From Vicinamibacterales bacterium (GTDB lineage: Bacteria > Acidobacteriota > Vicinamibacteria > Vicinamibacterales > UBA2999), in the NCBI GenBank assembly GCA_030680175.1, contig JAUXWO010000082.1, positions 1 to 48,912 on the forward strand: 48,912 nucleotides of DNA, read 5' to 3'. Positions 1 to 48,912 of this stretch are shown here, in pieces. The notes beneath the pieces were generated by a model. That model searched no databases and was not told where the DNA came from. It saw nothing but the letters and a program-made list of their open reading frames with translations. Within the stretch, counting starts at the first letter, position 1; every line of letters starts with the position of its first letter. Position numbers and translations under genes: made by a program.

Positions 1-1
1 G

Positions 2-583
2 GCCCGGCGTCCCGCGCCGCGCCCGGCCGCACCGGCGGCCCCGGCCCCGGCGCCGAGCGCGACCCTGGCCACGCTCACCGTCGAGAGCGATGTCCCCGGC
101 GCCTCGGTGTTCCTCGACCGCGAGTACATCGGCGAGACGCCGGTGACCGTGCCGAACCTGCCCCCGGGCGCGCGCCAGCTGAACGTGTCGGCCACGGGCT
201 TCGAGGCCATCGCGCGATCGGTCACGCTCGAGGCGGGGGCGCAGACCGTGTCGATGCGCTTCAAGGAGGTGCGGCTCGATCAGCGGATGCCGGTCGTGCA
301 CCGCCACGGGATGGGGTCCTGCGAGGGGCAGCTCATCGGGACGCTCGACGGCCTGCGCTACGAGACGGCGAACCGCAACGACGGATTCACGCTGGCGTAC
401 GACGCGCTCGAGACGTTCGAGATCAACTACCTCGACAAGAACCTGCGGGTGAAGCAGCGCGGCGGTCGCACCTGGAACTTCACCGAGCGCAACGCGGAGA
501 ATGCCGACGCCCTGTTCGTGTTCCACCGCGAGGTGATGGCCGCCCGCGACAAGCTCGCGAAGGGCTACGCCCCGGTGCAGTAG
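2..583 (+). CDS. PEGA-domain protein, C-terminal part (5' end outside window)
   Basis: The reading frame is open from base 2 and stops with TAG at 581-583, so the start is upstream of the window. The visible 193 residues begin with a Pro/Ala-rich linker (about 20 residues), then a PEGA repeat: a segment around ATLTVESDVPGASVFLDREY followed by IGETPVTVPNLPPG and a GFE turn. PEGA domains are small surface-type beta domains often attached to bacterial kinases or secreted proteins. After it comes a domain of about 100 residues (MPVVHRHGMGSCEGQLIGTL onward) that I do not recognise; it has the look of a PH-like fold, which is inference. The gene converges on the next one, with 19 bp between the two stop codons. 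What precedes the linker cannot be seen, so the full architecture is unknown. Confidence 0.8.
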   Translation, partial: ARRPAPRPAAPAAPAPAPSATLATLTVESDVPGASVFLDREYIGETPVTVPNLPPGARQLNVSATGFEAIARSVTLEAGAQTVSMRFKEVRLDQRMPVVHRHGMGSCEGQLIGTLDGLRYETANRNDGFTLAYDALETFEINYLDKNLRVKQRGGRTWNFTERNAENADALFVFHREVMAARDKLAKGYAPVQ

Positions 584-610
584 GGCGGAAGGGGAGCGCG
601 CGCTACTGCA
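576..610. terminator. Hairpin formed by the two convergent stop codons
   Basis: Perfect 8-bp inverted repeat, TGCAGTAG at 576-583 and CTACTGCA at 603-610, with a 19-nt loop. Each arm contains the TAG stop and the last Gln codon of one of the two convergent genes, so it could act as a bidirectional terminator. No T-run follows. The symmetry may simply reflect both proteins ending in Gln. Confidence 0.35.
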
Positions 611-1154
611 GCTGCCGGATGACGTTGGCGTTGTTCGCCACCACCGCGCCAAGGACGACGTTGGTCGCCACCATCAGCGCGAGCGCGCCGGCTCTGTTCT
701 TCTTCCACATCTTCTCCGCGATGAAGATGGTCGTCGCCGCAGAGGCCATCTTGAGCGCGGTGGTCGTGCCCGCGTTGCCGTTGCGGATGAGCCCGTTCGT
801 CTCGTGCGCGCCGAGCGCCATCCCTTGCCTGGTCGTGTGGAAGTCCATCCCCTGAAGCAGGACGAGCGCACCGTAGAGCACCGGTAGCGCGGCAGGCCGG
901 CCCGCGGTGCCGGCGAAGGCCTCCGGAGAGGCTGGCGTCGGCCACTGCAGCGCAGACGCGACATCCGGGGTCACGGCGGCGTCGGTCACTGACGCCGCCG
1001 ATTTGGCCGTGAGGGTCTCATTCGCCATCGTCGCGCGCGCCAGCAGATAGGCCGGCACTGCCGTCCGGTTGTCACCGAAGTCCTGGGCACTGGCGGGCAC
1101 CGTCAGGAGGAGGAGGGCGGCGGCGAAGCAGGCGATGGATACCGTGCGGACCAT
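603..1154 (-). CDS. Small exported membrane protein, DUF5658-like
   Basis: A 183-residue protein. I chose the ATG at 1152-1154 because an AGAGAGG Shine-Dalgarno lies just upstream and a signal peptide follows at once (residues 1-23, hydrophobic core CFAAALLLLTVPASA, cleavage after AQ). An ATG 51 bp further upstream would put 17 polar residues before the signal. The C-terminal half has two or three hydrophobic segments around the sequence QGMDFHTTRQGMALGAHETN. The D-xx-TT-x3-L-x2-G-x2-E-N pattern resembles DUF5658 membrane proteins; this is a resemblance by eye, not a profile hit. Function is unknown. It converges on the PEGA protein and has its own spacer upstream, so it is probably monocistronic. 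Confidence 0.75.
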   Translation of the reverse strand: MVRTVSIACFAAALLLLTVPASAQDFGDNRTAVPAYLLARATMANETLTAKSAASVTDAAVTPDVASALQWPTPASPEAFAGTAGRPAALPVLYGALVLLQGMDFHTTRQGMALGAHETNGLIRNGNAGTTTALKMASAATTIFIAEKMWKKNRAGALALMVATNVVLGAVVANNANVIRQLQ

Positions 1155-1461
1155 GAAGAACCTCTCTTTCTTCCGAAGGAGAGGGCAAGCGGCGTACCAC
1201 ACCACGCCGCCTGTAAGTCATTGCAAACACAGGATCGGGATCACGCACGCGGGGTGTGCGCCTCTGTGCGCCCGGCGTGCCCGTGCGCGCGCCGCACACG
1301 TCGCACTTCTGCGCACGAGCTCAAGATAAGAAGGTCAGCAATGGGGTTTCGATTTTTCGAGACATCGAGCGTTCCATGAGGTATTTCTTACCAAAATCTC
1401 TACCGCTAATGCGGCCGGCTGGACCCCCATTGCCGTCGCGGCTGGGATGGAGGTCAGAACT
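1155..1461. other. Divergent promoter region, no gene
   Basis: About 300 bp between the small membrane protein (leftward) and the phosphorelay operon (rightward). The right part, 1320-1420, is clearly richer in A/T than the flanking genes (runs such as GATTTTTCGA and TATTTCTTACC), as expected for a promoter. I could not settle on a -35/-10 pair for either direction. A Shine-Dalgarno GGAGG at 1449-1453 serves the gene starting at 1462. Confidence 0.5.
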
Positions 1462-3039
1462 ATGCAGAGCGCTATTCAGGCCTTGTTCGTTGAGGATTCC
1501 GAAGACGACTGCTTCCTGATCGCCCGCGAGCTGACGCGTGCGGGCCTGGTACTGGAGTGGCAGCGGGTCGAGACCGAGCCGCAGTTTCGCGACGCGCTGG
1601 CCCGCCAGACGTGGGACGTGGTCCTGAGCGACCACTCGATGCCACACTTCAGCTCGCTCGACGCCCTCCGGATCGTGCGCGAACATGAGCCCGGCATGCC
1701 GTTCGTGATCGTGTCTGGCACGATCGGCGAAGAGCGGGCCGTGGCGGCGATGCGGGCCGGTGCCAGCGACTACGTCCTGAAGGGCAACCTGACCCGCCTG
1801 CCGCAGGTCGTCGTGCGGGAGCTGCGGGAGGCGGAGAACCGGCGCAGGCAATGGAACGCCGAGGTGGCCCTCCGTGAGTCTCAGGAGCAACTGCAGCACG
1901 CCCAGAAGATGGAGGCGATGGGGCGCCTGGCGGGCGGGATCGCCCACGACTTCAACAACCTGCTGACCGCCATTCTCGGCTTCAGCGAGCTGGCTCTGGA
2001 CAGCCTCACGCACCAGGACCCGCTCCGGCGGGACCTGGATCAGATCGTGCTGGCGGCCGAGCGTGCGTCGCGGCTGACCAGCCAGCTCCTGGCCTTCTGC
2101 CGGCGCGAGCCGCATCGGCCGACGGCCGTGAATCTGAACGAGATGGTTCGGCTGCTGGTGCCCATGCTGCAGCGCCTCATCGGTGCCGACATCGACGTCG
2201 TCTCGGAGCCCGATCCGTCGATGCCGACGATCGTCGTCGACCAGGGGCAGCTCGAGCAGGTGTTGATGAACCTCGCCGTGAACGCGCGCGACGCCATGCC
2301 CGATGGTGGCACGCTCACCATCACGACGCGGGCCGTGCAGCTTGACGCGGCTTCCGCCGCACCGCTGGGCATTCGCGCTGGCGATTACGGGATGATCGCC
2401 GTGGGCGACACGGGTCATGGGATGGACGAGATGACGCGCGCGCGCGTTTTCGAGCCGTTCTTCACCACGAAGGACTCCGGCAAGGGCACGGGTCTTGGCC
2501 TGTCGACCGTGTTCGGCATCGTGCAGCAGAGTGGCGGGGCCGTCGACCTCAAGACCGCGACGGGTGAGGGCACCACGTTCACCCTCTATTTCCCGAGGCC
2601 GGATGACGCGCGCACGACGGAGGACGCGTCGGAAGAGCGGGCGGGGACCCGGACCGGCACGGAGGCCGTTCTGATTGTCGAGAACGACCCGATCGTCCGT
2701 CGAATGGCCGTGGCGGTGCTCGGCAACGCGGGGTACACCGTGCTGGAAGCGACGAGTGGCGAGGACGCCTCGAGGCTGGCGCAGACGGCGGACCACGTGC
2801 ACCTGCTCGTCACCAATCTTGTGATGCCCGGGGGCACGGGACGCGATCTGGCTCGCCGGTTGTCCGCTCGCCATCCGGCGCTGCGGGTGTTGTATCTGTC
2901 GGGGTACGCGAGCCACGACGCCATGCCCGCGGACCTCCTGGCGAACCCAGGCGCGCTGCTGCGCAAGCCGTTCCGCCCGTCCGGGTTGCTGACGGCCGTG
3001 CGCGCGCGGCTGGATGCCACTGATGGACGCGTCCCATGA
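1462..3039 (+). CDS. Hybrid histidine kinase: REC-HisKA-HATPase-REC (second receiver degenerate)
   Basis: A soluble 525-residue signalling protein. An in-frame ATG exists at 1447, but GGAGG at 1449-1453 sits 8 nt before the ATG at 1462, so I use the latter. The first receiver (about 7-120) has E11/D12, phosphoacceptor D57 in VVLSDHSMP and K107. The histidine-kinase dimerisation segment has [11 protein letters not shown] with H162. The ATPase part has the N box (NARDAMP, about 274), G1 DTGHG (316-320) and G2 GTGLG (342-346). A second receiver (about 402-518) has lost its phosphorylatable Asp: the motif reads VTNLVMP with N452 (codon AAT, 2815-2817), and the acidic pair is E-N. It keeps K502. 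It should therefore not be phosphorylated there, if the base is correct. It overlaps the next gene by 4 bp (ATGA), so the two are translationally coupled. No DNA-binding domain is present. Confidence 0.93.
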   Translation: MQSAIQALFVEDSEDDCFLIARELTRAGLVLEWQRVETEPQFRDALARQTWDVVLSDHSMPHFSSLDALRIVREHEPGMPFVIVSGTIGEERAVAAMRAGASDYVLKGNLTRLPQVVVRELREAENRRRQWNAEVALRESQEQLQHAQKMEAMGRLAGGIAHDFNNLLTAILGFSELALDSLTHQDPLRRDLDQIVLAAERASRLTSQLLAFCRREPHRPTAVNLNEMVRLLVPMLQRLIGADIDVVSEPDPSMPTIVVDQGQLEQVLMNLAVNARDAMPDGGTLTITTRAVQLDAASAAPLGIRAGDYGMIAVGDTGHGMDEMTRARVFEPFFTTKDSGKGTGLGLSTVFGIVQQSGGAVDLKTATGEGTTFTLYFPRPDDARTTEDASEERAGTRTGTEAVLIVENDPIVRRMAVAVLGNAGYTVLEATSGEDASRLAQTADHVHLLVTNLVMPGGTGRDLARRLSARHPALRVLYLSGYASHDAMPADLLANPGALLRKPFRPSGLLTAVRARLDATDGRVP

Positions 3040-5012
3040 TGCACCGGCGTCCCCTGCGGATCCGGCTTCGGGTGTCCGGCGCCCGTGTCGCGCGCTGGTG
3101 GGCGGACCGTCCTGTCGCCACGAAGGGTCTCTTCGTGGTGGCGCTGCCGCTGGTCAGCCTGCTCGGCCTCCTGCTGTGCGTCGCCGCGCTGATCCTGGTG
3201 GAACGCCGTGTGGACACGGCCAGCACCCGCATGAACGCGGCGGCGGAGGCCACCGAGGCCCTGCTCGTCGGGCTGCTCAACGCGGAGACCGGCGTTCGAG
3301 GCTACCTGCTCACCGGCGATCCAGGGTTCCTTCAGCCCTACCATCTCTCGGCACGGGTGGTCTCTCAATCGCTCACCGCGCTGCAGATCCTGGTGGACGA
3401 TGAGGCGCTGGCCGTGCCGTTCGGGAACGTGCAGCGGCTCGTGTCGGCCAGGCAGGCGCAGTGGGCCGAGCAGGTCGAGTCCAGGCGCGACAGCCCGGCG
3501 TGGAGCGCAGCGATACGCCAGCATCTCGACGAAGGCAGGCCCATCATGGACGAGCTGCGGCTGTCGCTCGCGGACATGCGCTCGCTCGAGAGCAGGCGCG
3601 TCTCGGATTTGCTTGCACGCCGGGCACAGCTTCGATCGCTTCAGTGGGTGTTGCTGCTCGTCGGCCTCTTCGCCGGGCTCGCCGGGGGCACGGCCTCGGC
3701 GACGCTCTTTCTGACCGGCATCGCGCGCCGCATCAAGGGTCTCGAGGCGGCCGCACGCGATGTCGAGGCGGGGCGTCTCCCGGCGACCACGGACGCCCGC
3801 GGCAGCGACGAGATCGGCCGCGTGGCGCTCGCCCTGCGCCGCGCCAACCGCCTCCTTCGTCGCCGCGAGGAGGCCCTCCGGCAGTCGGCCGCTCGCGTGC
3901 AGGACCTCTACGACCGTGCGCCGTGTGGCTACCACTCGCTCGATGCGCAGGGCACATTCATCGAGGTCAACCAGACCGAGCTGGCGTGGCTCGGCCGCTC
4001 GCACGACGACCTCGTCGGGCGCCTGAAGTTTCCGGACATCCTGACACCGGCCAGCCGCGCACTCTTCGCCGAACGCTTTCCGAGGTTCCTCCGAGAGGGG
4101 CACATCGATGACGTCGAGTTCGATCTCATGCCGGCCAACGGCGTGCCGCGGCCCGTCAGTCTGACCGCGACGGCGATCCGCGACGCCGAAGGGCGCTACA
4201 TCGCGAGCCGATCGACGATGTTCGACATCACCGAGCGAAGGCGGGCCGACGAGGCGCGCCAGGTGCTGAGCCAGCGGGTGGCCGCCGCGCTGGCCGAACA
4301 GCAGGCCCTCAACCGCGAGCTCGAGGCCTTCAGCTACTCCGTGTCGCACGACCTTCGGGCGCCGCTCCGCAGCCTCGATGGCTTCTCGCAGGTGCTGCTC
4401 GAAGACTATGGCGACCGGCTCGACGACGAGGGCCGGCACTACCTGGCGCGCATCCGTGCCGGGGCCCAGCGTCTTGGGATGCTGATCGACGACCTGCTCG
4501 AGCTGGCGCGCGTGACGCGCGCGACGCTGGAGCCCAGGCCGGTGGACCTGACGGGCCTTGCCCGGGGTGTCATCGATGAGCTGACCGCGCCGAACGACTC
4601 CCGCCGCGTGGACTGGATCGTCGCCGAACATCTTCACGCCAACGGCGACCGGGTCCTGCTTCGCATGCTGCTGCAGAACCTCCTGGGCAACGCCTGGAAG
4701 TTCACGGCGCCGGCCGCGAACGCCCGGATCGAGTTCGGCGCGCAGCGACACGGCGATGCGCAGACCTTCTTCGTGCGCGACAATGGCGCCGGGTTCGACA
4801 TGCAGTACGCGGAGAAGCTCTTCGGCGTCTTCCAGCGCCTGCACACCACGCAGGAGTTCCCGGGCACGGGCGTCGGCCTCGCCACCGTGCAGCGCATCGT
4901 GCACAAGCACGGCGGGAAGGTGTGGGCGGAGGGCGCGCCTGGCGCCGGGGCCACCTTCTGGTTCACCCTTTCACGCGACGAGACCGCACACGGTCAGGAG
5001 CATCCGTCATGA
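3036..5012 (+). CDS. CHASE3-HAMP-PAS sensor histidine kinase
   Basis: A 658-residue inner-membrane sensor kinase. Order of parts: basic N-terminus, membrane segment about 31-54, periplasmic CHASE3 domain about 60-195 (signature LNAETGVRGYLLTGDPGFLQ), second membrane segment about 203-228, HAMP about 229-280, PAS about 285-402 ending in DITERR, then a HisKA domain with SYSVSHDLRAPL (H438), ATPase N box LLGNAWKFT (about 549-555), G1 DNGAGFD (582-588) and G2 GTGVGLA (610-616). The kinase core is of the type also found in bacteriophytochromes that pair with Rcp1-like receivers, which fits the receiver gene that follows. Start and stop overlap both neighbours by 4 bp (3036-3039 and 5009-5012), so the three genes form one coupled operon. 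The signal sensed is unknown. Confidence 0.94.
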   Translation: MMHRRPLRIRLRVSGARVARWWADRPVATKGLFVVALPLVSLLGLLLCVAALILVERRVDTASTRMNAAAEATEALLVGLLNAETGVRGYLLTGDPGFLQPYHLSARVVSQSLTALQILVDDEALAVPFGNVQRLVSARQAQWAEQVESRRDSPAWSAAIRQHLDEGRPIMDELRLSLADMRSLESRRVSDLLARRAQLRSLQWVLLLVGLFAGLAGGTASATLFLTGIARRIKGLEAAARDVEAGRLPATTDARGSDEIGRVALALRRANRLLRRREEALRQSAARVQDLYDRAPCGYHSLDAQGTFIEVNQTELAWLGRSHDDLVGRLKFPDILTPASRALFAERFPRFLREGHIDDVEFDLMPANGVPRPVSLTATAIRDAEGRYIASRSTMFDITERRRADEARQVLSQRVAAALAEQQALNRELEAFSYSVSHDLRAPLRSLDGFSQVLLEDYGDRLDDEGRHYLARIRAGAQRLGMLIDDLLELARVTRATLEPRPVDLTGLARGVIDELTAPNDSRRVDWIVAEHLHANGDRVLLRMLLQNLLGNAWKFTAPAANARIEFGAQRHGDAQTFFVRDNGAGFDMQYAEKLFGVFQRLHTTQEFPGTGVGLATVQRIVHKHGGKVWAEGAPGAGATFWFTLSRDETAHGQEHPS

Positions 5013-5467
5013 TCAACGCCGCCGCAAGCGACAAAGCCATCCTCCTCGTCGAGGACAACCCGGACGACGAGGCCCTCACCTTGCGGGCGCTCCGGCGCAA
5101 TAACATCGCGAACGCGGTGGTGGTGGCTCGCGACGGAGCGGAAGCGCTCGACTGGCTGTTCGGCACGGGCGCGTACCTGGGACGCGACGTGACCGTGTCA
5201 CCCGCCCTCGTCCTGCTCGACTTGAAACTGCCAAAGGTGGACGGCCTCGAGGTGCTCCGGCGCCTGCGTGCGCACCCGGCCACGCGGCTGGTCCCGGTCG
5301 TCATCCTGACCACGTCTCGCGAAGAACAGGACCGGTTGCAGGGCTACGCGCACGGCACCAATTCGTATGTCCAGAAGCCTGTCGACTTCGGGGAGTTCGT
5401 CGAGGCCGTCAAGCAGGTCGGCCTGTACTGGCTCGTCCTGAATGAGCCGCCGCCGTCCACGAATTGA
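5009..5467 (+). CDS. Single-domain response regulator, Rcp1 type
   Basis: A 152-residue stand-alone receiver. The ATG at 5009 overlaps the kinase stop (ATGA), with GTCAGGAG 8 nt upstream; longer in-frame starts lie inside the kinase gene and are unlikely. Receiver residues are all present: E15/D16, phosphoacceptor D71 in LVLLDLKLPKVDG, T101 and K123 in SYVQKPVDF. The LKLPKVDGLEVL and YVQKPVDF stretches are typical of the Rcp1/CheY-like regulators partnered with phytochrome-type kinases. There is no output domain, so it probably shuttles phosphate in the relay made with the two upstream kinases, or binds a partner protein. The transcript has no obvious terminator. Confidence 0.93.
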   Translation: MINAAASDKAILLVEDNPDDEALTLRALRRNNIANAVVVARDGAEALDWLFGTGAYLGRDVTVSPALVLLDLKLPKVDGLEVLRRLRAHPATRLVPVVILTTSREEQDRLQGYAHGTNSYVQKPVDFGEFVEAVKQVGLYWLVLNEPPPSTN

Positions 5468-5574
5468 CTGCGGACGACATCGATGACGCCAGGCATGCCT
5501 GGCTCGTGCCGCGTCGCGAAGATGCCAGCACTGCTGCGGGACATGACACCGTCGACGCCGTCCCGCTCGACGTG

Positions 5575-5603
5575 TTGCGCCACACCGGCAGTACTCATAT
5601 GCT
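5575..5603 (+). promoter_or_regulatory. Possible sigma-70-type promoter of htpX
   Basis: TTGCGC at 5575-5580 and TATGCT at 5598-5603 are separated by exactly 17 nt and lie about 25 bp before the htpX start, whose Shine-Dalgarno is AGGAG at 5612-5616. The -35 matches the consensus at only three positions. Confidence 0.3.
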
Positions 5604-5627
5604 GAGAGCACAGGAGTCACGGTCGCT

Positions 5628-6506
5628 ATGAGACGCATTCTGCTCTTCGTCGCCACCAACCTCGCCATCATGGTGACGTTGTCGGTCGTCTTCTCGCTGC
5701 TCGGGATCGGCGGCTACATTCAGCCCGGCGGCGGCCTCAACTACACCGCCCTGATGGTGTTCTCGCTCGTCTGGGGCATGGGCGGCGCGTTCATCTCGCT
5801 GCAGATCTCGCGCTGGATGGCCAAGCGCGCCATGGGCGTCCAGCTCATCGATGGCCGGACCGGCCGCGAGGAGCTCGACTGGGTGTATCGCACCGTCGAG
5901 CAGCTCGCCCAGAAGGCGCGGCTGCCGATGCCGGAGGTCGGCGTCTACGACTCGCCCGAGGTGAACGCCTTCGCCACCGGGCCGAGCAAGCGCCGCAGCC
6001 TCGTTGCCGTCTCGACCGGGCTGCTCCGCGGCATGCGCCGGGAGGAAGTCGAGGGCGTGCTCGCCCACGAGGTGGCGCACATTCAGAACGGCGACATGGT
6101 CACGCTCACCCTGATCCAGGGCGTCGTCAACGCCTTCGTGATCTTCTTCGCGCGGATCATCGCCAACGTCATCCGGAACATGGTCGACGAGCGCAACGCG
6201 GCCATGGTGGGCTTCGTCGCGACGATCGTCTTCGACATCCTGCTCGGCATCCTCGGGGCGATGGTCGTCGCGTGGTTCTCCCGCGCCCGCGAGTTCCGGG
6301 CCGATGCCGGCGCCGCCGCGCTCTCGAGCCGTGACAACATGATCGGCGCCCTGCAGCGCCTCCTGCAGAAGCAGGAGCTGGTGGACGACAGCCAGCCCGC
6401 CATGGCCACGATGAAGATCAACGGCGGCCGCGGCCGCTGGATGGCGTTCTTCTCGACGCACCCCCCGCTCGAGGCGCGGATCGCCGCGCTGCAGGCGCGG
6501 CGCTAA
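5628..6506 (+). CDS. htpX: Membrane zinc metalloprotease HtpX (M48)
   Basis: A 292-residue inner-membrane protease that degrades misfolded membrane proteins as part of envelope quality control. Two N-terminal hydrophobic segments (about 3-28 and 39-60) precede the catalytic domain. The zinc motif is HEVAH (H147, E148, H151) in VLAHEVAHIQNGD, and the third ligand is the Glu of RAREFRADAGAA (E222). Two further hydrophobic segments follow the zinc motif (about 158-183 and 193-218), the normal HtpX layout. Length is as expected. AGGAG lies 11 nt before the ATG. The gene stands alone between its own promoter-like sequence and a strong terminator, so it is probably transcribed singly. Heat or envelope-stress control is usual in the family but not visible here. 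Confidence 0.95.
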   Translation: MRRILLFVATNLAIMVTLSVVFSLLGIGGYIQPGGGLNYTALMVFSLVWGMGGAFISLQISRWMAKRAMGVQLIDGRTGREELDWVYRTVEQLAQKARLPMPEVGVYDSPEVNAFATGPSKRRSLVAVSTGLLRGMRREEVEGVLAHEVAHIQNGDMVTLTLIQGVVNAFVIFFARIIANVIRNMVDERNAAMVGFVATIVFDILLGILGAMVVAWFSRAREFRADAGAAALSSRDNMIGALQRLLQKQELVDDSQPAMATMKINGGRGRWMAFFSTHPPLEARIAALQARR

Positions 6507-6534
6507 CCGTCCGCCGTCCGCCGTCCACCGTTCC
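6507..6534. repeat. Heptamer tandem repeat, CCGTCCG type
   Basis: Directly after the htpX stop there are two perfect and two degenerate copies of CCGTCCG (6507-6513, 6514-6520, 6521-6527, 6528-6534). A second, unrelated heptamer array occurs at 8961-8988, so 7-bp repeats recur in the spacers of this segment. Confidence 0.7.
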
Positions 6535-6545
6535 TGGCCACCCGA

Positions 6546-6588
6546 GGGGGCGGCCGGTGCCACGCGCACCGGCCGCCCCCTTCCTGTT
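6546..6588 (+). terminator. Strong intrinsic terminator after htpX
   Basis: A perfect 15-bp stem, left arm 6546-6560 and right arm 6566-6580, closes a 5-nt loop (CACGC) and is followed by TTCCTGTT. It ends the htpX transcript and separates it from the next gene. It is the clearest terminator in the window. Confidence 0.85.
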
Positions 6589-6643
6589 AGACTCTCTCCC
6601 ACGACCGTGACCATTGAACGCGCAACGTTGAACTCTTGATCCC

Positions 6644-7867
6644 ATGCCCACCGAGACCATCCAGGCCGAGGGCCACCTCATCGACTCGGGCAACCTGCAG
6701 GCCATCCTGACGACGATCGTCGAGCATGGCGCCGACTACGAGATCGTCACGCTCGACGTGGGGCGCACGAACACCGACCAGTCGCGTCTCGCGATGACGG
6801 TCACCGACGCCACGAGCGACGGGCTGGACCGCCTGCTCGCCAAGCTGTCCGGTTTCGGCTGCTACGTCCGGGGCAACCCCGACGCCGTCATCCGCGACAA
6901 CGATATCGACGGCGCCGCGCCCGAGGATTTCTACTCCACGACGAACCACCGCACCGAGGTCCGCCTCGCCGGGCAGTGGGTGCCCGTCGACCACCAGCGC
7001 ATGGACGCGGCCATCGTCATCGACGGCGGCCGCGCGCGCTGCGTCAAGCTGCGCGACCTCCGCGCCGGCGACCGCATCATCTGCGGCATGCAGGGCGTGC
7101 GCGTCCATCCGGACGTGCAGCAACGCGACAAGCCGTCGTTCGGCTTCATGAGCAACGAGGTGTCGTCGGAACGCCGCGTCGAGGTGGCCGTCGGCCGCAT
7201 CGCCGCGATGATGCGCGAGGTGAAGGCCGCGGGCGGCCGCATCGCGTTTGTCGCGGGGCCGGTCGTCATCCACACGGGCGGCACCGACTACTTCTGCCAG
7301 CTGGTGCGCCTCGGCTACGTGGACGCGATCCTCTCGGGGAACGCGCTGGCCGTGCACGACATCGAGCATGCGCTGACGGGGACGTCGCTCGGCATCGACC
7401 TCAACACCGGCCACCCCGTCGAGCACGGCCACCGCAACCACATGCGCGCGATCAACGCCGTCCGGCGCGCCGGGGGGATCGCCCGCGCCGTCGACACGGG
7501 CGTGCTCACGCGCGGCCTGATGCACGCCTGTCACGTGCACGGCGTGCCGTGCCTGCTCGCCGGCTCGATCAGGGACGACGGACCGCTGCCGGAGACGATG
7601 ATGGACCTGGTGGCGGCGCAGGAGGCGTACGCCGCCGCGCTCGAGGGCGTGAGCATGGTCGTCATGCTGTCGTCGATGCTGCACAGCATCGGCGTCGGCA
7701 ACATGCTGCCCTCCTGGGTCAAGGTCATCTGCGTCGACATCAACCCGGCCGTCGTGACGAAGCTCGCCGACCGCGGCTCCACACAGACCGTCGGCGTCGT
7801 CACCGACGTCGGGTTGTTCCTCCACCAACTGGCCCGCGCGCTGGCCGACACGCCCGGTGCGCTGTGA
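6644..7867 (+). CDS. TIGR00300-family LOR/SDH protein, probable ornithine cyclodeaminase
   Basis: A 407-residue cytosolic enzyme of the family known as TIGR00300 or LOR/SDH bifunctional-enzyme conserved domain. The same domain is found in archaeal ornithine cyclodeaminase and as the C-terminal half of cyanobacterial arginine dihydrolase (ArgZ/AgrE). Known members convert ornithine to proline plus ammonia using NAD. Visible family features are the N-terminal EGHLIDSGNLQAILTTIV segment, the central GGRIAFVAGPVVIHTGGT stretch, HDIEHALTGTSLGIDLNTG, and the AGSIRDDGPLPE motif of the C-terminal Rossmann-like part. There is no N-terminal arginine-dihydrolase domain, so this is the stand-alone form. 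No strong Shine-Dalgarno precedes the ATG. Family assignment is from memory of these motifs; the exact substrate is inference. Confidence 0.8.
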   Translation: MPTETIQAEGHLIDSGNLQAILTTIVEHGADYEIVTLDVGRTNTDQSRLAMTVTDATSDGLDRLLAKLSGFGCYVRGNPDAVIRDNDIDGAAPEDFYSTTNHRTEVRLAGQWVPVDHQRMDAAIVIDGGRARCVKLRDLRAGDRIICGMQGVRVHPDVQQRDKPSFGFMSNEVSSERRVEVAVGRIAAMMREVKAAGGRIAFVAGPVVIHTGGTDYFCQLVRLGYVDAILSGNALAVHDIEHALTGTSLGIDLNTGHPVEHGHRNHMRAINAVRRAGGIARAVDTGVLTRGLMHACHVHGVPCLLAGSIRDDGPLPETMMDLVAAQEAYAAALEGVSMVVMLSSMLHSIGVGNMLPSWVKVICVDINPAVVTKLADRGSTQTVGVVTDVGLFLHQLARALADTPGAL

Positions 7868-7875
7868 CGACGGAT

Positions 7876-8073
7876 AAACACGAAGGACACGAAGGCCACG
7901 AAGACCTCCATTCTCGAGGAGCCGGTGCGGCGGAGATCGCAAAGAGACATGGACCACCAGTCCGGCGACGTGGCAGATTCAGGTAGCACCATGGTCGTCG
8001 AGACAGGTGGCGGTGATCCGTGAGTTGAGTGTCTTTGTCGTGCGTCTTCGTGGCCTTCGTGGCCTTCGTGTTT
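7876..8073. repeat. 198-bp inverted-repeat element with CACGAAGG arms
   Basis: Left arm 7876-7905 and right arm 8044-8073 are 30-bp inverted repeats with one mismatch (7887 against 8062). Each arm is itself two to three copies of the 9-mer CACGAAGGC. The 138 bp between them contain no convincing coding region. The layout resembles a small non-autonomous mobile element, but no target-site duplication is obvious at the ends. Antisense reading gives a false HEGHEGHE peptide. Confidence 0.75.
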
Positions 8074-8102
8074 GTTCGTACGTCCCAGCCTGAGCCCATC
8101 CC

Positions 8103-8948
8103 ATGCACACCACACTGATTGATCCCGCCACGCTTGCCGCCCACCTCGAGGATCCCGCGTGGGTGGTCGTCGACTGCCGGTACGATCTCGCCGACGAGAC
8201 CAAGGGCCCGCTGCAGTACCGGGAGGGGCACATCCCCGGCGCCCGGTATGCGCATCTCGGGCACGACCTCGCCGGGCCCAGGACCGGGACGAACGGGCGG
8301 CATCCGCTGGCCTCGCCCGAGGAGATCGCGGCGCGCTTCGGCGCCCTGGGGATCACGCGTGGCACGCAGGTGGTGGCCTACGACGCCGACACGAGCATGT
8401 ACGCCGTGCGGCTCTGGTGGATGCTGCGCTGGCTCGGACACGACGCCGTGGCCGTGCTCGACGGTGGCCTCGCGCGGTGGGCCGCCGACGGACGGCCCGT
8501 GCGCGACGGTGAGGAGTCGTGGGCGCCGGCGGCGTTTACGGGCCAGCCGCGCGAGGGCTGGAGGCTCACGGCCGCCGACGTGGCGGCGCGCCTCGGTGCG
8601 GCGGACATGCGCCTTGTCGATGCGCGCTCGCCCGAGCGCTATCGCGGCGAGAACGAGACCATCGATCCGGTGGGCGGCCACATCCCCGGGGCGGCGAACC
8701 GCTATTACCTCGACAACCTCGCGGGCGACAAGACGTTCAAGTCGCCCGAGGTGCTGCGGGCCGAGTGGACCGAGGTCCTCGCCGGGCGCGACCCGAAGGA
8801 CGTGGTGATGTACTGCGGTTCCGGCGTGACGGCGTGCCACAATCTGCTCGCCCTCGAGCACGCGGGCCTGCCTGGCGCCCGGATCTTCCCCGGCTCGTGG
8901 AGCGAATGGTGCGCCGACCCCTCCCGGCCGGTCGAGACAGGCGGCTAG
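8103..8948 (+). CDS. Two-domain sulfurtransferase (SseA-like, 3-mercaptopyruvate type)
   Basis: A 281-residue protein made of two rhodanese domains. The N-terminal one (about 5-135; VVVDCRYDLADETKGPLQYR, GHIPGARY) is the inactive structural domain. The C-terminal one (about 155-278; LVDARSPERYRGENE, GHIPGAANRYY) carries the active-site loop CGSGVTAC with catalytic C238. A CGSGVT loop is characteristic of 3-mercaptopyruvate sulfurtransferases, whereas classical thiosulfate rhodaneses have CRKGVT, so the former donor is favoured by inference. Such enzymes transfer sulfur to cyanide or thiols. No Shine-Dalgarno is evident before the ATG. A second sulfur enzyme, the persulfide dioxygenase-rhodanese, is encoded about 9 kb away. 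Confidence 0.9.
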   Translation: MHTTLIDPATLAAHLEDPAWVVVDCRYDLADETKGPLQYREGHIPGARYAHLGHDLAGPRTGTNGRHPLASPEEIAARFGALGITRGTQVVAYDADTSMYAVRLWWMLRWLGHDAVAVLDGGLARWAADGRPVRDGEESWAPAAFTGQPREGWRLTAADVAARLGAADMRLVDARSPERYRGENETIDPVGGHIPGAANRYYLDNLAGDKTFKSPEVLRAEWTEVLAGRDPKDVVMYCGSGVTACHNLLALEHAGLPGARIFPGSWSEWCADPSRPVETGG

Positions 8949-8960
8949 CCGGGGGCTGTC

Positions 8961-8988
8961 GGCGATCGGCGATCGGCGATCGGCGATC
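8961..8988. repeat. Four perfect GGCGATC heptamers
   Basis: Head-to-tail copies at 8961-8967, 8968-8974, 8975-8981 and 8982-8988, flanked by CTGTC on the left and GGCTGTCGGG on the right. It lies in the spacer downstream of the sulfurtransferase gene. Confidence 0.85.
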
Positions 8989-9090
8989 GGCTGTCGGGAA
9001 TCTGGAAGCTACACTCTGCAATTCTGCTGAGCCAACCCCTGGGGTGCACCTCTCGTCCAAGTCTTCGGACGCTCACAGGAGACTGGACCC

Positions 9091-10170
9091 ATGCGTGTTT
9101 GCCTGACCTTCGCCCTCGCACTCGCCCTGCTGACCCCCACGGCCCCGGCCGCCGCGCAGTCGTGGGCGGACGACGACCTCCGGATCCAACTGCGTGACAC
9201 GGTGCGGGACGCGGTGCGCGACGCCCGAACCGTCGTGCGCATCGAAACCCGCGATGCCGGCCGCCTGGTCCGTGACGTGATGCGTGACGTGCGGCATGCC
9301 ATGCGCGATGTGCGGCACGACATGCGCGATGTGCGGCACGACGTGCGCGACCTCCGTCGCGACCTGCGGCACTTGGATGGCCTCGCCCTTTGGGAGGCGC
9401 ACGATGGACAGCGGCAGACCGATCGGGCCACCTCGCCCACCGACGACCCATGCGGCGACCGCGGCGACTGGGGTCGCGGCGAGCGGCACTGCGAGGTCCG
9501 GGACGAGCGCCTCGCGGCGTTCGCCGGCACGCTGTCGGTCAACGCCGCGCCGAACGGCGGGATCAGCGTCCAGGCCTGGGATCAGGACGAGATCCTGGTA
9601 CGCGCCATCGTGAACGCGCAGGCCGAGACCGAGGCCGACGCGAAGCGGATCGCCTCGGAGGTGCAGGTCCAGACGGGCGGCGGCCGCATCGCGGCCACCG
9701 GTCCCGATCTGGGGAACCGCCGGCGTGAGTCGTGGCACGTCAGCTACCGCGTCTTCGTGCCGGCCCGCACCAACCTCGACCTGAATTCCCGCAACGGCGG
9801 CATCGCCATTCGCGGCGTGCAGGGCAGCATCCGCTTCGAGACGACCAACGGCGGCGTCACGCTGGCCGACCTGGGCGGCGACGTGCGCGGCGCCACGCGC
9901 AACGGGGGCCTCAACGTGACGCTCGGCGGCGCGCAGTGGGACGGCGCGGGGCTCGATGTCGAGACCTCCAACGGCGGTGTGAACCTGAGGGTGCCCGACG
10001 GCTACTCGGCGGAGCTCACCGCGCGGACGGTGAACGGCGGCCTCCGGTCGGAGGTGCCGCTCACCGTGCAGGGCCGCATCGACCGCGAGATCAACAGCAC
10101 GCTCGGCAGCGGCGGCGCCCCCGTGCGCGTGCGCACGACCAACGGCGGCCTGCGCATCACCCGCCGCTAG
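9091..10170 (+). CDS. Secreted DUF4097-type beta-repeat protein with Arg/Asp-rich heptads
   Basis: A 359-residue exported protein. ACAGGAGA lies upstream of the ATG, followed by a signal peptide (residues 1-23, LTFALALALLTPTAPAAA, cleavage after AQ). Residues 30-100 are extremely charged, with a heptad repeat of the form MRDVRHD repeated three to five times, predicted as a long alpha helix. After a polar linker, residues about 140-359 carry regularly spaced N-G-G turns (RNGGIAI, TNGGVTL, RNGGLNV, SNGGVNL, VNGGLRS, TNGGLRI), the signature of DUF4097 adhesin-like right-handed beta structures. It is probably cell-surface or periplasmic; no enzymatic role can be assigned. Its TAG stop shares the palindrome CTAG with the stop of the convergent pseudogene. 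Confidence 0.85.
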   Translation: MRVCLTFALALALLTPTAPAAAQSWADDDLRIQLRDTVRDAVRDARTVVRIETRDAGRLVRDVMRDVRHAMRDVRHDMRDVRHDVRDLRRDLRHLDGLALWEAHDGQRQTDRATSPTDDPCGDRGDWGRGERHCEVRDERLAAFAGTLSVNAAPNGGISVQAWDQDEILVRAIVNAQAETEADAKRIASEVQVQTGGGRIAATGPDLGNRRRESWHVSYRVFVPARTNLDLNSRNGGIAIRGVQGSIRFETTNGGVTLADLGGDVRGATRNGGLNVTLGGAQWDGAGLDVETSNGGVNLRVPDGYSAELTARTVNGGLRSEVPLTVQGRIDREINSTLGSGGAPVRVRTTNGGLRITRR

Positions 10171-11563
10171 CCTTTCGGCCCCTTCCCCGCCGGCGGGCCC
10201 GCGCCTGCCGGCGGCCCCTTCCCTTCAGGCGGACCCGCCCCCTCGGGCGGCCCCTTCCCTTCCGGCGGGCCCTTCCCCTCGGGCGGGCCGGTCATCGTGC
10301 CGGCCCCAGTCAGCGTCACCACCACCGGCGGCACGGGCGCATCGACGGCACTGATGGTCAGCGTGGCCGCGTACGTCGCGTTGGCCTCGGGCGCGAACCG
10401 CACCTCGGCCATCCGCGTCTCCCCCGGCGCCAGGGGGCCCTCGATCGAGGTGGCCGTGAACGCCGCCTCTCCGTCCCCGCTGAGCACCGCCTCGGTGAGG
10501 ACGAGTGCGTCGCCGCCGGTGTTGGTGATCGAGACCGTGACGGGCGCGCTCGTGCCAGGCACGCGGATGGTGCCGAAGTCGATCGACAGCGGCGTGCCCG
10601 ACAGCAGGCCCGAGACGCCCACGCCGGTGAGGCCCACGGTGGCCTCGACCGCAGTGAGGCCCTCGGCCCCCACCCGCAGCGTCGCGGCAAACTCACCGGT
10701 CGTGGCCGGCAGGAACGCCACCTCGATGACGAGGCTGTGGCCGGGCGCGAGCGTGACGGGACCATCGGGCACGCCCACCAGGAAGGCCGTCGCGTCGCCC
10801 TCGAGCGCATAGGCGCCCGTGAGCGTGAGCGCGCTCGTCCCGGTATTGGTGATGGCCAGCGTCCGCGCCATGGAGGCACGTCCGACCAGCTGCCCGCCGA
10901 ACTCCACCGCGAGCGGTGCGATGGCGAGCTCCATCGTCGCGCCGGCGCCGGAGAGCGGGACTTCGAGCCGCGTCTCGGCCGGCGCCTCGCTCAGGAGCGT
11001 CAGGACGCCCGCGTGCGCACCGACGGTCAGCGGCGCGAATGCGACCGCCACTTCGAGGCTCGCCCCAGGGGGGTGAAGGCAAGCGTGAGCGCCACCTGGT
11101 CGCCCGGCGCCACCACGACGGGCGGCACGTCGACCGCGGCGAAGTCCGAGGCGTGTGCGCCGGAGGTGACGAGGCCGGAGACCACGAGGTCGCGCCAGCC
11201 GTCGTTGGCCACGACGAGGGGCGCCGTGGCCGGCTGACCGATGTTCGTCGGCGTGAACATGACGGCCGCCTCGACCACCCGAATGCGCGGCGCGAGCTGG
11301 TACGTCACCGGCACGCTGTTCGAGGCCTGCCCGGCGACGCTGACGATGACCGCCACCGTCGGGTCGTCACCGGCGTACGGAGGCGTCGTGCAGCGCACCG
11401 ATGTGTGGGACCACCCGCCGGCGGTCACCACACACGCCTGCCCGCCCAGTGTCACCTGCCCCGACGTGCCGAGGCTCGTACCGAAGAGCTCCAACTCCTG
11501 CCCGCCCTCCGGGGCGAGCTCAGCGGGGAACACCGAGGCGGGACGACCCCCAGCAGCGGTCTA
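10167..11563 (-). pseudogene. ASH/choice-of-anchor-type gene, broken (5' truncated and frameshifted)
   Basis: Two open segments on the minus strand, 11027-11563 and 10167-11051, encode parts of one secreted protein family: an IPT/TIG-like start (GGQELELFGTSLGTSGQVTL) and several ASH (ASPM-SPD-2-Hydin) beta domains with APGxxxxxxVxFxP motifs. The first segment runs VALTLAFTP and then leaves frame at the C6/G4 tract near 11062-11074. In the other frame the sequence immediately reads PPGASLEVAVAFAPLTVGAH, which is itself the same position of another ASH domain. A simple 1-bp slip would place two equivalent strands about ten residues apart, so a deletion between repeats, or assembly collapse, fits better. 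There is no start codon or signal peptide: a TAG at 11561-11563 precedes the TIG part by about 10 codons. The tail is six GPPEGK-like hexapeptides. Confidence 0.75.
10170..10289. repeat. 18-bp repeat encoding GPPEGK-type hexapeptides
   Basis: Six near-identical 18-bp units at the 3' end of the ASH pseudogene encode, on the minus strand, GPPEGK, GPPEGK, GPPEGA, GPPEGK, GPPAGA and GPPAGK before the final GPKG. It is a low-complexity Gly/Pro tail. Confidence 0.85.
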
Positions 11564-11572
11564 TTGATGTCG

Positions 11573-14086
11573 CTACGGGTTGGGCACGGCAGAGGAAGGC
11601 GGCGCGGTGACGCGGCGCAGTTCCGCCGCCAGCGGCTCCATGGCGATGGGCTTGGTGAGGTAGCCGTCCATCCCGGCGTCGAGGCAGCGCTGCCGGTCGT
11701 CCATCATCGCGTTGGCCGTCAGCGCGATGATGGGCAGGCGCGCGCCGGTGCCGGCTTCGCGCTGGCGGATCCGGCGCGTCACCTCGAGCCCATCGAGGTC
11801 GGACATCTGGACGTCCATCAGCACGGCGTCGGCGTGCCCACGGGCGACGGCGTCGAGCGCCGCGAGGCCGCTGTCGGCGCCTTCGACCTCGCAACCGAGC
11901 TTCTGGAGCATGCGGGCGACGACCCGCGTGTTGATGACGTTGTCTTCGACCACCAGCACCCGCAACCCTAGTGGCACAAGTGGACCCGGCGATGGCGCGG
12001 AGACCACCCGGTTCATCGCGGCCACCGTGGTCGCGTTGGCCGGCGCCACCGGCAACGGCACGGCCAGATAGAAGGCAGACCCGGCGCCGGGCGTGCTCTC
12101 GACCCACACGCGACCGCCCATCAAGCCGGCGAGCTGGCGGGCGATGCTGAGCCCCAGCCCGGTCCCGCCATGACGCCGGGTGATGGAGCTGTCGGCCTGC
12201 GCGAACGGCTCGAAGATGCGTGTCTGCTCTTCGGGGCTGATCCCGGCTCCGGTGTCCGCCACCTCGAACCGCACGAGACCAGGCTCATCGTCCGGCGTGA
12301 CCCGGACGGCCACGCTGCCCGTGTCGGTGAACTTCACCGCATTCGAGAAGAAGTTGCGCAGGATCTGGCCGAGCCGCAAGGGGTCGCCGATGAGGCGCTC
12401 GGGCACCGCGGGGTCCAGGTCCACGCTGACCGCCAGGCTCTTTTCGATCGCGCGCGGCATCAGCAGGCCGACGGCCTCGTTCACGACGTGGCGCAGCTTG
12501 AAGGGGACCTGCTCGATGGTGACGTGGCGCGCCTCGATCTTCGACAGGTCGAGGATGTCGTTGAGGATGCCGAGCAGCGTCTCTCCCGACTGCCGCACGG
12601 CTTCCAGGTACTCGCGTTGCTCCTCGGTGAGCGTCGTGCCGAGCGCGAGCTCCGTCATCCCGAGGATGCCGTTCATCGGCGTGCGGATCTCATGGCTCAT
12701 GTTGGCGAGAAACATCGACTTCTCGCGCGAGGCCGCGAGCGCCGCCTCACGCGCCGCAATCAGCTCCTGCTCCTGCCGGCGCTTCTCGGTGACATCGGTC
12801 AGGAGTCCCGACCAGAGGACGCTCCCGTCGCTCTCGCGGCGCGGTCGCGAATGGCCCTGCACCCGCCGCCGCTCCCCATCCTCGAGCTCGACGTCGAAGT
12901 CATGCGTCCACAGCGCCAGGGTCTGGGCCGACTGCGCGATGCTCGCCATCAGGCCCTCGAGCTGGTCTGGCACCACACGCGAGAACACCCGGGGCGCATC
13001 TGTGTACGCGAGCTCCGGTTCGATGTGGAACAGCCGGCGCAGCCCGTCGCTCATGAAGGGGAACTCCATCGTGCCGTCCGGGCGCAGGCGGAACTGGAAG
13101 ATCACACCGGGCACTTCGGCCGTCATGTCGCGCAGCTGCTGCTCGCTGGCACGCAGCGCCAGCTCGGTGCGCTTGCGGTCGGTGATGTCCTGGATCGTGC
13201 CCTTCAGGGCCACGATGCGGCCGTCGGCGTCACCGAGGGGCTCCGCGCGTGACACCACCCAGCGATGCGCGCCGTCGGGACGCACGAGCTCGAGTTCGAT
13301 CTCCGCGACGGCGGCGCCCGACAACGCATTCTGCATGGCCGCCCCGAGATTGCGAAAGCTGCCGGGCGTCAGGGCGCGCTCCATCTGCGCCATGTCCGGC
13401 GCCGGGCTGCCGGGTTCGAGCCCGTGCATCCGGAACACCTCCTCGGACCACGTCATTTGCCCGGTTGCGGCGTCGAGGTGCCAGCTCCCAAGCTGTGCGA
13501 TGCGCTGCGCCTCCCGCAGCGTCGCTTCACGCTCTTCGAGCGCCGCGGCCGTCTCCTCGATGAGGAGTTCCGAGAGCTTGCGCTCGCTCACATCCTGCGC
13601 CACGCCGTAGAGGCGCTCGGCCTCGGCGTCCGTCGTCAGGTTCCAGAGCAGCCAGCGGTACGACCCGTCGTAGCAGCGGAACCTGAGCTCGACGCCGGCG
13701 ACATCGTCGCCGCGGGCCACGAGCGCCTGCATCGTCTCCACGGCACAGGCCGCATCGTCTGGATGCACGAGCTCGAGGAGGGGCCGGCCCACCAGGCCGC
13801 GCGGTTCCCAGCCCATCGTCGTCCGCCATGCCGGGCTGAGCAGGGTGAACGTCCCCTGGAAGTCGACCATGGCCGCCAGCGCGTTGGCGTTGGCGAAGAG
13901 ATGCCGGTAGGCGCGCGCTTCGTCGAGCGCCGCGCGCAGCTCGTCATTGAGCCTCTCCGCCGCCTCGTCGAGCCGCCTTGCGGGCATTCCCGCTTCATCA
14001 CCGGGCCGAACAGGCTTCGCCTCCCGCAGCGAGTGTGCCGCCGCGGAGGGCGCCGCGTTCGGACGAGCGGGGGGACGGCTCTTCAT
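11573..14086 (-). CDS. Three-PAS hybrid histidine kinase with C-terminal receiver
   Basis: A soluble kinase of 837 residues counted from the ATG at 14084-14086. Longer in-frame starts exist (GTG at 14122, TTG at 14131), but the TTG abuts a -10-like TATTAG, so a transcript from there could not contain it. Three PAS domains (about 60-168, 190-305 and 310-435; the first two end in QDVSERK and QDITDRK) precede HisKA with [15 protein letters not shown] (H465), ATPase G1 DTGAG (about 611-615) and G2 GTGLGLS, and a receiver (about 708-825) with E/D pair VVED, D758 in VLMDVQM and K812. All catalytic residues are intact. This is the BarA/ArcB-like plan without membrane anchors, so it probably senses a cytoplasmic signal. 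It needs an Hpt partner not seen in the window. It lies just upstream of the ASH pseudogene. Confidence 0.92.
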
Positions 14087-14131
14087 GGCTGTGCGGACGG
14101 GTTCGCCGGATGGCGCGCACACGTCACCCAA

Positions 14132-14160
14132 CTAATACAGCAAACCTCGTGCCCGCCCAA
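14132..14160 (-). promoter_or_regulatory. Promoter-like sequence for the three-PAS kinase
   Basis: Read on the minus strand: TTGGGC at 14160-14155, a 17-nt spacer, and TATTAG at 14137-14132. If real, transcription would begin near 14125, so the protein must start at GTG 14122 or ATG 14086. Confidence 0.4.
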
Positions 14161-14289
14161 CAAGGTTTGGAACAGTCAGAAGCGCTCACGAAATGACGCG
14201 ATGGGAATACCGGGTGTTCACTCCCGCGACTGGCGGTGTCGTGCGGTGGGGCGTGCGCGCACACCGCAAGACGGGACGGACAGGCCCCG

Positions 14290-14973
14290 CTACAGCCCGA
14301 AGAATGCCAGCGGCACCCACTCCTTGAGCTTCGGGACGAGCGGGCGCACCAGTGCGCGATTGCCCTCGGGCACCTCCGGCAGCGTGACGTCGGGCACCTC
14401 GAGGCCGCGCTCCGCCGCGCCCTGGCGGGCGAAGCGCTGGATGTCGTCGAGCGAGAAGCCCGCGGCCTCGATGCCGGCGGCCTGATAGACGCGCGTGCGC
14501 ACCCACGTGTACTCGCTCTGCGAGAAGCCCTCGGCGTTGATGGCCTCCACCTGCACGCGGCGGGCCTCGACGACGAGGCCCGAGAGTTCCGTCAGCGCCG
14601 ATGCGGCCTCGGCAAACGAGAGCGTGCGCCGCCCGCCGTCGAGCTCGCGGTCGAGTTGCTGGTACTTCGCCTGGATGTCGGAGAAGCGCGTACCGAGCGT
14701 CCCGCGGACGCGCTCCTGCACGCGCACGAACCGCTCGACCTGCGGCCCGGTGAGCTCGCCCGTGGGGGCCGGCGTATAGGTCTCCTGGTTCTCGACCTGG
14801 CGGTCGAGCGCCTCGAGCTCCGCCAGGCGGCGGAACCCCGCCATGTACTCGCTGGCGTTCTCCATGTAGGGCTGCGCCATCCGCCAGGCAAAGAACCCGG
14901 CCACGGCCAACCCCACGCCGCCAATCAGCGCGATGACGAGACACCCGGCAAAGAGCTTCTTCACGCGAGACAC
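14290..14973 (-). CDS. Membrane-anchored protein of unknown function
   Basis: A 227-residue protein starting at GTG (14971-14973), with an N-terminal signal anchor (KKLFAGCLVIALIGGVGLAV, residues 5-30) and the remainder predicted outside the inner membrane. The body is mostly helical and charged, with coiled-coil-like stretches around VERFVRVQERVRGTLGTRFS and IQAKYQQLDRELDGG. I do not recognise the family. It lies downstream of the ADOP permease on the same strand, 33 bp apart, so the two could share a transcript. Nothing in the sequence points to a catalytic site. Confidence 0.8.
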   Translation of the reverse strand: MSRVKKLFAGCLVIALIGGVGLAVAGFFAWRMAQPYMENASEYMAGFRRLAELEALDRQVENQETYTPAPTGELTGPQVERFVRVQERVRGTLGTRFSDIQAKYQQLDRELDGGRRTLSFAEAASALTELSGLVVEARRVQVEAINAEGFSQSEYTWVRTRVYQAAGIEAAGFSLDDIQRFARQGAAERGLEVPDVTLPEVPEGNRALVRPLVPKLKEWVPLAFFGL

Positions 14974-15006
14974 GCTAACACACGTGGGGCCACGGCGGGT
15001 CGCGCG

Positions 15007-17400
15007 CTACTGCACCCGCAGCGCCTCCATCGGATCGACCAGTGAGGCGCGCCGCGCCGGCACCAGGCAGGCGAGCAGGCCCGTCGCCCCGAGCACGACG
15101 CCAACGACGAGGTACGTGAGGGGATCGTGCGGGCTCACGTCGAAGAACAGGAGCTGCATCGCGGATCCGAGCGCCGCGGCCAGCCCGATGCCGAGCGCCA
15201 TGCCCACCCCGACCTGCACCAGCCCCTGCCGCAGGACGAGCCGCAGCACGTCGCGGCCCGCGGCGCCGAGCGCCATGCGCACGCCGATCTCCTGCGTGCG
15301 GCGGCCCACCGAGAACGCCATCACCCCGTAGAGCCCCACCGTGGCCAGGAAGAGCGCCGCGAACCCGAACGTCATGAAGAGGGTGCCGAACACGCGGAAC
15401 GCCCACGTCTGGTTGTCGATGCTCTGGCGCACGGTGAAGACATTGAAGATCGGGAGGTTGGGATCGATCGCGCGGACAGCGTCTCGCGCGGCGGCGGTCA
15501 GCTCCAGCGGCGCGCCGTCCGTGCGAACCAGCAAGGTCAGCGTCCCCGCCGCGACCTGTGACAGCGGCAGATAGATCGCATGCGGGAAGTCGTCACCGGG
15601 CCCCCGGCCGATGCCAAGATCCGGCACCACGCCGACGATCGTCCGCCACGCCTGGTCCGCGCCCGTCGCCAGCGCGAGTGATTCCCCGAGGGCGCCCTTC
15701 GGGAAATAGGTGCGCGCGAAGGTCTGGTTCACGATCACGGCCGGTGCCCCGCCCGCCTCCCGCCGGTCAAACGTCCGCCCTTCGACCACCACGTCGAGCG
15801 TTTCGAAGTAGCCCTCCGAGATGATCAGGCCGCGCGTCGGATGGTAGTCGCGCTCGGCGGCGTACTCGCGTCCCGGCAGCTTCACCAGATATCGCGGCCC
15901 TCCCATCGGCAGGTTCGTCGCGAGCGCGGCGCGGCGCGCGCCCGGCAGCGCGGCCAGCCGCGGCAGCAGCGCCTCGGCAAACCGCTGGCGGTCCGCATCG
16001 TCGACATACGCGTCGCCCGTGATCGCGAGACGGGCGCTCCAGACGTCGTCCATCGCGAAGCCGAAGTCCGCGCGCCCGACGTTCACGATGCTCTGGATGA
16101 CGAGCGCCGACACGACGAGCAGGCCGAAGGACAGCGCCATCTCGACGATGACGAGCCCGCGGCTGAACCGGCCCAGCCGCAGGCTGCTGTTGCCCCGGCC
16201 CTCGTCGTTCATCACGGCGAGCAGATCCGCGCGGGAGGCGCGCACGGCGGGGACGATCCCGGCCGCCAGCGCGGCAAGCACCGACGCGAGCACGACGAAC
16301 AGCAACACGGTCTGGTCGATGCGGATGTCAATCCAGAACGGCGGGTTCGTGTCGGCGATGCCGCGATTGAACAGCGTGATCCCGGCCTGCGCGATGGCGA
16401 TGCCGCCGGCCGCCCCGACCGCGGCCAGGAGCATGACCTCGACCAGCATCTGCCGCACCACGACGAGACGGCTCGCACCAAGCGCCGTCCGGACGGCGAT
16501 CTCGCGGGCGCGCCCGGCCGCGCGCGCGAGCACGAGGTTGGCGACGTTGGCGCAGGCGATGATCAGCACGCCGAACACCGCGGCCAGCATCGTGTACAGC
16601 GCGCTGATGGTCTCGCTGCCGATGAACTCCTCGATGTAGGTCTTCACCTCGGTGGTGTAGCCGTCGTCGCGGCCGGGGTGCTCGAGCTGCAATTGCCGCC
16701 AGAGGGTGGCCATCTCGGCGGAGGCTTGATCGTGCGACACGCCGGGCCGGAGCCGGCCGATCACCTCGAGGCCCGGGCCGCCGCCGACGTTGGTGTTGTC
16801 GGGGTCGAGCACCAGCACCGGCCAGATCTCCTGGTTGGTCGGGAAGCGGAACGCGGCGGGCATCACGCCGATGACCGTCATCGCCAGGCCGTTCACACGC
16901 AGCGACTGGCCGACAGCATCCGGTGAAGCCGCGAACCGCTCCCGCCACACGCGCTCGCCGATGAGGATCACGGGCTCGGCGCCCGGCCGGCTCTCGTCGT
17001 CGCGGAAGTCGCGGCCCAGCATCGGCGCGACCTCGAGCAGCCGCAAGGTGTTCGCCGACAGGCGCGCCCCCTGGTACCGCTCGGGAATCCCGTCGGGCCC
17101 CACGACGTTGGCGAGCTGGACGTGGAACGCGGCGAGTGTCTCGAAGGACTGCTGCCGCGCGGCAAACTCCACGTACGTGTGGACGCGCATGTCCTCATCG
17201 TCCTGGGTGGCGACGTTGAAGGGCGCCATGTGCAGGATGCGATCGGACTCAGGGAACGGCAGCCCGCGCAGGACCGCACCGTTGACGATGCTGAACATCG
17301 TCGTCGTCAGGCCGATCCCGAGAGCCAGGGCGATGACCGCCAGCGCCGCCATGCCGGGCTGTCTGCCGATCATCCGCAGGGCGAGGCGTACGTCGGTCAT
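15007..17400 (-). CDS. ADOP-type MacB/FtsX ABC permease
   Basis: A 797-residue inner-membrane protein with the duplicated permease plan of the ADOP (acidobacterial duplicated orphan permease) family. The start MTDVRLALRMIGRQPGMAAL runs into the first membrane helix, and GGAG precedes the ATG. Next come a MacB-like periplasmic domain (about 45-260; YVEFAARQQSFETLAAF, LGRDFRDDESRPGAEPVI), an FtsX block of three helices (about 275-395) ending in RASRADLLAVMNDEGRG, a second N-terminal-type helix (about 410-435), a second periplasmic domain, and a second FtsX block (about 680-797) ending DPMEALRVQ. Typical members lack a linked ATPase, and none is seen here. The family is very abundant in acidobacteria, which is the main taxonomic clue in the window. 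The transported substrate is unknown. Confidence 0.92.
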   Translation of the reverse strand: MTDVRLALRMIGRQPGMAALAVIALALGIGLTTTMFSIVNGAVLRGLPFPESDRILHMAPFNVATQDDEDMRVHTYVEFAARQQSFETLAAFHVQLANVVGPDGIPERYQGARLSANTLRLLEVAPMLGRDFRDDESRPGAEPVILIGERVWRERFAASPDAVGQSLRVNGLAMTVIGVMPAAFRFPTNQEIWPVLVLDPDNTNVGGGPGLEVIGRLRPGVSHDQASAEMATLWRQLQLEHPGRDDGYTTEVKTYIEEFIGSETISALYTMLAAVFGVLIIACANVANLVLARAAGRAREIAVRTALGASRLVVVRQMLVEVMLLAAVGAAGGIAIAQAGITLFNRGIADTNPPFWIDIRIDQTVLLFVVLASVLAALAAGIVPAVRASRADLLAVMNDEGRGNSSLRLGRFSRGLVIVEMALSFGLLVVSALVIQSIVNVGRADFGFAMDDVWSARLAITGDAYVDDADRQRFAEALLPRLAALPGARRAALATNLPMGGPRYLVKLPGREYAAERDYHPTRGLIISEGYFETLDVVVEGRTFDRREAGGAPAVIVNQTFARTYFPKGALGESLALATGADQAWRTIVGVVPDLGIGRGPGDDFPHAIYLPLSQVAAGTLTLLVRTDGAPLELTAAARDAVRAIDPNLPIFNVFTVRQSIDNQTWAFRVFGTLFMTFGFAALFLATVGLYGVMAFSVGRRTQEIGVRMALGAAGRDVLRLVLRQGLVQVGVGMALGIGLAAALGSAMQLLFFDVSPHDPLTYLVVGVVLGATGLLACLVPARRASLVDPMEALRVQ

Positions 17401-17523
17401 GGAGGCTCCGTCTGGAAGGAGGGGGCTGACCCCTCCTGATACGGCGCCGGTCAGCCGACGGTTCCCCGTTGGGGACGTGGCTGGGACACGGGCTCGGGAC
17501 GACCGACCGAGCCGGGGCGCCGG

Positions 17524-18972
17524 TCAGGCTCCCTGTAGGTGAGACGCGACGGGATCCTGCACGGTCGGCAGGCCCGCCTCGGTCCACGCGACGATCCCGC
17601 CGGCGAGGTTGGTCACGCGGAGCACACCGTGGCGCCGGAGCAGGCTCGCCGCGATCGCCGAGCGGGCGCCCGTGCGGCACTGCAGCACGAGCAGCCGATC
17701 ACGCGGGATCTCCGCCAGGCGGCCGGTCAGGTACCCAAGCGGGATATGCCGCGCGCCCGGCAGGTGGCCTTCCGCCCACTCGGCGGGGCTGCGCACGTCG
17801 ATCACGACCGGCGCCTCGTCGCCGGCCGCCGCCAGTGCCGCCGGCTGGATCTGGGGCACGGTGGCGAGGGGACCGAACTCATGCGGCCATCGGTCGACCG
17901 CGCTCGCGTGGAACACGCTCTCGACCTGATCGAGTCCGATGAGGGCGAGCGCACGCACGGCCTCGCGCAAGCGGTCGCCGGCAAGCGGATCGATGATCAG
18001 GTGAAGGGGCTCCCCGTAGGACACGAGCCAGCCCGCCCACGTCACGAAGCTGTTGTTAAACGGGATATTGAGGGTGCCGGGCACGTGCCCTCGCGCGAAG
18101 ACATCGGCCGGGCGCGTGTCAATCACGAGGGCGTTGTCGCGCAGGGGATGCGACAGCTCGTCGTCGGGCCTGAGCGCGGGTGGCGCGATCCCGCCAATGA
18201 GGCGCGGCCCCTCCTTGTTGATCCGCTTCATCATCGCGAAGTACGTCGGCGGGTCGGGCTGTCCCGAGAGCACCGCCTCGACGAAGGCCGCCTCGTCGGG
18301 CACCTTGAACGCCCAGTTGAACCGGCGCTCGTACCCGAGGGTGCTGTGGGGAATCGCACTGATGCCCTTGCCGCACGCCGAGCCCGCGCCGTGTCCCGGC
18401 CAGATCTGCAGGTAGTCCTCGTGCGCCTGATCGAAGGCACGGAGGCTCGCCCACAACGTGCGCGCCCCCGCCTCCATCGTCCCCTTGATGTGGGCCGCAC
18501 GCTCGAGCAGGTCGGGACGGCCCACGTCCCCCACGAAGATGAAGTCGCCGGTCAGCGCGGCGATGGGCAGGTCGGCGGCGGCGCCGTCGGTGACGAGGAA
18601 CGAGAGGTGCTCCGGCGTGTGGCCCGGCGTGTGGACGGCCTGGAGCCGCACATTGCCGAGCTGAATCACGTCGCCATGCCGGATCAGCCGGCCTTCCGAC
18701 GCGAACTGATACTTCCAGTCCGCGTCCCCCTCATCCGAGAGCAGCAACGTGGCGCCCGTGCGCGCGGCCAACTCGCGGCTGCCCGACACGTAGTCGGCGT
18801 GAATGTGGGTCTCGGTGACGTACGTGATGCGGACGTTCTCCGCCTCGGCGGCGCGGATGTAGGCCTCGACGTCGCGGTTGGCATCGACGACGATGGCCTC
18901 GCGCGCGGCGGCACATCCGATGAGATAGCTGGCCTGCGCCAGGGCGGGTTCGAAGAAGCGCGTGACGAGCAT
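17524..18972 (-). CDS. Persulfide dioxygenase-rhodanese fusion (MBL fold)
   Basis: A 482-residue cytosolic protein. The metallo-beta-lactamase domain (about 1-235) has THIHADYVSG (H56, H58, D60), HTPGHTPEH (H118) and FVGDVGRPDL (D149). A Tyr after the Asp, where di-zinc hydrolases have His, is usual in the mononuclear-iron persulfide dioxygenases (ETHE1/SdoA-like), which oxidise glutathione persulfide to sulfite. Two rhodanese domains follow: one at about 275-365 without an active Cys and one at about 380-475 with QCRTGARS (C432). The fusion suggests coupled sulfane-sulfur transfer and oxidation. The start is the ATG at 18970-18972; longer in-frame starts lie inside the upstream peptidase gene. 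There is no Shine-Dalgarno; instead TACAAT ends 6 nt before the ATG (leaderless candidate). It begins 4 bp after the S9 peptidase stop. Confidence 0.92.
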   Translation of the reverse strand: MLVTRFFEPALAQASYLIGCAAAREAIVVDANRDVEAYIRAAEAENVRITYVTETHIHADYVSGSRELAARTGATLLLSDEGDADWKYQFASEGRLIRHGDVIQLGNVRLQAVHTPGHTPEHLSFLVTDGAAADLPIAALTGDFIFVGDVGRPDLLERAAHIKGTMEAGARTLWASLRAFDQAHEDYLQIWPGHGAGSACGKGISAIPHSTLGYERRFNWAFKVPDEAAFVEAVLSGQPDPPTYFAMMKRINKEGPRLIGGIAPPALRPDDELSHPLRDNALVIDTRPADVFARGHVPGTLNIPFNNSFVTWAGWLVSYGEPLHLIIDPLAGDRLREAVRALALIGLDQVESVFHASAVDRWPHEFGPLATVPQIQPAALAAAGDEAPVVIDVRSPAEWAEGHLPGARHIPLGYLTGRLAEIPRDRLLVLQCRTGARSAIAASLLRRHGVLRVTNLAGGIVAWTEAGLPTVQDPVASHLQGA

Positions 18973-18976
18973 ACGG

Positions 18977-21028
18977 CTATTGTAGACCCGGCGGCCGGGC
19001 GCCCAGGTTGTCGATCGGGACCGGCGCGAGCGTGTCGGCCGGCGTGAACCCGAACACGGCGCCGTAGAAGTAGAGCTCCGACTCGAGGGCCCGGACGATG
19101 TTCTCCGCGCGGCGGAAGCCGTGCTGTTCGCCCTCGAAGGCGATGTAGGCGACCGGCAGGCCCTTCGCCCGCACGGCATCGGCCATGCGCTCGGACTGAT
19201 TCGGCGGCACCACCTTGTCCTCGAGCCCCTGAAAGAGGATGAGCGCGCAGTTGAGGCCGTCGGTCGCGTACAGGGGCGAGCGGGCGCGGTAGACGTCCCG
19301 CATCGCCGGGTACGGGCCGATCAGGGAGTCGAGGTAGCGCGACTCGAACTTGTGCGTGTCGTGGGCGAGCACTTCGATGTCGCTGATGCCGTAGTAGCTC
19401 GCGCCCGCCTTGAAGACCTCGTGGAAGGCCAGCGCCGCGAGCGTCGTGTAGCCGCCGGCGCTGCCGCCGCGGATGATGAGCCGCGCCGGATCCGCGAGGC
19501 CCTCGGCGACGAGATGCCGCGCGGCGCTGACGGCATCCGCGACATCGACGATCCCCCACTGCCCGTTCAGCCGCTCGCGATAGGCACGGCCGTAGCCCGT
19601 GCTGCCGCCGTAATTGACGTCCACGACGGCGAAGCCGCGTGTGGTCCAGTACTGCACGTCCGACGCGTAGATCCCCTCGGTCGCGCCGGTCGGACCGCCG
19701 TGGGTGACGACGATCAAGGGCGGCCGCTCGCCGGGGGGCGCCTCGAATCGGGCGTTGGCCGGCGGGTAGTAGAACGCGTGGACGTCGAGTCCCTGGCTGG
19801 CGAAGGTGATGGGTTCGGCCACCGACACGTCGGCGGGATCGAGCCGATCGCTGCTGGAGACACGGAGCACCTCGACCTCGGCCGCCGCGAAGGTCATGCG
19901 CACGAGCGACAGCGGCATCGTCGGGGACGCACCGATGAAGTACGCGGCGCGATGGTCGGCGACGATGCCCTCCAGGGGCTCGAACGCCAGCGGCACCGGC
20001 TGGAACCGGCGCGACTCCAGATCGACCAGCGCGAGCTTCCACTGCCCGCGGTCCGCGTAGGTCGCCACGAGACGGCCGGGACCGGCAAACGCGTAGGTGA
20101 CCATGCTGAACACCCACTGCGGCTTGCCGAACTCCGCCGCCATCGGGTGCAGGGGCTCGATCGCGCCATCGCGCGCACGATACAGGTTCCACCAGCCCGT
20201 GCGGTCGGACACGAAGTACAGCACCCCGTCGGGGGACCAGGACGGCTGGAAGATCGACTCGTCGGCGCCGCCCGCGATCCGGGTGCGCGTGCGCGGCACG
20301 CCGGCGGCGTCCAGATCCGCGACCCACAACTCGGTCCCGTCCCAGGGCATGTTCGGATGCCGCCACTCGATCCAGGCGAGCCGGCGTCCATCGGGACTGA
20401 CCACGGGGTCGGAGTAGAAGTCCGCGCCCGACGCGAGGACGACGCCCGGGGACGGCGTCACGGCCCCGGCCAGGTCGAGCGCGCCCTCGATGGCCACGAT
20501 CGCGTTCGACGGCTCGCCGGTGCCGGCGGTGTGATCCTCGCGCACGCACACCAGACGTCCGTGGGTGGCATCGACGCTGCAATCGGCGTAGCGGGCCCCG
20601 GGCGTCGTGAGGGGCACCGGCACCCCGCCGGGGGTGTGCCGGTGGAGGATCTGATCGGTGAAGTTGGAGAAGAAGACGGTCCCGCGGTGCACGGTGAACG
20701 CGGCCCCGCCGTACTCGTGTACGCGCGTTCGTGCATTGAAGCCGGGCGGCGTCACGTCGAGCAGCCGGCCGTCGGCCGTGTGGCGCACGATCACGTTGCG
20801 CCCGCCTTCGGCCGCGCGGCCCTCCACCCAGTAGAGGTCGTCGCCGTCGAGCACCGGGTGGTCGAACCGGATCGCGCCGGCGGTGGCGCGCACGGCAGAC
20901 AGGGGCGACGTCCATGTACCGAACGGCGCCACCGTCCGGCGGACGTTCTCGTCACGCCCACCGCACCCGGCGATGGCCAGCACGGCCAGCAGCAACCCTC
21001 CGCCCATCGCGCCGGTCACATCCGTCAT
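18977..21028 (-). CDS. S9 family prolyl oligopeptidase-like lipoprotein
   Basis: A 683-residue exported peptidase. The chosen ATG (21026-21028) is followed by a lipoprotein signal with lipobox LAIAGC (C22), so the protein should be lipid-anchored; an ATG 111 bp upstream would bury this signal. Residues about 30-400 form a WD40/beta-propeller-like domain (SPDGRRLAWIEWR, SWSPDGVLYFVSDRTGWWNL). The C-terminal alpha/beta hydrolase (about 410-683) has THGGPTGAT, nucleophile motif GGSAGGY (S523), Asp in GLEDKVVPP (D604) and His in EGEQHGF (H636), a complete triad. S9 enzymes of this type cleave dipeptides or short oligopeptides. TATACT ends 6 nt before the ATG and there is no Shine-Dalgarno. Confidence 0.92.
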   Translation of the reverse strand: MTDVTGAMGGGLLLAVLAIAGCGGRDENVRRTVAPFGTWTSPLSAVRATAGAIRFDHPVLDGDDLYWVEGRAAEGGRNVIVRHTADGRLLDVTPPGFNARTRVHEYGGAAFTVHRGTVFFSNFTDQILHRHTPGGVPVPLTTPGARYADCSVDATHGRLVCVREDHTAGTGEPSNAIVAIEGALDLAGAVTPSPGVVLASGADFYSDPVVSPDGRRLAWIEWRHPNMPWDGTELWVADLDAAGVPRTRTRIAGGADESIFQPSWSPDGVLYFVSDRTGWWNLYRARDGAIEPLHPMAAEFGKPQWVFSMVTYAFAGPGRLVATYADRGQWKLALVDLESRRFQPVPLAFEPLEGIVADHRAAYFIGASPTMPLSLVRMTFAAAEVEVLRVSSSDRLDPADVSVAEPITFASQGLDVHAFYYPPANARFEAPPGERPPLIVVTHGGPTGATEGIYASDVQYWTTRGFAVVDVNYGGSTGYGRAYRERLNGQWGIVDVADAVSAARHLVAEGLADPARLIIRGGSAGGYTTLAALAFHEVFKAGASYYGISDIEVLAHDTHKFESRYLDSLIGPYPAMRDVYRARSPLYATDGLNCALILFQGLEDKVVPPNQSERMADAVRAKGLPVAYIAFEGEQHGFRRAENIVRALESELYFYGAVFGFTPADTLAPVPIDNLGARPPGLQ
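18979..18984 (-). promoter_or_regulatory. -10-like TACAAT 6 nt before the dioxygenase ATG
   Basis: On the minus strand TACAAT overlaps the end of the S9 peptidase gene and is followed by AGCCGT and the ATG. A transcription start about 7 nt downstream would fall on the A of ATG, giving a leaderless mRNA. No convincing -35 was found. Confidence 0.4.
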
Positions 21029-21034
21029 CGTCTG

Positions 21035-21040
21035 AGTATA
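21035..21040 (-). promoter_or_regulatory. -10-like TATACT 6 nt before the S9 peptidase ATG
   Basis: On the minus strand TATACT (five of six consensus bases) is followed by CAGACG and the ATG, so the expected transcription start coincides with the start codon. No good -35 lies 16-19 nt upstream. Confidence 0.45.
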
Positions 21041-21216
21041 GCGAGGGCGTGTGCCGCGGCTGACGGCGTTGAGGGCGGCGACGGAATGTGTGCAGCCCGA
21101 GAAGAGGCCACAAGAAAAGGAGGGCCGGCCGGACCCCAACGTCCCGGCCAGCCCTGAAGTGTGAATCGTTTATGGATGAATGCGTTGTCGCTCGTTGGTT
21201 GCGTTCGCCTCCTCTC

Positions 21217-21329
21217 GAGGGGTCTGACCTCTCCCCGGGTCCTTCTCGCCGGGGAGGGGTCTGACCCCTGGTCAGCGAGGGGTCTGACCCCTCCCCTGGT
21301 CCGTCTGAGGGGGGAGGGGTCTGACCCCT
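21217..21329. repeat. Four copies of a palindromic GAGGGGTCTGACCCCT repeat
   Basis: Copies at 21217-21232 (one mismatch), 21254-21269, 21277-21292 and 21314-21329, each an imperfect palindrome with GGGGTC/GACCCC arms. They lie just downstream of the PII gene on its strand and could act as a transcription-ending or mRNA-stabilising cluster. A related GGGGGCTGACCCCTC sequence occurs at 17421-17435 near the start of the ADOP permease. Confidence 0.75.
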
Positions 21330-21336
21330 GCTCACC

Positions 21337-21690
21337 TCAGCTCGGCACCGGCGTGACGGCGTCGCGATCCGACTCGCCGGTCCGGATGCGGTAAATCGAC
21401 TCGATGGGCAGGACCATGATCTTGCCGTCGCCCACCTCTCCGGTACGGGCGGCCTCGATGATGGCGTCGATGGCCGGCCGCACGAACGGCTCCGACACCG
21501 CGATCTCGAGGCGCACTTTCTCCGACAGCGCCATCTTCACCGTGGTGCCGCGGTAGTTCTCGACGTGCTCCATCTCGCCGCCATGTCCCTGCACGCGGCT
21601 GATCGTCAGCCCGCGCACCTCGGCGCGAAAGAGCGCCTCGAGCACGTCGCTCAATTGCTCCGGTCGAATCACCGCGATGATGAGCTTCAC
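21337..21690 (-). CDS. PII nitrogen-regulatory protein (GlnB/GlnK-like) lacking Tyr51
   Basis: A 117-residue PII protein that senses ATP/ADP and 2-oxoglutarate and controls the ammonium channel encoded next to it. The start is GTG (21688-21690), overlapping the amt stop as GTGA, with an excellent GAAGGAGG 6 nt before it. The fold is recognisable: MKLIIAVIRPEQLSDVLEAL, B loop TGEVGDGKIMVLPIESIYRIRTGE. The T loop reads HVENYRGTTVKMAL: Tyr46 is kept, but position 51, the Tyr uridylylated in E. coli GlnB, is Val (codon 21538-21540). It should therefore not be regulated by GlnD-type uridylylation, though T49/T50 could offer another site. Linkage to amt favours GlnK-like action, plugging the channel when nitrogen is ample. 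Confidence 0.93.
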   Translation of the reverse strand: MKLIIAVIRPEQLSDVLEALFRAEVRGLTISRVQGHGGEMEHVENYRGTTVKMALSEKVRLEIAVSEPFVRPAIDAIIEAARTGEVGDGKIMVLPIESIYRIRTGESDRDAVTPVPS

Positions 21691-22973
21691 AGCCGGCCTC
21701 CTTCGTGCAGGGGCACGCGCACCGCCGCGGCGGCGCGCGCCGCGACATCCGGGGACACGAGAATCGCGCCGTCGCCTCCCGTGTAGGCCTCCTCGCCGTG
21801 CTCGGTCACGTCGAGGCCGACGCCCTCCTGCCGTCCGCCCGCCCGCAGCGGCACGACGAGGCCGATCAGCCGGAGGATGACGAAGGTGCAGATCGCGCTG
21901 TAGGCGAGCACGATGATGACGCCGTACATCTGCACCATCACCTGGCTGGGATTGCCGAAGAGCAGGCCGTTCGTGCCGCCGCTCCAGGCGGCGTCGGCAA
22001 AGACGCCCGTCAGCACGGCGCCCGTCGCGCCGCCGAGTCCATGCGCGGCGGCCACATCGAGCGAGTCGTCCAGCGTGGTCCGCGCGCGCAGGATCAGCGC
22101 GGCGTAGCAGGGCCCCACGGCGAGGGCCCCGATGGCCAGCGCCGACAGCGGACCGACGAACCCGGCCGCCGGCGTGATGGCGACCAGGCCGACGACAATC
22201 GCCGTGGCGCCGCCGATCGCGGTGACGCGGCCGCCGCGCACGAGGTCGATCAGCGTCCACATCACGAGGGCCGCCGCCGGCGCGAGCCAGGTGTTGACGA
22301 ACGCGAGGACGGCCAGTTCGTTCGCCGCCAGGGCGCTCCCCGCGTTGAAGCCGAACCAGCCGAACCACAGCAGGCCGGCGCCGAGCAGCGTGAACGGGAC
22401 GTTGTGCGGCAGGATGGCGTGGCGGCCGTAGTCCTTGCGTGGACCCACGACGCGCGCGGCCACGACCGCCGCGGCGGCGGCGTTGACATGCACGACCGTC
22501 CCGCCGGCGAAGTCGAGCGCCCCGTCGGCCGCCAGGAAGCCCCCGCCCCACACCCAGTGCGCGACCGGCGCGTACACCGCGAGCATCCAGATCGTGATGA
22601 AGGCCAGGTAGGCGCTGAACCGCATCCGCTCGACGACCGCGCCCGAGATGAGCGCCGCCGTGATGATCGCGAATGTGCCCTGGAACGCCATGAACAACAG
22701 GTGCGGCACCGTGCCCTGCGCCTCGAGGCCCACCCCGCGCAGCAGCACGAACGACAGATCGCCGACGAGCGCATGGCCCCCGGCAAACGCCAGCGAGTAC
22801 CCGCCCAGCGCCCACACGACCCCGACGACGCCGAGCGACACGAAGCTCATCATCAGCGTGTTCAGCGCGTTCTTCGAACGCACCATGCCACCGTAGAAGA
22901 AGCCGAGCGCCGGGGTCATCAGCAGCACGAGCGCTGTGGACACCAGCACCCATGCGATGTCCGCGTGATTCAT
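21687..22973 (-). CDS. amt: Ammonium transporter (Amt/MEP/Rh)
   Basis: A 428-residue inner-membrane channel with about 11 helices. The ATG at 22971-22973 is preferred because GGGGAGG lies 9 nt upstream and MNHADIAWVLVSTALVLLM matches the usual mature start; two further ATGs 9 and 18 bp upstream are in frame. Family marks: PALGFFYGGMVRSKN, MAFQGTFAIITAALISGA, the pore histidines H162 (GTVVHVNAAAA) and H311 (AAAHGLGGATG), FGWFGFNAGSAL, and the cytosolic tail with GLDVTEHGEEAY that docks PII. It has no long N-terminal signal. It is coupled to the PII gene by a 4-bp overlap, and the NifA-like activator gene lies upstream on the same strand. Confidence 0.95.
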   Translation of the reverse strand: MNHADIAWVLVSTALVLLMTPALGFFYGGMVRSKNALNTLMMSFVSLGVVGVVWALGGYSLAFAGGHALVGDLSFVLLRGVGLEAQGTVPHLLFMAFQGTFAIITAALISGAVVERMRFSAYLAFITIWMLAVYAPVAHWVWGGGFLAADGALDFAGGTVVHVNAAAAAVVAARVVGPRKDYGRHAILPHNVPFTLLGAGLLWFGWFGFNAGSALAANELAVLAFVNTWLAPAAALVMWTLIDLVRGGRVTAIGGATAIVVGLVAITPAAGFVGPLSALAIGALAVGPCYAALILRARTTLDDSLDVAAAHGLGGATGAVLTGVFADAAWSGGTNGLLFGNPSQVMVQMYGVIIVLAYSAICTFVILRLIGLVVPLRAGGRQEGVGLDVTEHGEEAYTGGDGAILVSPDVAARAAAAVRVPLHEGGRL

Positions 22974-23162
22974 CACCCTCATCCTCCCCATGTCCGCGCG
23001 GCCCGGTCCGTCCGGGCGCGCCCTGTCGAGACAAGAGAGCAAGATCCGGGACACCCTGGGCGCAGGGGCGGAGTGATCGCGTAACCCGATGTCCTGGTGA
23101 GAGTTACGCAGAATGAGGGGCGAGATGCGCCAGCCGAATGGAGCCACAAAAATGTCGGAGGC

Positions 23163-24740
<1,578 letters not shown>

Positions 24741-25045
24741 GCGTCGAGACTACGACAGAATTGTCGGACCCGCTCACGCAAACAACGGATATGTCGGATG
24801 CCTCCAGATCATCGGCTCCAGCGGAGTGCATCGACTGAAGAGGTACTACCAGCGCCTCTGCTCAACCGCGATTCCGCGGGCCGCCCAGCGGGCCGCCCGG
24901 CAGCAAATCTTCAACGACACGCCACCAGAGCCGGACCACAATATTTGGTGGACGGCGGCGCATCCACTACAATTGCGGCCGTACGGTCACGTGGTTTCCG
25001 GCCCCGTCCGGTCGCCAGCCGCCGTGGTCCGCGGGAGGGCTTCCC
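24741..25045. other. Divergent spacer between activator and ParA-like genes
   Basis: 305 bp without a gene. Near the activator start lies the inverted repeat CGACA-GAAT-TGTCG (24753-24766) and two copies of TGTCGGA (24762-24768, 24792-24798), a possible operator. The right end carries a promoter-like sequence for the ParA gene. The middle, around 24810-24930, shows no recognisable signal. Confidence 0.5.
24945..24973 (+). promoter_or_regulatory. Sigma-70-type promoter of the ParA-like gene
   Basis: TTGGTG at 24945-24950, a 17-nt spacer, and TACAAT at 24968-24973 (five of six -10 bases). Transcription would start near 24980, leaving a 5' leader of about 65 nt. The -35 lies next to an AT-rich CACAATATTTGG stretch. 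Confidence 0.45.
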
Positions 25046-25867
25046 ATGCGACGGATCGCCATCGTCAACATGAAGGGCGGCGTCGGCAAGACGACCACGG
25101 CCGTGCAGATCGCGGCCGGCTTCGCGGCCCGCGGACGGCGCGTGCTGCTGGTCGACGCGGACCCGCAGGGCAACATCGGGCACGTGCTCGGGCTCACGGC
25201 GCCCCGCACCGTGCGCGACCTGATGCTCGGCGAGTGCGGCCCCGGCGACGCCATCGTGCGCGAGGCGCGCCCGGGCCTCGACGTCATCACGGCCACGCCG
25301 GCCGCCTTCGCCCTGGAATCACAGCTGGCGGGCACGATTCAGCGGGAGACGCTGCTCGCGCGACGGCTTCGCGACGTGCGCGGCGTGGACGTGCTCGTGT
25401 TCGACACGTCCCCGGCGATGAACCTGCTGACCTACAATGCGCTGCTGGCCGCCAACGAACTCGTCCTGCCGGTGGGGATGGACTCGCTGGCGCTGATGGG
25501 CGCGCGCCAGACGCTCGACGGCGTGAACGAGATTCGCGGGCTGTGGCCGGAACGGACGCTGTCGCTCGCGGCCGTCGTCCCGACGGCGGTGAGCGCACAG
25601 ACGCACGCCAGCCGCGCGGTCCTCGAGGCCCTCGAGGCCGATCCGGAGATGGGCGCCCGGCTGTTCCGTCAGGGCATCCGTCAGTGCATCGACCTGACGT
25701 ATGCCGCCGCCGCGTGCCAGACGATCTGGGAGTACGCGCCGCGGAGCCGGGCGGCGGAGGACTACACGGCGCTGCTTGAGTGGCTGGAGGGGCGCGCCCC
25801 CGCACGCGAGGTCAGGGAAGATGACGAAGAAGAAGCCCCGTCCGTCGTTCAGCGTTCCCCCGCCTGA
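25046..25867 (+). CDS. ParA/MinD-like ATPase
   Basis: A 273-residue cytosolic P-loop ATPase of the ParA superfamily. The deviant Walker A is MKGGVGKTT (signature Lys K10, catalytic Lys K15), the A' motif is VLLVDADPQGN, and Walker B is DVLVFDTSPAMN; a Leu-rich VLPVGMDSLALMGARQTL stretch follows. There is no N-terminal helix-turn-helix and no amphipathic MinD-type C-terminal helix; instead the C-terminus is acidic (REDDEEEAPS). Such ATPases place DNA, chemoreceptor clusters, carboxysomes or other cargo with the help of a small partner protein. There is no ParB or parS nearby, so a cargo-positioning role is more likely than chromosome partition, by inference. The last 47 bp overlap the following small gene. 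GGGAGG precedes the ATG. Confidence 0.9.
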   Translation: MRRIAIVNMKGGVGKTTTAVQIAAGFAARGRRVLLVDADPQGNIGHVLGLTAPRTVRDLMLGECGPGDAIVREARPGLDVITATPAAFALESQLAGTIQRETLLARRLRDVRGVDVLVFDTSPAMNLLTYNALLAANELVLPVGMDSLALMGARQTLDGVNEIRGLWPERTLSLAAVVPTAVSAQTHASRAVLEALEADPEMGARLFRQGIRQCIDLTYAAAACQTIWEYAPRSRAAEDYTALLEWLEGRAPAREVREDDEEEAPSVVQRSPA

Positions 25868-26195
25868 ACCGGCCAGGGGCAAGGCGCCCGCGGGCGGATG
25901 GGTCTATCGGTCCCCGGAAGGGGCGGCCCTGCCTCCCGCGGCGAGGGCGAAGAAGCCCGCCCCAAAGGCGGCCGTCCCCGCACCCGCGGTCAGGCCCAGC
26001 CGCACACCCGTGGCCCCCGCGGCCCCAGTAGCACCCGCAGCCACGGTGGCGCCCGCGGCCCCCGAGGCGAAGACGCCGGCACGGGCGCCCCGCCCGGCAA
26101 GCGGGGGCGTCTCCCGTGTCCTGGCGTGTGTGCTGTTCCCGATCTCGCTCGCGACGACCGCCGCCGGCCGTCTCGTCCTCGGCCGCCGTCGCTGA
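25821..26195 (+). CDS. Small Pro/Ala-rich protein with hydrophobic C-terminus, overlapping ParA gene
   Basis: A 124-residue protein starting at the ATG at 25821, inside the 3' end of the ParA gene (47-bp overlap in another frame), with CAGGGAAG just upstream. Residues 1-15 are basic (MTKKKPRPSFSVPPP), a short GWVYRSPEG motif follows (about 26-34), residues 35-95 are a disordered Pro/Ala/Lys stretch with VAPAAP-like repeats, and residues about 97-120 form a hydrophobic segment (VSRVLACVLFPISLATTAAG) ending in RRR. I know no family for it. Gene overlap, basic N-terminus and disorder are what small ParA partner proteins (McdB- or ParC-like) look like, so it may tether the ATPase or its cargo to the membrane. 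That role is inference. The compositional bias could also allow a spurious frame, but the neat Shine-Dalgarno argues against this. Confidence 0.65.
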   Translation: MTKKKPRPSFSVPPPEPARGKAPAGGWVYRSPEGAALPPAARAKKPAPKAAVPAPAVRPSRTPVAPAAPVAPAATVAPAAPEAKTPARAPRPASGGVSRVLACVLFPISLATTAAGRLVLGRRR

Positions 26196-26199
26196 CGGC
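26185..26199. terminator. Short hairpin at the ParA-operon end
   Basis: GCCGTC (26185-26190) and GACGGC (26194-26199) pair around GCT and contain the TGA stop of the small protein; the right arm touches the stop of the convergent peptidase gene. The 6-bp stem has no T-run. Confidence 0.3.
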
Positions 26200-27638
26200 T
26201 ACTTCGGCTCGGGAATCCGCTGTCCGTTCAGGTCGACGAACGTGATGTTCGAGAACCCGGTGAGCTGGTCCTTGACCTGCGGGTAGTCGCCCACGATCAC
26301 CACCAGCGAGTCGTCCGATCCGAGCAGCATCTGCGCGCCGACCGTCACCATCTCGGCCGACGGCTGCGAGATCTGCCGTTGGAACGTCTCCGGATAGTCG
26401 GCCGGCAAGCCGTTCGTGTGCACGGTGTTCAGCGTGCCGGCGAAGCCATTCTGCGTGGCGTTCTGGATGACGAACACGCCGCGCGCGTAGGTCTTCGCGT
26501 CCACGAGTTCCTCGGCATGCGGCCCCTGCTGGCGCATGAGGTCGATCTCCTTGTAGACCTCCTGCAGCGCCGCGCCCGTCACCTCGTTCCGCACGTCCGC
26601 CACCGCGCGGTACAGGCCGCCATGCGCCATGGCCTGGAACTGCGACTGCGGGGAGTAGGTGTAGCCCTTCTCCTCGCGGATGTTGCGGATGAGCCGCGAG
26701 TCGAATGACGCGCCGTAGATCTGATTGGCGAGCTGCAATGCGTACCAGCGGGGATCGTTGCGGCGAATCGAGAAGTTGCCGACGGCGATCGACGACTGCA
26801 CGCTGTTCGGCCGCTGCACGAACACCAGCCGGCGGCCCTTGAGCGTCGGCATCTCCGGCGCCCGCGACGCCGGCACCCCGGCGCGCGCCCACCCGCTAAA
26901 CGCCCGCTCGGCCGCCGCAAACACCGCGTCCGGGGGGAGGTTGCCGACCACCACGAGGAACGCATTGTTCGGCCGGTAGTAGGTCCGGTGGTAGTCGACG
27001 ATCGCGGCGCGATCGATATTGGGCAGCGTTTCCTCCGTCGGCCCGATCCGCGCGTACGGATGGCTGCCGAACAGCTCGCGCCGGAACACGCGGTTGTTGA
27101 CGAACTGCGGCGAGGCCAGCTGCGCGCGCAGCGCCTGCGCCGTGTTCGCCTTCAGCAGATCGATCTCGCCCTGCGGGAACGTCGGGTTCCGGACCACGTC
27201 CGAGAGCAGCGTCAGCATCTGCGGCAGCGTGTCGCTCAGCCCGCGCATCTGGAACGTCGAGGCGTCCTGCCCGGCGAATCCGGAGAGCGTCGCGCCGAGG
27301 CCGAACACCTCGCGCTTGATCTGCTCGCTGTCGCGGCTCGTCGTCCCCTCCTGCGCGGCATCCGCGACGAACTGCGCCAGCCCGGCACGATCGGCGGGAT
27401 CCATGGCGAGGCCCGACTGGATCGTCAGGATCGCCGTCGTCTTCGGCACGAGGGCGTACTGGACGGCGATCACGCGCAGCCCATTCGGGAGGGTGCGCTC
27501 CACGCGCGGCGGCGGCGTGAACTGGCGCTCCGCGCCCACGGCCGGACGCGGCGGCGCCTGCCCCCAGGCGGCGGCCGGCCCGGCAACGGCCGCGATCAGG
27601 GCGAACGCCGCCGGACGGCTGAAGAGACGGCGGATCAT
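26199..27638 (-). CDS. M16 family protein, catalytically inactive subunit
   Basis: A 479-residue exported protein. AGGGAGG lies before the ATG at 27636-27638; the signal peptide is about residues 1-27 (AFALIAAVAGPAAAWGQ). It has the two-lobed M16 peptidase fold (TLPNGLRVIAV, PNNAFLVVVGNLPPD, FDSRLIRNIREEKGYTYSP), but where active members have HxxEH the sequence reads Q89-F-V-A-D93, so the zinc ligands and catalytic Glu are gone. Paired inactive and active M16 subunits are common, like the alpha and beta subunits of mitochondrial processing peptidase. The active partner is encoded immediately upstream with a 4-bp ATGA overlap (27635-27638), so the pair is probably made in equal amounts and works as a periplasmic heterodimer. 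The R/Y pair in EEKGYTYS is kept. Confidence 0.93.
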   Translation of the reverse strand: MIRRLFSRPAAFALIAAVAGPAAAWGQAPPRPAVGAERQFTPPPRVERTLPNGLRVIAVQYALVPKTTAILTIQSGLAMDPADRAGLAQFVADAAQEGTTSRDSEQIKREVFGLGATLSGFAGQDASTFQMRGLSDTLPQMLTLLSDVVRNPTFPQGEIDLLKANTAQALRAQLASPQFVNNRVFRRELFGSHPYARIGPTEETLPNIDRAAIVDYHRTYYRPNNAFLVVVGNLPPDAVFAAAERAFSGWARAGVPASRAPEMPTLKGRRLVFVQRPNSVQSSIAVGNFSIRRNDPRWYALQLANQIYGASFDSRLIRNIREEKGYTYSPQSQFQAMAHGGLYRAVADVRNEVTGAALQEVYKEIDLMRQQGPHAEELVDAKTYARGVFVIQNATQNGFAGTLNTVHTNGLPADYPETFQRQISQPSAEMVTVGAQMLLGSDDSLVVIVGDYPQVKDQLTGFSNITFVDLNGQRIPEPK

Positions 27639-29041
27639 CGGACACCTCCCTGCGCGCCCGCGGTGGGCGCGGACACCGGCCGGCTGTCGATCGACGTGCG
27701 GTTCGCCGGCACGAGCCACCGCGCGGCCGCGGCCTTCACGTCCTCGAGCGTGACCTTGTCGATCTCAGCGAGGATCGTATTGATGCGCCCCGGATCGTCA
27801 TCGAACAGCGCGAACACGCCGAGCAGGTTGGCGCGGCCGAAGCGCGGCATGAAGCCGCCCTCCATGTCCTCCAGAAAGCTCGACCGCATCATCGTCTTCG
27901 CCCGATCGAGCTCGGCCTGGGTGATGCCCTCGGTCCGGACATCCGCCAGCACGGCCTCGACGGCATCGATCACCTGCGTCGCGGTCTTGTCGTTCAGGTA
28001 GTCCACGCGCATCGTGTAGAGCATGGGCCCGTGCATGTCCCAGTTGGAGCCCAGGAAGTTGAACCCGCCGAACGACGACATCGCGAGCCGCTCGTCCCGC
28101 ACGAGCTTCCGGTGCATGCGCGCGCTGTCGTCGCTGTTCAGCAGCGGGTCGAGCACGCTCAACGCGAAGAAGTCGCGGGTGAAGCGCGCCGGCAGGTGCC
28201 ACGCGACGGCCAGCGCCGGCGTGCGCGCCAGCTTGTCCTCGCGCGTGAAGTGCTTCGCGGCCGTCTGCGGCGGCTCGCTGATGTCGGCCGGTGGGGGCAG
28301 CGGCTGCCGCGGGATCCCGCCGAAGTGCTTCCCGGCGAGGGCGCGCACTTCCGCGGCGTTCGTGTCGCCCACGACCACCAGCACGGCGTTGTTCGGCGCG
28401 TAGTAGGTCGTGAAGAAGCTCCGCACATCGTCGAGCGTGGCGGCCTCGAGTTCGGCGAGATCCCCGTAGAAGTTGTGCGCGTTGTGCCAGTTCGTGTTGG
28501 CGCGCTCCCAGATCTCGAGCCATTCGAACGCGCCGTGCGGCTGGTTCAGCACGTTGACCCGCACTTCCTCGCTGACGACGTTCTGCTGGTTCTTGAGGTT
28601 CTCGGCACTCACGTCCAGCGACCGCATCCGGTCGGCCTCGAGCCAGAGGGCGAGCTCCAGCGCGTTGGACGGCAGCGCCTGGAAGTAGTTGGTGTAGTCG
28701 AAGCGCGTGGACCCGTTGACCACGCCGCCCGCCTTCTGCATCGCCGAGACGTGCTCCATCTTGCCGACGTTGGCCGAGCCCTGGAACATCATGTGCTCGA
28801 AGAGATGCGCGAACCCGGTCCGCCCCTTCGGCTCGACGCGAAAGCCGATGTTGTAGATGACCTCGACGAGGACCACCGGCGCGGTGCGGTCCTCGCTCAC
28901 GACCACCTTGAGCCCGTTCGGCAGCGTGAAGTAGTCCACGGGGACCGTGTAGGACTGAGCCGCGGCCGGGCCGCTGGCCGCGACGACGAGCGCGAGGCCA
29001 AGGGGCGCGGCACGCCGGACCAGGGATCGCAGTGTCTGCAT
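27635..29041 (-). CDS. M16 zinc metallopeptidase, active subunit
   Basis: A 468-residue exported peptidase starting at the ATG at 29039-29041 (a GTG 9 bp upstream is also possible). Signal peptide about 1-29. The inverted zinc motif is H79-L-F-E82-H83 in GFAHLFEHMMFQGS, with the distal ligand E159 in NVVSEEVR, exactly 76 residues after the motif, as the family requires. The second lobe has PNNAVLVVVGDTN and AVAWHLPARF. M16 enzymes degrade oligopeptides in the periplasm. With the inactive subunit encoded downstream and overlapping by 4 bp, it is likely a heterodimer. No clear Shine-Dalgarno precedes it. It begins about 140 bp beyond the outer-membrane protein gene, with a hairpin between them. 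Confidence 0.94.
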   Translation of the reverse strand: MQTLRSLVRRAAPLGLALVVAASGPAAAQSYTVPVDYFTLPNGLKVVVSEDRTAPVVLVEVIYNIGFRVEPKGRTGFAHLFEHMMFQGSANVGKMEHVSAMQKAGGVVNGSTRFDYTNYFQALPSNALELALWLEADRMRSLDVSAENLKNQQNVVSEEVRVNVLNQPHGAFEWLEIWERANTNWHNAHNFYGDLAELEAATLDDVRSFFTTYYAPNNAVLVVVGDTNAAEVRALAGKHFGGIPRQPLPPPADISEPPQTAAKHFTREDKLARTPALAVAWHLPARFTRDFFALSVLDPLLNSDDSARMHRKLVRDERLAMSSFGGFNFLGSNWDMHGPMLYTMRVDYLNDKTATQVIDAVEAVLADVRTEGITQAELDRAKTMMRSSFLEDMEGGFMPRFGRANLLGVFALFDDDPGRINTILAEIDKVTLEDVKAAAARWLVPANRTSIDSRPVSAPTAGAQGGVR

Positions 29042-29152
29042 GGGTATCACCGTCGTGAAAAGTGGTTGCAGTGAAGCATTACACGTATCACGCCCCGTGG
29101 CCGGTTTCGTGCGGTCCGGGGAGAGGACCTGGGATGAGCCGAGGGACGAACC

Positions 29153-29172
29153 GCAGGGGGCGGTCCCCCTGC
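29153..29172 (-). terminator. Hairpin downstream of the outer-membrane/S8 operon
   Basis: A perfect 8-bp stem, GCAGGGGG and CCCCCTGC, around a 4-nt loop, 7 bp after the stop of the outer-membrane protein gene. It has no T-run, so it may work with Rho or protect mRNA. It separates that operon from the M16 pair. Confidence 0.5.
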
Positions 29173-29179
29173 AGGCGCC

Positions 29180-29803
29180 CTAGCGGCTGATCGAGAGGCG
29201 CACCCCGATGGACGTGCCGCCCAGCTGGTCCTCGCCGAAGATCTCCGACACCCCGCCCACGCCGAGCGCGCCCTTCACGGACCGGTAGCGCACCTCGCCC
29301 CCGAGGCTGACCCACCGCCAGATCGAGACGTCGACGCCGCCGAGCACGAGCAGGCCCGTCGCGGTCTCGGACACGTCGTCGCCCGTCTGCGCGAAGTCGG
29401 CCGACTCCTTGTAGGCGATCGTGGTCATCCCGATGCCCGCATACGGGGTGAAGCGTCCCGCCGGCATCCGCCAGCCCGCGCTGATGTCCAGCGGGCGCCA
29501 CTCGATCGTCGTGGGGATCCCGAGCTTGAACACCGTGCCCGCGTGCACGAACACGCGCTCGCCCTCGAGCGTGCGCCGTCCGGCCGCGACGTCGAGGAAC
29601 ACGCCGCGCCAGAGGCGCGTGACGGTGAGGCCCACGGTCACGCCCTCGACACTCGAGGTCCCGGTGATGGCCTCGAAGCTCTCGGTCGACGCCAGCGTCG
29701 TCCGGTCATAGGCGCCGTGCGCCAGGATGCCGATCTGCGCCAGCGCCGGCGTCGCGAGGCCGCACACCAACATCACGACGGCCGCCATCACTCGGTATCT
29801 CAT
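29180..29803 (-). CDS. Outer-membrane beta-barrel protein
   Basis: A 207-residue protein with a signal peptide (residues 1-22, VMAAVVMLVCGLATPALA) and a body of alternating hydrophobic/polar strands (GVTVGLTVTRLWRGVFLDVA, LDISAGWRMPAGRFTPYAGI, VSLGGEVRYRSVKGAL, TSIGVRLSIS) typical of a small eight-stranded barrel like OmpA-type or opacity proteins. No enzymatic site is seen. Its ATG overlaps the stop of the subtilisin gene by 4 bp (ATGA, 29800-29803), so the two are co-translated; it may help export or anchor the protease, which is inference. Confidence 0.85.
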   Translation of the reverse strand: MRYRVMAAVVMLVCGLATPALAQIGILAHGAYDRTTLASTESFEAITGTSSVEGVTVGLTVTRLWRGVFLDVAAGRRTLEGERVFVHAGTVFKLGIPTTIEWRPLDISAGWRMPAGRFTPYAGIGMTTIAYKESADFAQTGDDVSETATGLLVLGGVDVSIWRWVSLGGEVRYRSVKGALGVGGVSEIFGEDQLGGTSIGVRLSISR

Positions 29804-31311
29804 CGCGCCAACCCCAATCCGCGCAGCGTGGCGCGGGCATCAATCAACCCGTGTCCGTACTCGTTGTTGCGCCCCGCCGTGCCCAGGTCGCGGGCGAACC
29901 GCTTGATGGCGGCTTCCTTCGCGGCGGGGGACGTGATGCCCTGGCTGTGCAGCAACGCCGCCAGCCCCGCGACGTGCGGTGACGCCATCGACGTCCCCTG
30001 GCTCGGGGAGACAACGTAGCGATCGAACCGCGGAATGATGACGGTGGAGGGGTTCAGGTCGGCAAACGACAGGCTCGCCTGGTAGATGAGTGCCGCACTC
30101 CCCTGCCGCGTGTTGCCCCCCGGCGCGGCGATCTCCACGTAGTCCCCGGTATTCGAGTAGTAGGCGCGCGCATTGGTGTTGCCGAGCGCGGCCACCGACA
30201 TCGCCCCGTCGAGGCTTGCCGCATACGACGCCGGGTAGCTGCGGCGGTTGCCCGACTCGAAATCGTTACCCGCCGATATCGCCACGAACGCCCCGCGCCC
30301 CACCGCGTACTGGAGCGCATCCTGGTAGGCCGGCACGGCGTTGAATCCGCCCAGGCTCAGGTTGATCACGTGCGCGCCCTGGTCGGCCGCGTAACGAATC
30401 GCCTCGACCACCGCGCTGGTCGGGCACCCCCCCATGTTCGACGGGGGCACGAACCCCGGGATGTTGTTGAACGACTGCACGATCTGCACTTCCCAGTAGC
30501 CGAAGCAGGCCTTGAGCGGCAGGAACCGCGACTGGTAGGCGATGCCCGCGAGGCCCAGGTTGTTGTTCGTGGCCTGGACGATGGTCCCGGCCACATGCGT
30601 GCCGTGCCCCACCATGTCGAGCACGGGCGTCCCCGCGGTGAAGAAGACGAAGTCGCGGCCCGGCAGCATCTGGGTCACGTTGAAGTCGGGATTCACCCCG
30701 TACGGGATCGGCAGGGTCTCGAATCGCGATCCCGTCCACAGCTGGAAGTTGAACGTCTCGGCGGCCTGGGTCGCCCCCGTGTCGATGACCGCCACCGTCA
30801 CGCTCGGCGATCCGCCGGGGTTGATCTCCCACGCCAGGGGCATGTTGATCGCGTTGAAGTTCCACTGCTGGTTGAAGAACGGGTCGTTCGGCGTCACCGC
30901 CTGCTGGGTGCGCGACAGGTAGTTCGGGTGCGCGTACTCGACTTCGGGTTGCGCCGCGAGTCGCGCGGCCATCTGCTCGACATCGGGCTCGCCGGGCGCG
31001 CGCACGAGCAGCAGGTCGCCCAGCCAGTGCTGGTCACTCGCCGGCATGTCGCCGCGCAGCACCGACAGCGCGCTGGCCTGCGCCGCCGGCCCCATGCCGG
31101 GACGGAACTTGACGAGCACCTCGCCGGGAATGTGATCCAGGTCGTCGCGAAACGCCGCGGCCATCGCCGCCATGCGCTCGGCGCTCCACCGGAAGGGCGG
31201 CGGGTCGATGCCCGCCTGCTGCGCGCTGGCGCGCGGACCGGCGATGAGCGCCACGGCAAGAGCCGCCGCGACGAGCGCACCGTGCCTCATGAACCTGCGA
31301 GTGACTGACAT
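29800..31311 (-). CDS. Subtilisin-like serine protease (S8)
   Basis: A 503-residue secreted protease. GGAGG lies 4 nt before the ATG at 31309-31311; the signal peptide is about 1-30. An I9-like pro-domain (about 60-130; IPGEVLVKFRPGMGPAAQAS, EYAHPNYL) is followed by the catalytic domain: D177 in VAVIDTGA, H236 in GHGTHVAG, oxyanion N349 in ISAGND, and S441 in GTSMASPHVAGLAAL. All four are intact. A Cys pair (C269 and C296) in an insertion may form a disulfide. There is no C-terminal sorting domain; the protein ends soon after the catalytic fold (YGHGLIDARATLRGL). It is the first gene of a pair with the small outer-membrane barrel. It should work as an extracellular or periplasmic protein degrader. 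Confidence 0.94.
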   Translation of the reverse strand: MSVTRRFMRHGALVAAALAVALIAGPRASAQQAGIDPPPFRWSAERMAAMAAAFRDDLDHIPGEVLVKFRPGMGPAAQASALSVLRGDMPASDQHWLGDLLLVRAPGEPDVEQMAARLAAQPEVEYAHPNYLSRTQQAVTPNDPFFNQQWNFNAINMPLAWEINPGGSPSVTVAVIDTGATQAAETFNFQLWTGSRFETLPIPYGVNPDFNVTQMLPGRDFVFFTAGTPVLDMVGHGTHVAGTIVQATNNNLGLAGIAYQSRFLPLKACFGYWEVQIVQSFNNIPGFVPPSNMGGCPTSAVVEAIRYAADQGAHVINLSLGGFNAVPAYQDALQYAVGRGAFVAISAGNDFESGNRRSYPASYAASLDGAMSVAALGNTNARAYYSNTGDYVEIAAPGGNTRQGSAALIYQASLSFADLNPSTVIIPRFDRYVVSPSQGTSMASPHVAGLAALLHSQGITSPAAKEAAIKRFARDLGTAGRNNEYGHGLIDARATLRGLGLAR

Positions 31312-31482
31312 CCGTCCTCCTGACCCGGCATGAACTAGCAAGAACGGGGCCGGGGCCTCCCCTCCCCGAAAGTGGACGGATGGCGTGTGCCCATCGTAGC
31401 CCAGTCCGTTGGACGCCCTGAAGCAAGAGGACAGGTCGCCCCATCTGCTGGCGTCAGCCTGGTGGCCACTGGCCCTGCCTCG
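31312..31482. other. Spacer between S8 protease and helicase genes
   Basis: 171 bp between the helicase stop and the protease start, both leftward. It should hold the protease promoter, but I could not pick a -35/-10 pair. No hairpin convincing enough to call a terminator was seen. Confidence 0.4.
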
Positions 31483-34400
31483 TCAGGCCATCTCCTTGAA
31501 GCGGCAGAGGGCGTTGGCCAGCTGCATCTGGCGTGGCGTGCGGCACTCCGGGAACAGCAGGCGCGGCGACGCGACGATGATCGCCGCGCAGCGGGCGCGG
31601 GAGGTCGCCACGTTCAGCCGGTTGAGGCTGTACAGGAACTCCAGCCCGCGCGGCGCGTCCTCCGGCCGGGACGTGGCCATCGAGTAGATGACGACCGCCG
31701 CCGTCTGCCCCTGGAACCGATCGACCGTGCCCACGGGCACGCCGCGATCGCCGAGCCGCTCACTGATGCGGTTCACCTGCGCGTTGAACGGCGCGACGAT
31801 GCGGAGGTCGCCGGGCGTGAGGTCCCGCTCGACGCCATCCGCGGTGACCCAGCGCGCCGGACGCGCCCCCAGCAGGGCGTTGATGATCCGCTCGACCTCG
31901 TCGACCTCCTCGGTCGAGGCATTGCGGTTGCCGTCGTGGTCGACCGGCACCCAGTGCAGGCCGGCGCCGTCGAACCGGCCGGCCCCGACCAGCCGTTGCC
32001 GCGCCAGTTCCGGGCGCGGGTGCAGCGCCCCCTCGTAGAACAGCTCCGACGTGAACGCGCACACCGCCGGCGCCAGCCGCCACGTCTCGGGCATGAACAG
32101 CCCGCGCTCGGGGGGCATCGTCTTCGCCTCGCCGATCACGTGCTGGAGCGCCGAGACATCCACACCGTCTGGGTGCGATCCCTTCTGCGGCTGCTCGAGC
32201 TGCTGGGGATCGCCGAGGAGCACGAGGCTGCCTGCGGCCTGGGCGACGCCCAGCGTGTTGGCCAGCGACATCTGCCCCGCCTCGTCCACGAACAGGACGT
32301 CCAGTTGGTCGACGGCATTCTCGCGCGCCCACAACCACGCGGTGCCGCCGAGCACGTCAATCTCGCCTGCGACGAGCGCGGCCAGCGCATTGTCGTTGTC
32401 GTCCATCTGGCGGATGCCCGACCCGTCGTCCTCGACGACGTTCACCTTCCGCCCGAGCCGGACCGTCTCGCCGGCCTTCGCCGCCTGCGAGGCCACTTCC
32501 TCCATCAGGTTGAGGATGACCTTGTGGCTGACCGCCGCGACGCCCACGCGCTGGCCGGCCGCCACCAGCGCACGCACCATCTGTGCCCCGACGTACGTCT
32601 TGCCCGCACCCGGAGGCCCCTGAATCGCCAGTGTCGTGCGGTCGAGGTCGGCAACGACGCGGACCGCGTACGCCGTCGGATCCTCGCCACCCTCGGGCGA
32701 GAACGCGCCGGACCGCACGCGGGGCGGACGCCGATGCAGAAGGTCGAGCCCACAGCCCGACTCGTCGCCCTCCAGCACACGCCGGGCCAGCCGGAGCACC
32801 GACTGCTGCACGATCGTCCCGGTGACGACGTCGGCAGCAAAGACCGCCGACGGATGCACATCGACCAGCTTCCTGCCCTTCTTCACGTCGAGCGTCCGCA
32901 TCTCGCGGTCGTGTGCGACCAGCTCGCCGAAGGACGACCCGTCTGGTGCCTTGAGCTTGCCCTTGCGCCCGAGATCCACGTCCTGGGGCGGGTAATGGTA
33001 TCGGTCGATGACCGACCCGGTCGGGTGCCCCGTGCGGACGTTGCGGACGACCTCGATGCGCTCGACGAAGGCCAGTCCTGCCACGGCGCGGGACTCGTCG
33101 AGCAGTTCGTCCTCCGGCAGGTCCACAAGCCTGAAGAAGTCCGCCCACTGCGCCCGGTCCTCACGGCGGTGCCAGTCGATCAGGTACGCGAGCAGCCACC
33201 GCGGGTGACCCGCATGCGTGGGGTCTGACGCCTCCGGCGGGAGGCCTTCGAGAAGACGGGCGCGCAGCGCCTCGACCTCCTCCTGCAGAACGCTGATCTT
33301 CTCGGAGGCCTCCCCGCCGTTCGGCACCGGCCGCGGCACGGGCGTGCCCTCCGCCTCGATCGCCGCGCGCTCGGCCTCGAGCCAGTCGCGCAGCCGCGAG
33401 GTCGAGTGGCAGTCGTCGCGATTGTAGCCCTCGACCGCCGCGCGCATCTCGGGCGTGATCGTGCCCGGCGCCTGGCTCTCGAGGGCGAGCTCCAGCGCCT
33501 GCAGGTGCGCGCTGACCGTCCGCAGGTCCACGTCGCGGACGAAGCCGTAGTACTGCTCGAGCTGCTTGATCGAATAGCTCTCGACCCCGGCGCGCAGCCC
33601 CTGGCGGACCACGGGGTAGAGATCGACGAAGCGCCCGCTGCGCAGGTGGACGTCCATCGCCTCCGCGCGCGTCGCGTGCCGGCCCATCAACCGTTTGAAC
33701 GCCGTCGGCTCGTAGTGATTGAAGTGGTAGACGTGGGCCTCGGGATGCACCGCCAGCGTCTCCGCCACGACGTCCATCACCGCCTCGAACGCCGCCTTCT
33801 CGCTCGCATCGTCGAACGCCCACCAGGCGCGGTACGTCGCCTCGCCGGTGGCGGCGCCGGTCGCGGCATCGACTGGCATCCCCCACACGCCGAAGAGATA
33901 CTCGCGTCCTCCCTCGCGCGCGAACCGAGCGCCTTCGAGGTCGAGGAAGAGATCGCCGGGCGAGGGGGCGGGCAGGCGCCGCAGGCCCGCGGGGCCATCG
34001 CGAAGAGCGTCCTCGTCACCCTGCACCGGCAGGCGTTCGATCACGGGCGAGCCGGAAGTGCGCTGCTGGTGCTGCACGCGGGCCTGATGGGCGAGGCGCC
34101 CGTAGGTCTCGGCGGAGCCGCGCGCGGGCGCGAACGGCACCGGTACCGGCAGCGCCGCGGCGGCGGTGAGCGTGGGCACGTCCTGCGCGACAAGCTCGAC
34201 ACGGTGCGTCCGGCCAATGTTCGCGATGAATGACAGGTGGTCGTCCGCGCGGCGCCGGGCGTTGCAGCGGTCCCACCAGTGGCACACGTCGCACGTCTCG
34301 ACGGGCTCGGGGTAGTACGCCGCCTGCACCGCGTCGGCCGGGTGCGTGACCGTCTCGAGCATCTCCGCGCGCACCCGCCGGTAGTAGGCGGCGTACTCGT

Positions 34401-34965
34401 CGACGCGGTAGGTGTGGACGACGTGCTGCGGCGGGGCGTCCTGCGGCGAGACGACGTGGAAGTGCTCGGGGGTGACGCCCTGCAGCGCGCCCAGCAGGTC
34501 GGAGTAGAGCGCGAGCTGAAGGATGGTGCCGCCGCGCGTCTCGCGCGCGAGCTTGGTGTCCCAGGCCTCGTACGCCCACGCCCCGAAGCGGCTCGGCGCG
34601 CCGGGCCGCTCGACGCGGCGCAGGATGTCCGCATACCCGAGCCAGCCGTCGTGCCGAAGCGCGGCCTGCACGATCACATCCGCGCCTTCCGCGAGCGCCT
34701 CCTCGGTGCGCGCGAAGCGGGCCTCGCGGTCCTCGACGTCCCCCAGATCCCGCACGCGCAGCCCCTGTGCGCGGAGCCAGTCGACGTAGCGCTGCTCGTG
34801 CGCCTGGCCCTTCTGCTGCAACGCGACCACGAACGGGTCGGTGCGACGGGGTTTGACGAGCCGCCCCTCGACTACCGCCAGGTCGAGGCCGGTGCGGTGG
34901 CGGCAGCCAAGAAACGCGGAGAGATCGCTGGCGGAGAGAATCAGGCGGCCGTCGAGACGCTGCAT
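31483..34965 (-). CDS. TM0106-family RecB-like nuclease fused to SF1 helicase
   Basis: A 1160-residue protein. The N-terminal PD-(D/E)xK nuclease (about 1-240) has GYADI, WDTK (D136, K138), the RecB-type QxxxY (Q150-Y154), and four Cys (C21, C225, C228, C234) spaced like the iron-sulfur nucleases Dna2 and AddB. A ribonuclease H-like module follows (about 335-510; GDLFLDLEGARF, FNHYEPTAFKRLMGRHATR). The C-terminal SF1 helicase (about 770-1160) has Walker A QGPPGAGKT (near 780) and Walker B FVDEAGQMS (near 892), with UPF1-like late motifs (VGTVDRFQGQTAAVVIYSM, LNRLNVATSRAR). The assembly is the TM0106-type RecB-like nuclease plus a Dna2/UPF1-like helicase, expected to process DNA ends or flaps. 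The start is uncertain: there is no Shine-Dalgarno, and TACACT ends 9 nt before the chosen ATG; another start is 42 bp upstream. Confidence 0.9.
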   Translation of the reverse strand: MQRLDGRLILSASDLSAFLGCRHRTGLDLAVVEGRLVKPRRTDPFVVALQQKGQAHEQRYVDWLRAQGLRVRDLGDVEDREARFARTEEALAEGADVIVQAALRHDGWLGYADILRRVERPGAPSRFGAWAYEAWDTKLARETRGGTILQLALYSDLLGALQGVTPEHFHVVSPQDAPPQHVVHTYRVDEYAAYYRRVRAEMLETVTHPADAVQAAYYPEPVETCDVCHWWDRCNARRRADDHLSFIANIGRTHRVELVAQDVPTLTAAAALPVPVPFAPARGSAETYGRLAHQARVQHQQRTSGSPVIERLPVQGDEDALRDGPAGLRRLPAPSPGDLFLDLEGARFAREGGREYLFGVWGMPVDAATGAATGEATYRAWWAFDDASEKAAFEAVMDVVAETLAVHPEAHVYHFNHYEPTAFKRLMGRHATRAEAMDVHLRSGRFVDLYPVVRQGLRAGVESYSIKQLEQYYGFVRDVDLRTVSAHLQALELALESQAPGTITPEMRAAVEGYNRDDCHSTSRLRDWLEAERAAIEAEGTPVPRPVPNGGEASEKISVLQEEVEALRARLLEGLPPEASDPTHAGHPRWLLAYLIDWHRREDRAQWADFFRLVDLPEDELLDESRAVAGLAFVERIEVVRNVRTGHPTGSVIDRYHYPPQDVDLGRKGKLKAPDGSSFGELVAHDREMRTLDVKKGRKLVDVHPSAVFAADVVTGTIVQQSVLRLARRVLEGDESGCGLDLLHRRPPRVRSGAFSPEGGEDPTAYAVRVVADLDRTTLAIQGPPGAGKTYVGAQMVRALVAAGQRVGVAAVSHKVILNLMEEVASQAAKAGETVRLGRKVNVVEDDGSGIRQMDDNDNALAALVAGEIDVLGGTAWLWARENAVDQLDVLFVDEAGQMSLANTLGVAQAAGSLVLLGDPQQLEQPQKGSHPDGVDVSALQHVIGEAKTMPPERGLFMPETWRLAPAVCAFTSELFYEGALHPRPELARQRLVGAGRFDGAGLHWVPVDHDGNRNASTEEVDEVERIINALLGARPARWVTADGVERDLTPGDLRIVAPFNAQVNRISERLGDRGVPVGTVDRFQGQTAAVVIYSMATSRPEDAPRGLEFLYSLNRLNVATSRARCAAIIVASPRLLFPECRTPRQMQLANALCRFKEMA

Positions 34966-34974
34966 GTGGGGACC

Positions 34975-34980
34975 AGTGTA
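34975..34980 (-). promoter_or_regulatory. -10-like TACACT 9 nt before the helicase ATG
   Basis: On the minus strand TACACT is followed by nine bases and the ATG at 34965, placing the expected start of transcription 2-3 nt before the start codon. No -35 was identified. Confidence 0.3.
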
Positions 34981-35077
34981 TGCGCCTGCTGTGCCATGCG
35001 GGGTCACAGATGGGAACTCGGTGGGCGGGTCCGTCTACGTCCCCACGCGAGTCAGCGCGTATCCCAGGAGTGTCTCC

Positions 35078-36388
35078 ATGGCCCGTCCCTCCGTCGTCAT
35101 CCACGTGGTCCTCGGGCTCGTGCTGCTCGCCGCCTCGGCGGCGGCACAGACGGGCACCGCGACCCAGTCGCCAGCAGTAAGACTGTTCAGTTTTCCAACC
35201 GAGCCAACGGTCGAAGATCCGCCCCCAGGGTGCGCTTTGTCGCCCACGCTGCCGTGGGAGATCGCGCGGAGCGCGAGGCAAGAGGCGATTCTGCTGAAGA
35301 ACCTCACCGAGACTGAAGCGGACAAGGAGGCACTCTCCGGAGCCGCCGGCAGACTCCACCGCCTTGGCTACGAGGTGTCGGTGGCGGCCACTGAGGCGGC
35401 GTGGCGCACTGCTGTGGTCCAGCTCCGGTCGGCGGTGAGCGACCTGATGCGCCGCGCCGAAGACGGGGCGAAGGCGAGCACTGCCCCCTCAGACTCGGCC
35501 ATCCAACAGGCCCACATGGGTATCCAGGCGCGCCTTTCCTGCTTTGACAGCGTCCTGCGGAAGGAGGCCGAGAAACCTACGGCGTCTGTGCGCCCCACCA
35601 GCCAGCGCGCGGCAAGCCTCCTGACCGCCGCGACGATCGCGACTGGCAATGGCACACGGGAGGTCTCCGCGCGCCCCGTTGACTACTTCTTCAGTAACAA
35701 CTGGCGGCTGTATGTTCGCTCGACGCTTGTGCTCGACAAGCGTGAGGAGCCAGCCGACGGGGCCAGCAGCGCCGACACTGTGGCCGCAACAGCACCCACA
35801 GACACAGCGGCCGAAGCGCCAGCCGCAAACGACCTCGCCGAATCCGTCAAGGCGGCACTCCTCGACCCCTTCGGCGGACCACTCAACGTCGCCGCTGGCT
35901 TTCACACAAAACTATTCACGCCGTTCCTGCACGGGTACGCGACCGACGGCGCCCATGGAGTCTTCATTGACGCCCGCATCGGACTGCGCTTTATCGAGCT
36001 TCCCGAGGACTCGTTGACGCTCGTCGATGGCACGACCAGGGTCACACCGTTCTATCAGGGTTCCGCGGGACTGCGGCTGATCCTTCCGGTGTTCAAGGAC
36101 TCCCCGGGAGCTGACAATCCTGGCGGCGTGGAGATTGCGCTCACAGCAGCCGTGACGCGGGTGGCAACTGCGGACGCTTCCGAACTCTTCACCGGCAAAG
36201 ACGGCGCCGACCCACTGCTGAAGAAGACCGGAGGGAGTGTACATCTCGCGATCGCCATCAGCCTGCCAGGATGGGCCAGCCTCGACATCTCGGGCAACGT
36301 CTGGTCCAACAGCAAGTTCGACCGCCGATTTCTCATCGGCCTGACGCTACGGCCCGAGCAGTCTGGCACCGAAGGTGCGCAACGGTGA
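35078..36388 (+). CDS. Exported protein with C-terminal outer-membrane-like barrel, unknown function
   Basis: A 436-residue protein. The ATG at 35078 is chosen because CCAGGAG lies just upstream and a signal peptide follows (residues 1-24, VVIHVVLGLVLLAASAAA); earlier in-frame starts add a non-signal stretch. Residues 50-180 are helical and charged (ARQEAILLKNLTETEADKEA), residues 240-275 are an Ala/Thr/Asp-rich low-complexity linker, and the last 150 residues have alternating strands (GVFIDARIGLRFIEL, PFYQGSAGLRLILPVF, ASLDISGNVWSNSKFDRRFL) that look like a small outer-membrane barrel or adhesion domain. I recognise no family. Codon choice looks a little less GC-biased than in neighbours (more A/T at third positions), a possible sign of recent acquisition. 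It converges on the O-acetylation operon. Confidence 0.8.
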   Translation: MARPSVVIHVVLGLVLLAASAAAQTGTATQSPAVRLFSFPTEPTVEDPPPGCALSPTLPWEIARSARQEAILLKNLTETEADKEALSGAAGRLHRLGYEVSVAATEAAWRTAVVQLRSAVSDLMRRAEDGAKASTAPSDSAIQQAHMGIQARLSCFDSVLRKEAEKPTASVRPTSQRAASLLTAATIATGNGTREVSARPVDYFFSNNWRLYVRSTLVLDKREEPADGASSADTVAATAPTDTAAEAPAANDLAESVKAALLDPFGGPLNVAAGFHTKLFTPFLHGYATDGAHGVFIDARIGLRFIELPEDSLTLVDGTTRVTPFYQGSAGLRLILPVFKDSPGADNPGGVEIALTAAVTRVATADASELFTGKDGADPLLKKTGGSVHLAIAISLPGWASLDISGNVWSNSKFDRRFLIGLTLRPEQSGTEGAQR

Positions 36389-36401
36389 CTCGCGCGCTCG
36401 T

Positions 36402-37751
36402 TTACGGCAGCGGCACGACCGCCCAGTCGCCGAACGACAGCTCGCGTGTCGCGAACTGCCAGACGACGACGCGGGTGGACGCGAGGCGGCCGGGATCGAG
36501 ACGGAGCTCCCGCGCGAGAAGGTCCCGCGTGGCGCGCGCGCCTTGATCGTTCTGGACCAGACGGTCGACCGGGCGATCGAGCGCGAGGCTGAGATGTTCG
36601 ACGAAGCCCGAGGCCTCGCCCCATCCCATGCCCGCCAGCGAGTAGATGTTGCTGAAGCTGTCGCCGAGCACGAGCACGTCCGCGTCCCGCGAGGGACGCC
36701 AGGGGTCACCGTCAGCCCCGGTGACGAAGCGCAGCGCGACGGTCTCGGGGGGGTAGAGCGACTGGCCGTCGGGCAGGTCGAGCATGGACGCCGTGTCGCC
36801 GGTGTGCCGCGCTTCGCGTGGCTGCGTCGCATAGCCGGACGCTGGGACGGGGGCGAGTTCGACGTGCGCGCGGATGAAGGCGGCCAGTGCGGCCGCTTCG
36901 CGCGCCACCACCTCCGGGCGCCAGTGCGTGTCGGCCGCCAGATACTGGGGCACGCCCGCCGCCGCGGCGAGCGCCAGCGACGGCGCCGGGTCGAACACCA
37001 CAAGGCCGTCCCCGCGGAGCTCCTCGATGAAGGCCTCGTACGACGCGTTCTGGATGGGCGCCGAAGGCCGCGCCGACATGGACGCCAACGCGCCGGGATG
37101 CACCGACGGCTTCACGGGGGTGGGCATCAGGATGAGCGTGATCCCGCGCGCGGCCAGGTCCGCGGCGAAGCGGCGGATCGCGGGGCGCGGGTCCGGCACG
37201 GGCGCGACTTCGAACTCGCGCGCGGCCGCGGCGCGGCGCGCCAGCTGCGCCGGGTCGAGGAACCCGCGACCGGTCAGCGCCTCGACATCGGGGCGATAGA
37301 ACAGCCAGCCGTCGCGGCCGACATACACACGCTCGTTGCCGGCCCCCAGCCACCCGCTCAGCACCGCCTGGACCGGCGGCCGCAGCCGCTGCCCGACCGG
37401 CGACTGGTCCTCGAGGGCCGTCTCGAAGGCGGCGGTACGCGCGAGCGCGGCGCGGTTCGCCTGCACAAGCCGCGCCCACGAACCACCGGGAACCGCGCCC
37501 TGCGGCTCCACCGTCTCCTGAACCAGCAGGGACCAGGGACCAGGCTCGGTCGACCCACGCAGGCCGGCCCACTCGACCGCCGGCAGCGCCGCGACCAGCA
37601 GCAGAAAGCACACGACCAGCGCACGCGCGACGACGGGCGTCACGTCCGTGTGGCCCACTTCGCGGCGCGCCTGCTCTTCGCGCGGGAGTCGCTCTTCGCT
37701 GGTCGTCATTCGTTCACTCGCTATTCGCTGTTCGCAATTCGCAGCCCCCAT
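36402..37751 (-). CDS. AlgJ/AlgX-like SGNH O-acetyltransferase component
   Basis: A 449-residue protein with a single N-terminal membrane anchor (about 42-60, ARALVVCFLLLVAALPAVEW) and a large periplasmic SGNH-hydrolase-like domain. Family motifs are AADTHWRPE (Asp274/His276) and VLGDSFSN (Ser365), the catalytic positions of AlgX/AlgJ proteins that O-acetylate exopolysaccharide. The gene is 11 bp downstream of the MBOAT gene, the usual AlgI-AlgJ partner, supporting a joint role: the MBOAT protein passes acetyl groups across the membrane and this protein moves them to polysaccharide. Start is uncertain: ATG at 37749-37751 has a weak G-rich leader, while an ATG at 37707-37709 lies after a GCGAA-type tandem repeat and may be the true start, since the stretch between looks like translated spacer. 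Confidence 0.87.
   Translation of the reverse strand: MGAANCEQRIASERMTTSEERLPREEQARREVGHTDVTPVVARALVVCFLLLVAALPAVEWAGLRGSTEPGPWSLLVQETVEPQGAVPGGSWARLVQANRAALARTAAFETALEDQSPVGQRLRPPVQAVLSGWLGAGNERVYVGRDGWLFYRPDVEALTGRGFLDPAQLARRAAAAREFEVAPVPDPRPAIRRFAADLAARGITLILMPTPVKPSVHPGALASMSARPSAPIQNASYEAFIEELRGDGLVVFDPAPSLALAAAAGVPQYLAADTHWRPEVVAREAAALAAFIRAHVELAPVPASGYATQPREARHTGDTASMLDLPDGQSLYPPETVALRFVTGADGDPWRPSRDADVLVLGDSFSNIYSLAGMGWGEASGFVEHLSLALDRPVDRLVQNDQGARATRDLLARELRLDPGRLASTRVVVWQFATRELSFGDWAVVPLP
37710..37746. repeat. GCGAA-rich spacer repeat
   Basis: On the minus strand the stretch is built from GCGAATT, GCGAACA, GCGAATA, GCGAGTG and AACGA units, about 7-bp period. Such arrays are normally intergenic; here it separates the MBOAT gene from the AlgJ-like gene and bears on the choice of start. 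Confidence 0.6.
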
Positions 37752-37762
37752 CCCTTCCCCCC

Positions 37763-39181
37763 CTAGAAGATGAAATAAATGAACGGATTGAAGGCCTGCG
37801 TCGTCAGCATCGCGGCCGAGAGCAGGAAGAGCGCGACCGCGGTTGCGGCCTTGACCGGCGTGAGGGTGCGCGACCAGTCCCAGGTCTGCGGGCACGCCCA
37901 CACCACGATCGCCGCCACCAGGAACGTCAGCACGTAGTAGGGCTGATAGATCAGGCCGCCGATGAGGCCCGCGCCTGGCGTTACCTCCCCCAGGCCCGTC
38001 ATGAAGCCGAGGTACCGCAGGGCGGACGGCAGGTCCGGCGCGCGGAAGAACACCCACGTCACGAGCACCAGCACGAACGTCAGCCCCACACGCGCGGCCG
38101 GGGGGAGGCCGCCCCACGGCGCCGCCTTGCCCTGCATCCGCTCCGCCGCCAGCAGCACGCCGTGCAACGCCCCCCAGGCAAGGAACGTCCACGCCGCGCC
38201 GTGCCAGAGGCCGCCGAGCAGCATCACGACCATCAGGTTCACGTAGGTGCGGCCCGGTCCCTTGCGGTTGCCGCCGATCGGCAGGTAGAGGTAGTCGCGC
38301 AACCACGTGGACAGCGAGATGTGCCAGCGCCGCCAGAAGTCCGTGATCGACTGCGCGCGATACGGCGAGTCGAAGTTCTTCGGGAAGACGAAGCCGAGCA
38401 TCAACCCCAGGCCGATCGCCATGTCGGAGTAGCCGCTGAAGTCGAAGTAGATCTGGAAGGCGTACGCGGTCACGCCGTACCACGCGTCCATGACGTGGAG
38501 CGATCCTGCGTCGAACGCGAGGTCCGCGACCTTGCCGCAGGGGTTGGCGAGCAGCACCTTCTTCGTCAGCCCGACCGAGAAGAACGCGACGCCGCGCGCG
38601 AACTTGGTGACGGTGTGCGTCCGCGATCGCAGCTGGTCCGCCACCTCGGAGAAGCGGATGATGGGGCCCGCCACGAGTTGCGGGAACATCGACACGTAGC
38701 AGGCGAAGTCGATGAAGCTGCGCACCGCCGCGGCGCGGCCGCGGTAGATGTCCCACGTGTAGCTCATCGACTGGAACGTGTAGAAGCTGATGCCGAGCGG
38801 CAGCGTCACAGTGAACGCCAGGTCGAGGCGCAGGGCGTCGAGCCCCGCCGCCATTGCGAACGCGTTCAGGTTGTCGACGCCGAAGTTGAAGTACTTGAAG
38901 AAGCCGAGCAGGCCCAGGTTCGAGCTGATCGACACCGCGAGCGCGCGCCGCGCCGCGCGTGCATCGCCCCGCTCGCGCGCCGCCGCGATCACGAACCCGC
39001 ACACGTAGTCCACGACGGTGGACCCGAGCAGCAGCGGCACGAACAGCGGGTTCGCCCATCCGTAGAAGGCGTAGCTCAGCCCCGTGAGCACGAGGTGCTT
39101 CCCGGCGCGCGGCACGGCGTAGTAGAGCAGCAGCGCGACCGGCAGGAAGTAGAAGAGGAAGAGATAGGAACTGAAGACCAT
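37763..39181 (-). CDS. MBOAT family O-acyltransferase (AlgI-like)
   Basis: A 472-residue inner-membrane protein with about 11-12 helices. MVFSSYLFLFYFLPVALLLYY is the usual AlgI start. Family motifs are FFKYFNF (near 95), LPLGISFYTFQSMSYTWDIYRG (128-148), FPQLVAGPIIR (166-176), ITDFWRRWHISLSTWLRDYLY with H287, and the catalytic GGLWHGAAW with H327. MBOAT proteins move an acetyl group from a cytosolic donor across the membrane for transfer to exopolysaccharide, wall polymer or lipid. The AlgJ-like gene follows after 11 bp and a secreted beta-propeller gene precedes by 16 bp, so the three form one leftward operon. No Shine-Dalgarno of note is visible before the ATG. Confidence 0.95.
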   Translation of the reverse strand: MVFSSYLFLFYFLPVALLLYYAVPRAGKHLVLTGLSYAFYGWANPLFVPLLLGSTVVDYVCGFVIAAARERGDARAARRALAVSISSNLGLLGFFKYFNFGVDNLNAFAMAAGLDALRLDLAFTVTLPLGISFYTFQSMSYTWDIYRGRAAAVRSFIDFACYVSMFPQLVAGPIIRFSEVADQLRSRTHTVTKFARGVAFFSVGLTKKVLLANPCGKVADLAFDAGSLHVMDAWYGVTAYAFQIYFDFSGYSDMAIGLGLMLGFVFPKNFDSPYRAQSITDFWRRWHISLSTWLRDYLYLPIGGNRKGPGRTYVNLMVVMLLGGLWHGAAWTFLAWGALHGVLLAAERMQGKAAPWGGLPPAARVGLTFVLVLVTWVFFRAPDLPSALRYLGFMTGLGEVTPGAGLIGGLIYQPYYVLTFLVAAIVVWACPQTWDWSRTLTPVKAATAVALFLLSAAMLTTQAFNPFIYFIF

Positions 39182-39197
39182 CAGCCGCCCGGGTGGG

Positions 39198-40589
39198 CTA
39201 CGAGCCGACTTCGTAGTAGAGGGGCAGGTCCGGCACGTCCGGCGCCTGGATCACCCGCTCGCCTTCGAGCTCCGGATGCGCGGCGTAGCGCTCGAGGGTC
39301 AGCCTCACGGTCTCGCCCGGACGCTTGACCGCCGTGGGCAACACCTGTGCATCGCGAATCGCCCACTGCGCGACGATGATCTGCCGCCCCTCGTGTGCGC
39401 CTTCGACCACGTTGAGGATCTCGTACACGTGGACCACGAGGGCGTTTCGATACGGCGCGATCGACTCCGGCGTCGGCACGTCGCCCGCCGTCACGAGGCG
39501 GGCCTCGACGACCAGCCGATCCGCGTCGATGGCGGCCACACCGGCGGCGGGCCCCACGCGCCCGCTCGCACGCTGCAGGTGCGGGCTCGCCGATCGATCG
39601 ATCCACACATCCGGATAGGAGTCGCCGGCGGCGTTGGCGGTCACGCGTGCCCAGGCCTCGATGGCGGTGTAGTCGGCGCTGAAGCGCCCGATCCACACCT
39701 CCGACTGCGCCCCGCCGCTCCGCACCTGGTTCGCGCCCCCCTGGTCATACGGCCCCGTCATCGTCATGAACCGCGGGTGCGCGGTCCAGCGCGGATGGTA
39801 GACCTCGGGGTTCGTGAATCCGGGCGCGGTGTTGATGGGCACGGTCCAGCGGCGATCGTCGCGCGCGGTATCGATCAGCAGCAGGTTGCGATGCGCGCCG
39901 TCGAAGATCCAGAAGAGGGGCGTCCCCACGTCATGGAAGCCGGTCCAGCAGCCGTCACCAAGCTCGCGCCAGGTGCCCGCCGCGAGATCCGCCACACCGG
40001 CACGCGGCCAGGGGAAGTTGGCGCCCGCGGCGCGGCCATCCGGCGACACCTGGAACGTATCGATGGTGACCGGCGCCGCGGTCCACACGGCCTCGCGCCG
40101 CGACGGGTCATCGAGGCGCACGCGCGTGATGGTCCGCACGGTGTAGCCGTCGTGCCCGGTCCCGATGTAGACCCACGCCCCGCCGTCGGCGGGGTCCTCC
40201 CACACATCGAGCGCGAAACCCGGCTCGAGCTGGCGCAGGCCGGTCCCGTCGAAGTTGATGACGTGGACGGCCGGATCACCGAGCTCGGGGTGCGTGGAGA
40301 AGACGATGCGATCGCCGCGCGGGGTGAGATGCGGCTTCACGTAGCTGCCGCGCTCGCCCAGGATCACGCGCTCGCCGCGCCCATCGTCCGTATCGAGGCC
40401 CATGAGCACGAGCTGCCGGCCGGCCGCAAAGACGTCCGTCCCGTCGTGCTGCACCCAGACGACGCGGGTGTGCGCCCCGGTCAGATCGTGGATGGCTACG
40501 GCCGGGCCGGTGCGGGGCTCCTGCGCGGCGACGCAGGCGGCGGCCCCGAGGAGCGCCACGACAAGGAAGGCACGGATCAGGGTGGACAT
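39198..40589 (-). CDS. Secreted beta-propeller protein of unknown role
   Basis: A 463-residue exported protein: signal peptide about 1-22 (IRAFLVVALLGAAACVAA, cleavage after AQ; a weak lipobox AAAC is also possible). The body has TolB/WD40-like strand repeats (VVWVQHDGTDVFAAG, KPHLTPRGDRIVFSTHP, VHVINFDGTGLRQLEPG, TFQVSPDGRAAGANFPWP, PLFWIFDGAHRNLLLIDT), most like a six- or seven-bladed propeller, with a C-terminal beta domain of about 110 residues. I see no catalytic site. It is the first gene of the operon with the AlgI/AlgJ-like pair, so a role in binding the modified polysaccharide is possible but inferred. GGAAGA lies upstream of the ATG. Confidence 0.85.
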   Translation of the reverse strand: MSTLIRAFLVVALLGAAACVAAQEPRTGPAVAIHDLTGAHTRVVWVQHDGTDVFAAGRQLVLMGLDTDDGRGERVILGERGSYVKPHLTPRGDRIVFSTHPELGDPAVHVINFDGTGLRQLEPGFALDVWEDPADGGAWVYIGTGHDGYTVRTITRVRLDDPSRREAVWTAAPVTIDTFQVSPDGRAAGANFPWPRAGVADLAAGTWRELGDGCWTGFHDVGTPLFWIFDGAHRNLLLIDTARDDRRWTVPINTAPGFTNPEVYHPRWTAHPRFMTMTGPYDQGGANQVRSGGAQSEVWIGRFSADYTAIEAWARVTANAAGDSYPDVWIDRSASPHLQRASGRVGPAAGVAAIDADRLVVEARLVTAGDVPTPESIAPYRNALVVHVYEILNVVEGAHEGRQIIVAQWAIRDAQVLPTAVKRPGETVRLTLERYAAHPELEGERVIQAPDVPDLPLYYEVGS

Positions 40590-40699
40590 GGGTCTTCCGT
40601 CGATGCTACCCGCAAACCACGGGCGCGGAGAAAATTAGGGGGCTGTCCCCTTCTCCAGCCCGGCGTTATGATGCGCAGACTCTGCCGCGTGGAGGCTGC
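40590..40699. other. Divergent promoter region
   Basis: 110 bp between the propeller operon (leftward) and the AsmA-like gene (rightward). For the right-hand gene TATGAT at 40667-40672 is a fair -10, with no good -35, and GGAGG at 40690-40694 is the Shine-Dalgarno. An AAAATTAGGGGGCTGTCCCC sequence (40631-40650) contains a GGGG/CCCC palindrome. Confidence 0.45.
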
Positions 40700-42283
40700 A
40701 TGCTGAAGAAGGTCGCGATCGGGATAGTGGCGCTGGTCATCGTGGGTGGACTCGGGATCGTCGTGCTGGCCCGGACGGTGTTGACGGGCGACGCCGTGCG
40801 GACCGCGCTCGCGGCCCAGGTGTCAGACGCCATCGGCCAGCCGGTCTCGATCGGCGGCATCGGGGCGTCGGTCTACCCGCGCGTCACGATCGATCTGACG
40901 GACGTGGCGATCGGCCAGCCGGCGCGGATTCAGCTCCGCAGCCTCCATCTGGGCGCCGGCCTCGGCGCCCTTTTCTCGCGGCGCATCGAACAGGCGGCCA
41001 TCCGCATCGACGGCGCCCGCCTCGAATTGCCACTACCGGACCTCGGCGCGGCCTCGGCCGGCAGCGCGCCGCCCGAGACGCCCGGCGTCGCCTCGACCGA
41101 GCCGCCGTCCGTCGAGATCGTCTCGATCGACGAAATCGTGCTCACGAACGTCGAGGTCGTGAGCGGCGGCCGGACGCTTCGCGGCGACATCGAGCTCCTG
41201 CCTCAGGGCCACGGCGTCCAGTTGCGCCGCGTCTCGCTCGTGGCCGATGACGCCCGTGTGGAGATGACCGGCGCGATCACGTCCCTGAGCCCCCTCGAGG
41301 GGCGCATCGATGCCGTGGCCGGCGAGGTGGACTTCGACCAGCTGCTCGCGTTCATGACGGACTTCGCGTCCACCACCGAACCCTCGACCGGCCCGGGCAC
41401 GGGCCTCGACGGGCGCCTCACGTTCACGCTCGCGCTCGACCGCGCCACGACCGGGGGGCTGGCCCTTTCGGAGGTCTCGGCGACCGCCCTCGTCACCGCC
41501 GACGCCGTGAGGCTCGAGCCGCTCACGTTCGGCGTCTTCGGCGGACGCTACGATGGCACGATGGCCATCGCCATGAGCGTCCCGCCGCAGTTCGAGTGGC
41601 GCGCGACGGTGCGGGGCATCGACGCGGATGCGCTGATGACGTTTGGCGAGTCCCCCGACACGATCAGCGGCACGCTCGAGGGATCAGTCGCGCTCAACGG
41701 CAGCGGGGCCGAGATGGCACAGGCGATGCGCACGGCGCGTGGCACCGCGCGCGTGGACATCGCCGACGGCGCCGTCGAGGGGCTGGGGCTCGTGCGGACG
41801 TTCGTCACCGCCACGTCCGGGCGGGGCGGCATCCTGACCAGCGCGCGCACGGCCGCGGGGGCGGGCGGCGCGGCCGCCGAGGCCGAGCGGTTCTCGCATC
41901 TGGGCGCCTCGCTGACGTTCGCCGACGGCCTGATGCGCACGTCGGACTTCACGATGACGTCGACGGACGTCGAGCTGACGGGCGCCGGCACCATCACCCT
42001 CGCCAGCATGACGACCGACCTGACGGGGCAGGCGCGCCTCTCCGAAGCGCTCTCGAAGGAGGCGGGCACCGACTTCTATCGCTATGCGCAGGAGGGCGGC
42101 CGCATCACGCTGCCGGCGATCATCACCGGGCCGATGGAGCATCTGTCGGTCCGCATCGATGTCGGGGACGCCGCGTCGCGCGCGATCCGCAACCGCGCCG
42201 CCGAGGAGGCACAGAAGGTGATCGAGCGCAACGTCCCGAACCGCCTGCGCGGCCTGGTCCCCAGGCGTCCGCCCGGCCGCTGA
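40700..42283 (+). CDS. AsmA-like envelope protein
   Basis: A 527-residue protein with a single N-terminal membrane anchor (KKVAIGIVALVIVGGLGIVVL, residues 3-23) and a large periplasmic part of the AsmA/DUF748 type. The first domain has VSIGGIGASVYPRVTIDLTDVAIG and IRIDGARLELPLPDLG; the C-terminal AsmA_2-like part has the typical GTARVDIADGAVEGLGL and LTFADGLMRTSDFTMTSTDVELTGAGTITL, ending with LPAIITGPMEHLSVRIDVGDAA. AsmA-like proteins form long hydrophobic grooves bridging the inner and outer membranes and move phospholipids. At 527 residues it is far shorter than TamB or YhdP, near AsmA itself. GGAGG lies 6 nt before the ATG. Confidence 0.88.
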   Translation: MLKKVAIGIVALVIVGGLGIVVLARTVLTGDAVRTALAAQVSDAIGQPVSIGGIGASVYPRVTIDLTDVAIGQPARIQLRSLHLGAGLGALFSRRIEQAAIRIDGARLELPLPDLGAASAGSAPPETPGVASTEPPSVEIVSIDEIVLTNVEVVSGGRTLRGDIELLPQGHGVQLRRVSLVADDARVEMTGAITSLSPLEGRIDAVAGEVDFDQLLAFMTDFASTTEPSTGPGTGLDGRLTFTLALDRATTGGLALSEVSATALVTADAVRLEPLTFGVFGGRYDGTMAIAMSVPPQFEWRATVRGIDADALMTFGESPDTISGTLEGSVALNGSGAEMAQAMRTARGTARVDIADGAVEGLGLVRTFVTATSGRGGILTSARTAAGAGGAAAEAERFSHLGASLTFADGLMRTSDFTMTSTDVELTGAGTITLASMTTDLTGQARLSEALSKEAGTDFYRYAQEGGRITLPAIITGPMEHLSVRIDVGDAASRAIRNRAAEEAQKVIERNVPNRLRGLVPRRPPGR

Positions 42284-42353
42284 CGACCGGCGACGAGGGG
42301 GGCGCCCCGTGCAGCCGACGGGGTTGACCCGCCCGGCCGCGCGCATTCTGTCG

Positions 42354-42359
42354 TACACT
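42354..42359 (+). promoter_or_regulatory. -10-like TACACT 7 nt before the M24 peptidase ATG
   Basis: TACACT is followed by CGCGCCC and the ATG, so the expected transcription start sits at or next to the start codon. A TTGACC at 42324-42329 matches the -35 consensus at five positions but is 24 nt away, too far for a normal promoter. Confidence 0.35.
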
Positions 42360-42366
42360 CGCGCCC

Positions 42367-43683
42367 ATGCGCAGCCTTTGTACGCTCGCCCTCGTCACCC
42401 TGCTCGGCGCCACCGCCGCCGCCCAGACCATCCAGTATCCGAACCCGGCCGAGCACGTCCTCACGCACCGCGAGCAGGACCCGATCGTTCGCGGCTGGAT
42501 TCAGAAGCGCTTCGACACCGTCCTGCCGATGCTGATGGATCGCACCGGCATCGACCTGTGGGTCATCGTGTCGCGCGAGTACAACGACGACCCCGTCTTC
42601 CGGTCGATGGCGCCGCTCACGACCTACTCGTCGCGCCGCCGCACCATCCTCGTCTTCCACAACCCCGGCGGCGGCCGGCCCGTCGAGCGGGTCTCGATCG
42701 GGCGCTTCAACTACGACGGCCTCTTCACGGTCGTCCCCACGCACAACGACGCGCAGTACGAGGGTCTCCGGGCCTTCATCGAGGCCCGCAATCCGAAGGT
42801 CATCGGCATCAACGAGTCGGAGGCCTGGAACCATGCGGACGGGATCACCGCCAACGAGAAGCGCCGCCTGATGGAGGCGCTCGGACCGGATCTCGGCGCG
42901 CGAGTGCGCTCCGCCGAAGCGCTCGCCGTGGGCTGGCTCGAACACAAGCTCCCCGAGGAGCTCGACGGCTACCGCCACATCATGCAGGTGGCCCACATGG
43001 TGATCCGCGAGGCGTTCTCGAATGCCGTCATCACCCCCGGCACCACCACCACGCAGGACGTCGTGTGGTGGATGCGCCAGCGCGTGGTCGAGATGGGCCT
43101 CGGCAAGTGGTTCCAGCCGTCGGTCAGCATCTGGCGCGAGGGCCAGACCGCCACCCTGCAGGGCGTCATCGAACGCGGCGACATGCTCCACACCGACTTC
43201 GGCATCGTCTACCTCGGCCTGTCGACGGACACCCAGCACAACGCGTACGTGCTGAAGGCCGGCGAGACAGACGCCCCGCAAGGACTCAAGGACGGCCTGG
43301 CCGCGGCGAACCGCCTCCAGGACCTGACGATGATGTACGCGAAGGTGGGGCGGACGGGGAACCAGGCGCTCGCCGATGCGCTGGCACACGCGAAGAAGGA
43401 GGGCCTCGTGCCCTCGATCTACTGCCACCCGGTCGGCTATCACGGCCACGCCGCCGGCCCTCCGATCGGCATGACCGACTACCAGGACGGCGTGCCCATC
43501 CGCGGCGACTACCCGTTCTACCCGAACACGTGGCACTCGATCGAGTTGAACGTGACCTTCCCCGTCAAGGAGTGGGGCGGCCAGCCCGCGCGCTTCGCGC
43601 TTGAAGAGGACGCGGCCATCCTGCCCGACGGCACGTGGGACTGGGTCGGCGGACGGCAGACGGAGTTCTACCTGATCAAGTAG
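42367..43683 (+). CDS. M24 family metallopeptidase, exported (Xaa-Pro aminopeptidase-like)
   Basis: A 438-residue protein with a signal peptide (residues 1-20, TLALVTLLGATAAA, cleavage after AQ). The N-terminal creatinase-like domain (about 30-195) precedes the pita-bread catalytic domain: metal ligands D277 and D288 (HTDFGIVYLGLSTDT, spaced 11 as usual), His in VGYHGHAAG (H359 or H361), E393 in WHSIELNV and Glu in ALEEDA (413/414). All five positions can be filled, though the His and Glu contexts differ from classical prolidase (HGIG, EPG), so it is a divergent branch. It likely releases N-terminal residues from Pro-containing peptides in the periplasm. No Shine-Dalgarno is seen; a -10-like hexamer lies 7 nt before the ATG. 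It converges on the M14 gene. Confidence 0.9.
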   Translation: MRSLCTLALVTLLGATAAAQTIQYPNPAEHVLTHREQDPIVRGWIQKRFDTVLPMLMDRTGIDLWVIVSREYNDDPVFRSMAPLTTYSSRRRTILVFHNPGGGRPVERVSIGRFNYDGLFTVVPTHNDAQYEGLRAFIEARNPKVIGINESEAWNHADGITANEKRRLMEALGPDLGARVRSAEALAVGWLEHKLPEELDGYRHIMQVAHMVIREAFSNAVITPGTTTTQDVVWWMRQRVVEMGLGKWFQPSVSIWREGQTATLQGVIERGDMLHTDFGIVYLGLSTDTQHNAYVLKAGETDAPQGLKDGLAAANRLQDLTMMYAKVGRTGNQALADALAHAKKEGLVPSIYCHPVGYHGHAAGPPIGMTDYQDGVPIRGDYPFYPNTWHSIELNVTFPVKEWGGQPARFALEEDAAILPDGTWDWVGGRQTEFYLIK

Positions 43684-43708
43684 CCGGCGCCGGGCGGGGC
43701 CCGGCTAC
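43680..43708. terminator. Bidirectional hairpin between M24 and M14 genes
   Basis: GTAGCCGG (43680-43687) and CCGGCTAC (43701-43708) form a perfect 8-bp stem containing the TAG stop codons of both convergent genes. An alternative inner stem GCCGGG/CCCGGC (43689-43694, 43700-43705) has a 5-nt loop. There is no T-run. Confidence 0.45.
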
Positions 43709-45369
43709 TTCAGCTTGAGCGGCGTGGCGTTCGTCACCCGGTAGATCGGGTACGTTTCCCCCGCCGCCAGTCCGTCGTCGATCACGTTCCACGTGACGAA
43801 CCCGTCGTCGCTTTCGGCCTCGAGGAGGTAGAAGGCCAGGCGGCCGAGCGGCTGCCCGGCGGGAACGAAGAGGGAACCGGCCGGCGCGAGGAAGCGGGCG
43901 GCGTCCATCCGGCCCCGCAACCGCGTCTCGTAGCGCCCCTGGAACGGCCGCTCCGCGCGGGTGATCCCTTCGATGAAGAAGCGTTCGACCTCCACGGTCG
44001 CGTCCGCCGCCAGCTCCTCGATCACCACCCCGTGCACACGCAGCCGCTCGAGCGCGAGCGTGAGGCGCCCGTTCGCGACGCTCGGGCCGGGGATGAGCCA
44101 GCCGCGCGGCATCGGCACCGTGCGCGCCGCGCCGAACAGGCCGTAGTCCTTCATGCGCACGGGCGACACCTGCTCGGTCATCTCGCGCATCTCGTGACCT
44201 GACCGCGGGTTCACCGTCGTCCGCACGTCGCTCACCAGGATCTCGACGGGGTCGGGGAGCGCCTCGCCCACGAACTCCACGCCCAGGGGCGCGTGCGTGC
44301 CCGCGCGGGCGCCGTCGGCGGTGTCCCGATCCACCTGCGCGATGAGCGTCTGGATCTCCTTGCCGTGGGCCGCGACGTACCGCAGCACCTCCTCGACGAA
44401 GGCCTCGGTCGACCGCACGCGCCGTGCGAAGTCCACGTAGCTGTACGCCTCCGACAGCACGGCGAGCCGGTTGCGCAGGCCCGCGTAGTTGGTCCCGAAG
44501 CGCGGCCGGTGATCGAAGGTGCGCCACACGACATCACCGGGGCGTGCCGGGTCCACCAATGGAGGGTGCGGCGTGCCGGCCTCGGTCGTGAAGTTCCCGT
44601 AGTAGTAGGTGCGCACGCCGTGCCGCTGCTCGGTCGTCTGGCGCACGGTCGGCAGCAGCCGCTCGCGCGCAAACGCGGTCAGGCGCGGATCGGTGTTCGG
44701 GTTGAGCGGCGGCGCGTACGTCAGGTGATACGCATGGTAGGAGCCGTTGGTCGTATGCAGATCGACGATGACATGCGGGTCCCAGCGATTGAGGAGGCCG
44801 ACGAGCGACCGGGCCTCGGCCGAGTCGAGCTTCATGAAGTCGCGGTTCAGGTCGAGGCCCTTCGCGTTCTCGCGCGTGCCGACGCCCCCGACGGGTCCGT
44901 TCTGCGCCCGCCGGTTGTCGAGGCTCACGCGCTCGTTGCCGTCGGCGTTGTAGATCGGCGCTATCAACACGACCGCCTGCGTCAGCAGCGGCTGGAGGTC
45001 GCCCGTGGTCAGGCGGCGTGCGAGCATCAACGCCGCTTCCTTGCCTTCGACCTCGCCCGCGTGGATGTTGGCCATCACGAGGACGATCGGCCGTCCGAGC
45101 TTCCGGGCCTCGGCCGGGGTTACGATGCCCGGATCCGAGAGCATCAGCAGCGGCAGGACCCGGTCCTCCTCCGAGGCGCCGAACCGCTCGCTGCGCGCCA
45201 GCGGACTGGCTTCCACGACGTCGTTCACGAAGCGGAGGACGTCGGCGTAGGACGTCGTCTCCTCGAAGTTGGTGATCTCGGCGTGCGTGCGGGGAGCCGC
45301 GGGCGGCTGCGCGATGGTCACGGCCGGGCCGAGGGTGAGCAGGAGCACGAGGGTCGCGGGGAAGCGCAT
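43705..45369 (-). CDS. M14 family zinc carboxypeptidase, exported
   Basis: A 554-residue protein with a signal peptide (residues 1-20, ATLVLLLTLGPAVTIA, cleavage after AQ). The M14 catalytic domain (about 40-345) has the zinc motif NIHAGEVEGKE (H103, E106), the third ligand H205 in IVDLHTTNG, the arginine of GLDLNRDF (R176) and catalytic Glu E307 in VLSEAYSY. NIHAGEVEGKEA marks the bacterial branch of secreted M14 enzymes. Residues about 345-554 form a beta domain without obvious motifs (ILVSDVRTTVNPRSGHEM, LYYLL-type strands), as in many of these large members. It trims C-terminal residues from peptides outside the cytoplasm. It converges on the M24 gene, and both are probably nutrient-scavenging peptidases. 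Confidence 0.92.
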   Translation of the reverse strand: MRFPATLVLLLTLGPAVTIAQPPAAPRTHAEITNFEETTSYADVLRFVNDVVEASPLARSERFGASEEDRVLPLLMLSDPGIVTPAEARKLGRPIVLVMANIHAGEVEGKEAALMLARRLTTGDLQPLLTQAVVLIAPIYNADGNERVSLDNRRAQNGPVGGVGTRENAKGLDLNRDFMKLDSAEARSLVGLLNRWDPHVIVDLHTTNGSYHAYHLTYAPPLNPNTDPRLTAFARERLLPTVRQTTEQRHGVRTYYYGNFTTEAGTPHPPLVDPARPGDVVWRTFDHRPRFGTNYAGLRNRLAVLSEAYSYVDFARRVRSTEAFVEEVLRYVAAHGKEIQTLIAQVDRDTADGARAGTHAPLGVEFVGEALPDPVEILVSDVRTTVNPRSGHEMREMTEQVSPVRMKDYGLFGAARTVPMPRGWLIPGPSVANGRLTLALERLRVHGVVIEELAADATVEVERFFIEGITRAERPFQGRYETRLRGRMDAARFLAPAGSLFVPAGQPLGRLAFYLLEAESDDGFVTWNVIDDGLAAGETYPIYRVTNATPLKLK

Positions 45370-45447
45370 CCCCGAATGTTAGATCACGAAGGACCCAGCG
45401 GGGACGAGGGGCGCGAAGGCGGGTGCGAAACGGGGGCGACGCGACGA

Positions 45448-45476
45448 GGGGACGGGGCCCACGGGCGCCCGTCCCC
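45448..45476 (-). terminator. Hairpin after the DUF2911 gene
   Basis: A perfect 9-bp stem, GGGGACGGG (45448-45456) and CCCGTCCCC (45468-45476), with an 11-nt loop, lies 19 bp past the DUF2911 stop. No T-run follows. Confidence 0.5.
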
Positions 45477-45494
45477 TGCTGTCGGCGCGCGCGG

Positions 45495-46139
45495 CTAGGA
45501 CCCGGCCAGCGTGAACGGCACGGTCGCGAGCGTGCGGTCCCACACCATCGCGAGCTCTCCGCCCGACTTCGTCACGTTGATGAAGCTGATCGTGAACTCG
45601 TCGACCGAGTACGGAATCTCCGTCACCGTCATCGTCGCGCGCAGTACGTCCTTGTCGGGCGTGTAGCCGTAGGCGCCCCAGAGCGCCGTGGTGTCGGCCT
45701 TGTCGAACTTCTGCTGCGCGTCCCACGACGAGAAGATCAGCGTCCACTCCGCGGGCTTCAACTCCACGAACACGCTGTATTCGCCGGCCGGCAGCGTCTT
45801 GCCGCCGACGTTCAGGGCCACCTCGGTCTTGAACCGCGTCGACTGGTTCGCCCCGGCGCGCCAGAGCGGCGCCCCGGCATTCAGCGCCTGGCCGTACTCG
45901 GCGCCGGATCCGAAGATGTTCTCGCGCTGGCGCAGGACCGGCCGGTTGTAGACCACCTCGATCCACTTGCCGCCCTGGTACGACATCCCGCGCTCGCCCT
46001 TCACCCACTCACCGCCGAGCTCGGTCTGTGCGGTGCCTGGAGCGCTGGCCGGGCGCGCGCCGCCCATCTGCGCCGACGCCACGATGCCAAGACCCGCCAC
46101 GAGCGCTGCCGCCAGCCCGAGTGCTCCAAATCGCCGCAT
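45495..46139 (-). CDS. DUF2911 exported protein
   Basis: A 214-residue protein with a strong Shine-Dalgarno (GGAGG, 5 nt before the ATG at 46137-46139) and a signal peptide (residues 1-23, GALGLAAALVAGLGIVASA, cleavage after AQ). The body matches DUF2911 by eye: EVVYNRPVLRQRENIFGSG, YGQALNAGAPLWRAGANQST, GKTLPAGEYSVFVELKPAEW and TLIFSSWD are the conserved stretches. The domain is all-beta and common in Bacteroidetes and Acidobacteria secretomes; its function is unknown. It has its own spacer and a downstream hairpin, so it is probably a single-gene transcript. Confidence 0.9.
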   Translation of the reverse strand: MRRFGALGLAAALVAGLGIVASAQMGGARPASAPGTAQTELGGEWVKGERGMSYQGGKWIEVVYNRPVLRQRENIFGSGAEYGQALNAGAPLWRAGANQSTRFKTEVALNVGGKTLPAGEYSVFVELKPAEWTLIFSSWDAQQKFDKADTTALWGAYGYTPDKDVLRATMTVTEIPYSVDEFTISFINVTKSGGELAMVWDRTLATVPFTLAGS

Positions 46140-46289
46140 GCCTGCCTCCTTGGTACAAACTGCCGTAGACTCACGTGAGGGCCGTCCGGCGGCCCTCCGC
46201 CGCACCGCCCCGACCCGTCACGCTATCACGACGCCCGGACGCTTGAATCGGGGCCGGCCCGGTCAAGTCCCGGCCACGCCGGGCCGATA

Positions 46290-48524
46290 ATGAAGGTCGA
46301 TATGCCGTTCCCGCGCGTGACGAGCCTGAGGGCCCGGCTCATCGGCCTGGTGGCGCTCGCGCTGATCCCCCCGATCGGACTGCTGCTCGCCCAGGGACTC
46401 GCGCGCCACCGGCAGGACCGCGCGGCGCTCGAGGACCAGGCGCTCAACATGGCGCGCCTGGCGGCCTACGCCCAGGAGCGGCGGATCGAGGGCGCACGCC
46501 AGCTGCTCGTGGCGCTCTCGAGCAACGCGGCCGTGCGCAGCGCGGACCCGGACGTCTGCGTGCCGGCCGTCCGCCGCCTCGTGCGCGACTACGACGGCAT
46601 CTACACCGAGATTGGATGGGCCGACCGGTCGGGGCTCATCATGTGCCACGCGCTCGAAGGGCCGCCGAACCTGTCCATCGCGGATCGCGCGTACTTCCAG
46701 CGTCCCCTCACGACGAAGGCCTTCGGCGTCGGCGACCTGAACACCGGCAAGATCAGCGGCGCCCACGTCCTCGGCTTCGGCCATCCCCTGATCGACGCCC
46801 AGGGGGACGTGGAGGGCGTGCTCTTCGCCAACATGAATGTCTGGCGGCTCAGCGCGTCGCTCAGCGAGGACGCGGGCGGCGAGGGCGCGACGATCAGCAT
46901 CTTCGACCGCATGGGGGCGCTGGTCGCGCGATCGCGCGAGGCGGAGGGGCGCCTCGGCTTCCGCGTCGACGCCGGGCAGCTGTCGCTGATGCGCACCCGC
47001 CAGTCGATGGTCGCGGAGCTCGAGGGCGGCGACGGGCCGCACATCTTCGCCCTGTCGACGATCGTCGATGAGGCCAGCGACCCCATCTTCTTCGTCGTCT
47101 ACCGCATCCCGCGCGCCACGCTCATGGCGGGCATCGATGCGCGCTTCCGGATGGACCTGCTGACGATCGTGCTCTTCGGCGCCGGCATGATGCTGGCGGC
47201 GTGGGTCGGTGCGGAGTTGCTCGTCCGCCGCCCCATCGGACGGCTGGTGGCCGCGACCTCGACGCTTGCCTCGGGCCGGCTCGACGCCCGGGCCGGGGAC
47301 GTCGGCGGCGCCTCGGAGTTGCAGACGCTGGCGAACGCCTTCAACGAGATGGCCGAGACGCTGCAGAAGCGCGACGTGCACCTGCGCGAAGGCCAGCGGC
47401 TGGAGGCCCTGGGACGGCTGGCCGGCGGCATCGCGCACGACTTCAACAACCTGCTCACCGTCATCCTCGGCTACGGGCACTCCCTGCGCGATCACGTGGC
47501 CCGGGACTCGAAGGCCACCCGCGAACTCGGCGAGCTGCGCACCGCCGCGGAGCGCGCCGCCCAGCTCACGCGCCAGCTCCTGGCGTTCAGCCGCCGGCAG
47601 CAGCTGCAACCCAAGCCGGTGTTCCTGAACGATGCCGTGACGCAGATGGAGACGCTGCTGCGCCGGACGCTTGGCGGCGATGTGGCCCTCGAGACCGCGC
47701 TCGACCCCTCGCTCGGGATGGTGCGCGCCGACCCCGCGCAGATGGAGCAGGTCATCCTGAACCTCGTGATCAACGCGCGCGATGCGATGCCCGAAGGCGG
47801 CACGGTCCGGCTCGAGACGCGCAACCTCACCTACACGGGCGCCGGCGCCGACGAGGAGGTCGTCCCGGGTGACTACGTGGAGCTATCGGTGACCGACACG
47901 GGGTCGGGCATGGACGAGGCCACCCGCACGCGGATCTTCGAGCCGTTCTTCACGACGAAGGGCACCGGCGGCACCGGCCTCGGGCTGGCCACGGTGTACG
48001 GCATCGTGATGCAGAGCGGCGGGTACGTGACGTGCGTGAGCGCCCCCGGCCGCGGTACGCGCTTCCAGATCTGGCTGCCGCGGACCGCCGACGTCGTGGA
48101 GCGGCGCTCGTCGCCCACCGCCGATGCGCCGCGTGGTGGCACCGAGCGCATCCTCCTCGTCGAAGACGAGGCGGCGGTGCGCCACCTGGTGAGCACGGTG
48201 CTGGCGCAGCAGGGCTACGCGGTCACGGCCGCCCACGACGGACCCACGGCGCTCGCCCATGTGACGGCGGGCACGCCGTTCGACCTGCTCGTGAGTGACG
48301 TGCGCATGCCCGGCATGAGCGGCACGGCGCTCTACGCCCTGATCCTCGAACAGCGGCCGGGCCTGCCGGCGGTGATGATGTCCGGCGACTCGCTGCCGGC
48401 CGCCGCGGCGGGACCCGGACTGCCGCCACAGGTCTTCCTGCAGAAGCCGTTCACGCCGTACACGCTGCTGCGCGCGGTCCGGTCGCTGCTCGACGCCCCG
48501 GCCGGCGCCCACCTCCGCGTCTGA
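46290..48524 (+). CDS. Cache-HAMP hybrid histidine kinase with receiver
   Basis: A 744-residue inner-membrane kinase. Membrane segment about 17-37, a periplasmic double-Cache-like domain about 40-275 ([20 protein letters not shown] is a classic Cache stretch), second membrane segment about 290-311, HAMP about 312-365, HisKA with [17 protein letters not shown] (H383), ATPase N box [10 protein letters not shown] (about 495), G1 DTGSG and G2 GTGLGLA, and a complete receiver (about 618-735: E625/D626, D670 in [14 protein letters not shown]719). Unlike the first hybrid kinase, its receiver is intact. An alternative start, ATG at 46302, has a better placed AAGG; 46290 lies inside a GATAAT that could be a -10. 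No partner regulator is adjacent. Cache kinases sense small ligands such as amino acids or carboxylates. Confidence 0.93.
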
Positions 48525-48532
48525 TCCCTGGC

Positions 48533-48826
48533 ACTGCGGCACTGCGGCACCCCGGGCACCTTGGGCACCTTGGGCACCTTGGGCACCTTGGGCACCCCGG
48601 GCACCTTGGGCACCCCGGGCACCTTGGGCACCCCGAGCACCTTGGGCACCCCGGGCACCTTGGGCACCCCGGGCACCTTGGGCACCCCGGGCACCTTGGG
48701 CACCCCGAGCACCTTGGGCACCCCGAGCACCTTGGGCACCCCGAGCACCCTGGGCACCCCCGGGCACCCTGGGCACCCCGAGCACCCTGGGCACCCCGAG
48801 CACCTTGGGCACTGTGGGCACCCCGC
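48533..48826. repeat. Minisatellite of 9-bp GGGCACC units (about 30 copies)
   Basis: About 300 bp of head-to-tail 9-mers, mainly GGGCACCTT and GGGCACCCC, often alternating so that an 18-bp higher order appears, with CCCCGA variants towards the right. It fills the whole space between the kinase stop and the ABC transporter stop. Because 9 is divisible by 3 every frame stays open; on the minus strand one frame reads as a collagen-like GAQGAR peptide, which I take as an artefact. Confidence 0.9.
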
Positions 48827-48828
48827 AC

Positions 48829-48912
48829 CTAGTTCCCGTACTGCAACTGCACGAGCCGGTAGTAGATCCCCCGCTCGCCGAGCAGCGCCTGGTGGCTCCC
48901 CTGCTCGCGCAG
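48829..48912 (-). CDS. C-terminal end of an MsbA-like ABC transporter (partial)
   Basis: The last 27 codons of a leftward gene whose remainder lies beyond the window. The peptide [20 protein letters not shown] matches the end of the ATPase domain in exporters of the MsbA/LmrA type, where a REQG(T/S)H..LL motif carries the H-loop His followed by G.Y..L...Q. Stop TAG at 48829-48831. It converges on the Cache kinase with the minisatellite in between. Substrate cannot be told from this fragment. Confidence 0.75.

Follow-up and report, generated by a model that had tools for sequence, protein, structure and literature searches.

A pair of overlapping genes in the window (the whole stretch of 48,912 nucleotides analysed here) probably represents a mobile, free-standing module in which a Soj-fold ATPase works with an adaptor that is anchored in the membrane and acts through a peptide at its N-terminus. 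This reading is drawn from the form of the partner protein, which fits the published form of ATPase-activating partners, with a hydrophobic C-terminus in the position of the cargo. From the sequences and predicted structures we infer partner-ATPase binding, stimulation of the ATPase, membrane insertion and positioning. No description of the ATPase/partner pair was found in the literature (open-licence papers). The features of the cassette are as follows.

25046..25867, + strand: ParA/Soj-type ATPase gene; 273 aa; deviant Walker A, switch Asp39, Walker B Asp120
25821..26195, + strand: partner gene; 124 aa; ATG at 25821, stop at 26195; starts inside the ATPase gene
25808..25820, + strand: GAGG or AGGGA as candidate ribosome-binding site of the partner, read from the sequence
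25821..25928, + strand: N-terminal basic module of the partner, KKKPRPSFSVP...GWVYRS, residues 1-36; proposed ATPase-contacting peptide
25929..26102, + strand: Pro/Ala-rich linker of the partner; no secondary structure is predicted for the corresponding stretch of the L040 homologue
26103..26192, + strand: C-terminal hydrophobic segment of the partner with RRR end; proposed membrane anchor, of borderline hydrophobicity in the window copy

The gene pair, its family and its distribution

The original prediction placed the ATPase and its partner at 25046-26195 and had the second gene begin 47 bp within the first; the same coordinates were recovered here, with the overlap at 25821-25867. The Shine-Dalgarno sequence that it gave to the partner is present as two candidates, GAGG at 25808-25811 (9 nt 5' of the ATG) and AGGGA at 25814-25818 (2 nt 5' of it), which are only fair. 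Upstream of the cassette lies a sigma54 activator gene (23163-24740) read in the opposite direction, and downstream a convergent M16 peptidase gene with its stop at 26199. Since the one neighbour is divergent in direction and the other convergent, the same-direction unit consists of the ATPase and the partner only. There are no sigma70-like promoters or terminators in 24700-26400, and no Rfam matches in the window.

Just upstream of the cassette (24816-24929) is a dispersed repeat of about 110 bp, copies of which, at 85-88% identity, occur in three short loci of the same genome (L127, L007 and L126). Because these are three of the few short same-genome loci compared, the repeat is probably numerous genome-wide. 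Elsewhere, the window carries in-frame repeats at 9202-9368 and 10176-10289, whose units are 21 nt (DVRHDMR-like) and 18 nt (GPPEGK-like) long, and two intergenic 59-bp repeats with GGGGTCTGACC motifs at 21216-21334.

A search of 59 genomes (the window's own and its relatives) found five close loci (E<=1e-102), the window's own and four that are 63-71% identical to it; after these, identity drops to 36% (E 2e-34). A collection scan gave at least 8 loci at 59-68%, with the next among the matches listed at 34%. Three proteins are the same in both searches (L009 and L038, L010 and L039, L012 and L043). The 16 cassettes compared below are the window, the distinct loci of both searches, L130 and L134-L138. 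Seven of the eight collection loci come from Acidobacteria or Terriglobia/Bryobacteraceae and one, L038, from Acidimicrobiia; the L038 ATPase is identical to that of G029, a genome that belongs to the same family group as the window. The 16 family members form one clade (99/97) in a tree of 50 ATPases. Its sister is L131 (support 100/99), 46% identical to the window ATPase, and the MerR-fused ATPases of Desulfomonile-type genomes come next (93/84, long branch).

In the latter genomes a MerR-like HTH (by eye) is fused to a ParA-like ATPase (L047:4755-5810, L057:3-1007, L065:602-1738). The small ORF that follows has KPDY..F, PAPL and DIPW[AG]E motifs, with a transmembrane-like stretch at its C-terminus; the pair has the same architecture as the window cassette and a different motif. 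Small proteins also come directly after four cyanobacterial and one viral-contig ParA genes (L055, L056, L059, L061, L163), and these share an N-terminal LGxNPLA...GIFSKT.

The cassette is present in 5 of 396 genomes of the phylum, the window's own included (E<=1e-60); a search of the same 396 genomes for the L131-type ATPase matched the known family members alone. In the class of G430, 7 of 299 genomes carry the cassette or the L131 type (1e-65). Pseudomonadota, the phylum of a Citrobacter genome, gave 0/398 at E<=1e-55 in a draw without a positive control. All these large draws scored the best 6-8 candidates per genome and are samples, not a census. Among viral contigs (80 loci kept) the best full-length match among those listed was at 34%, and a 63% match covers ATPase residues 1-48 only. 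Ten of 2877 plasmid records, outside the 144 banded at 60-80%, reached 35.9% at most, and 5 of 70 phage records, outside the 2 banded at 60-80%, reached 34.1%. No close family member was among these viral, plasmid and phage matches.

At the nine loci compared, no flanking gene family occurs at more than two. The flanks that recur, named partly by eye, do so in different places: a sigma54 activator (window and L040), a permease-like frame (window and L038) and a cyclophilin-like frame (L039 and L045). An HhH-GPD gene and its neighbour flank the cassette and a TMEM175-like gene in G001, where about 1,915 bp separate the two flanking frames. In the congeners G387, G337 and G024 the site is uninterrupted, the matching stretches being separated by about 177, 73 and 138 bp, with synteny on both sides. 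From this arrangement, a gain of the cassette in G001 appears likelier than three losses. The TMEM175-like gene of G001 (L243:8172-9910) was found in none of six other genomes searched. In another congener, G029, the cassette and the HhH-GPD gene are on different contigs; G428 holds two cassettes; and the search for the window flank in G033 gave no clean uninterrupted site. We read the cassette, from these distributions, as a patchy and mobile two-gene module.

The ATPase

The full deviant Walker A of the original prediction is borne out by the P-loop MKGGVGKT and a Pfam AAA_31 match (E 2.5e-38); the best 25 of 37 NCBIfam matches are all below their own cut-offs. K10, K15 and D39 are kept in all 15 family rows that extend this far, L138 being truncated at its contig end, and the Walker B D120 in 16 of 16. 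The marks of the ParA/MinD superfamily, namely a KGGxxK[ST] P-loop with its signature Lys, the switch Asp and the Walker B Asp, are thus all present. R212, Q213, C214, D216, Q225 and W228 are invariant in the family. In an AlphaFold2 model of the L040 member the ATPase blocks have pLDDT 89-98, and the nearest folds found with Foldseek are Soj, ParA and McdA (TMt 0.83-0.93). Judged by this model, the ATPase is of the Soj/ParA fold and a member of the ParA/MinD (deviant Walker A) superfamily. Its C-terminal tail is variable across the family and nearly absent in L040 (by eye); hence there is no evident amphipathic membrane-targeting helix of the MinD type.

In agreement with the original prediction, the ATPase stands apart from ParB and parS. 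The canonical chromosomal parS 16-mer is absent from the window with up to 3 mismatches and from the family loci with up to 2, a search that does find one at L003, a ParAB locus of the same genome. A tblastn search with the genome's two ParBs (E<=0.01), in which each query found the other's locus as a positive control, gave no ParB homologue at any of the 16 cassettes, six of the 15 loci being covered by 2.1-3.8 kb. The earlier concern that the ATPase might sit beside ParB elsewhere was not borne out at the 15 other family loci. The two other ParAs of the genome, L002 and L003, are each beside a ParB, and L003 also has a parS-like site.

The positions that contact DNA in CcParA were placed on our alignment, as a probable numbering, through Thermus Soj and the CcParA sequence. 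The CcParA residues concerned are R221, R224, K233 and K241, according to PMC7229837. At the R221 position the family has Q213 in 16/16 and the comparison ParAs have K in 24/25 and R in 1/25; at R224 the family has D216 in 16/16 and the comparison ParAs R in 25/25. At K233 the family has Q225 in 16/16 and the comparison ParAs E or L; at K241, R/K in 15/16 against mostly D or E. The comparison set of 25 ParA homologues is made up of 24 of one orthologous type and L003, and five of the 25 adjoin ParB (by eye). The L131 ATPase has Q and K at the R221 and R224 positions, and the Desulfomonile-type ATPases Q and N. Arginines are kept elsewhere in the family, R212 and R235 in 16/16 and R233 in 14/16, and the net charge of the DNA-contact segment is -2 to +3 in the family versus -1 to +2 in the comparison set. 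A simple loss of DNA binding is argued against, because the family is not less basic at the K233/K241 positions, R212 and R235 are invariant and the net charge is not lower.

The partner protein

The partner frame stands at the 3' end of the ATPase gene in all 16 distinct cassettes (the window and 15 others). WVYR is exact in 13 of the 16 partners, with WAFR in L135 and L138 and WVDI in L137; the pair and its motif therefore do co-occur across acidobacterial genomes, a check proposed with the original prediction. Among the first 10 partners, 8 have an ATG start, and a TTG or CTG is needed in L011 and L043. The L040 partner starts directly after the ATPase stop; the other nine overlap, in L011 and L043 if the non-ATG starts are correct.

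The window protein is, as predicted, basic and Pro/Ala-rich, with GWVYRS at residues 26-31. P8, F10, W27, V28, Y29 and R30 are the only invariant positions in a 10-row alignment, and they are invariant also in 9 rows. A motif model built from 9 rows was run against 19 genomes, of which 15 carry the family and 4 do not; for 8 of the 19, scoring covered 150 of the first-look candidates. All 16 matches at E<=0.015 adjoin a family ATPase, in 15 cassettes (L045 twice). Nine of the matched cassettes supplied the model's own rows and seven are independent (L134, L136, L130, L045, L135, L137 and L138). All seven were recovered, L138 more weakly, at E 0.0275, where a stray frame of 37 codons (0.017) outranks it. 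The L045 partner holds the N-terminal module twice, and the extra copy outscores all 1000 shuffles. In the four genomes without the family the best matches were none, 0.601, 0.109 and 0.0569.

Synonymous codon changes underlie P, F, V, Y and R of the motif among the 10 loci compared. In the closest pair, L044/L134, dN/dS of the partner is 0.131 (0.128 outside the overlap) versus 0.068 for the ATPase. In a second pair, L011/L130, it is 0.618 (0.589 outside the overlap) versus 0.185, and the linker is visibly variable. The ratio of the closest pair, rounded to 0.13, indicates that the partner is a real gene kept by purifying selection. A lack of conservation of the small frame, which the original prediction had considered, is thus contradicted by its presence in 16/16 cassettes and by the ratio in the closest pair.

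Two further candidates were rejected. WVYR-like frames elsewhere in the genome gave 12 pattern hits versus 11 in the reversed control, the window partner being the only matching protein (by eye). The N-termini of the L131 and Desulfomonile partners resemble the motif by eye and were rejected as homologues by shuffles, of which 972 (L131), 775 (L047), 29 (L057) and 450 (L065) in 1000 scored as well. It follows that a shared N-terminal module with a swapped C-terminal part stands for L038 only, whose C-terminal part is a DUF697 domain (Pfam 1.2e-6), and not for L131.

The net charge of the first 45 partner residues is positive in 15/16 and zero in L043. When the L040 partner is modelled alone, residues up to 75 lack secondary structure and residues 76-120 form a single helix (pLDDT 86-90 in the middle blocks). 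By charge and by this model, the short, positively charged, disordered N-terminal peptide typical of ATPase-activating partners is present. The hydrophobic C-terminal segment of the original prediction is found in most family partners, the window copy being borderline: the best 19-residue Kyte-Doolittle mean is 1.68 in the window and 0.73 to 2.48 in the relatives, reaching at least 1.6 in 14/16 (L038 at 1.56 and L041 at 0.73 are below). After the segment the charge is basic in 15/16 partners and neutral in L045. The positive-inside rule tells against a basic tail at this place in a single-pass protein with a cytoplasmic N-terminus, and the tails are therefore odd for such a protein. The C-terminal helix possibly lies on the surface or is kinked.

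The window partner has no Pfam, NCBIfam, PHROG or PADLOC family match, and a search of solved structures gave a best E of 0.02, which is chance level. No Pfam DNA-binding domain is present in the 10 partners scanned, and none was seen in the other 6. A single-chain AlphaFold read-through fusion of the L040 ATPase and partner showed no ordered partner, which as a monomer with no partner rows is a weak test. From residue 261 on, the partner had block pLDDT 34-54, the C-terminal helix missing too. A mixed alignment for this fold was dropped because the partner rows landed on the N-terminus of the ATPase.

Proposed working and comparison with known systems

In the working that we propose, the ATPase would dimerise on ATP, and the basic N-terminal module of the adaptor (KK.KP.F..P ... 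GWVYRS) would dock on the dimer and stimulate hydrolysis. A long disordered linker would join this module to the hydrophobic C-terminal helix, which (or, in one member, the DUF697 domain) would hold the adaptor on the membrane. Cycling of the two proteins may then distribute the membrane-bound adaptor and its load along the cell, or tether the ATPase dynamically to the membrane. Some of the data speak against this reading. In the fusion model, weak as that test is, the partner appears unordered. As for the membrane anchor, the predicted segment is borderline in the window and not hydrophobic enough in L041 (0.73). The basic tails, the dN/dS of 0.62 in the second pair, Q213/D216 and the lack of a conserved cargo-pointing neighbour would also count against the adaptor.

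Other explanations were weighed against a membrane-anchored adaptor. The closest outside relative found, L131 (46%), forms at L131:4046-5585 a pair with an overlapping 259-aa partner whose winged-helix region matches phrog replication initiation (1.3e-7) and, below cut-off, MarR_2 (E 0.0012). It lies near a ScpA-family gene and, by eye, XerC-like recombinase, PIN-like and initiator-like genes. Together with the patchy, mobile occurrence of the cassette, this would suit a relic or variant of a plasmid or ICE partition system, now chromosomal, in which the partner binds a centromere. Such an origin is unlikely, given that the family partners show no DNA-binding domain, ParB and canonical parS are missing, and the N-terminus of the L131 partner fails the motif model. 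In addition, neither Pfam nor PHROG gives a match for the initiator-like gene, and the ScpA-family gene beside the pair is of a kind that is usually chromosomal. It is rather doubtful, too, that the module is a membrane-side switch in which the nucleoid is unused and the partner recruits the ATPase to the membrane. The replaced Q213/D216 (with Q and K in L131) and the hydrophobic partner in 14/16 members point that way. However, the comparison set is nearly all of one orthologous type, the family is not less basic at K233/K241, and R212, R233 and R235 could form an alternative DNA patch. The ATPase also has no evident MinD-type helix (by eye), and DNA-binding residues vary widely among working members such as MipZ, according to PMC7229837.

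Two overlapping genes that are mobile, occur patchily and include one for a small hydrophobic protein also recall defence or toxin-antitoxin-like modules, in which the ATPase would control a small membrane-active protein. This is improbable: 13 of the 17 neighbour proteins at 8 loci have a Pfam match and none of these is a recognised defence family. PADLOC matches are limited to about 40-65 residues around the P-loop of the ATPase, with none to two partners and four neighbours, and conservation peaks in the N-terminal motif rather than in the hydrophobic part. Finally, Get3 and ArsA belong to the same broad ATPase class as the ParA-type ATPases, and the hydrophobic C-terminus of the partner could be that of a tail-anchored client of such a chaperone. 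We regard this as very improbable, since the structure best matches Soj, ParA and McdA, with no Get3 among the best 50 Foldseek rows, and Get3 sequences match about the first 55 residues only. A dedicated partner for each ATPase, with a conserved N-terminal motif, is moreover not expected of a client.

A wider evolutionary reading of the adaptor module would be that a partition-type ParA exchanged its DNA-binding partner for a membrane-anchored one, and its DNA-contact residues with it, and now organises the membrane as a mobile positioning cassette. This is speculative and we hold it to be doubtful. It is weakened, as is the membrane-side switch, by the comparison ParAs, which themselves lack basic residues at two of the four positions that contact DNA. 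If it were true, the Desulfomonile-type pair with its clear transmembrane tail would widen the principle of a membrane-organising ParA cassette. If the DNA-contact change matters functionally, it illustrates how the surface on which a partition ATPase works can change. Natural comparisons are offered by L131, whose partner has a winged-helix region, and by the MerR-fused relatives, whose partner has a transmembrane tail. Many ParA/MinD ATPases are termed orphans, with no partner identified (PMC10241942). Here, strict genetic linkage, selection and a motif that is nearly invariant identify the partner, which gives a minimal two-protein system for reconstitution.

Among known systems, ParABS (Soj/Spo0J) shares with the cassette the ATPase fold (TMt up to 0.93), the catalytic residues and the basic N-terminal peptide of the partner. 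In contrast, no ParB or canonical parS was found here, no DNA-binding domain was seen in the partner, and two DNA-contact residues are replaced. McdAB likewise joins an orphan ParA-type ATPase to a small disordered partner, and the McdA fold is close (TMt 0.83-0.87). McdB meets carboxysomes through a C-terminal Trp, according to PMC11321042, whereas here the Trp is N-terminal, the C-terminus is hydrophobic and no carboxysome or BMC gene is among the 17 neighbour proteins at 8 loci (4 without Pfam match). The family-wide substitution of Q213/D216 further complicates a McdA/ParC-like reading. PpfA/TlpT and ParC/ParP of chemosensory arrays (PMC9178275) also have an orphan ParA with a non-ParB partner, unlike the cassette in that no chemotaxis gene occurs among those 17 neighbours. 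With MinD/MinE and FlhG/FleN the cassette probably shares the membrane as one surface, but its ATPase lacks an evident membrane-targeting helix (by eye) and its fold is nearer Soj than MinD.

PomX/PomY/PomZ is similar in combining a ParA-type ATPase with a partner that has a short basic N-terminal peptide. In Myxococcus, this peptide of PomX activates PomZ; PomX itself forms a meshwork of filaments by self-assembly and acts alongside a second activator, PomY (PMC13170346). The cassette, in contrast, has one small partner. The original prediction could assign the pair to no type that it could name. The partner's make-up nevertheless matches the general scheme of ParA/MinD partners, as published in PMC10241942 and PMC13170346, which makes the pair a variant within the ParA/MinD systems.
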